DNA from: Microbacterium oleivorans NBRC 103075
GTDB lineage: Bacteria; Actinomycetota; Actinomycetes; Actinomycetales; Microbacteriaceae
Direction of reading: 5' to 3'
Length of the DNA stretch: 64,000 nucleotides
Assembly: GCF_001552475.1 (NCBI RefSeq)
Contig: NZ_BCRG01000011.1
Coordinates: forward strand, 1-64,000
Below, piece by piece: positions 1 through 64,000 of the stretch. The first letter of the stretch is position 1; every line of letters begins with the position of its first letter. The notes beneath the pieces are model-generated. The model was not told where the DNA came from. It made no database searches and worked only from the letters and a program-made list of their open reading frames with translations. The position numbers and the translations under genes were made by a program.

Positions 1-548
1 CGGGGCACGCCGCGGACCTCCCGGGCCTTGGCGGCGATGCCGAGCCGGTGAGCGGCGCCCACGAGCGCCATGGCCGCCTCTCCCGACGGGCAGGAGACCT
101 CGAGAGCGGCGGAACGACCCGGGTCCGACAGGGTGCCGGAGGCGAGGAATGCGCCCCGCCAGACGGCTGCCAGATCAGGACGGGCACCCGTCGTCAACTT
201 GTTCGGCAAACCGCGGACGGGACGGCGTCGGTTGTCGAGCAGCCCGGTCTGGCGGGCGAGCGTCTCGCCGCCTTCGATGACGCGGACGGCAACCAGGTTC
301 GCGGTCCGACCACCGGAGGACTGCACGTGCGCGAGTTCGGGACGGACTCCGTAGATCTCCACGAGGTCACGGGCCACTCGGCGGGCGAGGACATCGGTCT
401 CGACCTCCGCCTCGACAGCCACGCGACCGGCGATGGAGTGCAGGCCGCCCGAGAACCGGAGGATCGTGGTCAGCTCGGCGACGCGAGCCGTCGGCCGAGG
501 ATCACGGACCGAGGTGAGTTCCGTCTTCACGTCAGCAGTCAGCGGCAC
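1..548 (-). CDS. whiA: Sporulation/division regulator WhiA, C-terminus cut by window edge
   Basis: The frame opens with GTG at 548 (MPLTADVKTELTSVRDP) behind a GAAGGA ribosome site and runs off the left edge, giving about 182 residues of a family normally near 325. The visible part is the N-terminal LAGLIDADG-like half of WhiA: the segments LRFSGGLHSIAGRVAVEAEV, ARQTGLLDNRRRPVRGLP and GAAHRLGIAAKAREVRGV match the family closely. WhiA is a DNA-binding protein controlling sporulation septation in Streptomyces and influencing division and chromosome segregation in non-sporulating Gram-positives. The C-terminal helix-turn-helix lies outside the window. It follows rapZ with a 56 nt gap and is probably in the same operon. 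The yvcK gene often found between the two is not here. Confidence 0.93.
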   Translation of the reverse strand, partial: MPLTADVKTELTSVRDPRPTARVAELTTILRFSGGLHSIAGRVAVEAEVETDVLARRVARDLVEIYGVRPELAHVQSSGGRTANLVAVRVIEGGETLARQTGLLDNRRRPVRGLPNKLTTGARPDLAAVWRGAFLASGTLSDPGRSAALEVSCPSGEAAMALVGAAHRLGIAAKAREVRGVP

Positions 549-604
549 GGCGATCCTTCAGTGGGGGCGATCGGGGACAAAGGATCAGCTTACTCGGGCA
601 CCGC

Positions 605-1477
605 TCACTCGCGACCCAGGTCACGGTGCGTGACCCTGACCGCGACGCCCGGCTCCTCAGCCAGACGTTGCGCCAATTCGATCGCGGTCACGACCGAACG
701 GTGCTTTCCCCCGGTGCACCCGACCGCAACCACGGAGTGCCGCTTGTTCTCCCGCTGATACCCCTGCATCACGGGGCGAAGCGCAGTGGCGTAGGCATCG
801 ATGAACTCGCGCGCTCCGTTCTGCCCGAGTACGAACTCCCGCACCGCTTCGTCCTCCCCTGTGAGGGCGCGCAACGACGGCTCCCAATAGGGGTTCGGCA
901 AGAAGCGCATGTCTGCGACCAGATCGACGTCGGGGGGCAGTCCGTATTTGAATCCGAAACTCATCACCGAGACCGTGTGCCGCGCATCGCCTTCGGCGCT
1001 GAACAGATCGACGATGCGGTTCGCCAGCTGATGGATGTTCAGCCCGCTCGTGTCGACGATGACGTCAGCCGCTTCACGGATCGCCGCGACGCGCTCGCGC
1101 TCCCGTCGAATGCCGTCGAGAATGGTGCCTTGGCCCTGGAGAGGATGCGGTCGCCGCACGGCCTCGAACCGGCGGACCAGCACCTCATCGGAGGCATCGA
1201 GGAACAGGACCCGCAGCTGCCGGCCATCGCGCAGCGAGCGGGTGACCGAGGGCAGCTCGCCGAACAGCTGGCGTCCGCGGACATCGACGACGGCGGCGAC
1301 CTTCGGCAGCGCATCCGCCGCGAGAGCCGTCAGATCCAACAGGTGCGAGAGCATCTGCGGCGGCAGGTTGTCGACCACGTACCAGTCGAGGTCTTCGAGC
1401 GCGTTCGCCGCGGTGGTGCGACCGGCCCCGGACATACCGGTGACGATCAGGACCTCGCCCGTCGTCTGGCCGTCCAT
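605..1477 (-). CDS. rapZ: RNase adapter / nucleotide-binding protein RapZ
   Basis: This 290-residue protein matches the RapZ (YvcJ) family in length and motifs. A P-loop [10 protein letters not shown] sits near the N-terminus, with Arg where Lys is usual, a variant common in actinobacterial members. Further marks are [32 protein letters not shown], the C-terminal FGFKYG stretch and [12 protein letters not shown]. RapZ binds nucleotides and, in Escherichia coli, the small RNA GlmZ, controlling glucosamine-6-phosphate supply; its target in actinobacteria is less clear. I chose ATG at 1477, preceded by a G-rich ribosome site, over GTG at 1495. It lies between uvrC and whiA, the standard actinobacterial order. 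Confidence 0.93.
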
Positions 1478-1510
1478 GCCTGCCCCGCCCTTCACGCGTG
1501 TTCGACCAGA

Positions 1511-3430
1511 CTAACCATCCGACCCGCTCGCCACCGAACCGACCGCGAGATGCGAATGGATGCTCGTCGCGAGCCGCGGGCCGATGCCGGGGAGGTCCTG
1601 GATCTCCTCAGGAGTCGCCTGCTTGAGTCTGCTGACCGATCCGAAGTGGCGCAGGAGCGCCTTGATCCGTGCATCCCCCAAACCCGGCACTTCCGCCAGG
1701 ACGGACGTGATGTCCCGCCCGCGCTTCTTCCGCTGGTGGGTGATGGCGAACCGGTGCGCTTCGTCGCGGAGCCGCTGCAGGAGATACAGCGCCTCGGACG
1801 ACCTCGGCAGGATCACGGGGAAGTCGTCGTGAGGAAGCCACACCTCTTCGAGACGCTTCGCGATGCCGCACAGTGCGATCTCCTCGTGGCCGGCGTCGCG
1901 GAGTGCGCGCGCTGCCGCTTGAACCTGGGGCTGGCCGCCGTCGACGAGCAGCAGTTGCGGGCGGTACGCGAAGCGCGGGCGCTTGCGCGTGGCATCCACT
2001 TCGCCGTCCGCCATCGGGTCGATGGCCTCCTGCTCGGCCTCGTCCCTGTCGATGTGCGCGAGCCGTCGGGTGAGGACCTGGTACATCGAGTCGGTGTCGT
2101 CGGTGGTCTCGCTGACGGAGAAGGAGCGGTACTGGTCTTTGCGGGGTAGTCCGTCCTCGAACACGACCATTGACGCGACGACACCCGTCCCGCCGAGGTG
2201 GGAGACGTCGAAGCACTCGATCCGCAGCGGCGCCTCGGTCATGCCGAGCGCTTCTTGCAGGTCGGTCAGTGCCTTGGTGCGCGACGTGTAGTCGCTCGTG
2301 CGGCGGGTCTTGTGCAGCATGAGGGCCTGCTGGGCGTTGAGGGTCGCCGTACGCATGAGATCGGCCTTCTGGCCGCGTTGGGCGATCTGCACGGTCACCT
2401 TCTTGCCGCGCCGGGACTGCAGCCACTCCTCCAGTTCCGCCGAGTCATCGGGCAGCGTCGGGACGAGGACCTGCCGCGGGATGTCGTCCGCGCCGGCAGC
2501 GCCGTAGGCGCGCTGGAGGATCTGATCGACGAGGTCGGGGCCCGAGATATCGAGTTCCTTGTCGATCGTGGTGGCACGCACTCCGCGCACCCGGCCGCCG
2601 CGGACGATGAAGTGCTGGACTGCCGCGGAGAGCTCGTCCTCCGCGACGCCGAAGAGGTCGGCATCCGTGTCCTCGCTCAACACCAGTGCGCTGCGATTGA
2701 GGACAGCGTCGAGTGCCTGCAGCTTGTCCCGGTACGACGCGGCGCTCTCGTAGTCCATCGCCGCCGCCGCCTCGCGCATGCGCGCCTGCATCCGCTTCGT
2801 GTACTGCTTGTCGCTACCCGACATGAAGGCGATGAAGTCGTCGACGATCGCGCGGTGCTCCTCGATCGTCACCTTCATCGAACAGGGGCCTCCGCAGCGA
2901 CCGATCTGGCCCGGGAAGCACGGCCGACCAGAGGCCATGGCCTTCTTGTAGGACGAGTCGCTGCAGGTGCGGATCGGGAAGACCTTGATGAGCTGATCGA
3001 TCGTGTCGTGGACAGCCCAGACCTTCGGATACGGCCCGAAGTACTTCGCACCACGGATGCGGCGATTGCGCGTCACGATCACGCGTGGCGCCTCATCAGC
3101 AAGCGTCACCGCCATATAGGGGTAGGACTTGTCATCCTTGTACCGCACGTTGAACGGCGGCGAATACTCCTGGATCCACGTGTACTCGAGCTGCAGCGAG
3201 TCGATGTCGGTCGCCACGACGGTCCACTCCACCTTCGACGCCGTCGTCACCATCCGACGGGTGCGCTCGTGGAGCGTGTGCAACGGGGCGAAGTAGTTCG
3301 AGAGCCGAGCCCGGAGGTTCTTCGCCTTGCCGACGTACAGGATGCGCCCGTCGCTGTCGAGGAAGCGGTACACGCCGGGGTCGGTGGGAATCTCCCCCGG
3401 CTTCGGCTTGTACGGCAGAGCGGATGCCAC
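1511..3430 (-). CDS. uvrC: Excinuclease ABC subunit C
   Basis: UvrC makes the dual incisions flanking a lesion during nucleotide excision repair. The 639-residue product has the N-terminal GIY-YIG nuclease (PTDPGVYRF, then [18 protein letters not shown]), a UvrB-contact UVR motif around [20 protein letters not shown], the RNase H-like second nuclease ([20 protein letters not shown] and [18 protein letters not shown]) and C-terminal helix-hairpin-helix repeats ([39 protein letters not shown]). The start is GTG at 3430 ([14 protein letters not shown]), one base after the uvrA stop, so the two genes are almost certainly cotranscribed. An open extension upstream overlaps uvrA and is not family-like. 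Confidence 0.96.
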
Positions 3431-3431
3431 G

Positions 3432-6317
3432 TCAGCCCGCCTTGCGCGCGGGCGCCACATCCAGGAGCTCGGCGAGGAACTGCCCCGTGTGACTGTCCGG
3501 TACGGCCGCGACCTGCTCCGGTGTTCCGGTCGCGACGATGGTGCCGCCGCCCGAGCCACCTTCAGGGCCCAGGTCGATGACCCAGTCGGACGACTTGATC
3601 ACGTCGAGGTTGTGCTCGATGACGAGCACTGAATTCCCCTTGTCGACCAGGCTGTTGAGGACTTCGAGGAGCCGCTGGACATCCTCGAAGTGAAGGCCCG
3701 TTGTCGGCTCGTCGAGCACGTAGATGGTGCGACCGTTGGAGCGGCGCTGCAGCTCGGTGGCGAGCTTGACGCGCTGCGCCTCGCCCCCCGACAGCGTGGT
3801 CGCCGACTGCCCGAGTCGGACGTAGCCGAGCCCGACATCGACGAGCGTCTTGAGGAAGCGGTGGATGGCCTGGATGGGCTCGAAGAACTCCGCCGCCTCA
3901 GCGATCGGCATGTTGAGGACCTCGGCGATGTTCTTGCCCTTGTAGTGCACCGTCAGGGTGTCGCGGTTGTAGCGCTGACCGTGGCACACCTCGCAGTCGA
4001 CGTAGACGTCGGGCAGGAAGTTCATCTCGATCTTGATGGTTCCATCGCCCGAGCACGCCTCGCAGCGGCCCCCCTTGACGTTGAAGCTGAACCGACCGGG
4101 CTGGTAGCCGCGAGCCTTCGCCTCGTTCGTCTCGGCGAAGAGGGAACGGATCCGGTCGAACACGCCCGTGTAGGTGGCGGGGTTCGAGCGCGGCGTGCGG
4201 CCGATGGGCGCCTGGTCGACGTGCACCACCTTGTCGAGGTGCTCGAGACCGGTCACCCGAGTGTGCTTGCCCGCCACGCGACGGGCGCCGTTGAGCTTGG
4301 TCGCCAGGACCTCGTACAGGATGCCGTTGACGAGAGACGACTTGCCCGACCCGCTCACGCCGGTGACGGCGGTGAGGACGCCGAGGGGGAAGTCGACGGT
4401 CACGTTCTGCAGGTTGTTCGCACGTGCCCCGACGACCCGCAGCTGACGGTTCTTGTCGATTTTCCGACGCTTCTTCGGCATCGCGATCGCGCGTCGGCCG
4501 CTGAGGTAGGCGCCCGTGATGGACTCCTCCTCCGTCAGCAGCTGGTCGACCGGTCCGGAGTGCACGACGTTGCCGCCCTCGACGCCGGCGCGCGGGCCGA
4601 TGTCGACGATCCAGTCGGCCGCGTGGATGGTCTCCTCATCGTGCTCGACCACGACGAGCGTGTTGCCCAGGCTCTTGAGACGCACGAGCGTCTCGATGAG
4701 GCGACGGTTGTCGCGCTGGTGCAGACCGATCGACGGCTCATCGAGGACGTACAGGACCCCCGTAAGGCCGGAACCGATCTGCGTGGCCAGTCGGATGCGC
4801 TGCGCCTCGCCGCCGGAGAGCGATCCGGCTGCACGGCTGAGGCTCAGGTAGTTGAGCCCGACCTGGATGAGGAAGTCGAGGCGCGCACGGATCTCGCGCA
4901 GCACCGCCGCGGCGATCATCGCCTCACGGTCGGTGAGCGACAGGTCGGCGAAGAACTCCTGCGCCTCGCCGAGGCTCAGACGGGAGGCATCCGCGATGGA
5001 GTGCCCGTGCACAAGGACGGAAAGCACCTCGGGCTTCAGACGGTCGCCGTTGCAGACGGGGCAGGGCACCTCGCGGAGGAACTCCGCCCAGCGCTGTCGC
5101 TGCGTGTCGGTCTCGGCCTGGCTGAACTGCCGCTCGATGTACGGGATGACCCCCTCGAAGCCGGACGCGTAGCGCATCTCACGGCCGTAGCGGTTCTTCC
5201 ACTTGACCGTGACCTTGTAGTTCTCACCCGAGAGGACGGCATCCTGAATCTCGGTGGGGAGCTTCTTCCAGGGCGTGTCGAGCGAGAAGCCGAGGTCGTC
5301 GGCCAGACCGATCAGCAGACGCTCGTAGTACTGGAACAGGCCCTTGCCCTGGGTGGTCCACGGCACGATGACGCCCTCCGCGATGGAGAGCTCCTCGTCG
5401 CCGAGCAGGAGTTCCGTGTCGACGGACATGCGGGTGCCGAGGCCGGAGCACGCGGGGCACGCACCGAACGGCGCGTTGAAGGAGAATGTGCGCGGCTCGA
5501 TCTCGGTGAGCTGGAGCGCGTGCCCGTTGGGGCAGGCGAGCTTCTCGCTGTAGTTCTGCCAGGCGTCGTCGCCCTCTTCGTCGACGAAGTTGATCTGCAG
5601 GATGCCGCCCGCCAGACCGAGTGCCGTCTCCACCGAGTCGGTCACCCGGCTGAGGATGTCGGGGCTCGCCACCAGGCGGTCGACGACCACGGCGATGTCG
5701 TGCTTGTAGCTCTTCTTGAGTGTCGGCGGCTCGGCCAGTTGGACGGTCTCACCGTCGACGATCGCGCGTGCGTACCCCTTGGCCGAGAGCTCCTTGAAGA
5801 GGTCGACGAACTCGCCCTTCTTCTGCGAGACGACAGGAGCGACAACCTGATACCGGGTGCGCTCGGGCAGTTCCATGAGCTGATCGGCGATCTGCTGGAC
5901 CGTCTGACGCTGAATGCGCTCGCCGCACTCAGGGCAGTGCGGCACCCCGACCCGCGCCCACAGCAAGCGCATGTAGTCGTTGATCTCGGTTATGGTGCCC
6001 ACGGTCGAGCGCGGGTTGCGGTTGGTCGACTTCTGGTCGATGGACACCGCGGGGCTGAGCCCCTCGATGAAGTCCACGTCAGGCCGCTCCACCTGTCCCA
6101 GGAACTGGCGAGCGTAGGAGCTGAGCGACTCGATGTACCGGCGCTGCCCCTCGGCGAAGATCGTGTCGAAAGCGAGGCTGGACTTCCCTGAGCCGGACAG
6201 GCCGGTGAAGACGACGAGCGAGTCGCGTGGAATCTCGAGGTCGACGTTCTTCAGATTGTGGACGCGGGCGCCGCGGACACTCAGTTTGGAGGCGTGGGGA
6301 ACGGGGACGATGGGCAC
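3432..6317 (-). CDS. uvrA: Excinuclease ABC subunit A
   Basis: UvrA is the damage-sensing ATPase that loads UvrB on DNA. The 961-residue length fits the family. Two ABC modules are visible: Walker [21 protein letters not shown] near residue 40 and [15 protein letters not shown] near 655; ABC signatures [20 protein letters not shown] and [16 protein letters not shown]; Walker [18 protein letters not shown] and [17 protein letters not shown]. Zinc-binding cysteines occur in ACPNGH...CPACSG and [11 protein letters not shown]...[17 protein letters not shown] box lies 12 nt before the ATG. It heads the uvrA-uvrC-rapZ-whiA transcription unit. No LexA-type dyad was recognised upstream, so SOS control is not evident. 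Confidence 0.97.
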
Positions 6318-6371
6318 CGGTCAATCCTAGGTTGGGCCACCGACATGGGCTCCGGGCTTCGCTCCCGGCGA

Positions 6372-6812
6372 TCAGTCCGCGCGCGTGGTGCGACCGCCGG
6401 CGAAGGGCTGGAGGCCGTCTCGGAGCCGTTCGACATCTGCCACGCCGAGGCCCACGCGCTCCATGATCCGACGGGGCACATCGAGTGCTCGCTCGCGCAG
6501 GGCACGTCCCTCGTCGGTCAGTTCGATATCGAGCACGCGCTCGTCAGCCGCCCGGCGCCGCCGGATGACCCGTCCCTGGGCCTCCAGGCGCTTGATCGTC
6601 GGGGAGAGGCTGGCGGGCTCGACCGCGAGGGTGGCGGCGAGTTCGGAGAGCGATTGCGGCGCTCGCTCCCAGAGCGCGAGCATCACGAGGTACTGCGGGT
6701 GGGTGAGCCCCAGCGGCTCGAGAACGGGTCGGTAGATCGAGACGACGTTTCGCGCAGCCGTCACGATCGCGAAGCAGAGTTGGCTCTCCAGCTTCAGCGC
6801 GTCCTCGTCCAT
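6372..6812 (-). CDS. MarR family regulator, OhrR-like (possible peroxide sensor)
   Basis: The 146-residue product from ATG at 6812 (MDEDALKLESQLCFAI) has the MarR winged-helix core: LTHPQYLVMLALWE, SLSELAATLAVEPASLSPTI, then the wing RVIRRRRAADERVLDIELT. A cysteine in SQLCFAI and the tyrosine in SIYRPVLEPLGLT sit where OhrR-type thiol sensors keep theirs, which suggests, without proving, organic hydroperoxide sensing. No ohr/osmC partner is adjacent. I chose the inner ATG because GAGGA lies 5-7 nt upstream; two earlier starts exist at 6824 and 6851, the latter inside a dyad that looks like the operator. It diverges from a small zinc-ribbon gene. Confidence 0.85.
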   Translation of the reverse strand: MDEDALKLESQLCFAIVTAARNVVSIYRPVLEPLGLTHPQYLVMLALWERAPQSLSELAATLAVEPASLSPTIKRLEAQGRVIRRRRAADERVLDIELTDEGRALRERALDVPRRIMERVGLGVADVERLRDGLQPFAGGRTTRAD

Positions 6813-6835
6813 CCCAGTCCTCATCCCTCTAATAG

Positions 6836-6847
6836 TTAGTACACTAA
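6836..6847. promoter_or_regulatory. Candidate MarR operator overlapping two divergent promoters
   Basis: A perfect inverted repeat TTAGT-AC-ACTAA lies between the MarR gene and the zinc-ribbon gene. Read on plus it contains TACACT (6840-6845), a -10-like box seven bases before the ATG at 6853. Read on minus it contains TAGTGT (6846-6841), about 28 nt before the MarR start. A repressor bound here would block both genes, the usual autoregulated divergent MarR arrangement. This is inference from sequence only. Confidence 0.55.
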
Positions 6848-6852
6848 GCAAT

Positions 6853-7089
6853 ATGGATGAGGAACGGGAATCACGGCCACCACTGCGTCAGCGGATCCGC
6901 GCAGCGGGCGGGTTCTACGCCTGGTGGAACAGCCGCCTCATCCGCTACGCGGGGCCAGCTTCCGTCGGGCCGTACGAGACGGAACCAGAGCCGATCCGCA
7001 CCGAGCGGGCCTGTCCGTTGTGCGGGCACCCCATGTCGGAGCACACCTTCGACCGGACGGGCGAGCGCCCGCTCATCCACTGCCCGTGA
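6853..7089 (+). CDS. Small zinc-ribbon-like hypothetical protein
   Basis: A 78-residue protein starting MDEERESRPPLRQRIRAAGG. The N-terminal half is basic and aromatic (FYAWWNSRLIRYAG); the C-terminal half carries CPLCGHPMSEH followed later by LIHCP, a Cys/His arrangement able to bind one zinc ion. There is no membrane segment. I do not know a characterised function; similar short proteins seem to occur in related actinobacteria. The ATG is seven bases after a TACACT box, so the transcript may be leaderless. It diverges from the MarR regulator and converges on uvrB, separated by a palindrome. Confidence 0.72.
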   Translation: MDEERESRPPLRQRIRAAGGFYAWWNSRLIRYAGPASVGPYETEPEPIRTERACPLCGHPMSEHTFDRTGERPLIHCP

Positions 7090-7091
7090 CA

Positions 7092-7111
7092 GCACGCCTG
7101 ATCAGGCGTGC
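7092..7111. terminator. Perfect palindrome between convergent zinc-ribbon gene and uvrB
   Basis: A 20-base perfect palindrome, GCACGCCTGATCAGGCGTGC, lies two bases after the plus-strand stop and includes the uvrB stop codon (7104-7102). As RNA it forms a stable stem in either direction. No T-run follows, so it may act as a bidirectional Rho-independent-like or processing site. Confidence 0.5.
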
Positions 7112-9183
7112 CCGGCTCGTTCCATCGCCCGCAGCTCTTTCTTGAGGTCTTGCACCTCGTCTCGGAGTCGACCCGCAAGCTCGAACTTCAATTCGTCGGC
7201 GGCGGCGAGCATCTGGCGGGTGAGGTCCTCGATCGTCGCTTCGAGCTGATTGGCACCCTCGGCCGCGATCCCCTCCCGCCGCAGCTGCGGTGTCGGACTC
7301 TTGCCCTTGCCGGACTTGTTCTTGCCCTTGTTGCGGCTGTCCATCATGTCGCGGGTGTCGCTCGCCTCGCGCGCCAGGGCGTCGGTGATGTCGGCGATCT
7401 TCTTGCGCAGCGGCTGCGGGTCGATGCCGTGCTCAAGGTTGTAGGCGACCTGCTTCTCGCGACGACGGTCGGTCTCCTCGATTGCCGCAGCCATCGAGTC
7501 GGTGATCCGATCGGCGTACATGTGAACCTCGCCGGAGACGTTACGAGCCGCTCGTCCGATCGTCTGGATGAGGGAGGTACCCGAGCGGAGGAACCCCTCC
7601 TTGTCGGCGTCCAGAATGGCGACCAGGGACACCTCGGGGAGGTCGAGACCCTCTCGAAGCAGGTTGATGCCCACGAGTACGTCGTAGACGCCCTGCCGCA
7701 ACTCCGTCAGCAGCTCGACACGGCGCAGGGTGTCGACATCCGAATGCAGGTAGCGGACGCGCACGCCGTGCTCACCCAGGAAGTCGGTGAGCTCCTCGGC
7801 CATCTTCTTCGTCAGCGTGGTCACGAGGACGCGCTCGTCCCGCTCGACCCGGATACGGATCTCCTCGAGGAGGTCGTCGATCTGACCCTTCGACGGCTTC
7901 ACGATGATCTCCGGGTCCACGAGGCCCGTGGGACGGATGATCTGCTCGACGATGCCGTCGGCGATCCCCATCTCGTACCGGCCCGGCGTCGCCGACAGGT
8001 AGACGGTCTGACCGATCCGCTGCTTGAACTCGTCGAAGCGGAGAGGGCGGTTGTCCATGGCGCTCGGCAGACGGAACCCGTGGTCGACGAGCGTGCGCTT
8101 GCGGGAGGCATCCCCCTCGTACATCGCACCGACCTGCGGCACGGTGACGTGGGACTCGTCGATGACCAGGAGGAAGTCGTCGGGGAAGAAGTCGAGCAGC
8201 GTGTGTGGGGCTTCGCCCGGCATCCGTCCGTCCATGTGACGGGAGTAGTTCTCGATGCCCGAGCAGAAACCGAGCTGCTGGAGCATCTCCAGGTCGAAGC
8301 TCGTACGCATACGCAGGCGCTGCGCTTCGAGGAGCTTGCCCTGAGACTCGAACTCCTTGAGTCGTTCCTCGAGTTCGTGCTCGATCGTCCCGATGGCGCG
8401 CTGCACCGTGTCGGTCCCCGCGACGTAGTGGGATGCCGGGAAGATCGGCACACTGTCGAGCTTCTGGACGATGTCACCCGTAAGCGGATGCAACATGTAG
8501 AGCGCTTCGATCTCATCGCCGAAGAGCTCGATCCGCACGGCGTACTCCTCGTACACCGGGATGATCTCGATCGTGTCGCCGCGCACACGGAAGTTCCCGC
8601 GCGAGAAGTCGACGTCGTTGCGGTTGTACTGCATCGCGATGAACTTGCGGATGAGAGCGTCGCGGTCATACCGCTCCCCCACCTGCAGGGCCACCATTGC
8701 GCGGAGGTACTCCTCCGGCGCGCCGAGGCCGTAGATGCAGGAGACCGTGGACACGACGACGACGTCGCGACGGCTGAGCAGGGAGTTGGTCGTCGAGTGA
8801 CGGAGCCGCTCGACCTCGGCGTTGATCGAGGAATCCTTCTCGATGAACGTGTCCGTCTGCGGGACGTACGCCTCGGGCTGGTAGTAGTCGTAATAGCTCA
8901 CGAAGTACTCGACCGCATTGTGGGGCATGAGGTCGCGGAACTCGTTGGCCAGCTGTGCGGCAAGGGTCTTGTTGTGCGCAAGGACGAGCGTGGGACGCTG
9001 TACCTGCTCGATCAGCCAGGCCGTCGTCGCGGACTTACCGGTACCCGTGGCACCGAGGAGGACGACGTCCGTCTCGCCCGCATTGATCCGGCCGGCGAGC
9101 TGTGCGATCGCCTGCGGCTGATCACCACTCGGGACGTACTCGCTGACGACCTCGAACGGCCGGACGGATCGCGTGGTCTGCAT
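7102..9183 (-). CDS. uvrB: Excinuclease ABC subunit B
   Basis: UvrB is the helicase-like factor that verifies damage and recruits UvrC. The 693-residue product starts at ATG 9183 ([20 protein letters not shown]). It shows Walker [16 protein letters not shown], the beta-hairpin region [24 protein letters not shown]-like [15 protein letters not shown], the helicase block [12 protein letters not shown] and QTIGRAARN, and a C-terminal UVR motif [20 protein letters not shown]. An open frame extends nearly 280 bases further upstream, but that part is Arg/Pro-rich and not UvrB-like. TACGCT ends six bases before the ATG, a leaderless-type promoter. It follows coaE, as in many actinobacteria. Confidence 0.97.
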
Positions 9184-9189
9184 AGATCC

Positions 9190-9195
9190 AGCGTA
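9190..9195 (-). promoter_or_regulatory. Leaderless-type -10 box before uvrB
   Basis: TACGCT on the minus strand ends six bases before the uvrB ATG at 9183. That distance places the expected transcription start on or next to the A of ATG. No convincing -35 element was seen. Confidence 0.45.
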
Positions 9196-9242
9196 GGCCG
9201 GGCCTCCGACACAGGCTCCGGCGTTCGCCGTCGGCGTGGGCC

Positions 9243-9839
9243 TCAGGGGGCGAGTCGAACCCAGAGGGCGTCGGTCTGGGCGAGGGTGTCGGCCATGTCG
9301 CCGGCCGTGTCGATGACGACGTCGGCGATCGCCAGCCGTCGCTCGTCGTCCACCTGGGCGGACAACCGCGCGTCCGCATCTGCGGGGGTCATGCCACGCA
9401 GTGCGACCAGTCGCTCCCGGCGAAGGGCCGCCGGAGCATGAGCGACCACGACCAGCTCCCACGGGTCCTCCGCACGCGCTTCCAGCAGGAGCGGCACGTC
9501 GTAGACGACGACCGTCCCCGGATCCGCATCCAGGGCCGCACGGAAGCGGCGCGCCGATTCATCGCGGACGGCCGGGTGGACGATCGCGTTGAGGCGACCG
9601 ACGGCATCCGGATCACCGAAGACACGGGAGGCGAGTCCCGCCCGGTCGAGCTCGCCGGTCGAGGTCAGCACGTCCTGTCCGAACTCGGCGGCGATCGCGT
9701 CGAGCACCGGGGAGCCGGGCCGCTGGACTTCGCGCACGAGGCCGTCCGCGTCGACGATGACCGCGCCGTGCTCGGCGAGCCGCCGGGCGATGGTGGATTT
9801 CCCCGAGGCGATTCCGCCGGTCAGCGCGATGAGAGGCAT
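9243..9839 (-). CDS. coaE: Dephospho-CoA kinase
   Basis: CoaE phosphorylates the ribose 3'-hydroxyl of dephospho-CoA, the last step of coenzyme A synthesis, in the cytosol. The 198-residue protein opens [20 protein letters not shown] with a P-loop at residues 8-15, followed by [16 protein letters not shown] (the DAD substrate-contact motif), [20 protein letters not shown] and [20 protein letters not shown]. Length agrees with stand-alone CoaE. GAAGG precedes the ATG. It lies 59 nt upstream of uvrB and follows the GGDEF-like gene by 23 nt. Confidence 0.95.
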
Positions 9840-9862
9840 CCTTCGAGGATGCCACGGACCGC

Positions 9863-11050
9863 TCAGGTCAGGTGCGACCGCGCCTCATCGAGACCTCCGA
9901 AGAGAACGGATGCCTCGAGGCTCCGTGACGCGCGGACCGCCGCACCGCGTGCGGATTCCATGAGCAGATCGGTGTCGTATCCGACGGTCTCCGTGAGCCC
10001 GATCCCGATTCCGACCACGGGCAGGAGCCCCGTGGGGTTGCCCGCGAGGTCGTCGATGCACCCGCGGTAGATGGCCGCCCCCTGACGACGCGCGTCGGCA
10101 GCCGTGCTCGCGACGCCGCAGACCGCCAGCGTCGAGTCCCCGTCCTCGCCGACGAAGGCGGATGCCGGGGCGTGGCGCCGGACGGACCGGCGCCATTGCG
10201 CGGCGAGTTCGTCGGCGGCATCCGAGCCGAACGCCGCGGCCATCTCGTCGAGACCGTCGACGTGGACGATGATCACGCTGACGAGTTCGCGCCGCCATCC
10301 GGCGCGCTCCGCCATGGCCGCGAGCGCGTCACGGTAGGTCCGTCGGAGCAGGATGCCGTCGGCCGCGACCCCGTTCTCGCTGATCCACTCGTACCGCTGG
10401 GTCACACTCTTGGACGCTCGGAGAATCGACGTCACGACCACAGCGACCATGGTGAGCACGATGGTCGCGATGTTCGCGGAGATCGACCCGAACCAGGTGC
10501 GGAAGAACGTTCCCTCCGGTCCGTCGATGACGAAGGCACCGAGGCGTGCCGCGTAGTACACGGCGGCGGCGAACAGCACTCCGGTGAGCAGTCGCGCGTT
10601 GCCCATGCGACCCATCGGGCGGCGCATCGCCTCCCACCCACCGGCCAGGAAGAAGAAGACGATGTGTGCGGCCATGACCGCCCATCCGCCCCACTCCCCC
10701 TCGATCGGAACCCGGATGACCGCCGCCAGGAAGGTGGTCACCGCGAGGACCCCGGCGACGACGGACTGCCAGACGATCGGCCGGTCATTGAAGCGACGAT
10801 TGCCGAGCCACATGAAGGCCGGCGTCATAGCGAAAGCGGCGTTGCCGATCGCGATCGCGACCTCTTCGCCGATGCCCGCCGCCCAGGAGATGTACGCGAA
10901 GGTCGTGACCGTGCCGCAGAGGTAGGCGACGGCCCACAGGCGGCCGGCACCGGCATCCCGACGGCGCAGCGTCTCGATCACGAAGATGGCGGTCGCAACG
11001 AATGCGACGATCGCGGTCATCACCGTGACGGAGAAGAGGTCGAGCATCAT
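9863..11050 (-). CDS. Multispanning membrane protein with degenerate GGDEF domain
   Basis: The 395-residue protein has about seven predicted membrane helices in residues 1-215 (for example [20 protein letters not shown] and [18 protein letters not shown]), then a cytosolic domain resembling [25 protein letters not shown] aligns with the substrate strand of diguanylate cyclases. The catalytic GGDEF loop is replaced by [11 protein letters not shown] near residue 299, so cyclic-di-GMP synthesis is unlikely; it may bind a nucleotide, sense, or scaffold. Its ATG overlaps the histidine kinase stop by four bases (ATGA), implying coupled translation. No response regulator is adjacent. Function unknown. 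Confidence 0.75.
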
Positions 11051-12759
11051 GACACCGCCTCCGTGGCTTCCGGTTCGAGCGTCGCGTGGGCCGGAAGGCG
11101 GACGATGAACGTCGTGCCGGTCCCCTTCGTCGACGAGACGGTGATGTCCCCATCGTGTGCGCGAACGATCTCCCGACTGATCGCCAAGCCGAGCCCGGTC
11201 CCCGCAACACCGGATTCGGCGCGGAAGAACCGCTCGAACAGGCGCTCCTGATCCTCCGGTGACAGCCCGATCCCGGTGTCACGGACGAGGAACCACGAGA
11301 CGTCACCGTCCGTCGAACTGCTCAGTGTGATCGACCCACCGTCCCTGTTGAACTTGATGGCGTTACTCAGGAGGTTGTCGACCACCTGGCGGATGCGGCC
11401 CGGATCGATGAACGCCGGCGTGTCCGCCACATCGGTCGTGTCGACACGAATGGCTCGCTCGCGCGCGACAGGAGCAAGATCGGATGCCGCGGCCCGCACC
11501 ACCGCGCCGAGGTCGTGGAGGACCGGTGACACAGTCACCTCGGCCGACATCCTCGAGGCGGTCGAGGCAGCGAGGATCCCCGACACGATGCTGAGCAGTC
11601 GCTCGCTGTTGCGGTAGGCCACATCCACTTGGCGGTGCACGGTCTCGGGGACGTCTTCGGTGTCGAGGACCAGTTCGAGGTATCCGATGATCGAGGTCAA
11701 CGGGGTCCGCAGCTCGTGTGACACGGAGGCGACGAGACTGTCGCGAGCTTTCAGCGCGGTGCGCTCATCGGTGACGTCGCGGGCCACCAAGACCACGCCT
11801 GCGGGATCACCGTCGGTATCCCTCATCCGTCGAGCCGTCAGGCTCAGTGCCGCACGACGCGAGTCGGAGACCGCGTACCAGACCACCACATCGCTGAAGC
11901 TCTCTCCGCGCAGGATGCGCGCGAGCGGGCGATCTTCGGCGGAGAGAGGCGTTTCGCCGTCGGCGGCGAAGATCTGCTCAACTCCGTCGACCCTCCCGAA
12001 TCCCGGGATGCGCTGCTGGAACCGGCCGAGCGCGTCGTTGACGAAGGTGATCTCGCCGTCGGCGCCGACGCGCAGCACCCCGAAATCGACGGTGTCGAGA
12101 ACCTCGGTCAGGAGCTGCTCCTGGCGGCTCGCGTGGCGCAGCGCCGCGGTGAGGCGTTCCGCCTGCCGGTCGAGCAGGGCGCGCTGCGCGAGGAAGCGTC
12201 GCGTGGCGTTGTACGTGGAAGCCCCGATCGCGATGACGACCGCAGGAAGGACGATGACAGCCCACGTGAGCTGGAAGTCGGGCACGAACAGCAGGGCGAT
12301 CCAGTAAGCGCTGATCGACCCGACGCACGCCGCGATGAACCCCAGCCGCCCCATGGAAGACAGCCACATCGTCGGGAACGCCCAGAGCAGCCCGATCCCC
12401 GGCACGTCCGATGTCCGCATGAGACCGATGGCCACGATGTCGAGGAGGGGGATGATCGCAACCCACGAGGGGTGGAGCCGAGACCAGGGGACCGCCAGGC
12501 TCGCCACAGCCGCCACGACCACGATCACGGCGCCCGGGGCGAACTCCGGGGCGTCAGCCAACCACCCGCTTGGGATTCCCGAGAGGAAGATCGCGGCGAC
12601 GATACCGGTGAGGAGCAGCTGGTTGTTGGCTGCAACGCGGTCGCGGAGCTCCGTCAGAGGGAGCTGCCGTCGCGGCGCGTCGAAGAATCGATGCATCCGC
12701 GGTCCCGTCCGTCGGGACGGCGATCGATCTGCGGTCGATCTCTCGTGCTCTTGCGCCAC
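11047..12759 (-). CDS. PAS-domain membrane sensor histidine kinase
   Basis: A 570-residue sensor kinase. After a basic N-terminus it has about six membrane helices (residues ~45-195), a coiled linker, a PAS domain (~220-335, [20 protein letters not shown]), the HisKA helix with phosphoacceptor [14 protein letters not shown] (His ~347) and a HATPase domain with N box [13 protein letters not shown]1 DTGIGL and G2 GTGLGLAI. All kinase motifs look intact. No periplasmic sensor domain is evident, so the signal may be membrane-borne or bound by PAS. The GTG start is six bases after a TAACGT box. It overlaps the GGDEF-like gene; its partner regulator must be encoded elsewhere. Confidence 0.9.
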
Positions 12760-12765
12760 ACCTGC

Positions 12766-12771
12766 ACGTTA
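12766..12771 (-). promoter_or_regulatory. Leaderless-type -10 box before the histidine kinase
   Basis: TAACGT on the minus strand ends six bases before the GTG at 12759. It would start a kinase/GGDEF-like transcript independently of rpsA. Confidence 0.4.
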
Positions 12772-12811
12772 CCGGGCGGCGGGCGGCGCGGCCTACGCCG
12801 CGGGAACGACC

Positions 12812-12842
12812 GAGGGGCCGGAGCACGTGGCTCCGACCCCTC
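12812..12842 (-). terminator. Hairpin after rpsA
   Basis: Arms 12812-12824 and 12830-12842 pair over 13 positions with one mismatch around a five-base loop, 18 bases past the rpsA stop. There is no U-run, but position and strength suggest termination between rpsA and the histidine kinase. Confidence 0.5.
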
Positions 12843-12859
12843 GATTCAGGTGTTGTCGA

Positions 12860-14311
12860 TCAGCGACCGGACAGCTTCTCACGAAGAGCAGCCAGTGCCT
12901 CGTCGTCAGCGAGGGTGCCCGCGCCGTTCGAGACCTCGGACGAGAAGGACGACGAGCCCGAGTCGGCCGGAGCGGCAGCCTCGGCCTCGAGGGCCTTGGC
13001 GACGGCAGCCTTGTGGGCTTCCCAGCGACCCTGAGCTGCGGCGTACTCGGCCTCCCAGGCAAGGCGGGCCTCGTCGAAGCCTTCCTTCCACTGGTTGGTC
13101 TCGGAGTCGAAGCCCTCGGGGTACTTGTACTCGCCGTTTTCGTCGTACTCGGTGACCATGCCGTACAGGGCCGGGTCGAACTCGGTGCCGTTGGGGTCGA
13201 CCGACTCGTTGGCCTGCTTCAGCGAGAGCGAGATGCGGCGACGCTCGAGGTCGATGTCGATGATCTTGACGAAGACCTCTTCACCGACGGAGACGACCTG
13301 CTCGGCGAGCTCGACGTGCTTGCCAGACAGCTCGGAGATGTGCACGAGGCCCTCGATGCCGTCTGCGACGCGGACGAACGCGCCGAACGGAACGAGCTTG
13401 GTGACCTTGCCCGGAGCAACCTGACCGATTGCGTGGGTGCGGGCGAAGACCTGCCACGGGTCCTCCTGCGTCGCCTTGAGCGACAGGGAGACGCGCTCGC
13501 GGTCGAGGTCGACCTCGAGGATCTCGACGGTGACCTCCTGGCCGACCTCGACGACCTCGGATGCGTGCTCGATGTGCTTCCACGAGAGCTCCGAGACGTG
13601 GACGAGACCGTCGACGCCACCGAGGTCGACGAACGCACCGAAGTTGACGATCGACGAGACGGTGCCCTTGCGGACCTGACCCTTGTGGAGGTTGTTGAGG
13701 AAGTTCGAGCGCGACTCGGACTGCGTCTGCTCGAGCAGTGCGCGGCGCGAGAGGACGACGTTGTTGCGGTTCTTGTCGAGCTCGAGGATCTTCGCCTCGA
13801 TCTCCTGGCCGAGGTACGGCGTCAGGTCACGAACACGGCGGAGCTCGATGAGCGACGCGGGCAGGAAGCCGCGAAGACCGATGTCGACGATGAGACCACC
13901 CTTGACGACCTCGATGACGGAGCCGGTGACAACACCGTCGTTCTCCTTGATCTTCTCGACGTCACCCCATGCACGCTCGTACTGTGCGCGCTTCTTGGAG
14001 AGGATCAGACGGCCTTCCTTGTCCTCCTTCTGGAGAACGAGGGCCTCGACCTGGTCGCCGACGTTGACGACCTCGTTGGGGTCGACGTCGTGCTTGATCG
14101 ACAGCTCGCGAGAGGGGATGACACCCTCGGTCTTGTAGCCGACGTCGAGGAGGACCTCGTCGCGATCGATCTTGACGACGGTGCCCTCGATGAGGTCTCC
14201 GTCGTTGAAGAACTTCAGGGTCAATTCGACCGCGGCCAGGAAGTCCTCAGCAGATCCGATGTCGTTGATGGCGACCTGCTTGGTGGCCGGGGCGGTCGTT
14301 GCGTTAGTCAT
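12860..14311 (-). CDS. rpsA: 30S ribosomal protein S1
   Basis: S1 binds mRNA on the small ribosomal subunit. The 483-residue product starts at ATG 14311 (MTNATTAPATKQVAINDIGS) and carries four S1 RNA-binding repeats beginning near DLIEGTVVKIDRDEVLLDVG, GVVTGSVIEVVKGGLIVDIG, GQVRKGTVSSIVNFGAFVDL and APGKVTKLVPFGAFVRVADG. Four repeats rather than the six of Escherichia coli S1 is normal for actinobacteria. The C-terminal ~110 residues are acidic and Ala-rich. Codon choice is strongly biased to C/G-ending codons, as expected for a highly expressed gene. It has a 147-base upstream region and a hairpin downstream. Confidence 0.97.
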   Translation of the reverse strand: MTNATTAPATKQVAINDIGSAEDFLAAVELTLKFFNDGDLIEGTVVKIDRDEVLLDVGYKTEGVIPSRELSIKHDVDPNEVVNVGDQVEALVLQKEDKEGRLILSKKRAQYERAWGDVEKIKENDGVVTGSVIEVVKGGLIVDIGLRGFLPASLIELRRVRDLTPYLGQEIEAKILELDKNRNNVVLSRRALLEQTQSESRSNFLNNLHKGQVRKGTVSSIVNFGAFVDLGGVDGLVHVSELSWKHIEHASEVVEVGQEVTVEILEVDLDRERVSLSLKATQEDPWQVFARTHAIGQVAPGKVTKLVPFGAFVRVADGIEGLVHISELSGKHVELAEQVVSVGEEVFVKIIDIDLERRRISLSLKQANESVDPNGTEFDPALYGMVTEYDENGEYKYPEGFDSETNQWKEGFDEARLAWEAEYAAAQGRWEAHKAAVAKALEAEAAAPADSGSSSFSSEVSNGAGTLADDEALAALREKLSGR

Positions 14312-14458
14312 GTAGGGGGTTGTCCTTGGATGGTGTTGTAATCGGGCCTCGGGACTCATCCACACGAGGACGTGCGGCAGCCGATCGAGGCAGAGTGGTT
14401 GATGTTGCGATGCCGCGCGGGCATGGCTCAAGAGCCACGCGTGCGACGCTCCAGAGTA

Positions 14459-14878
14459 TCAGAGGGCGCGGACGTAATACCAGCGGCCGGAGCGTCTGAC
14501 GAATCGACTGTCTTCCACCAGCACACCCGTCTCCCCCGTCCCCGCTTCCCGCCAGTGCGCGCGGAATCTCACGCGTCCTGTTCGGCCGTCCGGGTCCGTC
14601 TCCGCGCCGAGGACCTCGAGCCGCGTCCACGAGGTCCCGGCGTCGAGCATCAGATCGTCGGGGCGCGTCGCGGGGAACCACGTGTCGGCCAGGTGTCGCG
14701 CGTCTCCGAGGGCGAACGCCGTGTAGCGCGATCTCATGAGGTCTTCGGGGGTCTCGGCTGGTCGTCCCTCGAGCACGGGCCCGCAACACGTACCGAACGC
14801 ACGCCTCCCACACGGGCAGGGCTCGCCGAGCGCAGGCCGACGCCCTCGGTGAGCGGATGCCGCAGCTCCGAATGACAT
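14459..14878 (-). CDS. YchJ-like (UPF0225) SEC-C motif protein
   Basis: The 139-residue product from ATG 14878 (MSFGAAASAHRGRRPALGEP) has an N-terminal Cys-rich SEC-C-type zinc motif, CPCGRRAFGTCCGPVL, followed by the family signature AETPEDLMRSRYTAFALGD and a small alpha+beta domain (HLADTWFPATRPDDL, RFRAHWREAGTGETGVLVED). This is the YchJ/UPF0225 family, whose biochemical role is not established; the N-terminal motif binds zinc in SecA-like tails. GGGGAGGACC directly precedes the chosen ATG, and an upstream GTG four codons earlier lies inside that ribosome site. It stands alone upstream of rpsA on the same strand. Confidence 0.85.
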   Translation of the reverse strand: MSFGAAASAHRGRRPALGEPCPCGRRAFGTCCGPVLEGRPAETPEDLMRSRYTAFALGDARHLADTWFPATRPDDLMLDAGTSWTRLEVLGAETDPDGRTGRVRFRAHWREAGTGETGVLVEDSRFVRRSGRWYYVRAL

Positions 14879-14956
14879 GGTCCTCCCCACACCTCACGAT
14901 CAACGGCGCGAGCCTACGCGCTGTGGAGAACCCGCGGAGGAGGCGCATCCCTTCGT

Positions 14957-14962
14957 TATTTT
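14957..14962 (+). promoter_or_regulatory. Leaderless-type -10 box before the lipoprotein gene
   Basis: TATTTT ends six bases before the ATG at 14969, with no ribosome site between them. Confidence 0.45.
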
Positions 14963-14968
14963 GGTCGC

Positions 14969-15508
14969 ATGATCGCTCGACGTTCCGCGGTACTGGTAGC
15001 AACGGTCACCCTCGCCGTCGCCCTTTCTGCGTGCACCCCTGCCGCCGCTCCTACTCCCACACCGTCGCCGACCGGCTTCGCGTCGAAGGAAGAGGCATTC
15101 GCCGCGGCGGAGGCGACCTATCGCGCGTACGTGGATGCGTTGAACAAGGTGGATCTGTCGGATCCTGCGACGTTTGAGCCGGTGTACGCGCTGCTCGATG
15201 GAAGCGCGCTCAACGGCTCAAAAAAAGAGCTGACAAATCTCCACGCAGAGTTGCTCGAGAAGCGAGGAGTCACGAAGGTGAAAAAGATCAATCGCGTGAA
15301 TGCCGATCCCGAGACATCAACGGTGACCGTCAATGTCTGTCTGGATGTAACGGACGTCGACATAGTCGACGCCTCAGGGAGTTCGGTTGTCCCTGAGGGA
15401 CGCAATGATCGCCAGCTGCTCGCGATTGAGCTCACTAAAAACCCGTCGGCACCGCGGCAACTCGTGATCTCTCAGAGCGAAGCGTTGAGTGACCAGCCGT
15501 GTGGGTAG
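14969..15508 (+). CDS. Secreted lipoprotein of unknown function
   Basis: A 179-residue protein with a lipoprotein signal peptide MIARRSAVLVATVTLAVALS followed by the lipobox LSAC at residues 19-22, then a Pro/Thr linker and a mostly alpha+beta domain with TYRAYVDALNKVDLSDPATF. This resembles small extracytoplasmic lipoproteins of the wall-less-characterised kind, and I cannot assign a function. The gene is markedly AT-richer than its neighbours: I counted about 167 G/C in bases 15181-15480 (near 56%), with AAA, TTG and GTA codons rare elsewhere here. That suggests transfer or relaxed selection. Its last ten bases overlap the PKD-protein gene. Confidence 0.78.
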   Translation: MIARRSAVLVATVTLAVALSACTPAAAPTPTPSPTGFASKEEAFAAAEATYRAYVDALNKVDLSDPATFEPVYALLDGSALNGSKKELTNLHAELLEKRGVTKVKKINRVNADPETSTVTVNVCLDVTDVDIVDASGSSVVPEGRNDRQLLAIELTKNPSAPRQLVISQSEALSDQPCG

Positions 15509-16389
15509 CCATCGGCCTGAGCGCACAACTCCTTCTAGCTGGGGGGACCGGCAGCAGTGCGGGCTGCACGGCTGAGTCCGTCTGGACAACCTGCGAGACG
15601 AGCAACAACGGCTCTTCCGTCTCGATTGGTGCCACCCGCGGCGAGTCCATGCCGGTAGACCTACCCTCGCGCAGCTCCAACGGCGGCGGCCGAGGCGGCG
15701 GCTCGACGACTACCCCTCCCCCGGTGCGCGACCCCGACGCGTTCTATCCCGGCAACCGGACGCGAGACGAATGGCTTGCGGAGTGCGCGTTCGACCCGTC
15801 GTGCGCGGGGGCCGTCATCGTCCCCGATGGTGCGCCGCTACCGGGGACCGAGGCCGCCGATCAGCAGCCGACCGAACCCGCACCTCCCCCCGCTGTTCCG
15901 GACCCGACCACCGCGACCATCGACGACGTCGCGGAGTTCGCGCCGGACCCACCGCGCGTCGTGGGCGAACCTGACGGCGTCGGTGTGGTGGGAATGCCCA
16001 CGAACTTCGTCGTCGACGCGATCGAACACACCGCGACGGGCGACATCTTCGACATCCCGGTGACGGTCCGATTCACGCCCGTTTCCTATGTCTTCGACTA
16101 CGGCGACGGCACCCGCCAGGAGACGACGACACCGGGCACCTCCTGGGAAGACCTCGACGCACCGCAGTTCACGGTGACCGACACGAGTCACAGCTACGGA
16201 GAGCCCGGCGAGTACGAGGTCGGCGTGACGATCCGCTACGCAGCCGAGGCCGACGCCGGCGGAGGCTGGTTCCCGATCGCGGGACTGTTGGAACTCGCCA
16301 CACCGACCACCGTTGTCAGGATCGTCGACGTCGACACCGCCCTCGTCGAACGCACCTGCACCGAAGACCCGCGCGGCCCGGGGTGCTGA
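15499..16389 (+). CDS. Secreted PKD-like domain protein
   Basis: The 296-residue product begins at GTG 15499, within the last codons of the lipoprotein gene. It has a weakly charged hydrophobic N-terminus (WVAIGLSAQLLLAGGTGSSA, then Cys23, possibly a lipid-anchored cysteine), a Gly/Ser/Pro-rich linker, and a C-terminal PKD-like beta-sandwich containing YVFDYGDGT, TSHSYGEPGEYEVGVTIRY and VVRIVDV. PKD domains mediate extracellular protein or glycan contacts. Ten-base overlap implies translational coupling with the lipoprotein, so the two probably form a surface pair. No catalytic motif is visible. Start choice is uncertain because no good ribosome site or arginine-rich n-region is present. Confidence 0.75.
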   Translation: MWVAIGLSAQLLLAGGTGSSAGCTAESVWTTCETSNNGSSVSIGATRGESMPVDLPSRSSNGGGRGGGSTTTPPPVRDPDAFYPGNRTRDEWLAECAFDPSCAGAVIVPDGAPLPGTEAADQQPTEPAPPPAVPDPTTATIDDVAEFAPDPPRVVGEPDGVGVVGMPTNFVVDAIEHTATGDIFDIPVTVRFTPVSYVFDYGDGTRQETTTPGTSWEDLDAPQFTVTDTSHSYGEPGEYEVGVTIRYAAEADAGGGWFPIAGLLELATPTTVVRIVDVDTALVERTCTEDPRGPGC

Positions 16390-16405
16390 GTGCGAGGATG
16401 AGCGC

Positions 16406-17323
16406 GTGACCGAACGCCTCATGCTGTTGGATTCCGCGAGCCTCTACTTCCGTGCCTTCTATGGAGTGCCCGACACGGTCAAGGCGGCGGACGGCCGTCC
16501 GGTGAACGCCGTCCGCGGCTTCCTCGACATGATCGCGAAACTGGTCGCGACGTACGAGCCGACTCACGTGATCGCCTGCTGGGACGACGATTGGCGTCCG
16601 CAGTGGCGTGTCGACCTCATCCCCTCGTACAAGACGCACCGCGTCGCCGAAGCGGTCGACTCCGCGCCGGACATCGAGGAAGTACCGGATCCACTGGAGC
16701 TCCAGGTCCCCGTGATCCGCGAAGCCCTCGGCACGCTCGGCATCCCGATCGTCGGCGCAGCCGAACACGAGGCGGATGACGTCATCGGCACGCTCGCCTC
16801 CACGAGTACGACCCCCGTCGACGTCATCACCGGCGACCGCGACCTGTTCCAACTCGTCAACGACTCCCGCGGCGTCCGCGTGATCTACACCGGTCGCGGG
16901 ATGAGCAAGCTCGAGGTCCTGACCGACGAGGTCGTCGTCAGCAAGTACGGAGTCCTCCCCTCCCAGTACGCGGACTTCGCCGCCATGCGCGGCGACGCGT
17001 CGGACGGTCTGCCCGGTGTCGCAGGCGTGGGTGAGAAAACGGCGGCCACACTTCTCGCCGCTCACGGCGACCTCGCCGGCATCCGGCGAGCAGCCGACGC
17101 CGGTGAGGGAATGAGCGCAGGAGTCAGGGCGAAGATCTTGGCCGCCGCCGAATATCTCGACGTGGCACCGCGCGTGGTCGAAGTCGTTCGGACACTCGAT
17201 CTGCCCGACGTCGACTCGCGCATCTCCGCTCCGGATGACGACGCCGTGACTCAGCTGGCCGACACCTGGTCACTGGGGTCATCCGCAAAGCGTGCCGCCG
17301 CCGCACTGACGGCTCAGGCCTAA
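16406..17323 (+). CDS. 5'-3' exonuclease (PolA N-terminal-like, stand-alone)
   Basis: A 305-residue stand-alone homologue of the DNA polymerase I 5'-nuclease domain. It has LLDSASLYFRAFYGVP with metal-binding Asp, CWDDDWRPQWR, the YK step SYKTHRV, the acidic cluster EHEADDVIGTLAS and TGDRDLFQLV, and helix-hairpin-helix DNA contact GDASDGLPGVAGVGEKTAA. It likely removes 5' flaps or RNA primers in DNA repair. GTG at 16406 follows GAGGATGAGC; the frame continues upstream into the PKD gene but that part is not nuclease-like. It converges with the PHP-domain gene four bases away. Confidence 0.9.
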   Translation: MTERLMLLDSASLYFRAFYGVPDTVKAADGRPVNAVRGFLDMIAKLVATYEPTHVIACWDDDWRPQWRVDLIPSYKTHRVAEAVDSAPDIEEVPDPLELQVPVIREALGTLGIPIVGAAEHEADDVIGTLASTSTTPVDVITGDRDLFQLVNDSRGVRVIYTGRGMSKLEVLTDEVVVSKYGVLPSQYADFAAMRGDASDGLPGVAGVGEKTAATLLAAHGDLAGIRRAADAGEGMSAGVRAKILAAAEYLDVAPRVVEVVRTLDLPDVDSRISAPDDDAVTQLADTWSLGSSAKRAAAALTAQA

Positions 17324-17327
17324 CGGC

Positions 17328-18320
17328 TCAGCGCGTCGCCTTCCACTCACGCAAGCGGGTCAGCGGCCACGTCGTGATGATGCGATCGGCCGGCACACCA
17401 GCCCGTTCCGCACGCGCGGCGCCGTGATCCAGGAGCGACAGCTGACCCGGGGCGTGCGCATCCGAGTCGATTGAGAACAGGCATCCGATCTCGATCGCGA
17501 GCGCCAGCAGGTCGTCCGGCGGATCTTCACGCTCGGGCCGTGAGTTGATCTCCACCGCAGTCCCGTGCTCCGCGCACGCCTCGAACACGGCCCTCGCGTC
17601 GAAGACTGACGGCGGACGCGTCCCGCGGGCGCCAGAGACGAGGCGGCCGGTGACGTGACCGAGGACATCGACGCGAGAATCGGATGCCGCCGCCACCAGC
17701 CGCCGCGTCATCGGCGCCCGCTCCATCCGCAAAGCCGAGTGAGCCGACGCGACGACGACGTCGAGTGCTCGCAAGAGCTCGTCCTCTTGGTCGAGCGATC
17801 CATCGTCGAGGATGTCGACCTCGATACCACTGAGCAGTGTGAAGGTGTCGTCCCCGAAGGCCGGGAGGAGTTCCAGCTGCTCGCGGAGTCGCTCCGGCGA
17901 CAACCCGTGCGCGACCCGCAGACGCGGCGAGTGGTCGGTCAGCGCCAGGTACTCGTGCCCGAGAGCCCGAGCCGCGTCGACCATCAGATCGATCGATGTC
18001 AGCCCGTCGGACCATTCCGAGTGCGCGTGCAGATCGCCTCGAAGTTGGATGCGCAGTCCAGACGGCTCGGGAGGAGCAACTCGCTCGCGGAGCTCGGCCA
18101 GGTACGTCGGGACCCGTCCCGACAGGGCCTCCGTGATGACGGCGAACGTCGAGTCGCCGATACCTTTCCGCGATCGGAGGCGCGGCACATCCTCGCGCTC
18201 CGACGGGGTCAGACCGGTGAGGGTCTGCGCGGCGACTCGGAACGCCTTCGACTTGTACCGCGACGCCCGATCGCGCTCGAGGAGCCCCGCGATCTCCGTC
18301 AGCGCCTCGATCGGGTCCAT
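17328..18320 (-). CDS. PHP-domain phosphoesterase with helix-hairpin-helix N-terminus
   Basis: A 330-residue protein starting MDPIEALTEIAGLLERDRAS. The first ~90 residues resemble the helix-hairpin-helix fingers of PolX enzymes (SRKGIGDSTFAVITEALSG), followed directly by a PHP metallo-phosphoesterase domain: GDLHAHSEWSDG, LALTDHSPRL, GIEVDIL, VVASAHSALRM, VLGHVTG, EINSRPE and IDSDAHAPG supply the expected His/Asp/Glu metal ligands. The polymerase beta catalytic domain found between these parts in full PolX is absent, so a DNA 3'-end processing or phosphatase role is likelier than synthesis. It starts seven bases after trpD and is probably cotranscribed with it. Confidence 0.88.
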   Translation of the reverse strand: MDPIEALTEIAGLLERDRASRYKSKAFRVAAQTLTGLTPSEREDVPRLRSRKGIGDSTFAVITEALSGRVPTYLAELRERVAPPEPSGLRIQLRGDLHAHSEWSDGLTSIDLMVDAARALGHEYLALTDHSPRLRVAHGLSPERLREQLELLPAFGDDTFTLLSGIEVDILDDGSLDQEDELLRALDVVVASAHSALRMERAPMTRRLVAAASDSRVDVLGHVTGRLVSGARGTRPPSVFDARAVFEACAEHGTAVEINSRPEREDPPDDLLALAIEIGCLFSIDSDAHAPGQLSLLDHGAARAERAGVPADRIITTWPLTRLREWKATR

Positions 18321-18327
18321 GGCCGTC

Positions 18328-19380
18328 TCAGCGTCCCGAGGCGGCGACCCAGGCGTCGAGCTTGGCCGCCGCCGCTCCCGCGTCGACAGCAGCAGCAGCT
18401 TCGCCGTATGCCTCGGCGAGGCGTTCCACGAAGGGGCGCTGGAGCTCGGCGGCATCCTGGAACAACCGGTACGACACGATTCCCGCAGCAGCGTTGAGGA
18501 GGACGATGTCGCGGACCGGTCCCGCTTCGCCGTCGAGCACCCGCCGGACGATGCCCGCGTTGTGCTGCGCGTCGCCGCCGAGGAGGTCGGAGATCTCCGC
18601 CCGGGGAATGCCGAGATCCCGCGGGTCGAGGTCGTGCTCGCGCACGTCGCCGCGACTGATCTCCCACACACGGCTGTGCCCGGTGGTCGTCAGCTCATCC
18701 ATCCCGTCGTCACCGCGGAACACCAGGGCCGTCGCGCCGCGGGTCTGGAACACACCGGTGATGAGCGGAACGCGATCGAGATGCGCGACTCCGACCGCGT
18801 TTGCTTCAGCACGCGCCGGGTTGCAGAGGGGGCCGAGGAAGTTGAATACCGTCGGGATGCCGAGTTCGGCGCGCGTCGGACCCGCGTGGCGGAAGCCCGG
18901 GTGGAATGCGGACGCGAACGCGAACGTGATCCCGACCTCACCGAGCACCTCGGCGACGCGCTCGGGCGATTGGGTGAGATCCACGCCGAGGGCGGCGAGC
19001 ACGTCGGACGACCCCGACTTGGAACTCGATGCGCGGTTTCCGTGCTTGACGACCGGGATGCCGGTGGCCGCCACGACCACAGAGGCCGTCGTGGACACGT
19101 TCACGGTCCCATAGCGATCGCCGCCCGTCCCGACGATGTCGAGCACCTCGGCCGGCACCGGGAGGGGCACCGCCGCTTCGAGGATGGCGTCGCGGAAGCC
19201 CACGATCTCATCGACGGTCTCCCCCTTGGCCCGCAGGCCCACCAGGAAACCTGCCAGCTGAGCCGGAGTCGCTTCACCCTGCATCACCTGGCGCATGGCC
19301 CAGGTCGACTCGGACACACTGAGGTTCTTCCCCTCGAGCACCGTGGTGAGAATCCCGGGCCAGGAGTACATGTCCGCCAT
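18328..19380 (-). CDS. trpD: Anthranilate phosphoribosyltransferase
   Basis: TrpD joins anthranilate and phosphoribosyl pyrophosphate in tryptophan synthesis. The 350-residue protein has the nucleoside-phosphorylase-like fold marks: MQGEATPAQLAGFLVGLRAK near the N-terminus, the PRPP loop DIVGTGGDRYGTVNVSTTAS, KHGNRASSSKSGSSDVLAAL, GITFAFASAFHPGFRH and FNFLGPLCNPARA. A TAGGAT box lies eight bases before ATG 19380. Its position beside ctaE matches the usual actinobacterial trpD-ctaE neighbourhood; other trp genes are not in this window. Confidence 0.96.
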   Translation of the reverse strand: MADMYSWPGILTTVLEGKNLSVSESTWAMRQVMQGEATPAQLAGFLVGLRAKGETVDEIVGFRDAILEAAVPLPVPAEVLDIVGTGGDRYGTVNVSTTASVVVAATGIPVVKHGNRASSSKSGSSDVLAALGVDLTQSPERVAEVLGEVGITFAFASAFHPGFRHAGPTRAELGIPTVFNFLGPLCNPARAEANAVGVAHLDRVPLITGVFQTRGATALVFRGDDGMDELTTTGHSRVWEISRGDVREHDLDPRDLGIPRAEISDLLGGDAQHNAGIVRRVLDGEAGPVRDIVLLNAAAGIVSYRLFQDAAELQRPFVERLAEAYGEAAAAVDAGAAAAKLDAWVAASGR

Positions 19381-19498
19381 GACCCCCGATCCTACTCAGC
19401 ACTCTGGCAGACGACTCCCGGCGGGCCCATCGCCGCCGCCGATCCTGCGGAAAGAGAGAAGTACCTTCAGGAATGCGAAACCCTCCCCCAACATCGGC

Positions 19499-19504
19499 CA
19501 TAAT
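19499..19504 (+). promoter_or_regulatory. Leaderless-type -10 box before ctaE
   Basis: CATAAT ends seven bases before GTG 19512. It would drive the ctaE-qcrCAB operon with essentially no 5' leader; the seven intervening bases include GGGGAG, too close to the GTG to be an ordinary ribosome site. Confidence 0.4.
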
Positions 19505-19511
19505 GGGGAGC

Positions 19512-20147
19512 GTGACGACGACTCCCGCGACATACAACCAGGCACTGCGTTCGGTGAAACGACCGGACCCCGTGGCTGTCGGCACCATCGTGTGGCTGGG
19601 CAGCGAGGTCATGTTCTTCGCAGGCCTCTTCGCGATCTATTTCACGATCCGCAACACCTCGCCGGAGCTGTGGGCCGGCCGAACCGAGCTGCTGAACATC
19701 CCGTTCGCCGCGGTCAACACCCTGATCCTGGTGCTGTCCTCCTTCACGGCTCAGGCCGGTGTCTTCGCGGCTGAGCGCTTCCAGCCCTACCGTCGCGGGT
19801 CCATCTGGAACTTCCGCCAGTGGGGCATGGTCGAGTGGTTCTACCTGACCTTCATCATGGGCGCCGTCTTCGTCTCCGGCCAGGTGTGGGAGTACGCCAC
19901 GCTGGTCGCCGAAGGCATGCCCATCAGTGCCGACTCGTACGCATCGGCCTTCTACATCACGACCGGCTTCCACGCCCTCCACGTGACGGGTGGCCTCATC
20001 GCCTTCCTGCTCATCATCGGACGCGCCTTCGCCGTCAAGAACTTCGGCCGGAAGGAGATGACCTCCGCGATCGTCGTGTCCTACTACTGGCACTTCGTCG
20101 ACGTCGTGTGGATCATCCTCTTCGCCGTCATCTACTTCATCCGGTAA
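19512..20147 (+). CDS. ctaE: Cytochrome c oxidase subunit III
   Basis: Subunit III of the aa3 oxidase, an integral membrane protein without redox centres. From GTG 19512 ([20 protein letters not shown]) it has 211 residues and five membrane helices: [80 protein letters not shown] and [15 protein letters not shown]. Family residues WLGSE, TGFHxLHVxxG and [11 protein letters not shown] are present. ATG 19503 and an earlier start at 19473 are possible, but the GTG fits homologous N-termini and the -10 box. It heads ctaE-qcrC-qcrA-qcrB, the usual supercomplex operon. Confidence 0.95.
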
Positions 20148-20172
20148 TACAGAGCGGAGCTGAGTTCCTCAA

Positions 20173-20973
20173 ATGGCATCCAAGACCCCGCGTCGGCAGA
20201 CTGGCCGTCGCAGCAAGTGGGCGGCCGCCGCTCTCATCGGCGTCGGCCTGCTGCTCACGGGTGGCATCTACGCCGGTGCATCCGCAGCCATGGCGTCGAC
20301 GTCGTCCACCGACACGGCTTCCACGCTGACCGTCGAAGACGGCAAGAAGCTGTTCCAGGCAAACTGCGCCACCTGCCACGGTCTCGACCTCGAAGGCACC
20401 GCAGACGGCCCCTCGCTGTACGGCGTGGGTGAGCTGTCGGTCGAGTTCCAGGTGGCCACGGGCCGTATGCCCCTCCAGGCTCAGGGACCGCAGGCTCCGC
20501 AGAAGGCTCCGCAGTTCACGGAGGACCAGATCAAGGCCATGGCGGCCTGGGTTCAGTCCGAAGCGCCCGGGCCGACATATCCCGACGAGGAGATCCTCGA
20601 CGGTGGCGGAAACCTGACCGAAGGTGCCGAGCTCTTCCGCATCAACTGCGCCATGTGCCACAACGTGGCCGCCGCAGGTGGTGCTCTGACCGAGGGCAAG
20701 TACGCTCCGGCCCTCACGAAGACGAGCCCCCTCCACATCTACGCCGCGATGGTCACCGGCCCGCAGAACATGCCGGTCTTCAACAACATGACCATCACGC
20801 CCGACGAGAAGCGCGACATCATCTCGTCCCTCATGTACCTCCAGAAGAGCGAGCCCGTCGGCGGCTTCACGCTCGGGTCGCTCGGACCGGTATCGGAAGG
20901 TCTCTTCATCTGGATCTTCGGCATCGGCACGCTGATCGGCATCTCGGTGTGGATCACCGCGAAGTCCAACTGA
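20173..20973 (+). CDS. qcrC: Cytochrome bc1 complex diheme cytochrome c subunit
   Basis: QcrC carries electrons from the Rieske protein to the oxidase inside the actinobacterial bcc-aa3 supercomplex, replacing soluble cytochrome c. The 266-residue protein has an N-terminal helix (WAAAALIGVGLLLTGGIYAG), two c-type heme sites CATCHG (near residue 63) and CAMCHN (near residue 161), and a C-terminal anchor LFIWIFGIGTLIGISVWITA. Axial methionines are likely in the GRMPLQ and NMPVF segments. Two heme motifs identify the cc type. GGAG precedes the ATG. It sits 25 nt after ctaE. Confidence 0.96.
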   Translation: MASKTPRRQTGRRSKWAAAALIGVGLLLTGGIYAGASAAMASTSSTDTASTLTVEDGKKLFQANCATCHGLDLEGTADGPSLYGVGELSVEFQVATGRMPLQAQGPQAPQKAPQFTEDQIKAMAAWVQSEAPGPTYPDEEILDGGGNLTEGAELFRINCAMCHNVAAAGGALTEGKYAPALTKTSPLHIYAAMVTGPQNMPVFNNMTITPDEKRDIISSLMYLQKSEPVGGFTLGSLGPVSEGLFIWIFGIGTLIGISVWITAKSN

Positions 20974-21012
20974 CCTTCCACTGACGTAAAGAATTTCTAG
21001 GCGAGGAGCACA

Positions 21013-22092
21013 ATGTCACACGAGGAAGAGCCGCAGGCGCTCGAGAAGGCTCGGCCTTCGTCGGGGCTCGTCGTCGCGGTCGCTGACCCCGTGCAGAACC
21101 CCGGTCTGCCGCCCCACCGCGAGCGGATGACCGACAAGGACCCTGCTGCGATGAATCGCGCGGTCCGCACCGTCTACACGCTGTTCTACATTTCGCTCGC
21201 CGCCAGCCTGTGGGCCGTCGCCGCGTACATGCTGTTCCCGATCGAAACGGGTAACTTCGGCGACATCCGGAGCAACAACCTCTTCATCGGCCTCGGTATC
21301 GGGTTCGCCCTGCTGACCATCGGGATCGCCGCGATCCACTGGTCGAAGGCGATCATGCCCGACAAAGAGCACATCGAAGAGCGGCACCCCACGCGCGGCA
21401 AGGAGTCGACTCGCGAAGCCGCGGTCAACGTCTTCCGTGAAGCCAACGAGGAGTCCGGTTTCGGCCGTCGTACCGCTATCCGCGGTGGCCTGATCGCCGC
21501 TGTCGTGGCATCCATCGTTCCCGGCGTCACCCTCTTCCGTGGTCTTGCCCCGCATGGCTCGAACAACCCGGACCACCCCTTCGTGGGTGACCCCGTCGCT
21601 CTGCTGAAGCACACGATGTGGAAGGAGGGTGAGCGCCTCGCTCACGACCCCTCCGGTCTTCCCATCCGTGCCGCCGACGTTGCTCTCGGTTCTGCCGTCC
21701 ACGTCATCCCCGAATCGCTGAAGGACGTCGATCACCTCGACGGCTATCTCGAGGAGAAGGCCAAGGCCATCGTCCTCCTCATGCGGCTGCTCCCCGAGCA
21801 GCTCCCCGCCGAGTACAACCGCCTCGACTGGTCCTACGACGGGATCGTGGCGTACTCGAAGGTCTGCACGCACGTCGGATGCCCCGTCGCGCTGTACGAG
21901 CAGCAGACCCACCACCTGCTCTGCCCTTGCCACCAGTCGCAGTTCGACGTGTCCCGCGGCGCCGAGGTCATCTTCGGCCCGGCCGCCCGACCGCTCCCTC
22001 AGCTGCCGATCACGGTCGACGCAGACGGTTACCTGGTCGCGAAGAGCGACTTCGAAGAGCCCGTCGGGCCAAGTTTCTGGGAGCGTCATTGA
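21013..22092 (+). CDS. qcrA: Cytochrome bc1 complex Rieske iron-sulfur subunit
   Basis: QcrA holds the 2Fe-2S cluster that accepts electrons from menaquinol. The 359-residue protein is longer than classical Rieske proteins, as in other actinobacteria, with three membrane helices: TVYTLFYISLAASLWAVAAY, NLFIGLGIGFALLTIGIAAI and GLIAAVVASIVPGVTLFRGL. The cluster ligands are in CTHVGCP and CPCHQSQFD, with an intervening region shorter than the canonical one. The Gly-Pro loop GPAARPLPQLP follows. RBS GAGGAG precedes ATG. Its stop overlaps the qcrB TTG start by four bases. Confidence 0.96.
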   Translation: MSHEEEPQALEKARPSSGLVVAVADPVQNPGLPPHRERMTDKDPAAMNRAVRTVYTLFYISLAASLWAVAAYMLFPIETGNFGDIRSNNLFIGLGIGFALLTIGIAAIHWSKAIMPDKEHIEERHPTRGKESTREAAVNVFREANEESGFGRRTAIRGGLIAAVVASIVPGVTLFRGLAPHGSNNPDHPFVGDPVALLKHTMWKEGERLAHDPSGLPIRAADVALGSAVHVIPESLKDVDHLDGYLEEKAKAIVLLMRLLPEQLPAEYNRLDWSYDGIVAYSKVCTHVGCPVALYEQQTHHLLCPCHQSQFDVSRGAEVIFGPAARPLPQLPITVDADGYLVAKSDFEEPVGPSFWERH

Positions 22093-23915
22093 GCACCGCG
22101 ACTGAATCCTCGCCAGCCACGACAACCGTGGCCAAGACGACTGACAAGCCTCTCGGCGGCCGTTTCATCGGCGCCACGGCGAACTACATCGACGAGCGCA
22201 CGAGCATCTCCGGACTCGTCAAGGAGATCGGCCGGAAGATCTTCCCCGATCACTGGTCGTTCATGCTCGGCGAGATCGCTCTGTGGAGCTTCGTCGTCGT
22301 CTTCCTCTCGGGATCATTCCTGACGTTCTTCTTCGAGGCATCCATGGCCCCGACCCACTACAGCGGTGCGTATCAGCCTCTCCGCGGCATCGAGATGTCC
22401 GCGGCGCTGGAGTCGACACTGAACATCTCGTTCGACCTCCGCGGTGGCCTGCTGGTCCGCCAGCTGCACCACTGGGCGGCCCTGCTGTTCATCGCCGCCA
22501 TCGGCGTGCACATGCTCCGAGTGTTCTTCACCGGTGCATTCCGCAAGCCGCGCGAGCTCAACTGGGTGATCGGATTCGTCCTCTTCATCCTGGCGATGGC
22601 CCTCGGCTTCACCGGTTACTCGCTCCCCGACGACCTCCTGTCGGGTAACGGCCTGCGCATCATCGACGGCATGATCAAGGGCATCCCGCTGATCGGAACG
22701 TGGACGTCGTATCTCCTGTTCGGCGGCGAGTTCCCCGGAACGGCGATCGTCAGCCGGCTGTACACGCTCCACATCCTGCTGCTGCCTCTGATCCTGATCG
22801 CCTTGATCGCGGCGCACCTGATGCTGATGATCATCAACAAGCACACGCAGTTCGCGGGCCCCGGTCGCACGAACAACAACGTCGTCGGCTACCCGATGGT
22901 CCCGATCTACATGTCGAAGATGGGCGGCTTCCTGTTCATCACGTTCGGTGTCCTCGTCCTCATCGCGTCGCTGTTCACGATCAACCCGATCTGGAACTAC
23001 GGGCCGTACGACCCCTCCCCCGTTTCCGCGGGTACTCAGCCTGACTGGTACATCGGATTCGCGGACGGTGCGCTCCGCCTGGCTCCGTCGAACCTCGACC
23101 TGGTCCTGTTCGACCACACGTTCTCGTTCGGCATCCTTCTCCCGCTGACGGTGCTCGCTCTGTTCATCGTGCTCGTCGCGGTGTACCCGTTCATCGAGGC
23201 GTGGGTAACGGGCGACAAGCGTGAGCACCACATCGCTCAGCGTCCCCGCCACGCTCCGACCCGCACCGCCATCGGCGTCGCCGGCGTCATCTTCTACGCC
23301 GTGCTGTGGGCCGCTGCCTCGTCGGACATCATCGCGACGCACTTCCACCTCACGATGGAGGGTGTCATCCACACGCTCCAGGCGCTCCTGTTCGTCGGGC
23401 CGATCGTCGGGTACTTCGTCACGAAGCGGATCGCGATCGCACTCCAGAAGAAGGACCGCGAGATCGCTCTGCACGGTTATGAGTCGGGCCGCATCGTCCG
23501 CCTCCCCGGTGGCGAGTACATCGAGGTTCACCAGCCGGTGGACGCATACGAGCGCGTGAAGCTGATCGACTTCGAGATCCACGAGCCCCTCGTGGTCCGG
23601 CCGAACGACCAGGGCCGCATCCCGTGGACTCAGAACGTGCGTGCCTCGCTGTCGCGCTGGTTCTTCGAAGACCGTCTGTCGCCGGTCACTCAGGCCGAGG
23701 TGGATGCCGCTGTGGCTCACCAGCACCACGAGCTCGAGCACATCGAGCACGAGGAGCAGGAAGAGATCCGCGGTGCGCACGAGCGTGCCGGTGCCCCTGA
23801 CGCCCCCCTCCGGCCGATCGACGACGGCCACCGCCCCGAGACGGCGAACCGACCGTCGAACATCATCGTGGTCGACGACGCCGCTCAGAAGAAGAACGAT
23901 CGCTCCGACGACTGA
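22089..23915 (+). CDS. qcrB: Cytochrome bc1 complex cytochrome b subunit
   Basis: QcrB forms the quinol oxidation and reduction sites with two b hemes. The 608-residue protein begins at TTG 22089 (STATESSPATTTVAKTTDKP), overlapping qcrA by TTGA; the open frame continues upstream inside qcrA but is not family-like. Heme-binding histidines are in RQLHHWAALLFIAAIGVHML and YTLHILLLPLILIALIAAHL. Other marks are TGYSLPDDLLSG and the Qo-site-type segment in FPGTAIVSRLYTLH. The C-terminus is long and hydrophilic (GEYIEVHQPVDAYERVK onwards, His/Glu-rich), as in mycobacterial and corynebacterial QcrB. A perfect palindromic terminator follows 15 bases after the stop. Confidence 0.96.
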   Translation: MSTATESSPATTTVAKTTDKPLGGRFIGATANYIDERTSISGLVKEIGRKIFPDHWSFMLGEIALWSFVVVFLSGSFLTFFFEASMAPTHYSGAYQPLRGIEMSAALESTLNISFDLRGGLLVRQLHHWAALLFIAAIGVHMLRVFFTGAFRKPRELNWVIGFVLFILAMALGFTGYSLPDDLLSGNGLRIIDGMIKGIPLIGTWTSYLLFGGEFPGTAIVSRLYTLHILLLPLILIALIAAHLMLMIINKHTQFAGPGRTNNNVVGYPMVPIYMSKMGGFLFITFGVLVLIASLFTINPIWNYGPYDPSPVSAGTQPDWYIGFADGALRLAPSNLDLVLFDHTFSFGILLPLTVLALFIVLVAVYPFIEAWVTGDKREHHIAQRPRHAPTRTAIGVAGVIFYAVLWAAASSDIIATHFHLTMEGVIHTLQALLFVGPIVGYFVTKRIAIALQKKDREIALHGYESGRIVRLPGGEYIEVHQPVDAYERVKLIDFEIHEPLVVRPNDQGRIPWTQNVRASLSRWFFEDRLSPVTQAEVDAAVAHQHHELEHIEHEEQEEIRGAHERAGAPDAPLRPIDDGHRPETANRPSNIIVVDDAAQKKNDRSDD

Positions 23916-23930
23916 GTTGTTGTGGCAGTA

Positions 23931-23974
23931 AAGCTGCGGGGTCTGACCGATCGGTCAGACCCCGCAGCTTTTGC
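23931..23974. terminator. Strong palindromic terminator after qcrB
   Basis: Bases 23931-23970 form a perfect 40-base palindrome centred on GATC (23949-23952) with AA at the 5' end and TTTT at the 3' side. It folds to an 18-bp stem and serves the ctaE-qcrCAB operon; because of symmetry it could also stop transcripts from the right, though no minus-strand gene ends here. Confidence 0.85.
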
Positions 23975-23981
23975 GTGCCCG

Positions 23982-23987
23982 TAGCGT
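23982..23987 (+). promoter_or_regulatory. Leaderless-type -10 box before the rhodanese gene
   Basis: TAGCGT ends six bases before ATG 23994, directly after the palindromic terminator. Confidence 0.4.
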
Positions 23988-23993
23988 CGAATC

Positions 23994-24419
23994 ATGAGCA
24001 TCTCCTCCGCAGCGACCCTCTCCTACTTCCAGACGAAACTTCTCGTTGAGACGGACGTGAGCGATGTGTACGCAGCGCAACGGGCTGGCGAAGACTTCGT
24101 CCTCGTCGACGTCCGCAACCTCGAGGCCTGGGACCAAGGACACGCCTCGGGCGCCCAGCACATGCCTCACCGAGACATTGCGACACGGGCGACCGCTGAA
24201 ATCCCCTTGACGCGGCCCGTGGTGGTCTATTGCTGGAGCCCGGGGTGCAACGGCGGCGCCCGCGGCGCCGTCGAGTTCGCGCAACTCGGGTACTCGGTTC
24301 GGGAGATGATCGGCGGCTACGAGTACTGGGCACGGGAGGGTCTGCCCGTAGAGAGCGCGCAAGGGCCTCTCCCCCGCGTGTTCGACCCGTTGGTGATGCC
24401 AGTCCGCACAACCGCCTGA
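23994..24419 (+). CDS. Rhodanese-like domain protein
   Basis: A 141-residue single-domain rhodanese starting MSISSAATLSYFQTKLLVET. It has FVLVDVRNLEAWDQGHASGA, HMPHRDIA and the active loop YCWSPGCNGGARGA, where the first Cys is the predicted sulfane-sulfur carrier and a second Cys lies five residues on, a variant of the usual CxxxxR loop. The end MIGGYEYWAREGLPVES is typical of the family. It probably transfers sulfur from thiosulfate or a persulfide; substrate unknown. It lies between two respiratory gene blocks but has its own promoter-like box and follows a terminator, so any functional tie is speculation. Confidence 0.88.
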   Translation: MSISSAATLSYFQTKLLVETDVSDVYAAQRAGEDFVLVDVRNLEAWDQGHASGAQHMPHRDIATRATAEIPLTRPVVVYCWSPGCNGGARGAVEFAQLGYSVREMIGGYEYWAREGLPVESAQGPLPRVFDPLVMPVRTTA

Positions 24420-24426
24420 CGAGCTC

Positions 24427-25221
24427 TTACGCAGAGGCCAGACCCGCCTCGATGACCTCGGGCCACCGCTGCGCCGCCGCTCCGGCGATGACGGGTACCG
24501 CGTCCGCATCCGGCGTCCCGGCGTCGATGTCGCACACCACGGCGGTGACGTTGTCACGCGAGCACGCCTCTATCGCGAGATCGACGACAGCTTTTGCCGC
24601 CGTGGCGGGATCGGTGATTCCCACCAGGAGAGCTGCTATCGCTTCCTCCGGCACGTAGTCCGTCACGCCGTCGCTGCAGAGGAACCATCGATCGCCGATC
24701 ACAGCGTCGCGGGTTTCGACCCGGATGGTGTCGTCATCATGGCCACCGAAGGAGGCGGTGATGATGTTGCGCCGCGGATGGGTCCAAGCGTCCTCCGGTC
24801 GAACCAGGCCGCGATCGACGAGCGCTTGAACGTACGAATCATCGCGCGTCTGCCGGGTGAAGCGGCCGCTCCTGAGCAGATACGCGCGGGAGTCACCGGT
24901 ATGCGCGAGCACCAGATCATCGGCGGTGAGCCACACACCGGTGAGTGTGCTCGCCATCCCAGCGAGAGCAGCATCCCGCCTGACGTGCGCACCGATGTCC
25001 CAGTTCGCCGCGCGAAGGCGCTCGACGAGGTTCTCGGCGCTAGGCAGCGCCCCGCGCAGCGTGATCAGTTTATGTACGATCGCGGCTGAAGCCAGATCTC
25101 CAGACGGACCACCGCCAACGCCGTCCGCCACGGCTGCGGCGAACGGCGTTGAAAAGGCTGCGTCCTGATTGACGGCCCGGTAGCTTCCGACATCCGAGCG
25201 GACGCCTGCGTTGATACGCAT
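24427..25221 (-). CDS. PP2C-family serine/threonine phosphatase
   Basis: A 264-residue soluble phosphatase from ATG 25221 (MRINAGVRSDVGSYRAVNQD). The family motifs are clear: YRAVNQDAAF, AVADGVGGGPSGDLAS, VLAHTGDSRAYLLRSG, FLCSDGVTDYV and ACSRDNVTAVV supply the Mn/Mg-binding aspartates. It would reverse Ser/Thr phosphorylation, for example by a PknB/PknL-type kinase. Its start is only five bases beyond the ctaF stop, so it appears to be the last gene of ctaC-ctaD-ctaF and not part of a kinase operon. A GTG-opened extension upstream overlaps ctaF and is unlikely. Confidence 0.92.
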   Translation of the reverse strand: MRINAGVRSDVGSYRAVNQDAAFSTPFAAAVADGVGGGPSGDLASAAIVHKLITLRGALPSAENLVERLRAANWDIGAHVRRDAALAGMASTLTGVWLTADDLVLAHTGDSRAYLLRSGRFTRQTRDDSYVQALVDRGLVRPEDAWTHPRRNIITASFGGHDDDTIRVETRDAVIGDRWFLCSDGVTDYVPEEAIAALLVGITDPATAAKAVVDLAIEACSRDNVTAVVCDIDAGTPDADAVPVIAGAAAQRWPEVIEAGLASA

Positions 25222-25226
25222 GCGGA

Positions 25227-25661
25227 TCAGCGGGCGAAGTAGCCCCGGTAGTACTCGTAGACCCACCCGACAATGGCAACGATGAAAATCGCGAAGCCGA
25301 TCGGGATCATGAACTCGCCGACGGCCAGGCCGATAAAGGCGATCGCGGCGGATCCTGCGAGCACGAGCGGCCACCAGGACCAGGGCGAGAATTCACCCAT
25401 CTCAGGGTCACCATCGTCGATGTCAGCCGTGAGCGAGTCCTCCGGCAGAACCCCACCCTGAGCCTTCTCGACGCGGCCGGTGTAGAACGCGATCATCGCA
25501 CCCATCGCGGTCACGAAGACCAGGGCGACAGAGCCGACCCACTCGATCCGGTTGAACACCGGGAGCTGCGGGTGAGCCAGGATGTTCCATGTCACGTAGA
25601 CCACCGCGACGAGGGCGAAGAACGCGGTCAGAACCCACCAGAGGTTGGTATTGGTCTTCAT
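25227..25661 (-). CDS. ctaF: Cytochrome c oxidase subunit IV, actinobacterial type
   Basis: CtaF is the small fourth subunit specific to actinobacterial aa3 oxidases. The 144-residue protein has four predicted membrane segments in two pairs: NLWWVLTAFFALVAVVYVTW, WVGSVALVFVTAMGAMIAFY, WWPLVLAGSAAIAFIGLAVG and FMIPIGFAIFIVAIVGWVYE, with an acidic loop DSLTADIDDGDPEMGEFSPW between. The ATG immediately follows the ctaD stop (TAAATG), a sign of coupled translation. Order ctaC-ctaD-ctaF is conserved among relatives. Confidence 0.94.
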   Translation of the reverse strand: MKTNTNLWWVLTAFFALVAVVYVTWNILAHPQLPVFNRIEWVGSVALVFVTAMGAMIAFYTGRVEKAQGGVLPEDSLTADIDDGDPEMGEFSPWSWWPLVLAGSAAIAFIGLAVGEFMIPIGFAIFIVAIVGWVYEYYRGYFAR

Positions 25662-27410
25662 TTACTTGACCTTGCCGTTCGTCAGGTCGACCACCGGAGC
25701 GTCGGGCGCGTCCTTTGCAGGACCCACACCAACGGGGATGCCGGCTTCGGGGTGGTTCAGGTCGAAGGCAGGCCGCTCGCTGCGGATCCGCGGAATCGAC
25801 GTGAAGTTGTGGCGCGGGGGCGGGCAACTTGTCGCCCACTCGAGCGAACCGCCGTAGCCCCACGGGTCGTTGACCGTGACGCGCGGCGCCGTGCGAGCGG
25901 TGATCCAGACGTTCAGGAGGAACGGGACCATCGACGCAGCGAGGATCATCGACCCGACGGTCGACACCTGGTTCTGCCACGTCCAGCCGTCTGCCGCCGA
26001 GTAGTCGGCGTAACGACGGACCATGCCGTCCGCGCCCAGCCAGTGCTGGATGAGGAAGGTCATGTGGAAGCCGATGAAGAGAAGCCAGAAGTGCACGAGG
26101 CCGAGGCGCTCGTTCAGCATCTTGCCGGTCCACTTGGGCCACCAGAAGTAGAAGCCCGCGAACATCGCGAAGACGACGGTTCCGAAGACCACGTAGTGGA
26201 AGTGAGCCACGACGAAGTACGAGTCCGAGACATGGAAGTCGAGGGGCGGCGACGACAGGATGATGCCGGTAAGACCACCGAAGACGAACGACACGAGGAA
26301 CCCGAGTGCGAACACCATGGGGGTCTCGAATGTGATCGATCCCCGCCACATCGTGCCGATCCAGTTGAAGATCTTCACACCCGTCGGGACGGCGATCAGC
26401 ATCGTCATGAGAGCGAAGAACGGCAGCAGAACAGCGCCCGTGACGTACATGTGGTGCGCCCAGACGGACACCGACAGCGCAGCGATCGCGATGGTGGCGT
26501 AGACGAGGGTCTTGTACCCGAAGATCGGCTTGCGGCTGAACACCGGGAAGATCTCCGACACGATGCCGAAGAACGGCAACGCGATGATGTACACCTCGGG
26601 GTGGCCGAAGAACCAGAACAGGTGCTGCCAGAGCAGAACGCCACCGTTGGCCGGATCGTAGATGTGAGCGCCGAGGATGCGGTCGGCAGCGGCAGCGAAG
26701 ATCGCCGCGGCCAGGACCGGGAACGCCATCAGGATCAGGATGCTGGTGACGAGGGTGTTCCAGCTGAAGATCGGCATGCGCCACATCGTCATGCCAGGGG
26801 CGCGCATCGTCATGATCGTCGTGATGAAGTTGACGCCACCGAGAATCGTGCCGAAACCGCTCATGCCGAGACCCAGCATCCAGAGGTCACCACCGGCGCC
26901 CGGACTGAAACTCTCACCGGCCAGGGGCTGATACGCGAACCATCCGAAAGCTGCTGCGCCCTGCGGGGTGAGGAAGCCGGCGACGGCGATCGTCGATCCG
27001 AAGGTGAAGAGCCAGAAGGCGAACGCGTTCAGTCGCGGGAAGGCGACGTCGGGCGCACCGATCTGCAGCGGCAGCAGTGCGTTGGCGAACCCGGCGAACA
27101 GCGGGGTCGCGAACATGAGCAGCATGATCGTGCCGTGCATCGTGAAGAGCTGGTTGTACTGCTCCTTGGTCGGCACGACCTGCATGCCGGGCTCGAAGAG
27201 CTCCGCACGGATGATCAGTGCCATCACGCCGCCGAGCATGAAGAACAGGACGGAGGCGATCAGGTACATGTACCCGATGGTCTTGTGATCGGTGGAGGTG
27301 ATCCACTTGACCACGATGTTGCCCTTGCGCTCGACGCGCGAGCTGCTCAGGAGCGCAGCCTGCCGCGGCGGAAGGGTCGGTGTCGGGGCCGGAGGTGCGA
27401 TGGTGGCCAT
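25662..27410 (-). CDS. ctaD: Cytochrome c oxidase subunit I
   Basis: CtaD holds heme a and the heme a3-CuB oxygen-reduction site. The 582-residue membrane protein has about twelve helices. Key residues: an early [20 protein letters not shown] (heme a His), the CuB/crosslink motif [25 protein letters not shown] with the CuB histidine pair, and [15 protein letters not shown] carrying heme a3 and heme a ligands. The K-channel segment [15 protein letters not shown] is also present. Start ATG 27410 overlaps the ctaC stop by one base (TGATG). It is the middle gene of ctaC-ctaD-ctaF. Confidence 0.98.
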
Positions 27411-28309
27411 CAGTTCTGCTCTCCCTCAGCGGCGGGCGCGCCAGTTCCCGGTGCGTTCTGCTGGCGGTCCAAGACATCGTCGATGTCGCCGGTCTGTCCC
27501 TTGGACTCGAGCGATGCGATGTAGGTCTGGTATTCGGACTCGGAGACGACCTTCACATTGAAGAGCATCATCGAGTGGTACTGGCCGCAGAGCTCGGCGC
27601 ACTTGCCGACGAACGTGCCTTCCTTCGTGGGCGTGAAGGACCAGTAGTTCTCGCGCCCCGGGTACATGTCCTTCTTGTAGAGGAAGTCCACGATCCAGAA
27701 CGAGTGGATGACGTCGCGAGACTCGAGCTGCAGCGTCACCTTCTTGTTGACGGGAAGCACGAGCTCGGGAAGCTCGTTGGTGATGTTGCCCTGGGCGTCA
27801 GTCTGCGCCTGGACACCCATGGTCCAGACAGCGTCCTTGGGGTCGTCGCAGTCGTTCCCGTTGTACTGGAAGTCCCACGCCCACTGTTTGCCGATGGCGG
27901 TGATGCAGACGTCGGGGTCCTCGTACTGCGTCTCGAGGATGGCCTGGTCGCGTGCCGTGAAAGCGAAGAAACCGAGGACGAGGATGACCGGCGCGATCGT
28001 GAAGAACATCTCGATCGGCATGTTGTACCGAAGCTGCACCGGAAGGCCCGACTGGCCCTTCCGGCGGCGGTACGCGATCGCCGCGAAGCCCATGAGGGCC
28101 CACGTGATCACACCGACGGCGAGGACGACGATCCACGACGTGGTCCAGAGGCCGGCAATCATCGACGTGTGATTCGTCGCCTGGCCGCCCCCCTCATCGA
28201 AGCCGGGGAGGAAGCCGTTCGCTGTCGTGGGGCTGCATCCCGCAAGGGCGATCGCGGAGGCGATCGCAAGCGGGAGGGCTACCCAACGGAGTCGGCGGTT
28301 GACGCGCAC
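27410..28309 (-). CDS. ctaC: Cytochrome c oxidase subunit II
   Basis: CtaC receives electrons at its binuclear CuA centre. The 299-residue precursor opens [20 protein letters not shown] with lipobox LAGC, so it is probably lipid-modified. Two membrane helices follow ([20 protein letters not shown] and [16 protein letters not shown]), then the cupredoxin domain with [20 protein letters not shown] and the CuA site [12 protein letters not shown]. There is no fused cytochrome c domain, consistent with the diheme QcrC serving that role. An extra stretch [18 protein letters not shown] is typical. The 115-base upstream region contains a short hairpin. Confidence 0.97.
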
Positions 28310-28373
28310 GGTGCACCTTTCGGGGACATGAAGGTCAGACTCATGCCAGTCTAGGGCAACCTCTCACGGGATT

Positions 28374-28398
28374 CCGGCCATCCCTTCAGGGATACCGG
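28374..28398 (-). promoter_or_regulatory. Inverted repeat upstream of ctaC
   Basis: ATCCCT-TC-AGGGAT (28380-28393) flanked by CCGG on both sides lies 65-90 bases before ctaC and about 27-51 bases past the IscA-type gene stop. It may terminate that gene or serve as a regulator site for ctaC; the tight two-base centre favours a protein-binding dyad. Weak evidence. Confidence 0.3.
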
Positions 28399-28424
28399 GG
28401 CCCGCCGAGGGAAGCCCAGATGGA

Positions 28425-28790
28425 TCAGTGGAAGCTGTCACCGCAGGCGCAACTGCCCGCAGCATTCGGGTTGTCGATCGTGAAGCCCTGCTCCGAGATC
28501 GTGTCCTTGAAATCGATCTTTGCGCCGTCGAGGTAGGGCACCGACATGTCGTCGACGATCACCTCGACACCGTCGAAGTCGACGGTCTTGTCTCCGTCGA
28601 GGTAACGCTCGTCGAAGTACAACTGGTAGATGAGACCCGAGCAACCACCCGGCTGCACGGCGACGCGGAGCCGAAGGTCGTCGCGGTTCTCCTGCGACAG
28701 GAGGCTCTTGACCTTGTCGGCCGCTGCGTCGGTCAGGGCGACGCCGTGAGCGGGAACGGTCTCGGTGGACTGCGTGGCGATGTCGGTCAT
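28425..28790 (-). CDS. erpA: Iron-sulfur cluster insertion protein, IscA/ErpA type
   Basis: A 121-residue A-type carrier that delivers Fe-S clusters to apoproteins. It has the family core VALTDAAADKVKSLL, LRVAVQPGGCSGLIYQLYF with the first cluster cysteine, and the C-terminal pair NPNAAGSCACGDSFH. The ATG at 28790 follows GGGGAG; a start four codons earlier lies within that region. It is immediately upstream of ctaC and on the same strand, but has an intergenic hairpin, so cotranscription is unsure. ErpA versus IscA versus SufA cannot be decided from sequence alone; the symbol follows actinobacterial usage. Confidence 0.9.
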   Translation of the reverse strand: MTDIATQSTETVPAHGVALTDAAADKVKSLLSQENRDDLRLRVAVQPGGCSGLIYQLYFDERYLDGDKTVDFDGVEVIVDDMSVPYLDGAKIDFKDTISEQGFTIDNPNAAGSCACGDSFH

Positions 28791-28905
28791 GACTCTCCCC
28801 ATGGTCGGGCCGCCAGTGTTCTTGAGGAACGGGGGCGGCGTACTCAGACGATTCTACGTCGCCTCACACGGTCTGGCCTGGCGGCGCGGGTATCGGGCGA
28901 CCGGT

Positions 28906-30297
28906 TCACTCCGACGCGTCGAGCGACTCCAGGAGCAATGCCTCGGAGAGCAGGGCGTGGCGGAAGGTGTCGACGTGCAGGGACTCGTTCGGGCTGTGAG
29001 CACGCGCGTGCGGGTCTTCGACTCCCGTGACCAGAATTTCGGCGCCGGGGAATTCCCTCACGAGGTCTGCGATGAACGGAATCGAGCCGCCCACCCCGAT
29101 GTCCACAGGAGTCCGGCCGTATCCGCTCTCCAGGGCGGCACGCGCTTTCTCAACCGCCGGTCCGGACGTGTCGACCAGGAACGCATCGCCGAAGTCGACG
29201 TCACGAAAGGCGAGCCGAGCGCCGAACGGTGCGTGCGCACGAAGGTGCGCTTCGATTGCCGCGAACGCGTCGGCGGCCGCCTGGCCGGGTGCGACACGGG
29301 TGCTGATCACAACGGACACCTTCGGCGAGAGGGTATTCGAGGCGTTGCGGACGCTGGGAGCGTCGATACCTGTGATGGTGATGGAGGGCTTGTTCCAGAT
29401 GCGGCTCAGGATCTCGTCGCGCCCGATCGGCGACACACCCGCCGGCAGCCCGGCTTCGTCCCGCAGTGTCTCCTCGGAGTAAGGGGGCGTCGCGGCATCC
29501 CGCGATTCCAGACCCTTCACCGCAACCGCGCCGTCCGAGTCCCACAGGGTGGCGAGAAGGGTGACTGCCGCGAGCATCGCGTCGGGGACTGCACCGCCGA
29601 ACATCCCGGAGTGCGAAGCGTGCTCGAGAGTCTCGATGTCGAGCGTGAACCGCGCATTGCCGCGGAGAGACACTGTGAGTGCGGGCGTCTCGGAATCCCA
29701 GTTGCCCGAATCGGCGACGACGATGACGTCAGCCCGGAGCGCGTCAGCGTTGTCGCTGAGGAACTGGGCGAAGGATGCCGACCCGGCCTCCTCCTCACCC
29801 TCGAAGAAGAGGTTCACGCCGAGGTCGAAGTCCGGGCCGAGCGCGTCGACGAGAGCGCGGAGGGCACCGATATGCGCCATGATCCCGGCCTTGTCGTCGG
29901 CGGCGCCGCGCCCGTAGATCCGACCGTCACGGAGCGTGGGCTCGAACGGAGGCGACTCCCACAGGGAGTCATCGCCGACCGGCTGAACGTCGTGGTGCGC
30001 GTAGAGAAGGATCGTCGGGCGGCCGTTACGGGCCTTGCGGGTCGCCAGCACGGCCGGCATCCCCTCCTCCCCGGTTTCGGGAATGACAGCCGTCTTGATT
30101 TCGACGTGTTCGAAGATCCCGAGGCCGTCGACGAGCGCTTTGACCGCCTCGGCGCTCCGCTGCACTTCGGCACGGTCGAAGCCCGGGAAGGCCACGGACG
30201 GGATGCGGACGAGGGAACCCAGATCAGCGAGGGCGGCGGGCACCTGAGTCAGGGCCGCCTCCCGCACCGCGGCGGACCGAGTGGTGTCGGAAGTCAT
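28906..30297 (-). CDS. M20-family dipeptidase/peptidase
   Basis: A 463-residue cytosolic zinc peptidase of the M20 family, dipeptidase subgroup. Metal and catalytic motifs are in order: LLYAHHDVQPVGDDSLW, YGRGAADDKAGIMAHIGAL, FFEGEEEAGSASFAQFL, VIVVADSGNWD and, in the dimerisation lid, HSGMFGGAVPDAMLA; the C-terminal HARAHSPNESLHVDTF completes the site. It begins at ATG 30297; an open frame runs 249 bases further but that part overlaps the divergent DUF3043 gene. TAAGAT lies seven bases before the ATG. Substrate not deducible. Confidence 0.93.
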   Translation of the reverse strand: MTSDTTRSAAVREAALTQVPAALADLGSLVRIPSVAFPGFDRAEVQRSAEAVKALVDGLGIFEHVEIKTAVIPETGEEGMPAVLATRKARNGRPTILLYAHHDVQPVGDDSLWESPPFEPTLRDGRIYGRGAADDKAGIMAHIGALRALVDALGPDFDLGVNLFFEGEEEAGSASFAQFLSDNADALRADVIVVADSGNWDSETPALTVSLRGNARFTLDIETLEHASHSGMFGGAVPDAMLAAVTLLATLWDSDGAVAVKGLESRDAATPPYSEETLRDEAGLPAGVSPIGRDEILSRIWNKPSITITGIDAPSVRNASNTLSPKVSVVISTRVAPGQAAADAFAAIEAHLRAHAPFGARLAFRDVDFGDAFLVDTSGPAVEKARAALESGYGRTPVDIGVGGSIPFIADLVREFPGAEILVTGVEDPHARAHSPNESLHVDTFRHALLSEALLLESLDASE

Positions 30298-30304
30298 GCG
30301 GGTA

Positions 30305-30310
30305 ATCTTA
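30305..30310 (-). promoter_or_regulatory. Leaderless-type -10 box before the M20 peptidase
   Basis: TAAGAT on the minus strand ends seven bases before ATG 30297, in the 52-base gap shared with the divergent DUF3043 gene. Confidence 0.4.
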
Positions 30311-30349
30311 TGTCGCACGCCCTTTTCGCCGATTCCGAGGAACCGCCCC

Positions 30350-30910
30350 GTGGCAAAGACACCGCCCCCCGCCGACACCGCACCCGACGCCCCCACCGGC
30401 GCGGGCAAGAACCGCCCGACGCCTACGCGCGCCGAGCAGGAAGCGGCGCGCAAGCGGCCCCTCGTCGCCAACACGAAGGAGGCCCGCGCTCGCGCGAAGG
30501 CCGAACTCGCGGCGCAGCGCGACAAGGCTCGTATCGGCATGGCCAACGGCGACGAGCGTTACCTCACGCCTCGTGACCGCGGCCCCCAGCGTCGGTTCGC
30601 CCGTGACTACACGGATGCCGGCTGGCACTTCGGCGAGCTCGTGATGCCGCTCCTGGTCATCGTCATCCTCTTCGCTCTCGTCCCCAACTCCGCCGTCGTC
30701 TTCTACGCGTACGTCGGACTCTGGGTCTACATCCTCTTCGTCGTCGCGGACATGGCCATGCTCTCCCGCAAGGTGAAGAAGCTCGCCGCAGCGAAGTGGG
30801 GAGACCGCCGCGAGAAGGGCCTGGGCTGGTATGCCGCCATGCGCTCCGTGCAGATGCGCTTCATGCGTCTGCCGAAGCCGCAGGTGCGCCGCGGCGAGTA
30901 CCCCGCCTGA
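30350..30910 (+). CDS. DUF3043 membrane protein
   Basis: A 186-residue protein of the actinobacterial DUF3043 family, function unknown. From GTG 30350 (AKTPPPADTAPDAPTGAGKN) it has a charged, Pro/Ala/Lys-rich cytosolic N-terminus (~95 residues including RAEQEAARKRPLVANTKEAR and the signature YLTPRDRGPQRRFARDYTDA), two membrane helices (VMPLLVIVILFALVPNSAVV and GLWVYILFVVADMAML) and a basic C-terminal tail ending RLPKPQVRRGEYP. GAGG lies ten bases before the GTG. It diverges from the M20 peptidase and is followed by a terminator shared with pyrD. Confidence 0.87.
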   Translation: MAKTPPPADTAPDAPTGAGKNRPTPTRAEQEAARKRPLVANTKEARARAKAELAAQRDKARIGMANGDERYLTPRDRGPQRRFARDYTDAGWHFGELVMPLLVIVILFALVPNSAVVFYAYVGLWVYILFVVADMAMLSRKVKKLAAAKWGDRREKGLGWYAAMRSVQMRFMRLPKPQVRRGEYPA

Positions 30911-30928
30911 TCTCGACCACACTTGAGA

Positions 30929-30964
30929 ACGGGCCCACACCGAGAGGTGCGGGCCCGTCTTTTC
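30929..30964. terminator. Terminator between DUF3043 gene and pyrD
   Basis: Thirteen-base arms (30929-30941 and 30946-30958) with one mismatch enclose a GAGA loop and are followed by CTTTT, giving an intrinsic terminator for the plus-strand gene. Convergent pyrD ends 20 bases further, so the stem may serve both. Confidence 0.8.
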
Positions 30965-30983
30965 GTGCGACCGATGCCGCGCC

Positions 30984-32003
30984 TCAGCGCGTGAGGCCAC
31001 GGTTGATCTGGCGCGCCCAGAGCGGTCCGCGGTACACGAACGCGCTGTAGCCCTGGACGATGTCGGCGCCGGCGGCGAGACGCTCGCGCACGTCGGCTGC
31101 CGTCTCCACTCCCCCCGCGGCGATCACGCAGAAGCCGTCCGGGACGGCGGCGCGAACGCGACGAAGGACCTCGAGCGAACGCTCGCGGAGCGGAGCACCG
31201 GAGAGTCCGCCGGCACCCATGGCATCGACGCGAGCGGCATCCGTCGTCAGTCCCGTGCGGGCGATCGTCGTATTGGTGGCCACAATGCCGGACAGCCCTG
31301 CGTCCACCGCCATCGCCGAGATCCCGTCGATCTCGTCGTCGGTCAGGTCGGGGGCGATCTTCACGAGGAGAGGGGTATCGCCAGCGGCATCCTTCACCGC
31401 GGCCAGGAGGGGACGCAGGGTCTCGACGGCCTGCAGTCCGCGGAGCCCGGGAGTATTGGGGGACGACACGTTCACGACGAGGTAGTCGGCGACCGGAGCG
31501 ACGAGCCGAGTGCTCGCGACGTAGTCTGCGGTCGCGTCCTCGACGTCGACGACGCGAGATTTGCCGATGTTCGCTCCGAGGACGGGGCGTCGTTTGCGGC
31601 GGCGCATGCGCGCGAGTCGCGCAGCCACGGCCTCCGCACCGTCGTTGTTGAAACCCATGCGGTTGATGAGGGCACGGTCCGCGGGCAGTCGGAACAGCCG
31701 CGGACGAGGATTGCCGTCTTGTGGGATGGCCGTCACCGTGCCGACCTCGATGTGCCCGAACCCCAGAGCGTGAAGCCCGAGCGCGCCGACCGCGTTCTTG
31801 TCGAAGCCTGCAGCGATCCCGAACGGCGAGTCGAAAACGAGGCCGAGAGCCTCGGTCCGGAGCTCCGGTGCGGGGCGGGTCAGCGCTCGCGCAACCGCCG
31901 AGAACGGCGGCACCGCGGCAACACGGATCACGGCCATCCCGAGGTGGTGGGCGGTTTCCGGATCGAGCCGGCGGAGGACGAGGTCGAAGAGGAGTCGATA
32001 CAT
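30984..32003 (-). CDS. pyrD: Dihydroorotate dehydrogenase (quinone), class 2
   Basis: PyrD oxidises dihydroorotate to orotate in pyrimidine synthesis and passes electrons to menaquinone at the membrane. The 339-residue protein from ATG 32003 (MYRLLFDLVLRRLDPETAHH) has the N-terminal helical quinone tunnel, then FMN-barrel motifs GIAAGFDKNA, GTVTAIPQDGNPRPRLFRLP, NRMGFNNDGA, VNVSSPNTPGLRGLQ with catalytic Ser, LVKIAPDLTDDEI, NTTIAR and IAAGGVETAADVRERLAAGA. A TAGGCT box ends eight bases before ATG. Frame extension into nrdR is not family-like. Confidence 0.96.
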   Translation of the reverse strand: MYRLLFDLVLRRLDPETAHHLGMAVIRVAAVPPFSAVARALTRPAPELRTEALGLVFDSPFGIAAGFDKNAVGALGLHALGFGHIEVGTVTAIPQDGNPRPRLFRLPADRALINRMGFNNDGAEAVAARLARMRRRKRRPVLGANIGKSRVVDVEDATADYVASTRLVAPVADYLVVNVSSPNTPGLRGLQAVETLRPLLAAVKDAAGDTPLLVKIAPDLTDDEIDGISAMAVDAGLSGIVATNTTIARTGLTTDAARVDAMGAGGLSGAPLRERSLEVLRRVRAAVPDGFCVIAAGGVETAADVRERLAAGADIVQGYSAFVYRGPLWARQINRGLTR

Positions 32004-32041
32004 CGGCTCCCAGCCTAGGGGTGGTGCCCCTGGTCTCGTGC

Positions 32042-32515
32042 TCAGGCGTCCTGGCGCGAGGCTCGCTCGGCGTGATCGGCTCGCAGGAGCGCAATCGCGT
32101 CGTCGAAATCGTCGAGGGTCTCGAATGCCTGGTACACGCTCGCGAACCGGAGGTACGCGATCTCGTCGAGTTCGCGGAGAGGTCCGAGGATCGCCAGTCC
32201 GATCTCGTTCGTGTCGATCTGCGAGACGCCCGTCTGACGGACCGACTCCTCCACCGCCTGGGCGAGCATGGCGAGATCGGCCTCGGTGACGGGGCGGCCC
32301 TGGCACGCCTTCCGGACGCCGGACATCACCTTCTCGCGGCTGAACGACTCGATGACTCCCGAGCGCTTGATGACGTTGAGACTCGCCGTCTCGATCGTCG
32401 AGAACCTGCCGCCGCACTCGGGGCATTGGCGACGGCGACGGATGCTGAGTCCGTCGTCGCTCGTGCGGGAGTCGATGACGCGGGAATCGGAGTGGCGGCA
32501 GAAGGGGCAGTGCAT
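32042..32515 (-). CDS. nrdR: Transcriptional repressor NrdR
   Basis: NrdR represses ribonucleotide reductase genes according to bound ATP/dATP. The 157-residue protein has the zinc ribbon [17 protein letters not shown] followed by [17 protein letters not shown] and an ATP-cone domain ([40 protein letters not shown]). It lies 13 bases downstream of hisD. No nrd genes or NrdR boxes were recognised in this window, so the targets are elsewhere. Confidence 0.96.
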
Positions 32516-32528
32516 GGCGGCATCCAGA

Positions 32529-33830
32529 CTACGCGTCGAAGCGCGCCGTCACGGCCTCGCCGTGCGCGGGGAGAACCTCGGCGTTCGCCAGCGTCACGAT
32601 GTCGTCGTGCACGGCCCGCAATGCGTCGCGATCGTAGGTGATCACCTGCTGAGGACGCAGGAAGGTGGATGCCGAGAGGCCCGACGCGTACCGTGCCTGA
32701 CCGCCGGTGGGGAGAACGTGGTTGCTCCCGGCGAGGTAGTCCCCCAGGCTCACGGGGGTCCACGGACCGACGAACACCGCGCCCGCGTTCACGTACTCCT
32801 CCGGACGCGGGTCGCGGAGGTGAAGCTCGAGGTGCTCGGGCGCGTACGCGTTGCTGAATGCGGTGGCCGTCGGGATGTCGTCGACGAGGAAGACCGCCGA
32901 CTGCGGACCGGCGAGAGCCTGCGCCACGCGGTCGGCGTGGTGCGTCGCCGCGGCGCGGCGTTCCACTTCGACGACGACGGCCTCGGCAAGAGCTGCGGAA
33001 TCCGTGACGAGGACAGCGGATGCTTGCTCGTCGTGCTCCGCCTGGCTCACGAGGTCGGCGGCGACAAGGCGGGCATCCGCGGAGTCATCGGCGACGATGA
33101 GGATCTCGGTGGCACCCGCCTCGGAGTCCGTACCGACCATGCCCGCCACGACACGCTTGGCGAGCGCGACGAAGTTGTTGCCCGGGCCGGAGATCACGTC
33201 GACGGAAGCGAGTTCGATCTCGGCGACGCCGTGCGCGTAGGCACCGATGGCCCCTGCGCCGCCCATCGCGTAGACCTCGGTGATGCCCAGCAGCTTCGCG
33301 GCGGCGAGGATCACCGGGTGGACCCGTCCGCCGTGGGCACGCTGGGGCGGCGAGGTCAGCGCGACCTGAGTGACGCCGGCCACCTGCGCGGGGACAACGT
33401 TCATGACGACGCTCGACGGGTAGACCGCCTTCCCGCCAGGAACGTATACGCCCGCGCGTCGGACGGGCCGCCAGTGCTGTTCGACGCGGGCACCCGGGCC
33501 GATCTCGGTGACGACCGGCGCGGGGACCTGCGCGGCGGAGGCGAGTCGAACCCGACCGATGGCGTTCTCCAGCGCAGAACGGATCGACGGGTCGAGCGAG
33601 GCGAGAGCCTCATCGAGGTGCGCGGCCGGAACCCGGATGTCATGCCCCTCGACGCCGTCGAACCGCGCCGCCTGTTCACGGAGGGAGACCTCTCCCCTTT
33701 CGGCGACGTCTGCAACGACCGCCGCCGCGGTGGCGAGGGCCTCGTCGCGCGCGGCTGTGGCGCGGGGAACGGCGGCGAGGAGATCGGTCGGTGTGACGGC
33801 GCGACCCCGGAGGTCGATCGTGCGGAGCAT
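32529..33830 (-). CDS. hisD: Histidinol dehydrogenase
   Basis: HisD performs the last two NAD-dependent oxidations to L-histidine using a zinc ion. The 433-residue length fits. Motifs include [102 protein letters not shown] with zinc ligand His, and C-terminal [24 protein letters not shown] lies six bases before ATG 33830 and the spacer is GGAGGG, so either a leaderless start or a conventional leader is possible. Other his genes are not present nearby. Confidence 0.96.
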
Positions 33831-33836
33831 CCCTCC

Positions 33837-33842
33837 AGGCTA
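33837..33842 (-). promoter_or_regulatory. Possible leaderless -10 box before hisD
   Basis: TAGCCT on the minus strand ends six bases before ATG 33830. The GGAGGG between them could instead be the ribosome site of a longer transcript from upstream. Confidence 0.3.
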
Positions 33843-33850
33843 CCGGCGGC

Positions 33851-34939
33851 TCAGCCCCGGGTGACGCCTGAGACGTCGGTAAGGTAGCCGATCCGACCGT
33901 CCTCATGACGGACGACGAACGAATCTCCGCGGTCCTCGATCACCAGAGCCCACGCAGTCGGACCGACGCGGAACACCGGGAGCCCATTCTCATCGACGAC
34001 GTCGCGCTCGACAGGAGACAGTGCCCAGAACGCCTGCTGCGCGGAGGCGGGAGCAGGAGCCGGCTCGTCGTCGTCGATCGGGTCACCGTACGGAGCGGGG
34101 TCGGGGTCGACCGACGGCGCCGCCATTGTGAAGCGTGCGTCCGAGAGGGGACGCGCGACGACCGGACGCGCACGACGAGCGACACGGTGCGCAAGCGTCT
34201 CCGTCCGGTGAAGGAAGTCTTCGTGGAACGGCGGGATGAACGGCGCGAGGACGGTGAGCGCGACGCCGGCGGCCATGAGGATCACTTCGACCCAGACGAC
34301 CCAGCTGCTGAGCCAGACGCCGGTCGCAGCGCCACGCGCGATGTTCGCCCACAGCCAGCTCAACCACACGACGGCCGAGACGGAGAACGCGACCGACGCG
34401 AACTGGTCGATGCCCAGGGAACCGACACGACGGATGCCGTCGGGCGAGAAGCGACGAAGAGTGACGAGGAAGACAGCGACCGTCGGGACGCCGATCGTCA
34501 GCACCCAGTCGATGCCTGAGGTCCAGACGGTTCCGCCGCCGAGAAGACGGGTGAACTGGTCGTTCGCGTAGAGCGGGAAGAACGAGAACAGGAAGGCCAG
34601 CGCCCAGACGCCCAGCAACGACACCTCGCGGAGCGAGAAGGGGCCGACGCCGTACTGCGGCGGAATGTGCCCCTCGCCGGGCTCACTCTCAGCAGGCTGC
34701 GCCGCGTCGACGGCGGGGCCAGCGGCCTCGGTGGGCTCCTCCGCGACGACGGGCTCGGCGACGTACGCCTCTCCGTCACCCGCGGCATCCGTGGAGAAGT
34801 CGTACGCCTCGGTCTCCTGATCGGCGCCGGCGGCCTCGTACACGGCGGTCTCCGGCGCGCGCACGACGGTCACGTCGAGGTCTTCGACAGAGCTCCCGGC
34901 TTCGTCCGGCGTTTCGGGGTTCGTCTTCTGGTCGGTCAC
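33851..34939 (-). CDS. Hypothetical four-helix membrane protein
   Basis: A 362-residue protein I do not recognise by name. GTG 34939 follows AAGGAG. The first ~100 residues are acidic and Ala/Glu-rich and likely disordered; four membrane helices follow (VSLLGVWALAFLFSFFPLYA, VLTIGVPTVAVFLVTLRRFS, FASVAFSVSAVVWLSWLWAN, VWVEVILMAAGVALTVLAPF), then a Pro/Asp-rich linker and a C-terminal ~70-residue segment FWALSPVERDVVDENGLPVF ... WALVIEDRGDSFVVRHEDGR with a repeated beta-strand look. It lies between dnaE and hisD, all reading the same way. Role unknown. Confidence 0.75.
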   Translation of the reverse strand: MTDQKTNPETPDEAGSSVEDLDVTVVRAPETAVYEAAGADQETEAYDFSTDAAGDGEAYVAEPVVAEEPTEAAGPAVDAAQPAESEPGEGHIPPQYGVGPFSLREVSLLGVWALAFLFSFFPLYANDQFTRLLGGGTVWTSGIDWVLTIGVPTVAVFLVTLRRFSPDGIRRVGSLGIDQFASVAFSVSAVVWLSWLWANIARGAATGVWLSSWVVWVEVILMAAGVALTVLAPFIPPFHEDFLHRTETLAHRVARRARPVVARPLSDARFTMAAPSVDPDPAPYGDPIDDDEPAPAPASAQQAFWALSPVERDVVDENGLPVFRVGPTAWALVIEDRGDSFVVRHEDGRIGYLTDVSGVTRG

Positions 34940-35004
34940 GATGCTCCTTCCGAACAGCGCCGATGAGCGCCGCCTGCGATCCTACCCCGCGCGGTCGAGG
35001 CGAC

Positions 35005-38523
<3,519 letters not shown>

Positions 38524-38529
38524 GGATCG

Positions 38530-38535
38530 AGTCTA
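38530..38535 (-). promoter_or_regulatory. Leaderless-type -10 box before dnaE
   Basis: TAGACT on the minus strand ends six bases before GTG 38523, within the 48-base gap to the divergent NUDIX gene. Confidence 0.5.
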
Positions 38536-38558
38536 CGTTCCGGTTCTGACACGGCGCC

Positions 38559-38564
38559 TAGGCT
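38559..38564 (+). promoter_or_regulatory. Leaderless-type -10 box before the NUDIX gene
   Basis: TAGGCT ends seven bases before ATG 38572; no ribosome site lies between them. Confidence 0.5.
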
Positions 38565-38571
38565 GGTCGGC

Positions 38572-39045
38572 ATGACCACCCCCGAGTTCGTCCTCGCCCT
38601 CCGCGAGAAGATCGGCACCGCCCCGCTCCCCCTCGTCGGGGTCACCGCCGTCGTGTTCCGAGACGAGAAGGTCCTCCTCGGCAAACGCGCCGACAACGGC
38701 GAGTGGCAGTCGGTGTCAGGCATCGTGGAGCCGAGCGAGGAACCCGCCGACACAGCGGTCCGGGAGTGCCTCGAAGAGGCCGGAGTCGTCGTGCGCGCGA
38801 CTCGGCTCGCAGCGGTCCAGCAGATCCCTCGGATCGTCTACGCGAATGGCGACGAGGTCGACTACCTCGACCTCGTGTTCCGGTGCGACTGGGTCTCGGG
38901 CGATCCGCATCCCGCCGACGGCGAACTGACCGAGGTCGGCTTCTACGGGCTCGGCGAGCTGGTCGACGTCGACCCGTCTCACGTCCGGAAGATCGCCCTC
39001 GCCATCGCCGAGGACGATCCGGCGAGCTTCACCGGCGGGCGCTGA
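38572..39045 (+). CDS. NUDIX hydrolase
   Basis: A 157-residue pyrophosphohydrolase starting MTTPEFVLALREKIGTAPLP. The Nudix box is intact: GIVEPSEEPADTAVRECLEE followed by AGV, matching GX5EX7REUXEEXGU, with VVFRDEKVLLGKRADNGEWQ before it and IPRIVYANGDEVDYLDLVFR after it. The family hydrolyses nucleoside diphosphates linked to another moiety; substrate cannot be set from sequence. It is divergent from dnaE and ends one base before the convergent RluD-type gene stop, leaving no room for a terminator. Confidence 0.9.
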   Translation: MTTPEFVLALREKIGTAPLPLVGVTAVVFRDEKVLLGKRADNGEWQSVSGIVEPSEEPADTAVRECLEEAGVVVRATRLAAVQQIPRIVYANGDEVDYLDLVFRCDWVSGDPHPADGELTEVGFYGLGELVDVDPSHVRKIALAIAEDDPASFTGGR

Positions 39046-39046
39046 C

Positions 39047-39967
39047 TCACTGGTCGCGCAGGATCTCCAGCGCGTGCGCGAGATCCGCGGGGTACTCCGA
39101 CCGGAACGTGACCCAGTCCCCCGTCGCCGGATGGGCGAAGGACAGCTCGTGAGCATGCAGCCACTGGCGCGTCAGGCCGAGACGCTGTGCCAGCGTCGGG
39201 TCGCCGCCATAGAGCGGGTCGCCGACGCAGGGGTGCTTGTGGGCGGCCATGTGCACGCGGATCTGGTGCGTGCGGCCGGTCTCGAGGTGGACTTCGAGAA
39301 GTGATGCCCGTGGAAACGCCTCGAGCGTCTCGTAGTGCGTCACCGAGTCCTTCCCGTCGGGGATGACCGCGAACTTCCACGAATGGTTCGGATGGCGCCC
39401 GAGCGGAGCGTCGATGGTTCCGACGAGAGGGTCCGGATGCCCCTGAACCACGGTGTGATAGACCTTCTCGACCTCGCGCTCCTTGAAGGCGCGCTTCAAC
39501 GCGGTGTAGGCGCGTTCCGTCTTGGCGACGACCATGAGTCCACTCGTCCCGACGTCGAGCCGGTGAACGACGCCCTGGCGCTCCGCCGCTCCCGTCGTCG
39601 CGATGCGGAAGCCCGCCGCGGCGAGGGCGCCGACGACTGTCGGCCCCTCCCAGCCGAGCGAGGGGTGCGCTGCGACACCTGACGGCTTGTCGACGACCAC
39701 GATCTCATCGTCGTCGTGGACGATGCCGAGGTCGGGAACCGGAATCGGAACGATCTCGGGCCCCCGTTTGTCCTCCCAGTCGACCTGCAACCAGGCGCCG
39801 GCGACGAGCTTGTCGGACTTCCCGACGGGACGCATGTCGAGCTGTACGCCGCCGCTCTCGGCGACGTCGGCCGCAAACGTCCGCGAGAAACCGAGGAGCT
39901 TGGCGAGCGCCGCATCGACGCGCGTGCCGTCGAGCCCGTCGGGGACGGGGAGGCTACGGCTGGGCAT
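39047..39967 (-). CDS. rluD: RluD-type 23S rRNA pseudouridine synthase
   Basis: A 306-residue RluA-family pseudouridine synthase. ATG 39967 ([20 protein letters not shown]) starts an N-terminal S4 domain ([20 protein letters not shown]), followed by the catalytic domain with [20 protein letters not shown] containing the essential Asp, and [20 protein letters not shown]. RluD-type enzymes modify helix 69 of 23S rRNA; whether this paralogue does so is inferred from synteny with lspA. The gene overlaps the lspA end by 14 bases. An earlier ATG at 40030 would overlap lspA further and lacks family support. Confidence 0.92.
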
Positions 39968-40571
39968 GAGGGTTCGCGGATGCCGGTGCGTCGGCGTCCG
40001 CCTCTGCGGACGCGGCGGCCCGGGCAGCATCCTTCTCCCGTGTGCCGTCGAACCGGCGACCGAGCAGAACCAGGATTGCGACCGCGATCATCATCGTCAC
40101 GATGAACATGTCGGCGACGTTGTAGATCGCGGAAGGGAACCACAGCCAGAGCCACGGGGTGTGGATGAAGTCGACCACGTGCCCGACGAGAAGACCCGGA
40201 GCACGGAAAAGGCGGTCCGTGAGATTGCCGAGGATGCCGCCGAGCAGCAAGCCGAGGACGACAGACCACGCGCGCGATCGCACCCGGGTTGCGGCCAGGA
40301 AGACGATCGACAGAGCGGCGGCGGCGAGGACGAGGGTGAACACCCACGTGACGCCCTCCCCCAGGGAGAAGGCCGCTCCCGGATTGAACGTCAGGTAGAG
40401 CTGGAAGAAGTCGCCGATGACCGGCACGACCTCTCGCTCGGGCAGATTCTCCAGAGCGAGGTACTTCGTGAACTGATCAGCGGCCAGCACCAGCACCGCG
40501 AGAATCGCGATGGTGGTGCCGGCCGCTGCGGCGCGCAGTGTCGTCCGCTTCGCGGACGTTCGGCTCGACAA
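39954..40571 (-). CDS. lspA: Signal peptidase II (lipoprotein)
   Basis: LspA cleaves lipoprotein signal peptides after lipidation. The 205-residue protein has four membrane helices ([80 protein letters not shown]). Catalytic aspartates are in NLTDRL and [21 protein letters not shown] and [15 protein letters not shown] are family motifs. The C-terminus is extended by an Ala/Asp-rich tail absent from short homologues. The lipoproteins in this window (14969 gene, ctaC) would be substrates. It follows divIVA by 11 bases. Confidence 0.95.
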
Positions 40572-40582
40572 CGTGCGCGTGG

Positions 40583-41200
40583 TCAGGACGCGGGGATGGG
40601 CGTCGAGCCCGAGGTGCCGGCGACGTCGAGGTCACGCAGCTTGTCCTCGATGAAACCACGGAGCTGAACGCGGTAGTCGCGCTCGAACTGACGCAGTTCG
40701 CTGATGCGGCCCTCGAGGGTGCCGCGCTCGCTCTCGAGGCGCGTGATCTCGTCGCGCGCCTTCGAACGGGCGTCGTTAAGAATGGCGTCGGCCTCGGCCT
40801 GCGCTTCGGAGATGAGCTTCTCCTTCTGCGACTTACCCTCGGCGACGTGCTCGTCGTGCAGACGCTGAGCCAGCTCGATGATGCCGGCAGAAGCCGCGAC
40901 GGGAGCGGAGGCGCTCGATGCGGGAGCTTCGGCGGCAGGCTCGGCCTGGGCCGGGACCTCTTCGACGACCTCGGTCTGCGGGGCCGACTCGGCCTGCGGA
41001 GCGGACTCCTGCGGGGCGGGGGTCTCGCCGGACTCGAACGCGGCGAGCTTCGCCTTCAGTTCCTCGTTCTCAGCGATGGTCTTGCGCCACTCGACGACGA
41101 TCTCGTCGAGGAAGTCGTCGACCTCATCGGGGTCGAAACCCTCCTTGAAGCGAACATGCTGGAACTGCTTGGTGACGACGTCTTCGGGAGTCAAAGGCAT
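40583..41200 (-). CDS. divIVA: DivIVA/Wag31 polar growth coiled-coil protein
   Basis: DivIVA (Wag31) marks poles and septa through membrane curvature and organises wall synthesis. The 205-residue protein has the N-terminal DivIVA lipid-binding domain MPLTPEDVVTKQFQHVRFKE ... DEVDDFLDEIVVEWRKTI, an Ala/Glu/Pro-rich linker (residues ~60-105), then a coiled coil ELAQRLHDEHVAEGKSQKEK ... ALNDARSKARDEITRLESER through QLRGFIEDKLRDLD. AGAGGAAAGACAC precedes ATG. A TATGCT box (41281-41276) about 75 bases upstream on the minus strand could be its promoter. Confidence 0.95.
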   Translation of the reverse strand: MPLTPEDVVTKQFQHVRFKEGFDPDEVDDFLDEIVVEWRKTIAENEELKAKLAAFESGETPAPQESAPQAESAPQTEVVEEVPAQAEPAAEAPASSASAPVAASAGIIELAQRLHDEHVAEGKSQKEKLISEAQAEADAILNDARSKARDEITRLESERGTLEGRISELRQFERDYRVQLRGFIEDKLRDLDVAGTSGSTPIPAS

Positions 41201-41314
41201 GTGTCTTTCCTCTTTCGGGGCTCAGGAGGCGGGCCGGTCAATGAAGACCCGCGAGGCGCGAGCCGTACCCCGACAGCATAGTCCGAGGCTGTCACGGGTG
41301 CGACGACGCGATGA

Positions 41315-41617
41315 TCACACGCGGCTCAGGACCTGCGTGATCGACAGCAGAACGAAGCAGCAGAGCATCGTGATCGGGAACGCGAGATCCAGCGCGATCG
41401 GGCCGATGCGAAGCGGCGGAATGAACCGCCGGAAGAACTTGATCGGCGGATCCGTCACGGTGAACACGACCTCCGCGAGGACGAGCCAGCCGCCCCGCGG
41501 ACGCCACTCCCGATTGAACATCGGGATGTACTCCAACACCAGGCGTGCCAGGAGGAACAGCACATAGATGAGAAGGAGCGCGTTGAGGATCCCGGCGATG
41601 AGGCCGATGACCGACAC
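41315..41617 (-). CDS. YggT family membrane protein
   Basis: A 100-residue protein with two membrane helices (SVIGLIAGILNALLLIYVLF and ALDLAFPITMLCCFVLLSIT) and the YggT signature PRGGWLVLAEVVFTVTDPPI followed by RRFIPPLRIGPIALD. YggT proteins are commonly next to sepF and divIVA in Gram-positives and are implicated in division or osmotic tolerance, but the mechanism is unproven. It starts with GTG five bases after the sepF stop and lies 114 bases before divIVA, which has its own promoter-like box. Confidence 0.92.
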   Translation of the reverse strand: MSVIGLIAGILNALLLIYVLFLLARLVLEYIPMFNREWRPRGGWLVLAEVVFTVTDPPIKFFRRFIPPLRIGPIALDLAFPITMLCCFVLLSITQVLSRV

Positions 41618-41621
41618 GGCG

Positions 41622-42068
41622 TCAGTGGGTGAAGGGCGCGGAGTCCGCGTCGCCCTGAGCGATCGCGCCTTCGCCGGACACCGCGACGTTCTCCGGCGAG
41701 AGCAGGAAGACCTTGCTCGTCACGCGTTCGATGCGTCCGTACAGACCCAGCGACAGACCGCTCGCGAAGTCGATGAGGCGGCGCGCGTCAGCGTCGCTCA
41801 TCTGCGAGAGGTTGATGATGATCGGGATGCCGTCGCGGAAGTTCTCGGCGATCGTCTGAGCATCGCGGTACTGCTTGGGGTGCACGGTGACGATCTCGCT
41901 CACCGTGGCCGGAGCAGGCTGACGGACGACCGCGGGGCGGTGGATCGGGGTCACCGGCGCAGTCTTGTTCTCGACCTGCTTCTCCCGACGGGGAGCGGGC
42001 TCCTCGTACACCTCTTCCTCGTCGGCGAGGCCCAGGTACACCATGGTCTTCTTGAGCGGGTTCGACAT
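41622..42068 (-). CDS. sepF: Cell division protein SepF
   Basis: SepF binds FtsZ and the membrane, replacing FtsA/ZipA in actinobacteria. The 148-residue product from ATG 42068 ([20 protein letters not shown]) has the N-terminal amphipathic membrane helix, a Pro-rich linker and the DUF552 core: [60 protein letters not shown] and [17 protein letters not shown] lies seven bases before the ATG. An upstream frame overlaps yggS in antisense-like composition and is rejected. Confidence 0.96.
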
Positions 42069-42100
42069 CGCATCCTCCGTATTGCTCGTCTGTGACGAGG

Positions 42101-42790
42101 CTATCCGTGCACGGGCCTCGGGCCCGTGATTGCCGAACCGATCCGCAGGTGTGTCGCACCTGCCGCGATCGCTTCGGCGAAATCGCCGGTCATCCCGGCG
42201 GAAATCCAGTCGGCATCCGGCACCACGGTGCGGATGAGGGCAGCATGATCGGCGAGTCGGGCGAAGGCCGCTGCGGGCTCTTCGTCGAGGGGCGCGACCG
42301 CCATGACTCCCCGGAGCCGGAGCGACGGACAGGACGCAGCGACGTGCTCCGCGAGCTCTTCGATGCCCGCAGGCTCGACGCCCCCGCGACCGGGATCGTC
42401 GGTCAGATTGACCTGGATGAGCACATCCAGGATGTCGGCGTCGTCGTCCTCCCCGCGAGCTGCGTGCAACGCGTCGGCGAGGCGCGCTCGGTCGAGGGAG
42501 TGCACCGCATCGGCATCCCGTCGTACGGCCTTCGCCTTGTTGGTCTGCGCCTGGCCGATGAAGTGCCATCGCACCGGGGCACCCGAGTAGGTCTCGCGCT
42601 TCGCGCTGAGTTCCTGCTGTCGGTTCTCCCCGACGTCAGTCACACCGAGTCCGACGAGATCCTCCACCAGGTCCACGGGGTGGAACTTCGTGACGACGAT
42701 GCGCGAGATCTCGGACGGGTCGCGGCCCGCCGACGACGCGGCATCCAAGATGCGCGCGTCTATGTCGGCGAGCCGCGAACGCAGATCCAC
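42101..42790 (-). CDS. YggS family pyridoxal-phosphate homeostasis protein
   Basis: A 229-residue alanine-racemase-fold protein. The PLP lysine is likely in [96 protein letters not shown] and [10 protein letters not shown] follow. These match YggS/PLPBP, which binds PLP and affects amino-acid and vitamin B6 balance. It lies seven bases past ftsZ and 32 bases before sepF, the ordinary Gram-positive order. Confidence 0.94.
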
Positions 42791-42797
42791 GTCGGCG

Positions 42798-43958
42798 TTA
42801 CTTCAGGAAGTCGGGGATGTCGAGGTCGTCATCACCGAACGCCGAGTCGTAGTCGCTCGTCGAGGACGGTGCGGACACCGACACCGACTCGCGCGGGCTC
42901 GTGTTCTCCGCGGCCGCGAGGTCGCGCGCGACGGTGTCGGCCGGCAGCGGCGGCAGGACCGGTGCGGATGCCGGGCGCGTCGCCGTGATCGGCTCGACCT
43001 TCACCTGGGGCTCACCGCCGTCGAAACCGGCGGCGATGACCGTCACACGCACCTCGTCACCGAGGGTGTCGTCGATGACGGTACCGAAGATGATGTTGGC
43101 CTCGGGGTGGGCGGCCTCCTTGACGAGCTGAGCCGCGTCGTTGATCTCGAAAATGCCGAGGTTCGACCCGCCCTGGATCGAGAGGAGCACACCGTGGGCG
43201 CCCTCGATCGAGGCTTCGAGAAGCGGCGACTCGACGGCGAGCTCGGCAGCCTTGATGGCGCGGTCGGCGCCCCGGGCGGAACCGATGCCCATGAGCGCGG
43301 AGCCCGCACCCTGCATGACCGACTTGACGTCGGCGAAGTCGAGGTTGATGAGACCTGGAGTCGTGATCAGGTCGGTGATGCCCTGCACACCGGCGAGGAG
43401 CACCTGGTCTGCAGTGGCGAACGCTTCGATCATCGAGATGCCGCGATCGCTGATCTCGAGGAGGCGGTCGTTCGGGACGACGATGAGGGTGTCCACCTCT
43501 TCCTTCAGCTTCGAGACGCCCGTCTCCGCCTGGGTCTGCCGACGGCGACCCTCGAACGAGAACGGCTTGGTCACGACACCGATGGTCAGAGCGCCGATCG
43601 ACTTCGCGATCCGTGCGACGACGGGGGCGCCACCGGTGCCCGTACCGCCGCCCTCGCCTGCCGTCACGAAGACCATGTCGGCGCCCGCGAGGGCCTCTTC
43701 GATCTCTTCGGCGTGGTCCTCGGCGGCACGACGGCCCACCTCGGGATCGGCGCCGGCACCGAGACCGCGAGTCAGCTCGCGACCGACGTCGAGCTTGATG
43801 TCGGCGTCGCTCATCAGCAGCGCCTGGGCATCCGTGTTGACGGCGATGAACTCGACGCCGCGAAGGCCGAGCTCGATCATGCGGTTGACGGCGTTGACAC
43901 CGCCACCACCCACGCCAACGACCTTGATCACAGCAAGGTAGTTCTGGTTCTGGCTCAC
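42798..43958 (-). CDS. ftsZ: Cell division protein FtsZ
   Basis: FtsZ is the tubulin-like GTPase forming the Z ring. The 386-residue protein has [20 protein letters not shown], the tubulin signature [20 protein letters not shown], the T7 loop region [20 protein letters not shown], a variable linker, and the conserved C-terminal peptide [10 protein letters not shown] that binds SepF and FtsW. GTG at 43958 has GGAGG seven bases upstream. The 157-base upstream region is an AT-rich patch with two dyads (44000-44041) and probably a dedicated promoter. Confidence 0.97.
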
Positions 43959-43999
43959 GCCGGCCTCCGTATCGTCCTGAACCTCGAGTGCAAACCTTC

Positions 44000-44041
44000 A
44001 ACCTCAACCAGAGGTTTAAAGAATTGCCGAGTATGCAATTC
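44000..44041 (-). promoter_or_regulatory. AT-rich dyad region upstream of ftsZ
   Basis: Two inverted repeats occur 42-83 bases before the ftsZ GTG: AACCTC-AACCA-GAGGTT (44000-44016) and GAATTGC-CGAGTAT-GCAATTC (44021-44041), with direct GGTTGA/GGTTGA/AGGTTT repeats on the minus strand alongside. This low-GC block in a GC-rich genome suggests a regulated ftsZ promoter. The MerR-type regulator FtsR controls ftsZ in Corynebacterium glutamicum; a similar protein could bind here, but no such gene is in the window. Confidence 0.5.
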
Positions 44042-44115
44042 CTGATTCCGAACGTAGGCGGGTCGCGTCCCGCTGCCCGCAGCGGCGCGGGCGTGTCGTC
44101 GGATCGGATGTGTCG

Positions 44116-45078
44116 TCAGCGGATGACGAGCGCGCTCGGGGATGAGACGTCGTACTGTTCGACCTTCGACGGGGGCCGGGCGACGATCGCAGCCTTCAAC
44201 ACGCGGGCCTTCTCGACGGGCTGCTCCGCGCTCCCCCACAGCACATCGGCGCCCTCGATCTCGAGGGTGACGTCGTCGGGAGTCGTCGCCGACATCGCGC
44301 TCACCTGTTTGCGCAGGTCGGCGGGAAGCGACCGGTAGACAGCGCCGACCGCTCGGAAGGCCCGCGAGCCGGCTCCGCCCGTCGCCTCGATGACGGGGTA
44401 CCCCTTCGGCGCCGCCGCCGTCGTGCCGAGGACGACTCCGGCGGCATCGACCAGGGAGAAACCGGCCTTCGTCGACACGACACCCACCGGGGTGCGCTCG
44501 ATGATTCGGACGACGAGCTCCTGCGGTGGCCGCGCCTCGATCGAATAGCTCTCGACGAGCGGGAAAGACACCAGGGCCGCCTTCACGGCACTCGAGTCGA
44601 CGAGGGCGAGCGGGGTGCCCATCTCCCCCGACAGGGCCTGTTCGATCGCCGCCGGAGCCAGCTTCTGAGTCCCGATCACGGTGATCTTCGACACGGCGAA
44701 CAGCGGGCTGTAGGCGGCGCCGACCGCGCCGACCCCGAGGAGGACGACCGCGGCCAGCGCCCCGAGCCACGCGTACCGGCGACGCCGCTGGCGCACCGTG
44801 AAGCGGCGCACCTCGCGACGGAGGGCGCGTCGGCGTGCGCGTGCGGCAGCCCAGACGTCTCGCACACCGAGCGGGCGGTCTGCAGCGGCATCCGGAGCGG
44901 TCTCGTTCGACTCGGCCGCAGACGAGGCGGTCGGTTCCAGGGGAACGACAGGCGCGAGACGTCCGGGGGCAGCGGACTCGACGCGCTCAGGCGCGGCCTC
45001 CGCCGCGGGAGTCGGCGTGGGCGCCGAGCGTCGCGGTGCAGCCGGCGGCGTCGACGGGAGCGGGGACGGCCGCCGCAT
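44116..45078 (-). CDS. ftsQ: Cell division protein FtsQ
   Basis: FtsQ bridges FtsL/FtsB to the septal synthase. The 320-residue protein begins at TTG/ATG 45078 region ([20 protein letters not shown]), directly after murC. A long Pro/Ala-rich cytosolic tail (~110 residues) precedes one membrane helix YAWLGALAAVVLLGVGAVGA, then POTRA (LFAVSKITVIGTQKLAPAAI) and FtsQ domains (FPLVESYSIEARPPQELVVR, FSLVDAAGVVL). The tail is much longer than in Escherichia coli but usual in actinobacteria. It starts two bases past the murC stop. Confidence 0.93.
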   Translation of the reverse strand: MRRPSPLPSTPPAAPRRSAPTPTPAAEAAPERVESAAPGRLAPVVPLEPTASSAAESNETAPDAAADRPLGVRDVWAAARARRRALRREVRRFTVRQRRRRYAWLGALAAVVLLGVGAVGAAYSPLFAVSKITVIGTQKLAPAAIEQALSGEMGTPLALVDSSAVKAALVSFPLVESYSIEARPPQELVVRIIERTPVGVVSTKAGFSLVDAAGVVLGTTAAAPKGYPVIEATGGAGSRAFRAVGAVYRSLPADLRKQVSAMSATTPDDVTLEIEGADVLWGSAEQPVEKARVLKAAIVARPPSKVEQYDVSSPSALVIR

Positions 45079-45080
45079 TG

Positions 45081-46481
45081 TCAGTCCTGCTCCGGGCCGA
45101 GCGCGTCGAGGACCTGCGGGATGATGCGGTAGACGTCGCCGCACCCGAGGGTGATGACGTAGTCCCCGGGCTGCGCGATGGATGCCGCGTACTCGGCCGC
45201 CTGCTGCCAGTCGGCGACGAAGCGGACCCGATCCTGATCGACGAACGCGCCGCTGACGAGCGCGCCGGTGACACCGGGAACGGGATCCTCGCGGGCACCG
45301 TAGACGTCGAGGACCACCGTCTGATCGGCGCGGGACTCGAGGATCTCGGCGAACTCGCGGTACATCGCCTGTGTACGGGAGTAGGTGTGAGGCTGGTGGA
45401 GCGCGATGATGCGCCCCTCGCCCACGACGGTGCGGGCTGCCGAGAGCGCGGCGTCCACCTCGGTCGGGTGATGAGCGTAGTCGTCGTACACGGCGACCCC
45501 CGCGCGCATTCCGTGCAGCTCGAATCGACGAACCGTGCCACCGAACTCCTCGACCGCGCGCAGGGCGGGCTCGAGTTCGTAGCCGAGCGTCAGGAGGACC
45601 GCGACGGCACCCGCCGCGTTGATCGCATTGTGGGCACCCGGAACAGCGAGAGCACCGGAGACCGTCTGGCCTCGGTGGTGGATCGTGAAGGACACCGGGC
45701 CCTCGGTCACGATGTCGTCGATACGGACGTCGGCATCGGGCGACGTGCCGAACGACACGACATTGTCGTGCGTGAGCGACGCCGCGACCTCGCGGGCGCC
45801 GAGATCGTCGGACGAGATGACCACGGCCTGGGAGGCGGCATCCGCGAATCGGACGAATCCGTCGTAGAACGCTTCTCGCGAGCCCCAGTGGTCGAGGTGG
45901 TCGGGATCGACGTTCGTGATGAGCGCGACCGCGGTGTCGTACAGCAGGAACGAGCCGTCGGACTCGTCGGCCTCGATCACGAACAGGTCGTCGGATCCGG
46001 TTCCGCTCGAGACGCCGAGCGACGCGATGACGCCGCCGTTGACGAACGTGGGATCGGCGCCGATGGCCCGAAGGGCCGTCACGATCATGCCGGTGGACGT
46101 GGTCTTGCCGTGCGCTCCCGCCACACTGACGAGGCGGCGTCCGCCGACGAGCCAGTGCAGGGCCTGCGAGCGGTGGATGACCGGCACACCGCGCTCCTTC
46201 GCCAGGAGGTACTCAGGGTTCTCCGGCCAGATGGCGCCCGTGAAGACGACCGCGTCGACCTCATCGGGCAGGTTGGCCGCGTCATGACCCACGTGCACGT
46301 CGGCTCCGCGCGCCGCGAGAGCGCGCATGGTGGAGCTGTCGGAGCGGTCGGAACCCGAGACGCGGATGCCGCGATCGAGGAACATCCCGGCGAGGCCCGA
46401 CATCCCGGAACCGCCGATTCCGATGAAGTGGGCGGCGGTGATGTCCGCAGGAAGGGGGAGCGAGAGATCGGGGCGAATCAT
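45081..46481 (-). CDS. murC: UDP-N-acetylmuramate--L-alanine ligase
   Basis: MurC adds the first peptide residue to UDP-MurNAc. The 466-residue protein has [41 protein letters not shown]-loop [40 protein letters not shown] and [19 protein letters not shown], followed by [26 protein letters not shown] lies nine bases before the ATG, so murC, ftsQ and perhaps ftsZ may be expressed from here in addition to upstream dcw promoters. A 68-base gap separates it from murG. Confidence 0.96.
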
Positions 46482-46549
46482 GGCCCGTCAAGTCTAGGTC
46501 GGGGCTGCCGCGAGGATGCCGCGGCGCGCTGGGCGGCCGGGGTCGCCGG

Positions 46550-47623
46550 TCAGCGCGCGAGGGCGCGATCGATCAGGCCCAGCACGTTCGCACTGCCGGA
46601 GCGCGTTCCGACGCTCTCCGCGGCCGCGCGCATGCGGTCGAGCGCGGCGGCATCCTTCAACAACGGCACGACGGTCGAACGGACCCGGTCGCCCGTGAGC
46701 TCGCCGTCCGGGATGAGCACGGCCGCACCCCCCTGAACGGCGGACGCCGCGTTCAGCGCCTGCTCGCCGTTGCCCACGGCGTACGGCACGTACACGGCCG
46801 GGATGCCGAGCGCGCTGATCTCGCTGACGGTCGCGGCGCCCGATCGCGACACGATCGCGTCGGCGAGGGCGAAGGCCAGGTCCATGCGGTCGATGTAGGG
46901 AACGACCCGGTACGACGGGTCGTCGGGGTCCGCGACGTCATTGCGCTCCCCCACCGCGTGGAGGATCTGCCACCCGGCGGCCACGACGTCCTGCCACGAG
47001 TCGGCGAACGCACGATTGAGTCGGACGGCGCCCAGCGAACCTCCGAACACGAGGAGTACCGGGCGAGCGGCATCCAGCCCGAAGGCCTCCGCGGCCTCGG
47101 ACCGGAGCGCTGCGCGGTCGAGGTGGACGATCTCGGGACGGAGCGGCATCCCGACGACCTCCGCGCCCTTCAGCGGGGTGCCTTCGAAGGCGACCCCGGA
47201 GGCAGCAGCACGACGCGCCCCCAGAACGTTGGCGAGTCCGGGCTTGGCGTTGGCCTCGTGCACCACGACGGGAACACGCGCGCGACCGGCGGCGACGTAG
47301 GCAGGCGCGGAGGCGTAGCCGCCGAAGCCGACCACCACGTCGACACCGCGCTCGAGGATGTGGGTCCTCACCTGACGCACCGCGCGAGCGAACCGGCCCG
47401 GGAAGCGGACAGCCGCGGCATCCGGTCGGCGCGGGAACGGAACCTTGTCGACGAACAGCAGCTCGTAGCCGCGGAGCGGGACGAGGCGTGCCTCAAGCCC
47501 CTCGCGAGTGCCGAGGACGAGCACGGTGGCATCGGGTTCCCGAGCCGTCAGGGCGTCGGCGACGGCGAGCAGCGGATTGACGTGGCCCGCGGTGCCCCCG
47601 CCGGCCAGAAGGTACGTGGTCAC
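46550..47623 (-). CDS. murG: Lipid II synthase MurG
   Basis: MurG transfers GlcNAc to lipid I. The 357-residue GT-B glycosyltransferase starts with GTG 47623 (TTYLLAGGGTAGHVNPLLAV), which carries the first G loop; VVVGFGGYASAPAYVAAGRA, VVVHEANAKPGLANVLG, VFGGSLGAVRLNRAFADSW and RSGAATVSEISALGIPAVYV supply the membrane and UDP-GlcNAc sites. An upstream frame into ftsW is not family-like. It starts ten bases past the ftsW stop. Confidence 0.96.
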   Translation of the reverse strand: MTTYLLAGGGTAGHVNPLLAVADALTAREPDATVLVLGTREGLEARLVPLRGYELLFVDKVPFPRRPDAAAVRFPGRFARAVRQVRTHILERGVDVVVGFGGYASAPAYVAAGRARVPVVVHEANAKPGLANVLGARRAAASGVAFEGTPLKGAEVVGMPLRPEIVHLDRAALRSEAAEAFGLDAARPVLLVFGGSLGAVRLNRAFADSWQDVVAAGWQILHAVGERNDVADPDDPSYRVVPYIDRMDLAFALADAIVSRSGAATVSEISALGIPAVYVPYAVGNGEQALNAASAVQGGAAVLIPDGELTGDRVRSTVVPLLKDAAALDRMRAAAESVGTRSGSANVLGLIDRALAR

Positions 47624-47633
47624 CGGATCGAGC

Positions 47634-48848
47634 CTACCGGCGGGCTGCGGGGGCGACCGGCGGAGGGGCCGGCAACGTGCGCGCGAACGCGAGCAGCGCA
47701 CCGCACGCCATCAGCACTGAGACGAGCGACGTGCCGCCCTGCGACATGAACGGCAGCGGGACACCCAGCACGGGGAAGACACGGAGCACGACGCCGACGT
47801 TGATGAGGGCTTGGCCCACGATCCAGACGATGATGCCACCCGCGGCGATGCGGATGAACGGGTCCTGCGTCTTGCGGATCACGTGGAAGGCGCCGACGGC
47901 GAACAGCGTGAACAGCGCGAGGACGACGATGCAACCGATCAGCCCGAGCTCCTCGCCGACGATGGCGAAGATGTAGTCGTGGGATGCCGCCGGCAGCCAT
48001 GCGTACTTCTCGCGCGAGTTCCCGAGGCCGAGCCCGAAGACACCACCGCTCGCGAGGCCCCAGATACCGTGCAGCGGCTGGTAGCACGACGTCAGGTAGT
48101 CGTCGATGCAGTTCGGGTTGAGGAAGCTCGCGATACGAGCCATTCGGTTGGGGCTCGAGATGGCGAGATACGCGACGATCGCCGCCGCCACGACCACCGG
48201 GATGATGAACAGCCGGAGCTTGACGCCGGAGAAGAAGAGGGCGCCGAGGAGGATGAGCACGAGGATCATCGCCGTGCCGAGGTCTTTACCCGCCACGACC
48301 GATCCGATGACGATCGCGGACACCGGCACGACCGGGATGAAGACGTGACGCCACAGTCCGAGGAGCGTGTGCTTGCGGTACAGCACATACCCGAGCCAGA
48401 GCGCGAAGGCGAGCTTGAGGAACTCCGAGGGCTGCGCCTGGACACCCGCGATCGAGATCCAGTTGCGGTTTCCGTCGAACTCGTAGCCGAGCGGGGTGAA
48501 GACGAGGAGTTGGAAGGCGAGGGCCGCGCCGAGCGCGAACCACGAGATGCGCTTCCAGAACGTCATCGGCAAGCGGCTGAAGACGAACATCAGCGGAACT
48601 CCGAGGACGGCGAACATCGCCTGCCGGACGACCGTCTGGAACGGTCCGCCCTCGCTCGACGTCGCCATCGTCGCCGACAGCACCATGACCAGACCGAAGA
48701 TGGTGAGAATCAGCGCGGTCGACGCGATGAGAAGGAACTCGCTCGGGATCGGCCGGAAGACCTTGCCGAGATCGACGCGGGCGGTGAAGGCGGCCGAGCC
48801 GCGGTCAGCCGGATCCGACGGGGCCGGACGGTCGGTCGTTGATGTCAC
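47634..48848 (-). CDS. ftsW: Division septum polymerase FtsW
   Basis: FtsW is the SEDS glycosyltransferase that polymerises septal peptidoglycan with FtsI. The 404-residue protein has about ten helices with motifs FGLVMVLSATMATSSEGGPF, DGNRNWISIAGVQAQPSEFL, GKDLGTAMILVLILLGALFF, GVFGLGLGNSREKYAWLPAA, SHDYIFAIVGEELGLIG and VPLPFMSQGGTSLVSVLMAC. GTG 48848 has AGGA six bases upstream and overlaps the murD end by 44 bases; the ribosome site inside murD supports that start. Confidence 0.95.
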   Translation of the reverse strand: MTSTTDRPAPSDPADRGSAAFTARVDLGKVFRPIPSEFLLIASTALILTIFGLVMVLSATMATSSEGGPFQTVVRQAMFAVLGVPLMFVFSRLPMTFWKRISWFALGAALAFQLLVFTPLGYEFDGNRNWISIAGVQAQPSEFLKLAFALWLGYVLYRKHTLLGLWRHVFIPVVPVSAIVIGSVVAGKDLGTAMILVLILLGALFFSGVKLRLFIIPVVVAAAIVAYLAISSPNRMARIASFLNPNCIDDYLTSCYQPLHGIWGLASGGVFGLGLGNSREKYAWLPAASHDYIFAIVGEELGLIGCIVVLALFTLFAVGAFHVIRKTQDPFIRIAAGGIIVWIVGQALINVGVVLRVFPVLGVPLPFMSQGGTSLVSVLMACGALLAFARTLPAPPPVAPAARR

Positions 48849-50346
48849 CGGCGTCCTTTCCGATCCGTGCGTTCACCGCGTCGGCGAAGCGCCGGCCGCG
48901 ATCCGAGTACGAGGCGAACTGGTCGAAGGATGCCGCTGCCGGAGCGAGGAGGACCACGTCTCCGTCCTGCGCGACACCCGCCGCAAGCGCGACGACCTCG
49001 GTCATGACGTCCTCAGTCTGAGCGTGGTCGACCTCGAACACCGGAACCGCGGGGGCGTGTCGTCCGAAAGCGGTCATGATGTCCGATCGATCGACGCCGA
49101 TCACGATGGCGGCCTTGACTCCCGGACCCCGCGACGCGACGAGGTCGTCGATGTCGACGCCCTTCAACAGCCCCCCGATGACCCAGACGGAGCCGGGGTA
49201 GGCCTGGAGAGAGGATGCCGCAGCGTGCGGGTTCGTGGCCTTCGAATCGTCGATCCAGGTGACTCCTTCGGCGACGGCGATGACCTCGATGCGATGCGGG
49301 TCGAGCCGGAAGCCGCACAGCGCATCGCGGATGGCTGCGGGCGGGACGTCGAACGAGCGGGCCAGCGCCGCTGCGGCGAGGATGTTCGCGACGACGTGCG
49401 GCGCTCCGAGCCCCACCTCCGCGAGCTCGTCCACGGTTGTGAGTTCGAGCGCGTTGGTCCGACGCTCCTCGAGGAACGCGCGGTCGACGAGGATTCCGTC
49501 CACGACCCCGAGATCGCTCGGACCGGGGACACCGAGATCGAAACCGATGGCGCGGCATCCCTCGACCACCTCGGCGTCTTCCACCATCTCCCGCGTCGCG
49601 ACATCGCCCTTGTTGTACACGCAGGCCACGCGCGTGCGCTGATAGACGACGGCCTTCGCGTCGCGGTAGGCGTCGAACGAACCATGCCACTCGAGGTGGT
49701 CCGCCGCGAGGTTCAGGCACACGCTGGCGTGGGGCGACACGCGGTGGTCGCCGTTCTGCAGCCCCAGGTACCAGAGTTGGTGGCTCGACAGCTCGACGAC
49801 GAGCACGTCGAAGCCGGCGGGGTCGCGGACGGCGTCCAGCACCGGCACACCGATGTTCCCGCACGGCGCGGCGCGGAGGCCGCCGGCCACGAGCATCGTC
49901 GCGGTGAGCTGCGTCGTCGTCGTCTTGCCGTTCGTGCCCGTGATGAGCACCCACTCCGCCGGCGCGCCGTCGGGTCGGAGCACCTTGTCTCGGACGCGCC
50001 AGGCCAGTTCGATGTCGCCCCAGACGGCGACACCCGTGGCCCGCGCCCAGTCGATCACGGGATGATGCGGTGCGAACCCGGGCGAGGCGATGACGACGTC
50101 GGGGTGGTGCGCGATCAGTTCGTCCGGAACGGCGTCCAGTGCCCCCTGCCACATCTGCGCGCCGATGACGGGAAGAAGACGCGCGTACTCGTCGTCCGCG
50201 TGCTCAGTGACGACGAGGACGTCGGCACCCAGCTCCGCGAGGGTGTCTGCGACGGAGAACCCCGTCATCGACAGGCCGAGCACGACGACGCGCAGTCCCG
50301 ACCAGTCGGCGTTCCAGCTGGTCAGGCGATCGAGGTCGGTGCTCAT
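48805..50346 (-). CDS. murD: UDP-N-acetylmuramoylalanine--D-glutamate ligase
   Basis: MurD adds D-glutamate to UDP-MurNAc-L-Ala. The 513-residue protein has VVVLGLSMTGFSVADTLAEL, VIASPGFAPHHPVIDWARAT, P-loop WVLITGTNGKTTTTQLTATM, CLNLAADHLEWHGSFDAYRD, the carbamoyl-Lys region YNKGDVATREMVEDA, and WIDDSKATNPHAAASSLQA. ATG 50346 overlaps mraY by four bases (ATGA). An open frame fused upstream runs through mraY in a different reading and is a shadow. Confidence 0.96.
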   Translation of the reverse strand: MSTDLDRLTSWNADWSGLRVVVLGLSMTGFSVADTLAELGADVLVVTEHADDEYARLLPVIGAQMWQGALDAVPDELIAHHPDVVIASPGFAPHHPVIDWARATGVAVWGDIELAWRVRDKVLRPDGAPAEWVLITGTNGKTTTTQLTATMLVAGGLRAAPCGNIGVPVLDAVRDPAGFDVLVVELSSHQLWYLGLQNGDHRVSPHASVCLNLAADHLEWHGSFDAYRDAKAVVYQRTRVACVYNKGDVATREMVEDAEVVEGCRAIGFDLGVPGPSDLGVVDGILVDRAFLEERRTNALELTTVDELAEVGLGAPHVVANILAAAALARSFDVPPAAIRDALCGFRLDPHRIEVIAVAEGVTWIDDSKATNPHAAASSLQAYPGSVWVIGGLLKGVDIDDLVASRGPGVKAAIVIGVDRSDIMTAFGRHAPAVPVFEVDHAQTEDVMTEVVALAAGVAQDGDVVLLAPAAASFDQFASYSDRGRRFADAVNARIGKDAGDINDRPSGPVGSG

Positions 50347-51452
50347 ACCGCCGCCAGCCAGCCGACGTAGAACAGCGCGACGCCGAAGATCGCGAGAATG
50401 CCGGCGATGACCCACATCCGGACCACGATCGTGATCTCGGGCCAGCCACGCATCTCGAGGTGGTGGTGGAACGGGCTCATCAGGAAGAGGCGTCTGCCTC
50501 CCGTCGCCTTGAAGTAGTAGCGCTGCAGGATCACCGAGGCCGGGGCGATGATGAACACGCCCGCGAGGATGATGGACAGGATCTCGGTGCGGCTGAGGAC
50601 GGCCATCGCGACGATGACACCGCCGATCGCCATCGAGCCGACATCGCCCATGAACATCTTCGCCTTCGGCGCGTTCCACCAGAGGAATCCGACGAGGGCT
50701 CCCACGAACGACGCCGCCACGATGGTGAGCCCCATCGGATCGCGGGTGTCGTAGCAGGCTGCCGTGTACTCGGTCACCAGCGCTGCCGAGTGACAGCGCT
50801 GCTGCAGCTGCCAGAACGTCACGAGGCTGTAGGCCGACACCGTGAAGATGCCCGCGCCGGTCGCAAGACCATCGAGACCATCGGTGAGGTTCGTGGCATT
50901 CGACCATGCGACCGACATGAACGAGATCCACAGAAGGTAGAGGATCCAGCCCGCGACCACGCCGAGGGCCATGAAAGAGAGAGTCGGGATGTCGCGGAAG
51001 AACGAGATGTAAGCGGACCCCGGTGTTTCGCCGTACTGGTTCGGGAAGTTCAGCGCCATGACGCCGAACGGCACGGCGACGGCGACCTGGCCGACGATCT
51101 TCCGCCATCCCGACAGCCCGAGGCTCCGCTGGGAACGGACCTTCATGTAGTCGTCGATGAAGCCGATGATGCCGAGCCCGACCATCATCCAGAGGACGAG
51201 CAGACCCGAGATGGTCGGTTCTGTTCCCCCCGTATAGCTGCCGACGAAGAAGCCGACGATCGTTCCCAGGATGAACACGATGCCGCCCATCGTGGTCGTG
51301 CCCCGCTTCGTGTGGTGACTCGGGTTGTGGGCGTCCTCCGGGGTCCGGATGACCTGGCCCCAACCGATCTTCCGGAACAACCGGATGAACAGGGGGGTCA
51401 GAAACAGGGTGAAAGCCAGCGAGATCGTCGCGGCGGCCAGCAGGGATCTCAC
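50343..51452 (-). CDS. mraY: Phospho-N-acetylmuramoyl-pentapeptide transferase
   Basis: MraY makes lipid I by transferring phospho-MurNAc-pentapeptide to undecaprenyl phosphate. The 369-residue membrane protein has ten helices and catalytic stretches: FIDDYMKVRSQRSLGLSGWR (DDY motif), ATNLTDGLDGLATGAGIFTV (NxxxxDGxDGL), KAKMFMGDVGSMAIGGVIVA and FLMSPFHHHLEMRGWPEITI. GTG 51452 overlaps the murF stop by four bases (GTGA). Its presence with the full ligase set, minus murE, is notable. Confidence 0.96.
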   Translation of the reverse strand: MRSLLAAATISLAFTLFLTPLFIRLFRKIGWGQVIRTPEDAHNPSHHTKRGTTTMGGIVFILGTIVGFFVGSYTGGTEPTISGLLVLWMMVGLGIIGFIDDYMKVRSQRSLGLSGWRKIVGQVAVAVPFGVMALNFPNQYGETPGSAYISFFRDIPTLSFMALGVVAGWILYLLWISFMSVAWSNATNLTDGLDGLATGAGIFTVSAYSLVTFWQLQQRCHSAALVTEYTAACYDTRDPMGLTIVAASFVGALVGFLWWNAPKAKMFMGDVGSMAIGGVIVAMAVLSRTEILSIILAGVFIIAPASVILQRYYFKATGGRRLFLMSPFHHHLEMRGWPEITIVVRMWVIAGILAIFGVALFYVGWLAAV

Positions 51453-52861
51453 GAGAAGAATTCTCCCAGACGATCGCCGAGGAACCTGAGCCCGGCGGAA
51501 TTGGAAGACTTCACCAGCACGCGATCGCCGTCGCGGAGCTCGGTCGTCAGGTAGTCGTAGGCCTCATCAGCGGTCTCGAAGAAGACGGCCTCGCCGTCCC
51601 AAGAGCCCTCGCTGATGGCAGCCAGGAAAAGGCGTCGTGCGGCGGTGCCGATCACGACGATGCGTTCGTAGCGGAGGCGTACGGCCTGGAGCCCGATGCG
51701 ATCGTGCTCCTCCCCCGCCTGCTCGCCGAGCTCGGACATCGCGCCCAGCACAGCGACTTTGCGCTGGTCCGAGGCGGTGATCTGGGCGACCGTGCGAAGT
51801 GCCGCGGCCATCGAGTCGGGGCTTGCGTTATAGGCGTCGTTGATGATGCGGACGCGGTCGCTTCCCAACGGCTGCATGCGCCAGCGTTCCGCGATCTCGA
51901 CCGTGCCGATGCGGGAGATCGCGTCGGCCGGATCGACGCCGAGAAGCTGCGCGACGGTGATGGCGGCGAGGGCGTTCATCACGTGATGCTCGCCGAGCAC
52001 GCGCAGATGCAACGGCAGGCTGCGGCCGTCGACGTGGATGGTCGCAGTGGTGCCGGATGCCGTGACTTCGACATCCTCGGCGCGGACATCGGCTGCAGAA
52101 CCGCGTCCGAACCAACGGACGGAGGCGCCGCGCTCCTCGGCGGCCACGGCCATCGCCGCCACCCGCGCGTCGTCGGAGTTCAGCACCGCGGTGCCGCCGG
52201 GCCGAAGTGCCTGAACGAGTTCGGTCTTCGCCTTCTGCGTGGCCTCGACACCGCCGAAGCCCCCTGCGTGCGCGAGACCGACCATGAGGACGGCGCCGAT
52301 GTCGGGGGTGATGAGACCGGCGAGTTCGGCGATGCGGCCGGGACGAGAAGCGCCCAATTCGCTGACGAGGAAGCGGGTGTCGTCCGTGACGCGGAGCATG
52401 GTGACGGGGGCTCCGACCTCGTTGTTGAACGAGGCGCGGGGGGCGACCGTCGGCCCTTCTTCCTGCAGGATGCGGGCGAGGAGGTTCTTCGTGGTCGTCT
52501 TGCCGTTCGACCCGGTGATGCCGACGACCTTCAGGCGACCCGCCGCCCGCACACGCGCGACGACCTCGCGGGCGAGGGCGCCGAGAGCCACTACGGCGTC
52601 ATCGACGATGATCTGCGAGACGGGGGCATCGACCATGCGCTCCACGATCGCGAGTGTCGCGCCCGCGTGGACGGCGGTGTCGACGAACAGGTGGCCGTCG
52701 GTGACATCGCCGGGCTTCGCGACGAAGACGGAACCCGGTCCCATCTCCCGCGAGTCGGTGTCGACGACTCCGGAGACGACGGTCTCAGGGGTGTCGATGC
52801 CGTGGACGTGGAGCGTGCCGCCGATGGCGTGCGTCACCTCGGCAAGAGTCATGCGGATCAT
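51449..52861 (-). CDS. murF: UDP-N-acetylmuramoyl-tripeptide--D-alanyl-D-alanine ligase
   Basis: MurF adds the D-Ala-D-Ala dipeptide to the tripeptide precursor. The 470-residue protein has VFVAKPGDVTDGHLFVDTAV, P-loop VVGITGSNGKTTTKNLLARI, FLVSELGASRPGRIAELAGL, IINDAYNASPDSMAAALRTV and VLGAMSELGEQAGEEHDRIG. AGGAG precedes the chosen ATG. MurE would normally lie between ftsI and murF, but only 27 bases separate them here. Confidence 0.95.
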   Translation of the reverse strand: MIRMTLAEVTHAIGGTLHVHGIDTPETVVSGVVDTDSREMGPGSVFVAKPGDVTDGHLFVDTAVHAGATLAIVERMVDAPVSQIIVDDAVVALGALAREVVARVRAAGRLKVVGITGSNGKTTTKNLLARILQEEGPTVAPRASFNNEVGAPVTMLRVTDDTRFLVSELGASRPGRIAELAGLITPDIGAVLMVGLAHAGGFGGVEATQKAKTELVQALRPGGTAVLNSDDARVAAMAVAAEERGASVRWFGRGSAADVRAEDVEVTASGTTATIHVDGRSLPLHLRVLGEHHVMNALAAITVAQLLGVDPADAISRIGTVEIAERWRMQPLGSDRVRIINDAYNASPDSMAAALRTVAQITASDQRKVAVLGAMSELGEQAGEEHDRIGLQAVRLRYERIVVIGTAARRLFLAAISEGSWDGEAVFFETADEAYDYLTTELRDGDRVLVKSSNSAGLRFLGDRLGEFFS

Positions 52862-52888
52862 GCTGGGGATCTCCTCGTGCGCTCGGGT

Positions 52889-54700
52889 TCAGCCTGTGAC
52901 GGGCAGGAGGGGGGTCTCCGAGCCCGACGGCATGACGCGGTAGTGCGTGAGCACCTGCGCCATCGCCTTCTTGAACACCGAGCGGTTGGCCGACGACATG
53001 CGCTGCTTCTTGGGCTCGTCGAAGACCGTCAGGACAACATACTGCGGATCCTCGGCGGGAGCGAAGCCGACCAGGGAAGTGAAGTACAGGTTCTTCTTGT
53101 ACCCGCCCTTGCCGTCGGAGATCTGCGCCGTGCCCGTCTTTCCGCCCATCCGATAGCCCGGGAGCGCGACGTCGTCCGCGAGCGTGCCCTGCGCGAACAC
53201 GTTCTCGAGCATCAGCGACACCTCTTTCGCCGTCTCTTCCTTCACGACACGTTCGGGGGCCGCGAGCTTCGGCTTGATGACCTCACCGTCCGCCTTCGTG
53301 CACGATTCGACGAGGGATGCCGGCATCCGGACTCCCCCGTTCGCGAAGGTCTGGTACGCGCTCGCGACCTGGACGGCGGTGACGGTGAACGCCTGGCCGA
53401 ACGTGGTCGCGTACTTCGTCTGGTTGTCCCAGGTGTCGGCGGGGCTCAGAGTCGTCTTCGGCTCGCCCGACCAGTCGAGGCCGGATGCCTGGCCGGCGCC
53501 GAACTTCTTCAGATAGTCGTAGCGGGTCTCCGGTGCCACCATCGCACCGAACTGAGACATCGCCACGTTCGAGGAGGTGACGAGACCCCCGTTGAGGGTG
53601 AGATTCTCCGTGGAGTGCTTTTCGGAGTCGTTGACGACGGCACCGTTGTCGAACACCATGCGGTCAGGGACCTTGACGGTCGTTCCGGGCGTGACACCCG
53701 CCTGTTCGATGGCCGTCGCAGCGGTGACGGGCTTGAACGTCGAGCCCGGTTCGAACGAGAACCGGAGCAGCCGCGAACCGCGATCCTGGGGCTCGCTGGC
53801 GCCGGGGTCGTTGGGGTCGACCGTTTTGGTCTCAGCGAGTGCACGGATTTTTCCCGTGGCGACCTCCATCACGAGCACCCCGCCCCAGTCAGCCTGGTAC
53901 CGGTCGGTCTCCTCAGCGATCAGCTGCTGCATGTACCACTGCAGGTCGGAGTCGATCGTGAGCTTGAGCGTACCGCCGTTGACAGCAGGCTTCTCGACCG
54001 CGGTGCCCGGGATGGTCACGCCGTTCGCGCCGCGCTGATAGCGGATGTTTCCGTCGGTGGGCTCCAGGCACGAGTCCTGCAGCTTCTCGACACCCTCGAG
54101 GGGCTTGCCGTCCGATCCCACGAAACCCAGGATGTTGCCGGCGACCGCGCCATCGGGGTATGACCGCGAGGCGACGGGCTCGAACCGGATGAAGGGAATC
54201 TCCAGATCGGCGAGCTTGCGGAACTCCGCGGTCGACACGAGCCGCTTGATCACCTGGTAGCGGTTGTTCGGGTCTTTCGCGATCGCGTCGTCGGCGATGG
54301 CACGCACCTCGTCAGGGTCCTGCCCGGTCACCTCGGCGATCTGCCCCGCGATCTCCGGCCACGTGACCATGACAGGCTCGCGGGCGTCGTTCTTGACGAC
54401 CGCGCCGTTCTCGTCGCGGAGCGACATCCCCTTCTCCGCGAGCATCGGGTCGACGGTGACGTTGTAACGCAGCATGCTCGTCGCGAGGGGCGACCCGTTC
54501 GCGTCGACGATCGATCCCCGCGTCCCTTCGAGCGTCGACGTGGTCTGCATGCCCTTGCTGAAGGCATCCTGGACATGCTGACTCGCGTTGACGATCTGGA
54601 TGTCGACGAGCCGAACGACGAATGCGACCAAGACCGCCAGAACGACAGCGAGAGCGACGACGGTGCGACGGCGCGGGCTTCGGGTTGCTCGTGTCGTCAT
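52889..54700 (-). CDS. ftsI: Septal transpeptidase FtsI (class B PBP)
   Basis: FtsI crosslinks septal peptidoglycan. The 603-residue protein from ATG 54700 (MTTRATRSPRRRTVVALAVV) has a short basic tail, a membrane helix VALAVVLAVLVAFVVRLVDI, a PBP dimer domain and a transpeptidase domain with SxxK in EPGSTFKPVTAATAI, SxN in VTSSNVAMSQFG and KTG in YRMGGKTGTAQISDG. All catalytic motifs are intact. Its start lies four bases past the ftsL stop. No PASTA domains are attached. Confidence 0.94.
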   Translation of the reverse strand: MTTRATRSPRRRTVVALAVVLAVLVAFVVRLVDIQIVNASQHVQDAFSKGMQTTSTLEGTRGSIVDANGSPLATSMLRYNVTVDPMLAEKGMSLRDENGAVVKNDAREPVMVTWPEIAGQIAEVTGQDPDEVRAIADDAIAKDPNNRYQVIKRLVSTAEFRKLADLEIPFIRFEPVASRSYPDGAVAGNILGFVGSDGKPLEGVEKLQDSCLEPTDGNIRYQRGANGVTIPGTAVEKPAVNGGTLKLTIDSDLQWYMQQLIAEETDRYQADWGGVLVMEVATGKIRALAETKTVDPNDPGASEPQDRGSRLLRFSFEPGSTFKPVTAATAIEQAGVTPGTTVKVPDRMVFDNGAVVNDSEKHSTENLTLNGGLVTSSNVAMSQFGAMVAPETRYDYLKKFGAGQASGLDWSGEPKTTLSPADTWDNQTKYATTFGQAFTVTAVQVASAYQTFANGGVRMPASLVESCTKADGEVIKPKLAAPERVVKEETAKEVSLMLENVFAQGTLADDVALPGYRMGGKTGTAQISDGKGGYKKNLYFTSLVGFAPAEDPQYVVLTVFDEPKKQRMSSANRSVFKKAMAQVLTHYRVMPSGSETPLLPVTG

Positions 54701-54704
54701 GATC

Positions 54705-55313
54705 TCAGTGTGTGGCGGGGGTCGGCAGTCCGTCGGTGATCGACGGGGGTGTCGGCGTATTGGCCAGCAGTTCCTTGTCGATCGACGTGCCCGTGTCGAG
54801 GCTCGCCTCGGGGTCGGTGACGAGCGGCACGCCGGAGACCAGCGCGTTGGACACGGCCGCACGCGAGAGCGCCTCGATCGACGAGGCATCCGACGCACCC
54901 TTCTGCGGTCCGAGGGTCTTGCCGTCGCTGAGGCGGAGGTAGTTGGGCTCGCCGCCGGCGACGAGGCCGAGCGCTGCCGCATTCGCGGCGAGGAACTGAG
55001 GTGAGCTGAGACCGGCGACCTCCTCCTGGAGGATCTGCTTGCGGTAGTTGGCGTCCTGCTGCTGCGACGTGAGGCTCTTCACCTCGAAGGCGCCCTGCGT
55101 CGTGACGATGGACAGCCCCATCTGCACGCCGGCGATGGCGAGCGCGCCGGCAACCGCGACGACACCGAACACGCGGCGGGGGCGACGTCGAGGCAGGGGT
55201 ACGACGCCGGCGCCGATGCGGCCGACGGGGCGGAGAGCGGGTGCTGCCGAGCCGAGGAGGACCTCGTCGGGTGCTGTGTCGATGGCTGTGGTGGCCAGGG
55301 CCGAAGCGCTCAT
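54705..55313 (-). CDS. ftsL: FtsL-like division protein
   Basis: A 202-residue bitopic protein in the ftsL position. A basic Pro/Arg-rich N-terminus (~55 residues) leads to one helix [20 protein letters not shown], then a coiled coil [20 protein letters not shown] followed by [20 protein letters not shown] and a low-complexity C-terminal tail rich in Ser/Thr/Pro. The sequence is poorly conserved in this family, so the call rests on topology and position between rsmH and ftsI. Its ATG overlaps the rsmH stop by four bases. Confidence 0.82.
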
Positions 55314-56269
55314 GACGCCTCCCTCACTCGCTCGGCCGCACGCAGCCGCACCGGGGTGGCGCGCGGGTTGCGGATCTTTTCTTCGTCGGATGCCAGTTCC
55401 GCGCCCTTGGTGAGCAGACGGAACCGGGGGGCGTGCTCGGGGGGCTCGATCGGGAGTCCGGCCGGCGCCGTCGATCGGGTCGCCTCCGCGAAGACGCGCT
55501 TCACGAGCCGGTCCTCGAGCGACTGGTACGACATGACGACGATCCGACCGCTGACGGGCAGGATGCCGAGGGCGGCCGGAAGCGCACGCTCGAGCACCGT
55601 CAGCTCGCCGTTCACCTCGATGCGCAGCGCCTGGAAGACCCGCTTGGCGGGGTGCCCGCTGCGCTCACGCTGGACGGCCATGGGGGTCGCCGCGATCAGG
55701 ATCTCGACGAGGTGCGCGGAGCGCTCGATCGGAGCCTGCTGGCGCGCGGTGATGATGGCGCGGGCGTATCGCCCAGCCAGCTTCTCGTCGCCGTAGCGCT
55801 CGAAGATCCGTCGGAGGTCGCCCTCGCCGTAGGTCGCAACGATGTCCGCCGCCGTCGTGCCGGCGGTCTGGTCCATCCGCATGTCGAGCGGAGCGTCTTT
55901 CGAGTACGCGAATCCGCGGTCGGCTTCGTCGAGCTGCAACGACGAGACGCCGAGGTCGAAAAGGATGCCGTCGGCCTGGCGGACGCCCGCGCTGCGGACG
56001 GCCTCGGCGATGCCGTCGTAGACCGTGTGCACGAGGGTCACGCGGTCGCCGAATCGTGCGAGCCGCTCCCCCGCGATCCGAAGGGCATCCGTGTCGCGGT
56101 CGAGGCCGACGAGATGAACCCGGGGGAATCGCTCCAGCAGCGCTTCGGAGTGACCGCCCATACCGAGCGTGGCGTCGACGACGACTGCGCCGTCGCGCTG
56201 GAGCGCGGGGGCGAGCAGCTCGACGCAGCGGTCGAGCAGAACGGGGGTGTGGATGTCGTCGTGTGTCAT
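55310..56269 (-). CDS. rsmH: 16S rRNA (cytosine(1402)-N4)-methyltransferase
   Basis: RsmH (MraW) methylates C1402 of 16S rRNA using S-adenosylmethionine. The 319-residue protein starts [86 protein letters not shown] and [20 protein letters not shown] are family motifs. Length is typical. It lies 103 bases after mraZ and overlaps ftsL. Confidence 0.96.
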
Positions 56270-56372
56270 GGTGCGTCCGGGTCCGTGGGGCCCTCGACCC
56301 CGATCCCCATCCGCTCCGACCTGGCGCCGGGGAAGTGCGTCAGGGCGTGCGGCTGGGAGTCGCAGTCGAGGA

Positions 56373-56804
56373 TCAGAAGAGTCCGGGGATCACCTCCTGC
56401 TCCATGTCCGAGTAGGTGTCTTCGTTGGTGTCGGCGTAGCTGTTCCAGGCGTCGGCGTTCCAGATCTCAGCGTGCGCGCCAACACCCGTCACGATCAGTT
56501 CCCGCTCGAGACCGGCATAGGTGCGCAGGTGCGGCGGGATCGTGATCCGGTTCTGGGAGTCCGGCTTCTCCGCGCTCGCGCCCGACAGGAACATGCGCTG
56601 GAAATCGCGCGCCTGCTTGTTGGTCAGCGGTGCTTCGCGGATGCGCTCGTACACCCGCTCGAACTCGACCGAGCTGAAGACGTACAGGCAGCGCTCCTGG
56701 CCGCGGGTGATGACGATGCCGGGGCCGAGATCATCACGGAACTTGGCCGGCAGGATGACCCGACCTTTGTCGTCCAGCTTCGGGGTGTGGGTGCCCAACA
56801 ACAT
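56373..56804 (-). CDS. mraZ: Transcriptional regulator MraZ
   Basis: MraZ is a double-AbrB-fold DNA-binding protein that represses or modulates the dcw cluster it heads. The 143-residue protein begins [20 protein letters not shown], the first SpoVT-AbrB repeat; the second is around [33 protein letters not shown]-like stretch [20 protein letters not shown] is typical. GGGGGTG precedes ATG. Three 10-bp repeats upstream match the arrangement of MraZ operators. Confidence 0.96.
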
Positions 56805-56840
56805 CGCTCGGTCACCCCCTTAAGTCCGGCCCGCTCCAGG

Positions 56841-56870
56841 TTGACGCCACTTTACTCCACTTTCCTCCAC
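56841..56870 (-). promoter_or_regulatory. Tandem 10-bp repeats, probable MraZ operator
   Basis: On the minus strand three tandem decamers GTGGAGGAAA, GTGGAGTAAA and GTGGCGTCAA lie 37-66 bases before the mraZ ATG. MraZ proteins bind several direct repeats of GTGG-type decamers ahead of mraZ in other bacteria. TAAAGT inside the block is a possible -10 box, so binding could occlude the dcw promoter. Confidence 0.75.
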
Positions 56871-56951
56871 TCCGCGACAGAATCCTGGGGTGACGCCGCA
56901 CGCGCACACCACTGCTCGGATGGCGCGCCCGTCGCGGTCGCCGCCGGGCAC

Positions 56952-56982
56952 AAAAAAAGCACCGACCCGGAGGTCGGTGCTT
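56952..56982 (-). terminator. Intrinsic terminator after the DUF3040 gene
   Basis: Eleven-base perfect arms (56957-56967 and 56972-56982) around a four-base loop, followed on the minus strand by a run of seven T. It ends DUF3040 gene transcription before the mraZ promoter. The 208-base interval 56805-57012 otherwise holds the mraZ repeats and nothing else recognisable. Confidence 0.88.
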
Positions 56983-57012
56983 CAGAAGTGGAGTGAGGTG
57001 GAGGGCCTCAGA

Positions 57013-57390
57013 TCATCGGTCGTCGTTGCGACGATCCCAGCGGTCGTTCATGCGGTCCATGAAGGATGCGGAGGCCGGCGCTTGCGCCGCGCGAGGCTTA
57101 CGGGTACCCGTGGCCGCGCGGGAAGCGGCACCTCCCTTGGCGGGGGTGAAAGCGAGGACGACGCCTCCCACCATGAGGACGAATGCGAGAACGCCGATCA
57201 CGATCAGCGAGGTCGCCACGCCGACGACCAGGCCGGCGATGCCCAAGAGCACGATGACGGAGCCGTAAACGATGTTGCGGTAGCTGAGGGGAGCTGCTCC
57301 CCGGTCCGCGCTGACAACATCGGCGTCGTTGCGCATGAGATGACGTTCCATCTCGTCCAGCAGACGCTGCTCCTGCTCTGACAGTGGCAT
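57013..57390 (-). CDS. DUF3040 small membrane protein
   Basis: A 125-residue protein of the actinobacterial DUF3040 family. It begins MPLSEQEQRLLDEMERHLMR, the family signature, then two membrane helices (YGSVIVLLGIAGLVVGVATS and IVIGVLAFVLMVGGVVLAFT) and a basic C-terminal tail rich in Arg/Ala (FMDRMNDRWDRRNDDR). GAGGGGGATGC precedes ATG. Function unknown; location upstream of mraZ is conserved in many actinobacteria. It diverges from the polyprenyl synthase gene. Confidence 0.92.
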   Translation of the reverse strand: MPLSEQEQRLLDEMERHLMRNDADVVSADRGAAPLSYRNIVYGSVIVLLGIAGLVVGVATSLIVIGVLAFVLMVGGVVLAFTPAKGGAASRAATGTRKPRAAQAPASASFMDRMNDRWDRRNDDR

Positions 57391-57438
57391 GCATCCCCCT
57401 CGGGTCGGTCCGTCAAGTGTACGCGTCCGCGTGATCAC

Positions 57439-57444
57439 TAGGCT
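57439..57444 (+). promoter_or_regulatory. Leaderless-type -10 box before the polyprenyl synthase
   Basis: TAGGCT ends six bases before GTG 57451, in the 60-base gap to the divergent DUF3040 gene. Confidence 0.45.
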
Positions 57445-57450
57445 AGGCCC

Positions 57451-58548
57451 GTGCCCTCCTCCCCCGATCCGATCGTGGCCGTTTCCCAGCGAGTCGAGAG
57501 GTTCCTGCAGGCTCAGCGCGACGCCGCGGGGGAATTCGGCGAGGAAGCGCTCTCGTTCGTCGAATCCGGCGCATCCGCGGCGACCGGCGGGAAAGGGTTC
57601 AGGGCCAAGTTCTGCCTCGCCGGATGGCGAGCTGTCGCGACCGCCGGCTGGAGCGGGTCGAGGAGCATCCCGGAAGTCGTGACCGCGGCATCCGCTGCTC
57701 TCGAGATCTTCCACGCGGCGGCTCTCGTCCACGACGATGTCATCGACCGCTCCGACACTCGCCGCGGCCGGCCCGCGTCGCACCGGGCGTGGGAATCCCA
57801 GCACGGATCACGAGGATGGGCAGGTGACGGAGCCGAGTTCGGTCGGTCCGCCGCCATCCTCCTGGGCGATCTCCTCGTCGCCTGGAGCGACGACCTGTTA
57901 GAAGAGGGACTGGCCGAGACGGACGCAGAGCGGGCGCAGCGAGCGCGCAGCGAATTCGCACGGATGCGCCGCGAGGTGACCATCGGCCAGTTCCTCGACG
58001 TCGCGGAGGAGTCGGCGTACGTGGCCGCACCCGTGGAGACGCACCCCGATCGGGCACTCCGCGTCGCCTCACTCAAGTCGGCGAGGTACAGCGTGCAGCA
58101 CCCGCTCCAGCTCGGTGCGGCTCTCGCAGACGCGGATGCGGAGCAGTACCGCGCGCTGGGAGCCTTCGGACATCCCGTCGGGCTGGCATTCCAACTGCGC
58201 GACGACGTCCTCGGTGTATTCGGTGACTCGGCTGTGACCGGCAAGCCGGTCGGCGACGACCTGCGCGAGGGGAAGCGTACGCTCCTCATCGCCTACGCTC
58301 GCGCCGCCCTGTCCCCGGGCGCACTCCGCGTCTTCGACGAACTCGTCGGCGACCGAGAGCTGACGGCCGACCAGGTGTCGCACCTGCAGCAGACAATCAT
58401 CGACACGGGCGCCCTGGCGCGCGTGGAGGAGCGGATCACCGAATGGGCGACGGAGGCCGACCGAGCCCTTCGCGGCGCCCGGCTCGATCACGCCGCGGTC
58501 AGCGAGCTCCGTGAGCTGGCACGCGCGGCCACCGTCCGCACGGCCTGA
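57451..58548 (+). CDS. Polyprenyl diphosphate synthase (IdsA-like)
   Basis: A 365-residue trans-isoprenyl diphosphate synthase making a C15-C25 or longer polyprenyl diphosphate for quinones, carotenoids or other lipids. The first Asp-rich motif is ALVHDDVIDRSDTRRGRPAS; the second, QLRDDVLGVFGDSAVTGKPV, has Gly for the last Asp, the common form in actinobacterial IdsA proteins. GKGFRAKFCLAGW and GDDLREGKRTLLIAYARAAL are also present. Product length cannot be fixed by eye. It converges with the Rv2175c-like gene. Confidence 0.92.
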   Translation: MPSSPDPIVAVSQRVERFLQAQRDAAGEFGEEALSFVESGASAATGGKGFRAKFCLAGWRAVATAGWSGSRSIPEVVTAASAALEIFHAAALVHDDVIDRSDTRRGRPASHRAWESQHGSRGWAGDGAEFGRSAAILLGDLLVAWSDDLLEEGLAETDAERAQRARSEFARMRREVTIGQFLDVAEESAYVAAPVETHPDRALRVASLKSARYSVQHPLQLGAALADADAEQYRALGAFGHPVGLAFQLRDDVLGVFGDSAVTGKPVGDDLREGKRTLLIAYARAALSPGALRVFDELVGDRELTADQVSHLQQTIIDTGALARVEERITEWATEADRALRGARLDHAAVSELRELARAATVRTA

Positions 58549-58568
58549 CGCGCGACCCGCGATCAGGC
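58543..58568. terminator. Hairpin between convergent genes
   Basis: GCCTGA-CGCG / CGCG-A-TCAGGC pairs around a short loop and contains both convergent stop codons. No U-run, so it is a possible bidirectional terminator only. Confidence 0.4.
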
Positions 58569-58907
58569 GAGCGTCTGCGCGACTCGACGCACCTCACTCT
58601 TTCGACCCTGCCGCAGCGCTTCGATCGGGGCGAACCCGATGGACTCCTCGGGGGCGAGCAGCCAATCGATCGCTTCATCGTCGGAGAAGCCGGCATCGTG
58701 CAGCACGATGATCGTGCCGCGGAGGGACGAGAGCGGCTCACCGTCGACGAGGAAGACGGAGGGAACTCGCGGAGCACCGAAACGGCGCGAGGCGACGAGC
58801 TGATGCTCGTCGAGCATGCGGCGCACGCGCCCGAGCTGCTCCCCGGTCAGCTCCACCAGTTCGGGAAGACTCAGCCAATCAGTGGACACGGGTGCATCAG
58901 AACTCAC
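58563..58907 (-). CDS. Rv2175c-like DNA-binding protein
   Basis: A 114-residue protein resembling mycobacterial Rv2175c, a winged helix-turn-helix protein phosphorylated by PknL. WLSLPELVELTGEQLGRVRR is a MerR-like helix pair, followed by RRFGAPRVPSVFLVDGEPLS and LRGTIIVLHDAGFSDDEAID, then WLLAPEESIGFAPIEAL. A PknL gene lies 1.4 kb away, matching the mycobacterial neighbourhood. The N-terminal Ser/Thr residues could be phosphorylated, but the site is not certain. It has no operon partner on its strand. Confidence 0.88.
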   Translation of the reverse strand: MSSDAPVSTDWLSLPELVELTGEQLGRVRRMLDEHQLVASRRFGAPRVPSVFLVDGEPLSSLRGTIIVLHDAGFSDDEAIDWLLAPEESIGFAPIEALRQGRKSEVRRVAQTLA

Positions 58908-59046
58908 ACCTCAACTATCGCATCCCGCGCACGGAACCGCTTGTACCACCAGTCACATACGCCTCATGGATTGACACCAGTCACATCGGCGTGTCACGGT
59001 TTCCCCGGGGGGATCCACCGATCCAAGGCTGAATGAAGGAATACCT

Positions 59047-60270
59047 GTGCGCCGGAACGACGTTCTCCCCGCCTCCCTCCGCCAGATGAGCGCCCCCGCC
59101 ATGATCGGGTCCATCGCCCTCTCGCTCTCCCTCCTCCCCCTCGACGCCGGAGCGGCGGAAGCGCGGGAGAGGCCCACTCCCGAACCCCTCTCGGCACGCA
59201 CGCATGCCGCGCCCGCAACCGCTGACGATGAGCGCAGCGTCGTCGGGATGCCCGCGTCCCGGAACTCTGTCAAGACCCACATCGTCGCCCGCGGTGACAC
59301 CATCAGCGCGATCGCGGCCACCCACGGTGTCCGGACCGCCGACGTCCTGGCGTGGAACGGACTCGGGTGGCGATCCGTCATCCACCCCGGCGATGTCCTG
59401 CGACTCGGGCCGAAGGAGTCGCGGGCGGATGCTGAGGCTAAGCCGAAGGCGCGGGCCGCGGCATCCACTTACACCGTTCGTGCCGGCGACACGCTCTGGT
59501 CGATCGCCGCACGACACGGGGTCACCGTCTCCGCTCTCTCCCGTGCCAACGACCTCGGAGCGTCGACGACGATCCACCCCGGACAGAAGCTGAAAGTCGG
59601 CGTCCTCGCCGCGCCTCGAGCCGCAGCGCGCACCGACGCGAAGAAGCCCGCGGCATCCAAGCCGGCCGCTGGCCCCGTCCACGAGGTGGCTAACGGTGAG
59701 ACCCTTTGGGCCATCGCCGATCGGAGCGGGGTCAGCCTCGCCCGGCTGCTCGACGCGAACGGGCTCGACGAGGGATCCATCATCTACCCGGGGCAGAAGC
59801 TCCGCATCCCGACCGCCGCGGCAGCACGCAAGGCGCCGGCCGTCGCGGGGACCACGGGGGTGGCACTCGACGCCGAGCAGATCACCAACGTCCGCACCAT
59901 CATCCAGGTGGGCCGCGACCGCGGCGTCTCACGCGACGGCATCGCCATCGCGCTCGCCACCGCGATGGTCGAGTCATGGATCCGCAACCTGGACGGCGGC
60001 GACCGCGACTCGCTCGGACTGTTCCAGCAGCGGCCGAGCGCCGGGTGGGGCTCGGAGGCGGAGATCCGCGACCCGCGGCGATCCGCGGCGGCCTTCTTCG
60101 GCGGACCGTCGGACCCGAACGGCGATGACACGCGAGGCCTCCTCGACATCGACGGCTGGGAGGACATGGACTTCGGCGACGCCGCTCAGGCCGTGCAGAT
60201 CTCCGCGTACCCGGAACGGTATGGCCCGTGGAAGAAGCAGGCGTACCGCTGGCTCGAGATGTATGGGTGA
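59047..60270 (+). CDS. LysM-repeat secreted peptidoglycan-associated protein
   Basis: A 407-residue exported protein. A signal peptide (ASLRQMSAPAMIGSIALSLS, then LLPLDAGAAEA) precedes three LysM peptidoglycan-binding repeats (THIVARGDTISAIAATHGVR; STYTVRAGDTLWSIAARHGV; HEVANGETLWAIADRSGVSL) separated by Ala/Lys linkers. The C-terminal ~130 residues (VRTIIQVGRDRGVSRDGIAI, SLGLFQQRPSAGWGSEAEIR, FGGPSDPNGDD) resemble a lysozyme-like fold with a possible catalytic Glu in MVESW. It is likely a wall hydrolase or scaffold. GTG 59047 follows GAAGGA. It sits 70 bases before pknL. Confidence 0.9.
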   Translation: MRRNDVLPASLRQMSAPAMIGSIALSLSLLPLDAGAAEARERPTPEPLSARTHAAPATADDERSVVGMPASRNSVKTHIVARGDTISAIAATHGVRTADVLAWNGLGWRSVIHPGDVLRLGPKESRADAEAKPKARAAASTYTVRAGDTLWSIAARHGVTVSALSRANDLGASTTIHPGQKLKVGVLAAPRAAARTDAKKPAASKPAAGPVHEVANGETLWAIADRSGVSLARLLDANGLDEGSIIYPGQKLRIPTAAAARKAPAVAGTTGVALDAEQITNVRTIIQVGRDRGVSRDGIAIALATAMVESWIRNLDGGDRDSLGLFQQRPSAGWGSEAEIRDPRRSAAAFFGGPSDPNGDDTRGLLDIDGWEDMDFGDAAQAVQISAYPERYGPWKKQAYRWLEMYG

Positions 60271-60328
60271 ATCCGTGACAGCTCCGAGCGAGGGTGCGCC
60301 GTTACCCGGGCTCGCAGGGTCGGCTCCG

Positions 60329-60334
60329 TAGACT
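60329..60334 (+). promoter_or_regulatory. Leaderless-type -10 box before pknL
   Basis: TAGACT ends six bases before GTG 60341; no ribosome site is present between them. Confidence 0.45.
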
Positions 60335-60340
60335 TCTGAC

Positions 60341-62299
60341 GTGAACGCCACCCCGCAGACCGACCCGCTGATCGGCCGCCTGGTCGACAGCCGGTACCGG
60401 GTTCGCGGGCGCATCGCGCGAGGCGGTATGGCCACCGTCTACGTCGCCACCGATCTTCGACTCGAACGCCGAGTCGCGCTCAAGGTCATGCACGGCCACC
60501 TCTCTGATGACACGGTCTTCCAGAACCGCTTCATCCAAGAAGCTCGTTCGGCCGCGCGACTGGCCGACCCGCACGTCGTCAACGTCTTCGACCAGGGCCA
60601 AGACGGCGAGATGGCGTACCTCGTCATGGAGTACCTGCCGGGGATCACCCTGCGCGAGCTGGTGCGCGAGCAGAAACGCCTCACCCTCCCCCAGACGATC
60701 ACCATCATGGATGCGATCCTCGCCGGACTGTCCGCGGCGCACCGCGCGGGCATCGTGCATCGCGATGTGAAGCCGGAGAACGTCCTGCTGGCCGAGGACG
60801 GCCGCATCAAGATCGGTGACTTCGGCCTGGCCCGCGCCACCAGCGCCAACACCGCCACCGGGCAGATGCTCCTCGGCACCATCGCCTACCTCGCCCCCGA
60901 GCTCGTCACACGCGGTACGGCGGATGCTCGCAGCGACATCTACGCGCTCGGCATCATGCTCTACGAGATGCTCACCGGCGAGCAGCCCTACAAGGGCGAG
61001 CAACCGATGCAGATCGCCTACCAGCACGCCACCCACTCGGTGCCTCGCCCGAGCGTCAAGAACCCGGGCGTTCCCGAACAACTCGATGAACTCGTCCTGT
61101 GGGCGACGGAACGCTCCCCCGAGGACCGCCCGACGGATGCCCGAGAGATGCTCGACAGGCTCCGCGACATCGAGAAGCAACTCGGCGTCTTCCCCCAGGT
61201 CGTCCGGTCCACCCCCGCGGGAGCGACGGTCGTCGTCGACGACTCGCTGGACTCCGACGAGGTCACGCGCGTGATGCCGGGCACCTTCACGGCACCCAGC
61301 GTCACCACGGAGATCGACAACGCGACCCGGCTCCGTCGACGCTCGCATCGGAACACCGTCAAGGGCGGCTGGCTGCTCGCCGCCGTCCTCGTGATCGCCG
61401 CCGCGGCAGGCGGGCTCGGGTGGTGGTTCGGGTCTGGCCCTGGATCGCTCGTCTCGGTGCCTTCCGTCGAGGGAATGAGCTTCGACAAGGCTGCGAGTGC
61501 CCTGTTGGAGAACACGCTCGTCGCCGAGCGTCGCGATGTCCACAGCCTTGAGATCCCCGCCGGGGAGGTCATCGGAACCGACCCCGATGCCGGGACCTTC
61601 CTTGGTCGTGACGCCACCGTCACCGTCGAGATCTCCTCGGGCCCCGCGACCGCCGAATTACCCACCCTCCAGGATCGCACCCGCTCCGACGTGGAGACTC
61701 TCCTGCAGGAGAACAACATCACGGTGGCGACGACGAAGAAGTACTACACGAGCTTCGCGGCCGACCGGGTCGTCCGGGTCTACGTCACGCAGCCCGGCTC
61801 GTCGGACCCGGTGCAGTGCACCGAAGGATGCTCGGTTCTGCAGGGCTCGACCGCCGAACTGCGGGTGTCGCTCGGCGCACTCCCTGATGTCACCGGCAAG
61901 AACGCCGACGACGCCACGGACACACTCCGGCAGGCCGGCATGAAGGTCGAGGAGGAGCGCGAGTACAGCAGCTCCGTCGACGACGACCTCGTCATCCGCG
62001 TGCCCGAACGGCCCGGCGGCGGCTCCTGGCAGCAGGGTGAGACCATCACCATCGTCGTGTCGGACGGGCCGAAGCCCGTCGAGGTGCCCAACGTCGTCGG
62101 CGAGACGGTGCGAACCGCCGTCGACCGTCTGCAGGCGGCCGGGTTCAAGGTGAACCCGAACATCGAGGACGCGGAGATCCCCCTCGGTGGGCGCTACTGG
62201 GACGTGTACCGCGTCCGCTCCATGACCCCCGAGGGTGGTTCGCTGCAGCGCCCGGGCACCACCGTCAGCCTGACACCCCAGTTCCAGCCCTTCGGCTGA
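60341..62299 (+). CDS. pknL: PASTA-domain serine/threonine kinase, PknL-like
   Basis: A 652-residue membrane kinase. The Hanks kinase domain (residues ~15-280) has GRIARGGMATVYVA, ALKVMHGHL (catalytic Lys), VHRDVKPENVLLAEDG near residue 140, GDFGLARATSANTATGQMLL and GTIAYLAPELVT. After a juxtamembrane linker with Thr-rich stretches comes a helix GWLLAAVLVIAAAAGGLGWW near residue 345, then four PASTA-type repeats from residue ~370 (SVPSVEGMSFDKAASALLEN; ELPTLQDRTRSDVETLLQEN; ALPDVTGKNADDATDTLRQA; EVPNVVGETVRTAVDRLQAA). PASTA domains bind muropeptides, so it likely links wall status to division. Next to an Rv2175c-like gene. Confidence 0.94.
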   Translation: MNATPQTDPLIGRLVDSRYRVRGRIARGGMATVYVATDLRLERRVALKVMHGHLSDDTVFQNRFIQEARSAARLADPHVVNVFDQGQDGEMAYLVMEYLPGITLRELVREQKRLTLPQTITIMDAILAGLSAAHRAGIVHRDVKPENVLLAEDGRIKIGDFGLARATSANTATGQMLLGTIAYLAPELVTRGTADARSDIYALGIMLYEMLTGEQPYKGEQPMQIAYQHATHSVPRPSVKNPGVPEQLDELVLWATERSPEDRPTDAREMLDRLRDIEKQLGVFPQVVRSTPAGATVVVDDSLDSDEVTRVMPGTFTAPSVTTEIDNATRLRRRSHRNTVKGGWLLAAVLVIAAAAGGLGWWFGSGPGSLVSVPSVEGMSFDKAASALLENTLVAERRDVHSLEIPAGEVIGTDPDAGTFLGRDATVTVEISSGPATAELPTLQDRTRSDVETLLQENNITVATTKKYYTSFAADRVVRVYVTQPGSSDPVQCTEGCSVLQGSTAELRVSLGALPDVTGKNADDATDTLRQAGMKVEEEREYSSSVDDDLVIRVPERPGGGSWQQGETITIVVSDGPKPVEVPNVVGETVRTAVDRLQAAGFKVNPNIEDAEIPLGGRYWDVYRVRSMTPEGGSLQRPGTTVSLTPQFQPFG

Positions 62300-62327
62300 C
62301 GGCTCGCCGCCTTGCACCGGAGAACGA

Positions 62328-62361
62328 CGATGGCCCGGTGAGCGTCGTCACCGGGCCATCG
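62328..62361. terminator. Bidirectional hairpin between pknL and aroG
   Basis: Fourteen-base complementary arms (62328-62341 and 62348-62361) around a six-base loop lie between convergent pknL and aroG. No T-run is present, so Rho-independent action is plausible but not classical. Confidence 0.55.
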
Positions 62362-62371
62362 CGTCGTGCGG

Positions 62372-63700
62372 TCAGCGGTTGCCGAGCTCCTCGGCGACCA
62401 GGAACGCCAGCTCGAGCGACTGCATGTGGTTGAGGCGCGGGTCGCAGAGCGACTCGTACCGCGTGGCCAGGGTCGCCTCGTCGATCATCTCGGAACCTCC
62501 GAGGCATTCGGTGACGTCATCACCGGTGAGTTCGACATGGATGCCGCCGGGGAAGGTGCCGACGGAGCGGTGCGCCTCGAAGAAGCCACGAACCTCGTCG
62601 ACGACGTCGTCGAAGCGACGCGTCTTGTAGCCCGTCGGCGTCGTGATGCCGTTTCCGTGCATCGGGTCGGTGACCCAGAGCGGGGTGGCTCCGGAGTCCT
62701 TGACCGCCTGCAGCAGGGGCGGCAGCGCGTCGCGGATCTTGCCCGCGCCCATCCGCGTGATGAAGGTGAGTCGGCCCGGCTCGCGTTCGGGATCGAGCTT
62801 GTCGATGAGCTCGAGCGCCGTCTCGGGCGTCGTCGTGGGACCGAGCTTGACCCCGATGGGGTTGCGGATCTTCGAGAAGTAGTCGACGTGCGCACCATCC
62901 AACTCGCGCGTGCGCTCTCCCACCCAAAGGAAGTGAGCCGACGTGTTGTACGGCGTACCCGTCCGAGAGTCGATGCGTGTCATCGGGTGTTCGTAGTCCA
63001 TGAGGAGACCCTCGTGGCCGGTGTAGAACTCGACGCCGCGGAGCTCGTCGAAGTTCGCACCGGCGGCTTCCATGAACTTGATGGCGCGGTCGATCTCGCC
63101 CGCCAGTCGTTCGTAGCGCTGGTTGGCGGGGTTCTTGGCGAAGCCCTGATTCCAGCTGTGCACCTCACGGAGGTCGGCGAAGCCTCCCTGCGTGAACGCG
63201 CGGATGAGGTTCAGCGTCGAGGCAGCCGTGTGGTATCCCTTCAGCAGACGCTGCGGGTCGGCCGTACGCGAGGCCTCGGTGAAGTCGTAGCCGTTGACGA
63301 TGTCGCCTCGGTAGGCGGGCAGCGTGATGTCACCGCGCGTCTCGGTGTCGCTGGAACGGGGCTTGGCGAACTGCCCCGCCATCCGGCCCATCTTCACGAT
63401 GGGCATCGACGCACCATAGGTCAGGACGACCGCCATCTGCAGGACCGTCTTGATGCGGTCGCGGATCTGCTGCGCGGTGGCGCCGGCGAAGGTCTCGGCG
63501 CAGTCGCCTCCCTGGAGGAGGAACGCCTGTCCGGATGCCGCCTTGGCCAGACGGTCGCGGAGGTTATCGACCTCGCCGGCGAAGACGAGGGGCGGGAGGG
63601 TCGCGATCTCGGCGGAGACGGCAGCGACCGCATCCGCGTCGGGCCACAACGGCTGCTGCTTGATCGGGAGCGAGCGCCAGTGGTCGAGAGGAGTGGGCAT
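62372..63700 (-). CDS. aroG: 3-deoxy-7-phosphoheptulonate synthase, class II
   Basis: This enzyme condenses phosphoenolpyruvate and erythrose 4-phosphate, the first shikimate step toward aromatic amino acids. The 442-residue length and motifs are class II: GQAFLLQGGDCAETFAGATA, VKMGRMAGQFAKPRSSDTET, LPAYRGDIVNGYDFTEASRT, REVHSWNQGFAKNPANQRYE, VDYFSKIRNPIGVKLGPTTT, WVTDPMHGNGITTPTGYKTR and GIHVELTGDDVTECLGGSEM. TAGAAT lies six bases before ATG 63700. It follows an acyltransferase gene and converges with pknL, as in mycobacteria. Confidence 0.96.
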   Translation of the reverse strand: MPTPLDHWRSLPIKQQPLWPDADAVAAVSAEIATLPPLVFAGEVDNLRDRLAKAASGQAFLLQGGDCAETFAGATAQQIRDRIKTVLQMAVVLTYGASMPIVKMGRMAGQFAKPRSSDTETRGDITLPAYRGDIVNGYDFTEASRTADPQRLLKGYHTAASTLNLIRAFTQGGFADLREVHSWNQGFAKNPANQRYERLAGEIDRAIKFMEAAGANFDELRGVEFYTGHEGLLMDYEHPMTRIDSRTGTPYNTSAHFLWVGERTRELDGAHVDYFSKIRNPIGVKLGPTTTPETALELIDKLDPEREPGRLTFITRMGAGKIRDALPPLLQAVKDSGATPLWVTDPMHGNGITTPTGYKTRRFDDVVDEVRGFFEAHRSVGTFPGGIHVELTGDDVTECLGGSEMIDEATLATRYESLCDPRLNHMQSLELAFLVAEELGNR

Positions 63701-63706
63701 CCGCTC

Positions 63707-63712
63707 ATTCTA
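63707..63712 (-). promoter_or_regulatory. Leaderless-type -10 box before aroG
   Basis: TAGAAT on the minus strand ends six bases before ATG 63700, the best match to consensus among the boxes in this window. Confidence 0.5.
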
Positions 63713-63752
63713 GCGGCGGACGACGACCCGGTCGGTCGTGTGACGGACGGCC

Positions 63753-64000
63753 TCAGGAGGCGGTGGCCGGACGGCGGTCCTTGACCGTCGACGCGTAGAC
63801 ATCCTCGTATTCCTGCTCCCCCATGCGCTGGAGCGCGACCATGATCTCATCGGTCACCGAACGGAGGACGAAGCGGTCGGACTCCATGCCGTAGAAACGG
63901 CTGAAGTCGAGGGGTTCGCCGATGACCATGCCCACCCGTCCGACGCGCGGGATGGAACGTCCGATCGGCATGACCTCATCGGTGCCGATCATGACGACCG
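63753..64000 (-). CDS. 1-acylglycerol-3-phosphate acyltransferase, C-terminal part
   Basis: The right edge cuts this gene, leaving about 82 C-terminal residues. MIGTDEVMPIGRSIPRVGRV, MVIGEPLDFSRFYGMESDRF, VLRSVTDEIMVALQRMGEQE and YEDVYASTVKD match the end of actinobacterial PlsC-type lysophosphatidate acyltransferases that lie before aroG in relatives. The catalytic HX4D motif would be outside the window, so activity cannot be judged here. A 52-base gap separates it from aroG. Confidence 0.85.
   Translation of the reverse strand, partial: VVMIGTDEVMPIGRSIPRVGRVGMVIGEPLDFSRFYGMESDRFVLRSVTDEIMVALQRMGEQEYEDVYASTVKDRRPATAS

Follow-up and report, generated by a model that had tools for sequence, protein, structure and literature searches.

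A histidine kinase and a seven-helix pseudo-diguanylate-cyclase in Microbacterium oleivorans: parts of a putative three-part signalling system

In the first 64,000 nucleotides of contig NZ_BCRG01000011.1 of Microbacterium oleivorans NBRC 103075 (this whole stretch is referred to below as the window), a histidine kinase gene is joined to a gene for a membrane protein whose GGDEF-like domain appears unable to make cyclic-di-GMP. What might such a protein do next to a kinase? The original prediction, made from the letters of the window, regarded the pair as an insertion with no response regulator nearby, and proposed that the dead domain acts as a nucleotide receptor or as a modulator of the kinase. 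Here these proposals are weighed against comparisons of the pair with its relatives in the genus, the family Microbacteriaceae and the order Actinomycetales.

The gene pair between rpsA and coaE

Both genes lie on the minus strand, at the positions predicted. The kinase gene (11047..12759; assigned from its open reading frame, Pfam matches and a structural model) has a GTG start and encodes 570 amino acids. The second gene (9863..11050; assigned from its reading frame, model and structural matches) encodes a 395-residue membrane protein with seven helices and a C-terminal pseudo-GGDEF domain. The two share a four-base overlap, ATGA (11047..11050), in which the kinase gene stops and the pseudo-GGDEF gene starts. 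On the same strand, rpsA (12860..14431) and coaE (9243..9839) are the flanking genes, the latter separated from the pseudo-GGDEF gene by 23 bp and followed by uvrB. At least 33 of the 42 named relatives share this overlap, and the two genes are likely to be translationally coupled.

The expected make-up of the kinase (about six helices, PAS, HisKA and HATPase) was borne out. Pfam matches to HisKA (1.8e-17), HATPase_c (1.2e-29) and PAS_4 (3.4e-07) all lie above the cut-offs. In the AlphaFold model (pLDDT 81.3, pTM 0.41), helices at residues 35-64, 70-89, 97-115 (broken), 122-134, 138-157 and the start of 167-223 would make up six membrane helices; they precede a PAS domain (226-328), a DHp domain (330-405) and an ATPase domain (413-556). 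Residues H348, N462, N466, D494, G496, G498, G520, G522 and G524 are invariant in 41 aligned kinase sequences, and include those of the N and G boxes. The protein thus has the phospho-acceptor histidine and the two boxes by which a HisKA-type sensor kinase is recognized.

The 395-residue protein is matched in 63 of 99 genus genomes, in 60 of them (that of M. oleivorans included) by a full-length type and in three only weakly. Of the 59 other genus loci (L031-L089), 58 have the kinase gene immediately upstream, and the sole exception, L089, ends at a contig edge; the kinase of L083 is in frameshifted pieces, in an assembly that is 68% complete. The same arrangement is found in all 42 named loci, Microbacterium sp. 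11MF (90%) being the nearest named genome. In the family, at least 74 of 249 genomes and at least 33 of 85 genera match the protein at E ≤ 1e-8, and in the order at least 73 of 396 genomes do so, genus and family members included; these counts are lower bounds because scoring was limited to the 7 or 4 best candidates per genome, and some of the matches span part of the protein. Kinase-paired seven-helix loci also occur in three other families (nine order-level loci). The co-occurrence of the two proteins agrees with the coupling proposed at the outset.

The idea that the pair was inserted between rpsA and coaE holds only for an old event. Twenty pairless genus genomes were sampled out of 39: in six, rpsA and coaE are 101-128 bp apart, one has a gap of 2,975 bp, and 13 have no rpsA match in the stretch. 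In the kinase tree, the kinases of rpsA loci form one supported clade (34 labelled rows plus two loci for which neither flank was seen). This rules out a recent insertion and points to an old pair, passed down by descent and missing from some genomes.

Two further observations concern this locus. In L038, L039 and L040 the space between rpsA and coaE contains two tandem copies of the whole kinase/pseudo-GGDEF pair. A contig titled Stenotrophomonas maltophilia P13 (L173, JACEFY010000007.1) carries rpsA, kinase and pseudo-GGDEF genes of the Microbacterium type, about 60% identical to those of the window; the assembly is possibly mislabelled or contaminated.

The GGDEF-like domain and the outputs of its relatives

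The AlphaFold model of the 395-residue protein (pLDDT 82.8, pTM 0.54) has the seven long N-terminal helices predicted, a low-confidence linker (215-225) and a GGDEF-type fold (236-384). From the model and from relatives with other outputs, the seven-helix domain was placed at residues 1-214 (10409..11050, minus strand); the pseudo-GGDEF domain was placed at residues 228-385 (9896..10369, minus strand) from the model, structural comparison and purifying selection. Residues 224-385 of the model match the diguanylate cyclase 5llw_A with a Z score of 21.1 (rmsd 2.1 over 158 residues) and PleD structures with Z scores of 19-20, the structural matches spanning residues 221-390; Foldseek, too, ranks a GGDEF-domain protein first. 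The GGDEF-like fold is upheld by these scores, though the Pfam GGDEF profile (PF00990) gives 16.1 bits, below its cut-off of 23.8. No NCBIfam family scores above cut-off for the protein, and a weak Pfam match of the helices to Acyl_transf_3, also below cut-off, was set aside.

The degenerate signature VGEDGD (residues 300-305; 10136..10153, minus strand) reads as the original prediction had it. When the window protein is aligned with L131 and L132, intact relatives with the same seven-helix domain, the GGDEF columns fall on residues 304-308 and read GDSTL. With site roles assigned as in PleD-type enzymes, the first aspartate of DxD (a metal ligand) is replaced by H263, the asparagine and aspartate that follow DxD by A271 and A272, and the arginine and aspartate of the I-site by P295 and A298. 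Two alignments extend these readings: the window protein with 41 of the 42 named relatives (L175 left out), seven of whose 42 rows match PF00990 at E ≤ 0.01 (best 5e-12), and 62 genus rows (L089 left out as incomplete). Neither GG[DE]EF nor the RxxD I-site motif occurs in any row of either set. The I-site arginine column holds proline in 42 of 42 named-set and 59 of 62 genus rows, and in the aspartate column only A, S, T and G occur, in the two sets alike. At the first aspartate of DxD, arginine is found in 31 of 42 and 53 of 62 rows and aspartate in none; the asparagine column is without N in the named set, and the next aspartate is kept in 4 of 42 and 3 of 62 rows. These losses support the claim of a dead active site.

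That the domain might still be a cyclase, with an unusual active site, strikes us as extremely improbable. In its favour, position 265 on the DxD strand (D265 here) remains acidic (D or E) in 61 of the 62 genus rows, and position 280 is acidic in part of the rows; but the signature and the first DxD aspartate are lost, and the letters that replace them differ between species. It is very improbable, too, that the GGDEF-like part is a decaying remnant without a role. Signature and I-site are gone from all rows and most other site residues from most rows, and the low profile score would fit such decay. Set against this, the domain is under purifying selection: five comparisons gave dN/dS values of 0.038, 0.069, 0.108, 0.182 and 0.206, close to those of the kinase domains, the values being rough because about half of the synonymous sites differ. 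Moreover, residues such as F274, G275, P295 and G349 are invariant in 42 sequences of the domain, and the fold is predicted confidently.

The proposal of a nucleotide receptor would have the domain bind c-di-GMP or GTP and thereby tune the kinase, on the model of SgmT (see below), whose GGDEF domain binds c-di-GMP. Retention of the fold and of an acidic residue at position 265 is consistent with this role, as is the strong GGDEF match (≥70 bits) present in 18 of the 60 pair-bearing genus genomes; but the other 42 have none, and the I-site and DxD replacements listed above, together with the near-absence of the following asparagine and aspartate, speak against it. The M. oleivorans genome itself (99.99% complete) has no match to GGDEF, EAL or PilZ in searches that were positive in 8, 6 and 5, respectively, of 14 control genomes. 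In the genus as a whole, 42 of 99 genomes have a GGDEF match at E ≤ 0.001, partly by way of this pseudo-GGDEF family itself, and 26 have one of at least 70 bits. Because the I-site is absent and the genome has no GGDEF, EAL or PilZ match, we regard a receptor role, for c-di-GMP in particular, as improbable. Two loci of another genus argue on the other side: a gene with an intact GGDEF motif, and with an EAL domain recognized by eye, directly follows the pair in L146 (3534-5909) and L147 (7419-9806), so that in this genus a link to c-di-GMP is conceivable.

Relatives with an intact GGDEF motif, which would have counted against the original prediction, do exist, but they are distant and none of the 18 found has a kinase gene directly upstream. 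In L132 the seven-helix domain is followed by an intact GGDEF domain (Pfam, 131 bits) and in L123 by a SpoIIE-type phosphatase (Pfam, 120 bits); the other members of these two kinds were assigned by motif. A total of 135 seven-helix genes were classified, an upstream kinase being counted when its profile score exceeded 150 bits and the duplicate loci (L001-L030, L090, L111-L120) and the named set (L161-L208) being omitted. Of these genes, 101 are kinase-adjacent and all lack GG[DE]EF; besides the 18 intact genes there are seven SpoIIE fusions, without kinase, and nine dead genes without a kinase directly upstream. The nine comprise L083 (frameshift), L089 (contig edge), L094, L095 and L151 (extra copies at loci that also have the pair), L093 (kinase directly downstream) and L130, L133 and L134 (no kinase in the stretch fetched). 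A similar division appears at the order level, in 20 stretches from 19 of the at least 73 matching genomes: all nine loci with an adjacent kinase have dead domains, and the 11 loci without a kinase carry 16 genes, every one of them intact.

The split should not be read as 101 independent observations: in a tree of the seven-helix domain from 98 of the 135 sequences, two changes suffice for either label, which amounts to one or two evolutionary events whose outcome has been retained since. The tree is unrooted, and a switch from intact to dead is its natural reading. Intact members are probably under-sampled, since the sampling profile was built from kinase-linked dead proteins.

The SpoIIE-type fusions come from seven family genomes (L121-L127; for example L123:5980-7359). 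L228 (5992-9811) contains three consecutive genes for seven-helix proteins with intact GGDEF and no kinase, and L225, L226 and L227 have two in a row.

The same census bears on the alternative of a pseudo-GGDEF protein that senses separately and has its own protein-binding output, being co-expressed with the kinase in one operon but without action on it. The nine dead genes without a directly upstream kinase, above all the three with none in the stretch, are what this alternative would lead one to expect, and the joining of the seven-helix domain to outputs as different as the SpoIIE phosphatase also speaks for it. The constancy of kinase adjacency in genus and named loci and its recurrence in three other families, the frequent four-base overlap and the duplications that preserve the pair all weigh against it, and we consider a separate sensor rather unlikely.

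Response regulators and glycan genes

No response regulator gene was found in the window by tblastn with five relatives of the neighbouring regulator as queries, and to this extent the original prediction was right. As a family trait the statement fails: a convergent response regulator gene, on the opposite strand and with its end no more than about 100 bp from the pseudo-GGDEF stop, is present at 49 of 59 genus loci, which rules out an orphan kinase as a general property. An adjacent regulator in relatives is a finding that the original prediction had itself listed as counting against it. In most relatives the gene occupies the space between the pseudo-GGDEF gene and coaE. Among the 49 local regulators, 28 consist of a receiver and a DNA-binding domain and 21 of a receiver only (for example L055, L057, L059, L065 and L081). 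The ten genus loci without a regulator gene (L031-L040) are those with the highest-ranking matches to the window protein; the gene's absence from the window is a local loss in this clade. Regulator genes are present at 24 of the 42 named loci and absent from 18.

The best match to the lost regulator in the M. oleivorans genome is at L091 on contig C9, with 56% identity in the receiver and 54% in the DNA-binding part; all other matches in the genome are at 34-43%. The L091 regulator gene is located between a GT2 glycosyltransferase gene, whose nearest NCBIfam model is PgaC/IcaA at a score far below cut-off, and a GH6 gene, the sole GH6 match in the genome. Further genes of the cluster encode a sugar transferase, a DUF4012 protein and a second pair of kinase and pseudo-GGDEF protein, divergent from that of the window. 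In the response regulator tree, which has several weak forks and long rows and whose rows were all picked by one profile, one supported group unites the GT2-linked regulators with ten from other loci and four adjacent ones, and most of the local regulators fall outside it.

Window-type pairs in other genera of the family adjoin a small gene (LP1) and GT2, response regulator and GH6 genes. In 23 such loci (L128, L129 and L140-L160, chosen by the analyst among the family matches), the stretch fetched contains the kinase in all 23, a response regulator in 16, GT2 in 13 and GH6 in 10; five have a regulator without GT2, and five have neither. Two of the 23 pairs (L141, L142) lie between rpsA and coaE. 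GT2 and GH6 genes were not found in the window; with no regulator or glycan gene there, and with a C9 cluster that has a pair of its own, the window's pair may serve something else.

Variation was also seen within the glycan clusters. The DUF4012 gene (L091:11509-13383) adjoins the paralogous pair, and 8 of the 20 loci L091-L110 have a gene like it. L093, L094 and L095 have an extra divergent seven-helix pseudo-GGDEF gene between the kinase and GT2 genes of the cluster.

A proposed three-part system

A role of the pseudo-GGDEF protein as a modulator of the kinase is plausible on comparative grounds. The reading towards which we lean, by a modest degree, is that of a three-part system, with a pseudo-cyclase as modulator of a kinase that controls a surface glycan. 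Its parts would be the sensor kinase, the seven-helix pseudo-diguanylate-cyclase and an OmpR-type response regulator. The pseudo-cyclase would share ancestry with the seven-helix proteins that have intact GGDEF domains, having kept their fold and membrane part and lost the residues for catalysis and c-di-GMP binding. It would sense through its seven helices and act on the kinase by protein contact, as a co-sensor or as a gain control. The kinase would then pass phosphate to the OmpR-type regulator, and the phosphorylated regulator would control surface beta-glycan genes, as the gene neighbourhoods suggest. In the window's clade, where the local regulator gene is gone, the kinase would most likely signal to the L091 regulator on C9; this transfer is a guess from similarity (56% and 54%, against 34-43% for the rest of the genome).

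Support for this three-part system comes from the kinase upstream at nearly every genus locus and every named one, the joint duplications in L038-L040, the convergent regulator at 49 of 59 loci, the dN/dS values of 0.04-0.21 and the split between 101 kinase-adjacent dead genes and 18 intact genes without an upstream kinase. The glycan link is supported by the GT2, GH6 and regulator genes at the loci of other genera and by the L091 cluster. The system as a whole is made less secure by the absence of GT2 from 10 of those 23 loci, five of them without a regulator as well, by the 21 local regulators without a DNA-binding domain, and by the strong GGDEF matches in 18 of 60 pair-bearing genomes and the GGDEF-EAL gene after the pair in L146 and L147.

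No account of a kinase-linked pseudo-GGDEF unit was found in the open-licence literature, judged by titles and abstract openings. A membrane protein partnered with a histidine kinase has a counterpart in SpdC, an Abi-domain protein unrelated to diguanylate cyclases, which reportedly controls the activity of the kinase WalK. The unit is probably best described, from its sequence features, as a variant of the two-component system with a pseudo-diguanylate-cyclase as putative membrane partner. It may work somewhat like SgmT-DigR of Myxococcus xanthus, a kinase and a DNA-binding response regulator, both called orphans, that act on the extracellular matrix; according to excerpts of that report, SgmT too joins a kinase to a GGDEF domain with a degenerate A-site (PMC3509222). 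The SgmT domain lies inside the kinase, has an intact I-site and binds c-di-GMP, by the same excerpts (PMC3509222), whereas that of the window is on a separate seven-helix protein, in a genome without GGDEF, EAL or PilZ matches; having lost the RxxD I-site that marks degenerate-GGDEF receptors of the SgmT/PopA type, it is not of that kind. GdpS of staphylococci, the only GGDEF protein of its genome, resembles the window protein in that, as excerpts of its description have it, its effect on the exopolysaccharide genes (ica) does not depend on the synthesis of c-di-GMP (PMC9714401). It differs in having a conserved GGDEF domain and an effect that reportedly does not require its protein-coding function, and these excerpts mention no partner kinase (PMC9714401). 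The cslA-glxA-cslZ glycan locus of Streptomyces combines genes for a glycan synthase and a GH6 glucanase, as found together at L091 and L144; no kinase, response regulator or pseudo-GGDEF protein is mentioned as a part of it in the excerpts of that paper (PMC9040799).

The interest of the unit lies in its breadth, in the strict division between intact and dead members and in the lack of matches to c-di-GMP genes (GGDEF, EAL, PilZ) in the genome that harbours it. We put forward tentatively, as a possibility we hold somewhat doubtful, that in the Actinomycetales a whole class of seven-helix diguanylate cyclases turned, once or twice, into pseudoenzyme partners of sensor kinases, and that in genomes from which c-di-GMP disappeared entirely the resulting unit of kinase, pseudo-cyclase and regulator assumed the control over beta-glycan synthesis that elsewhere belongs to c-di-GMP. 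With one seven-helix domain followed by an intact GGDEF domain, a SpoIIE phosphatase or a dead GGDEF domain, the family forms a natural progression from an enzyme of second-messenger synthesis to a partner of a kinase, which makes the role of degenerate GGDEF domains without c-di-GMP directly testable in Microbacterium. For a signalling unit of the Microbacteriaceae and three other families, surface glycan would be the first functional lead.
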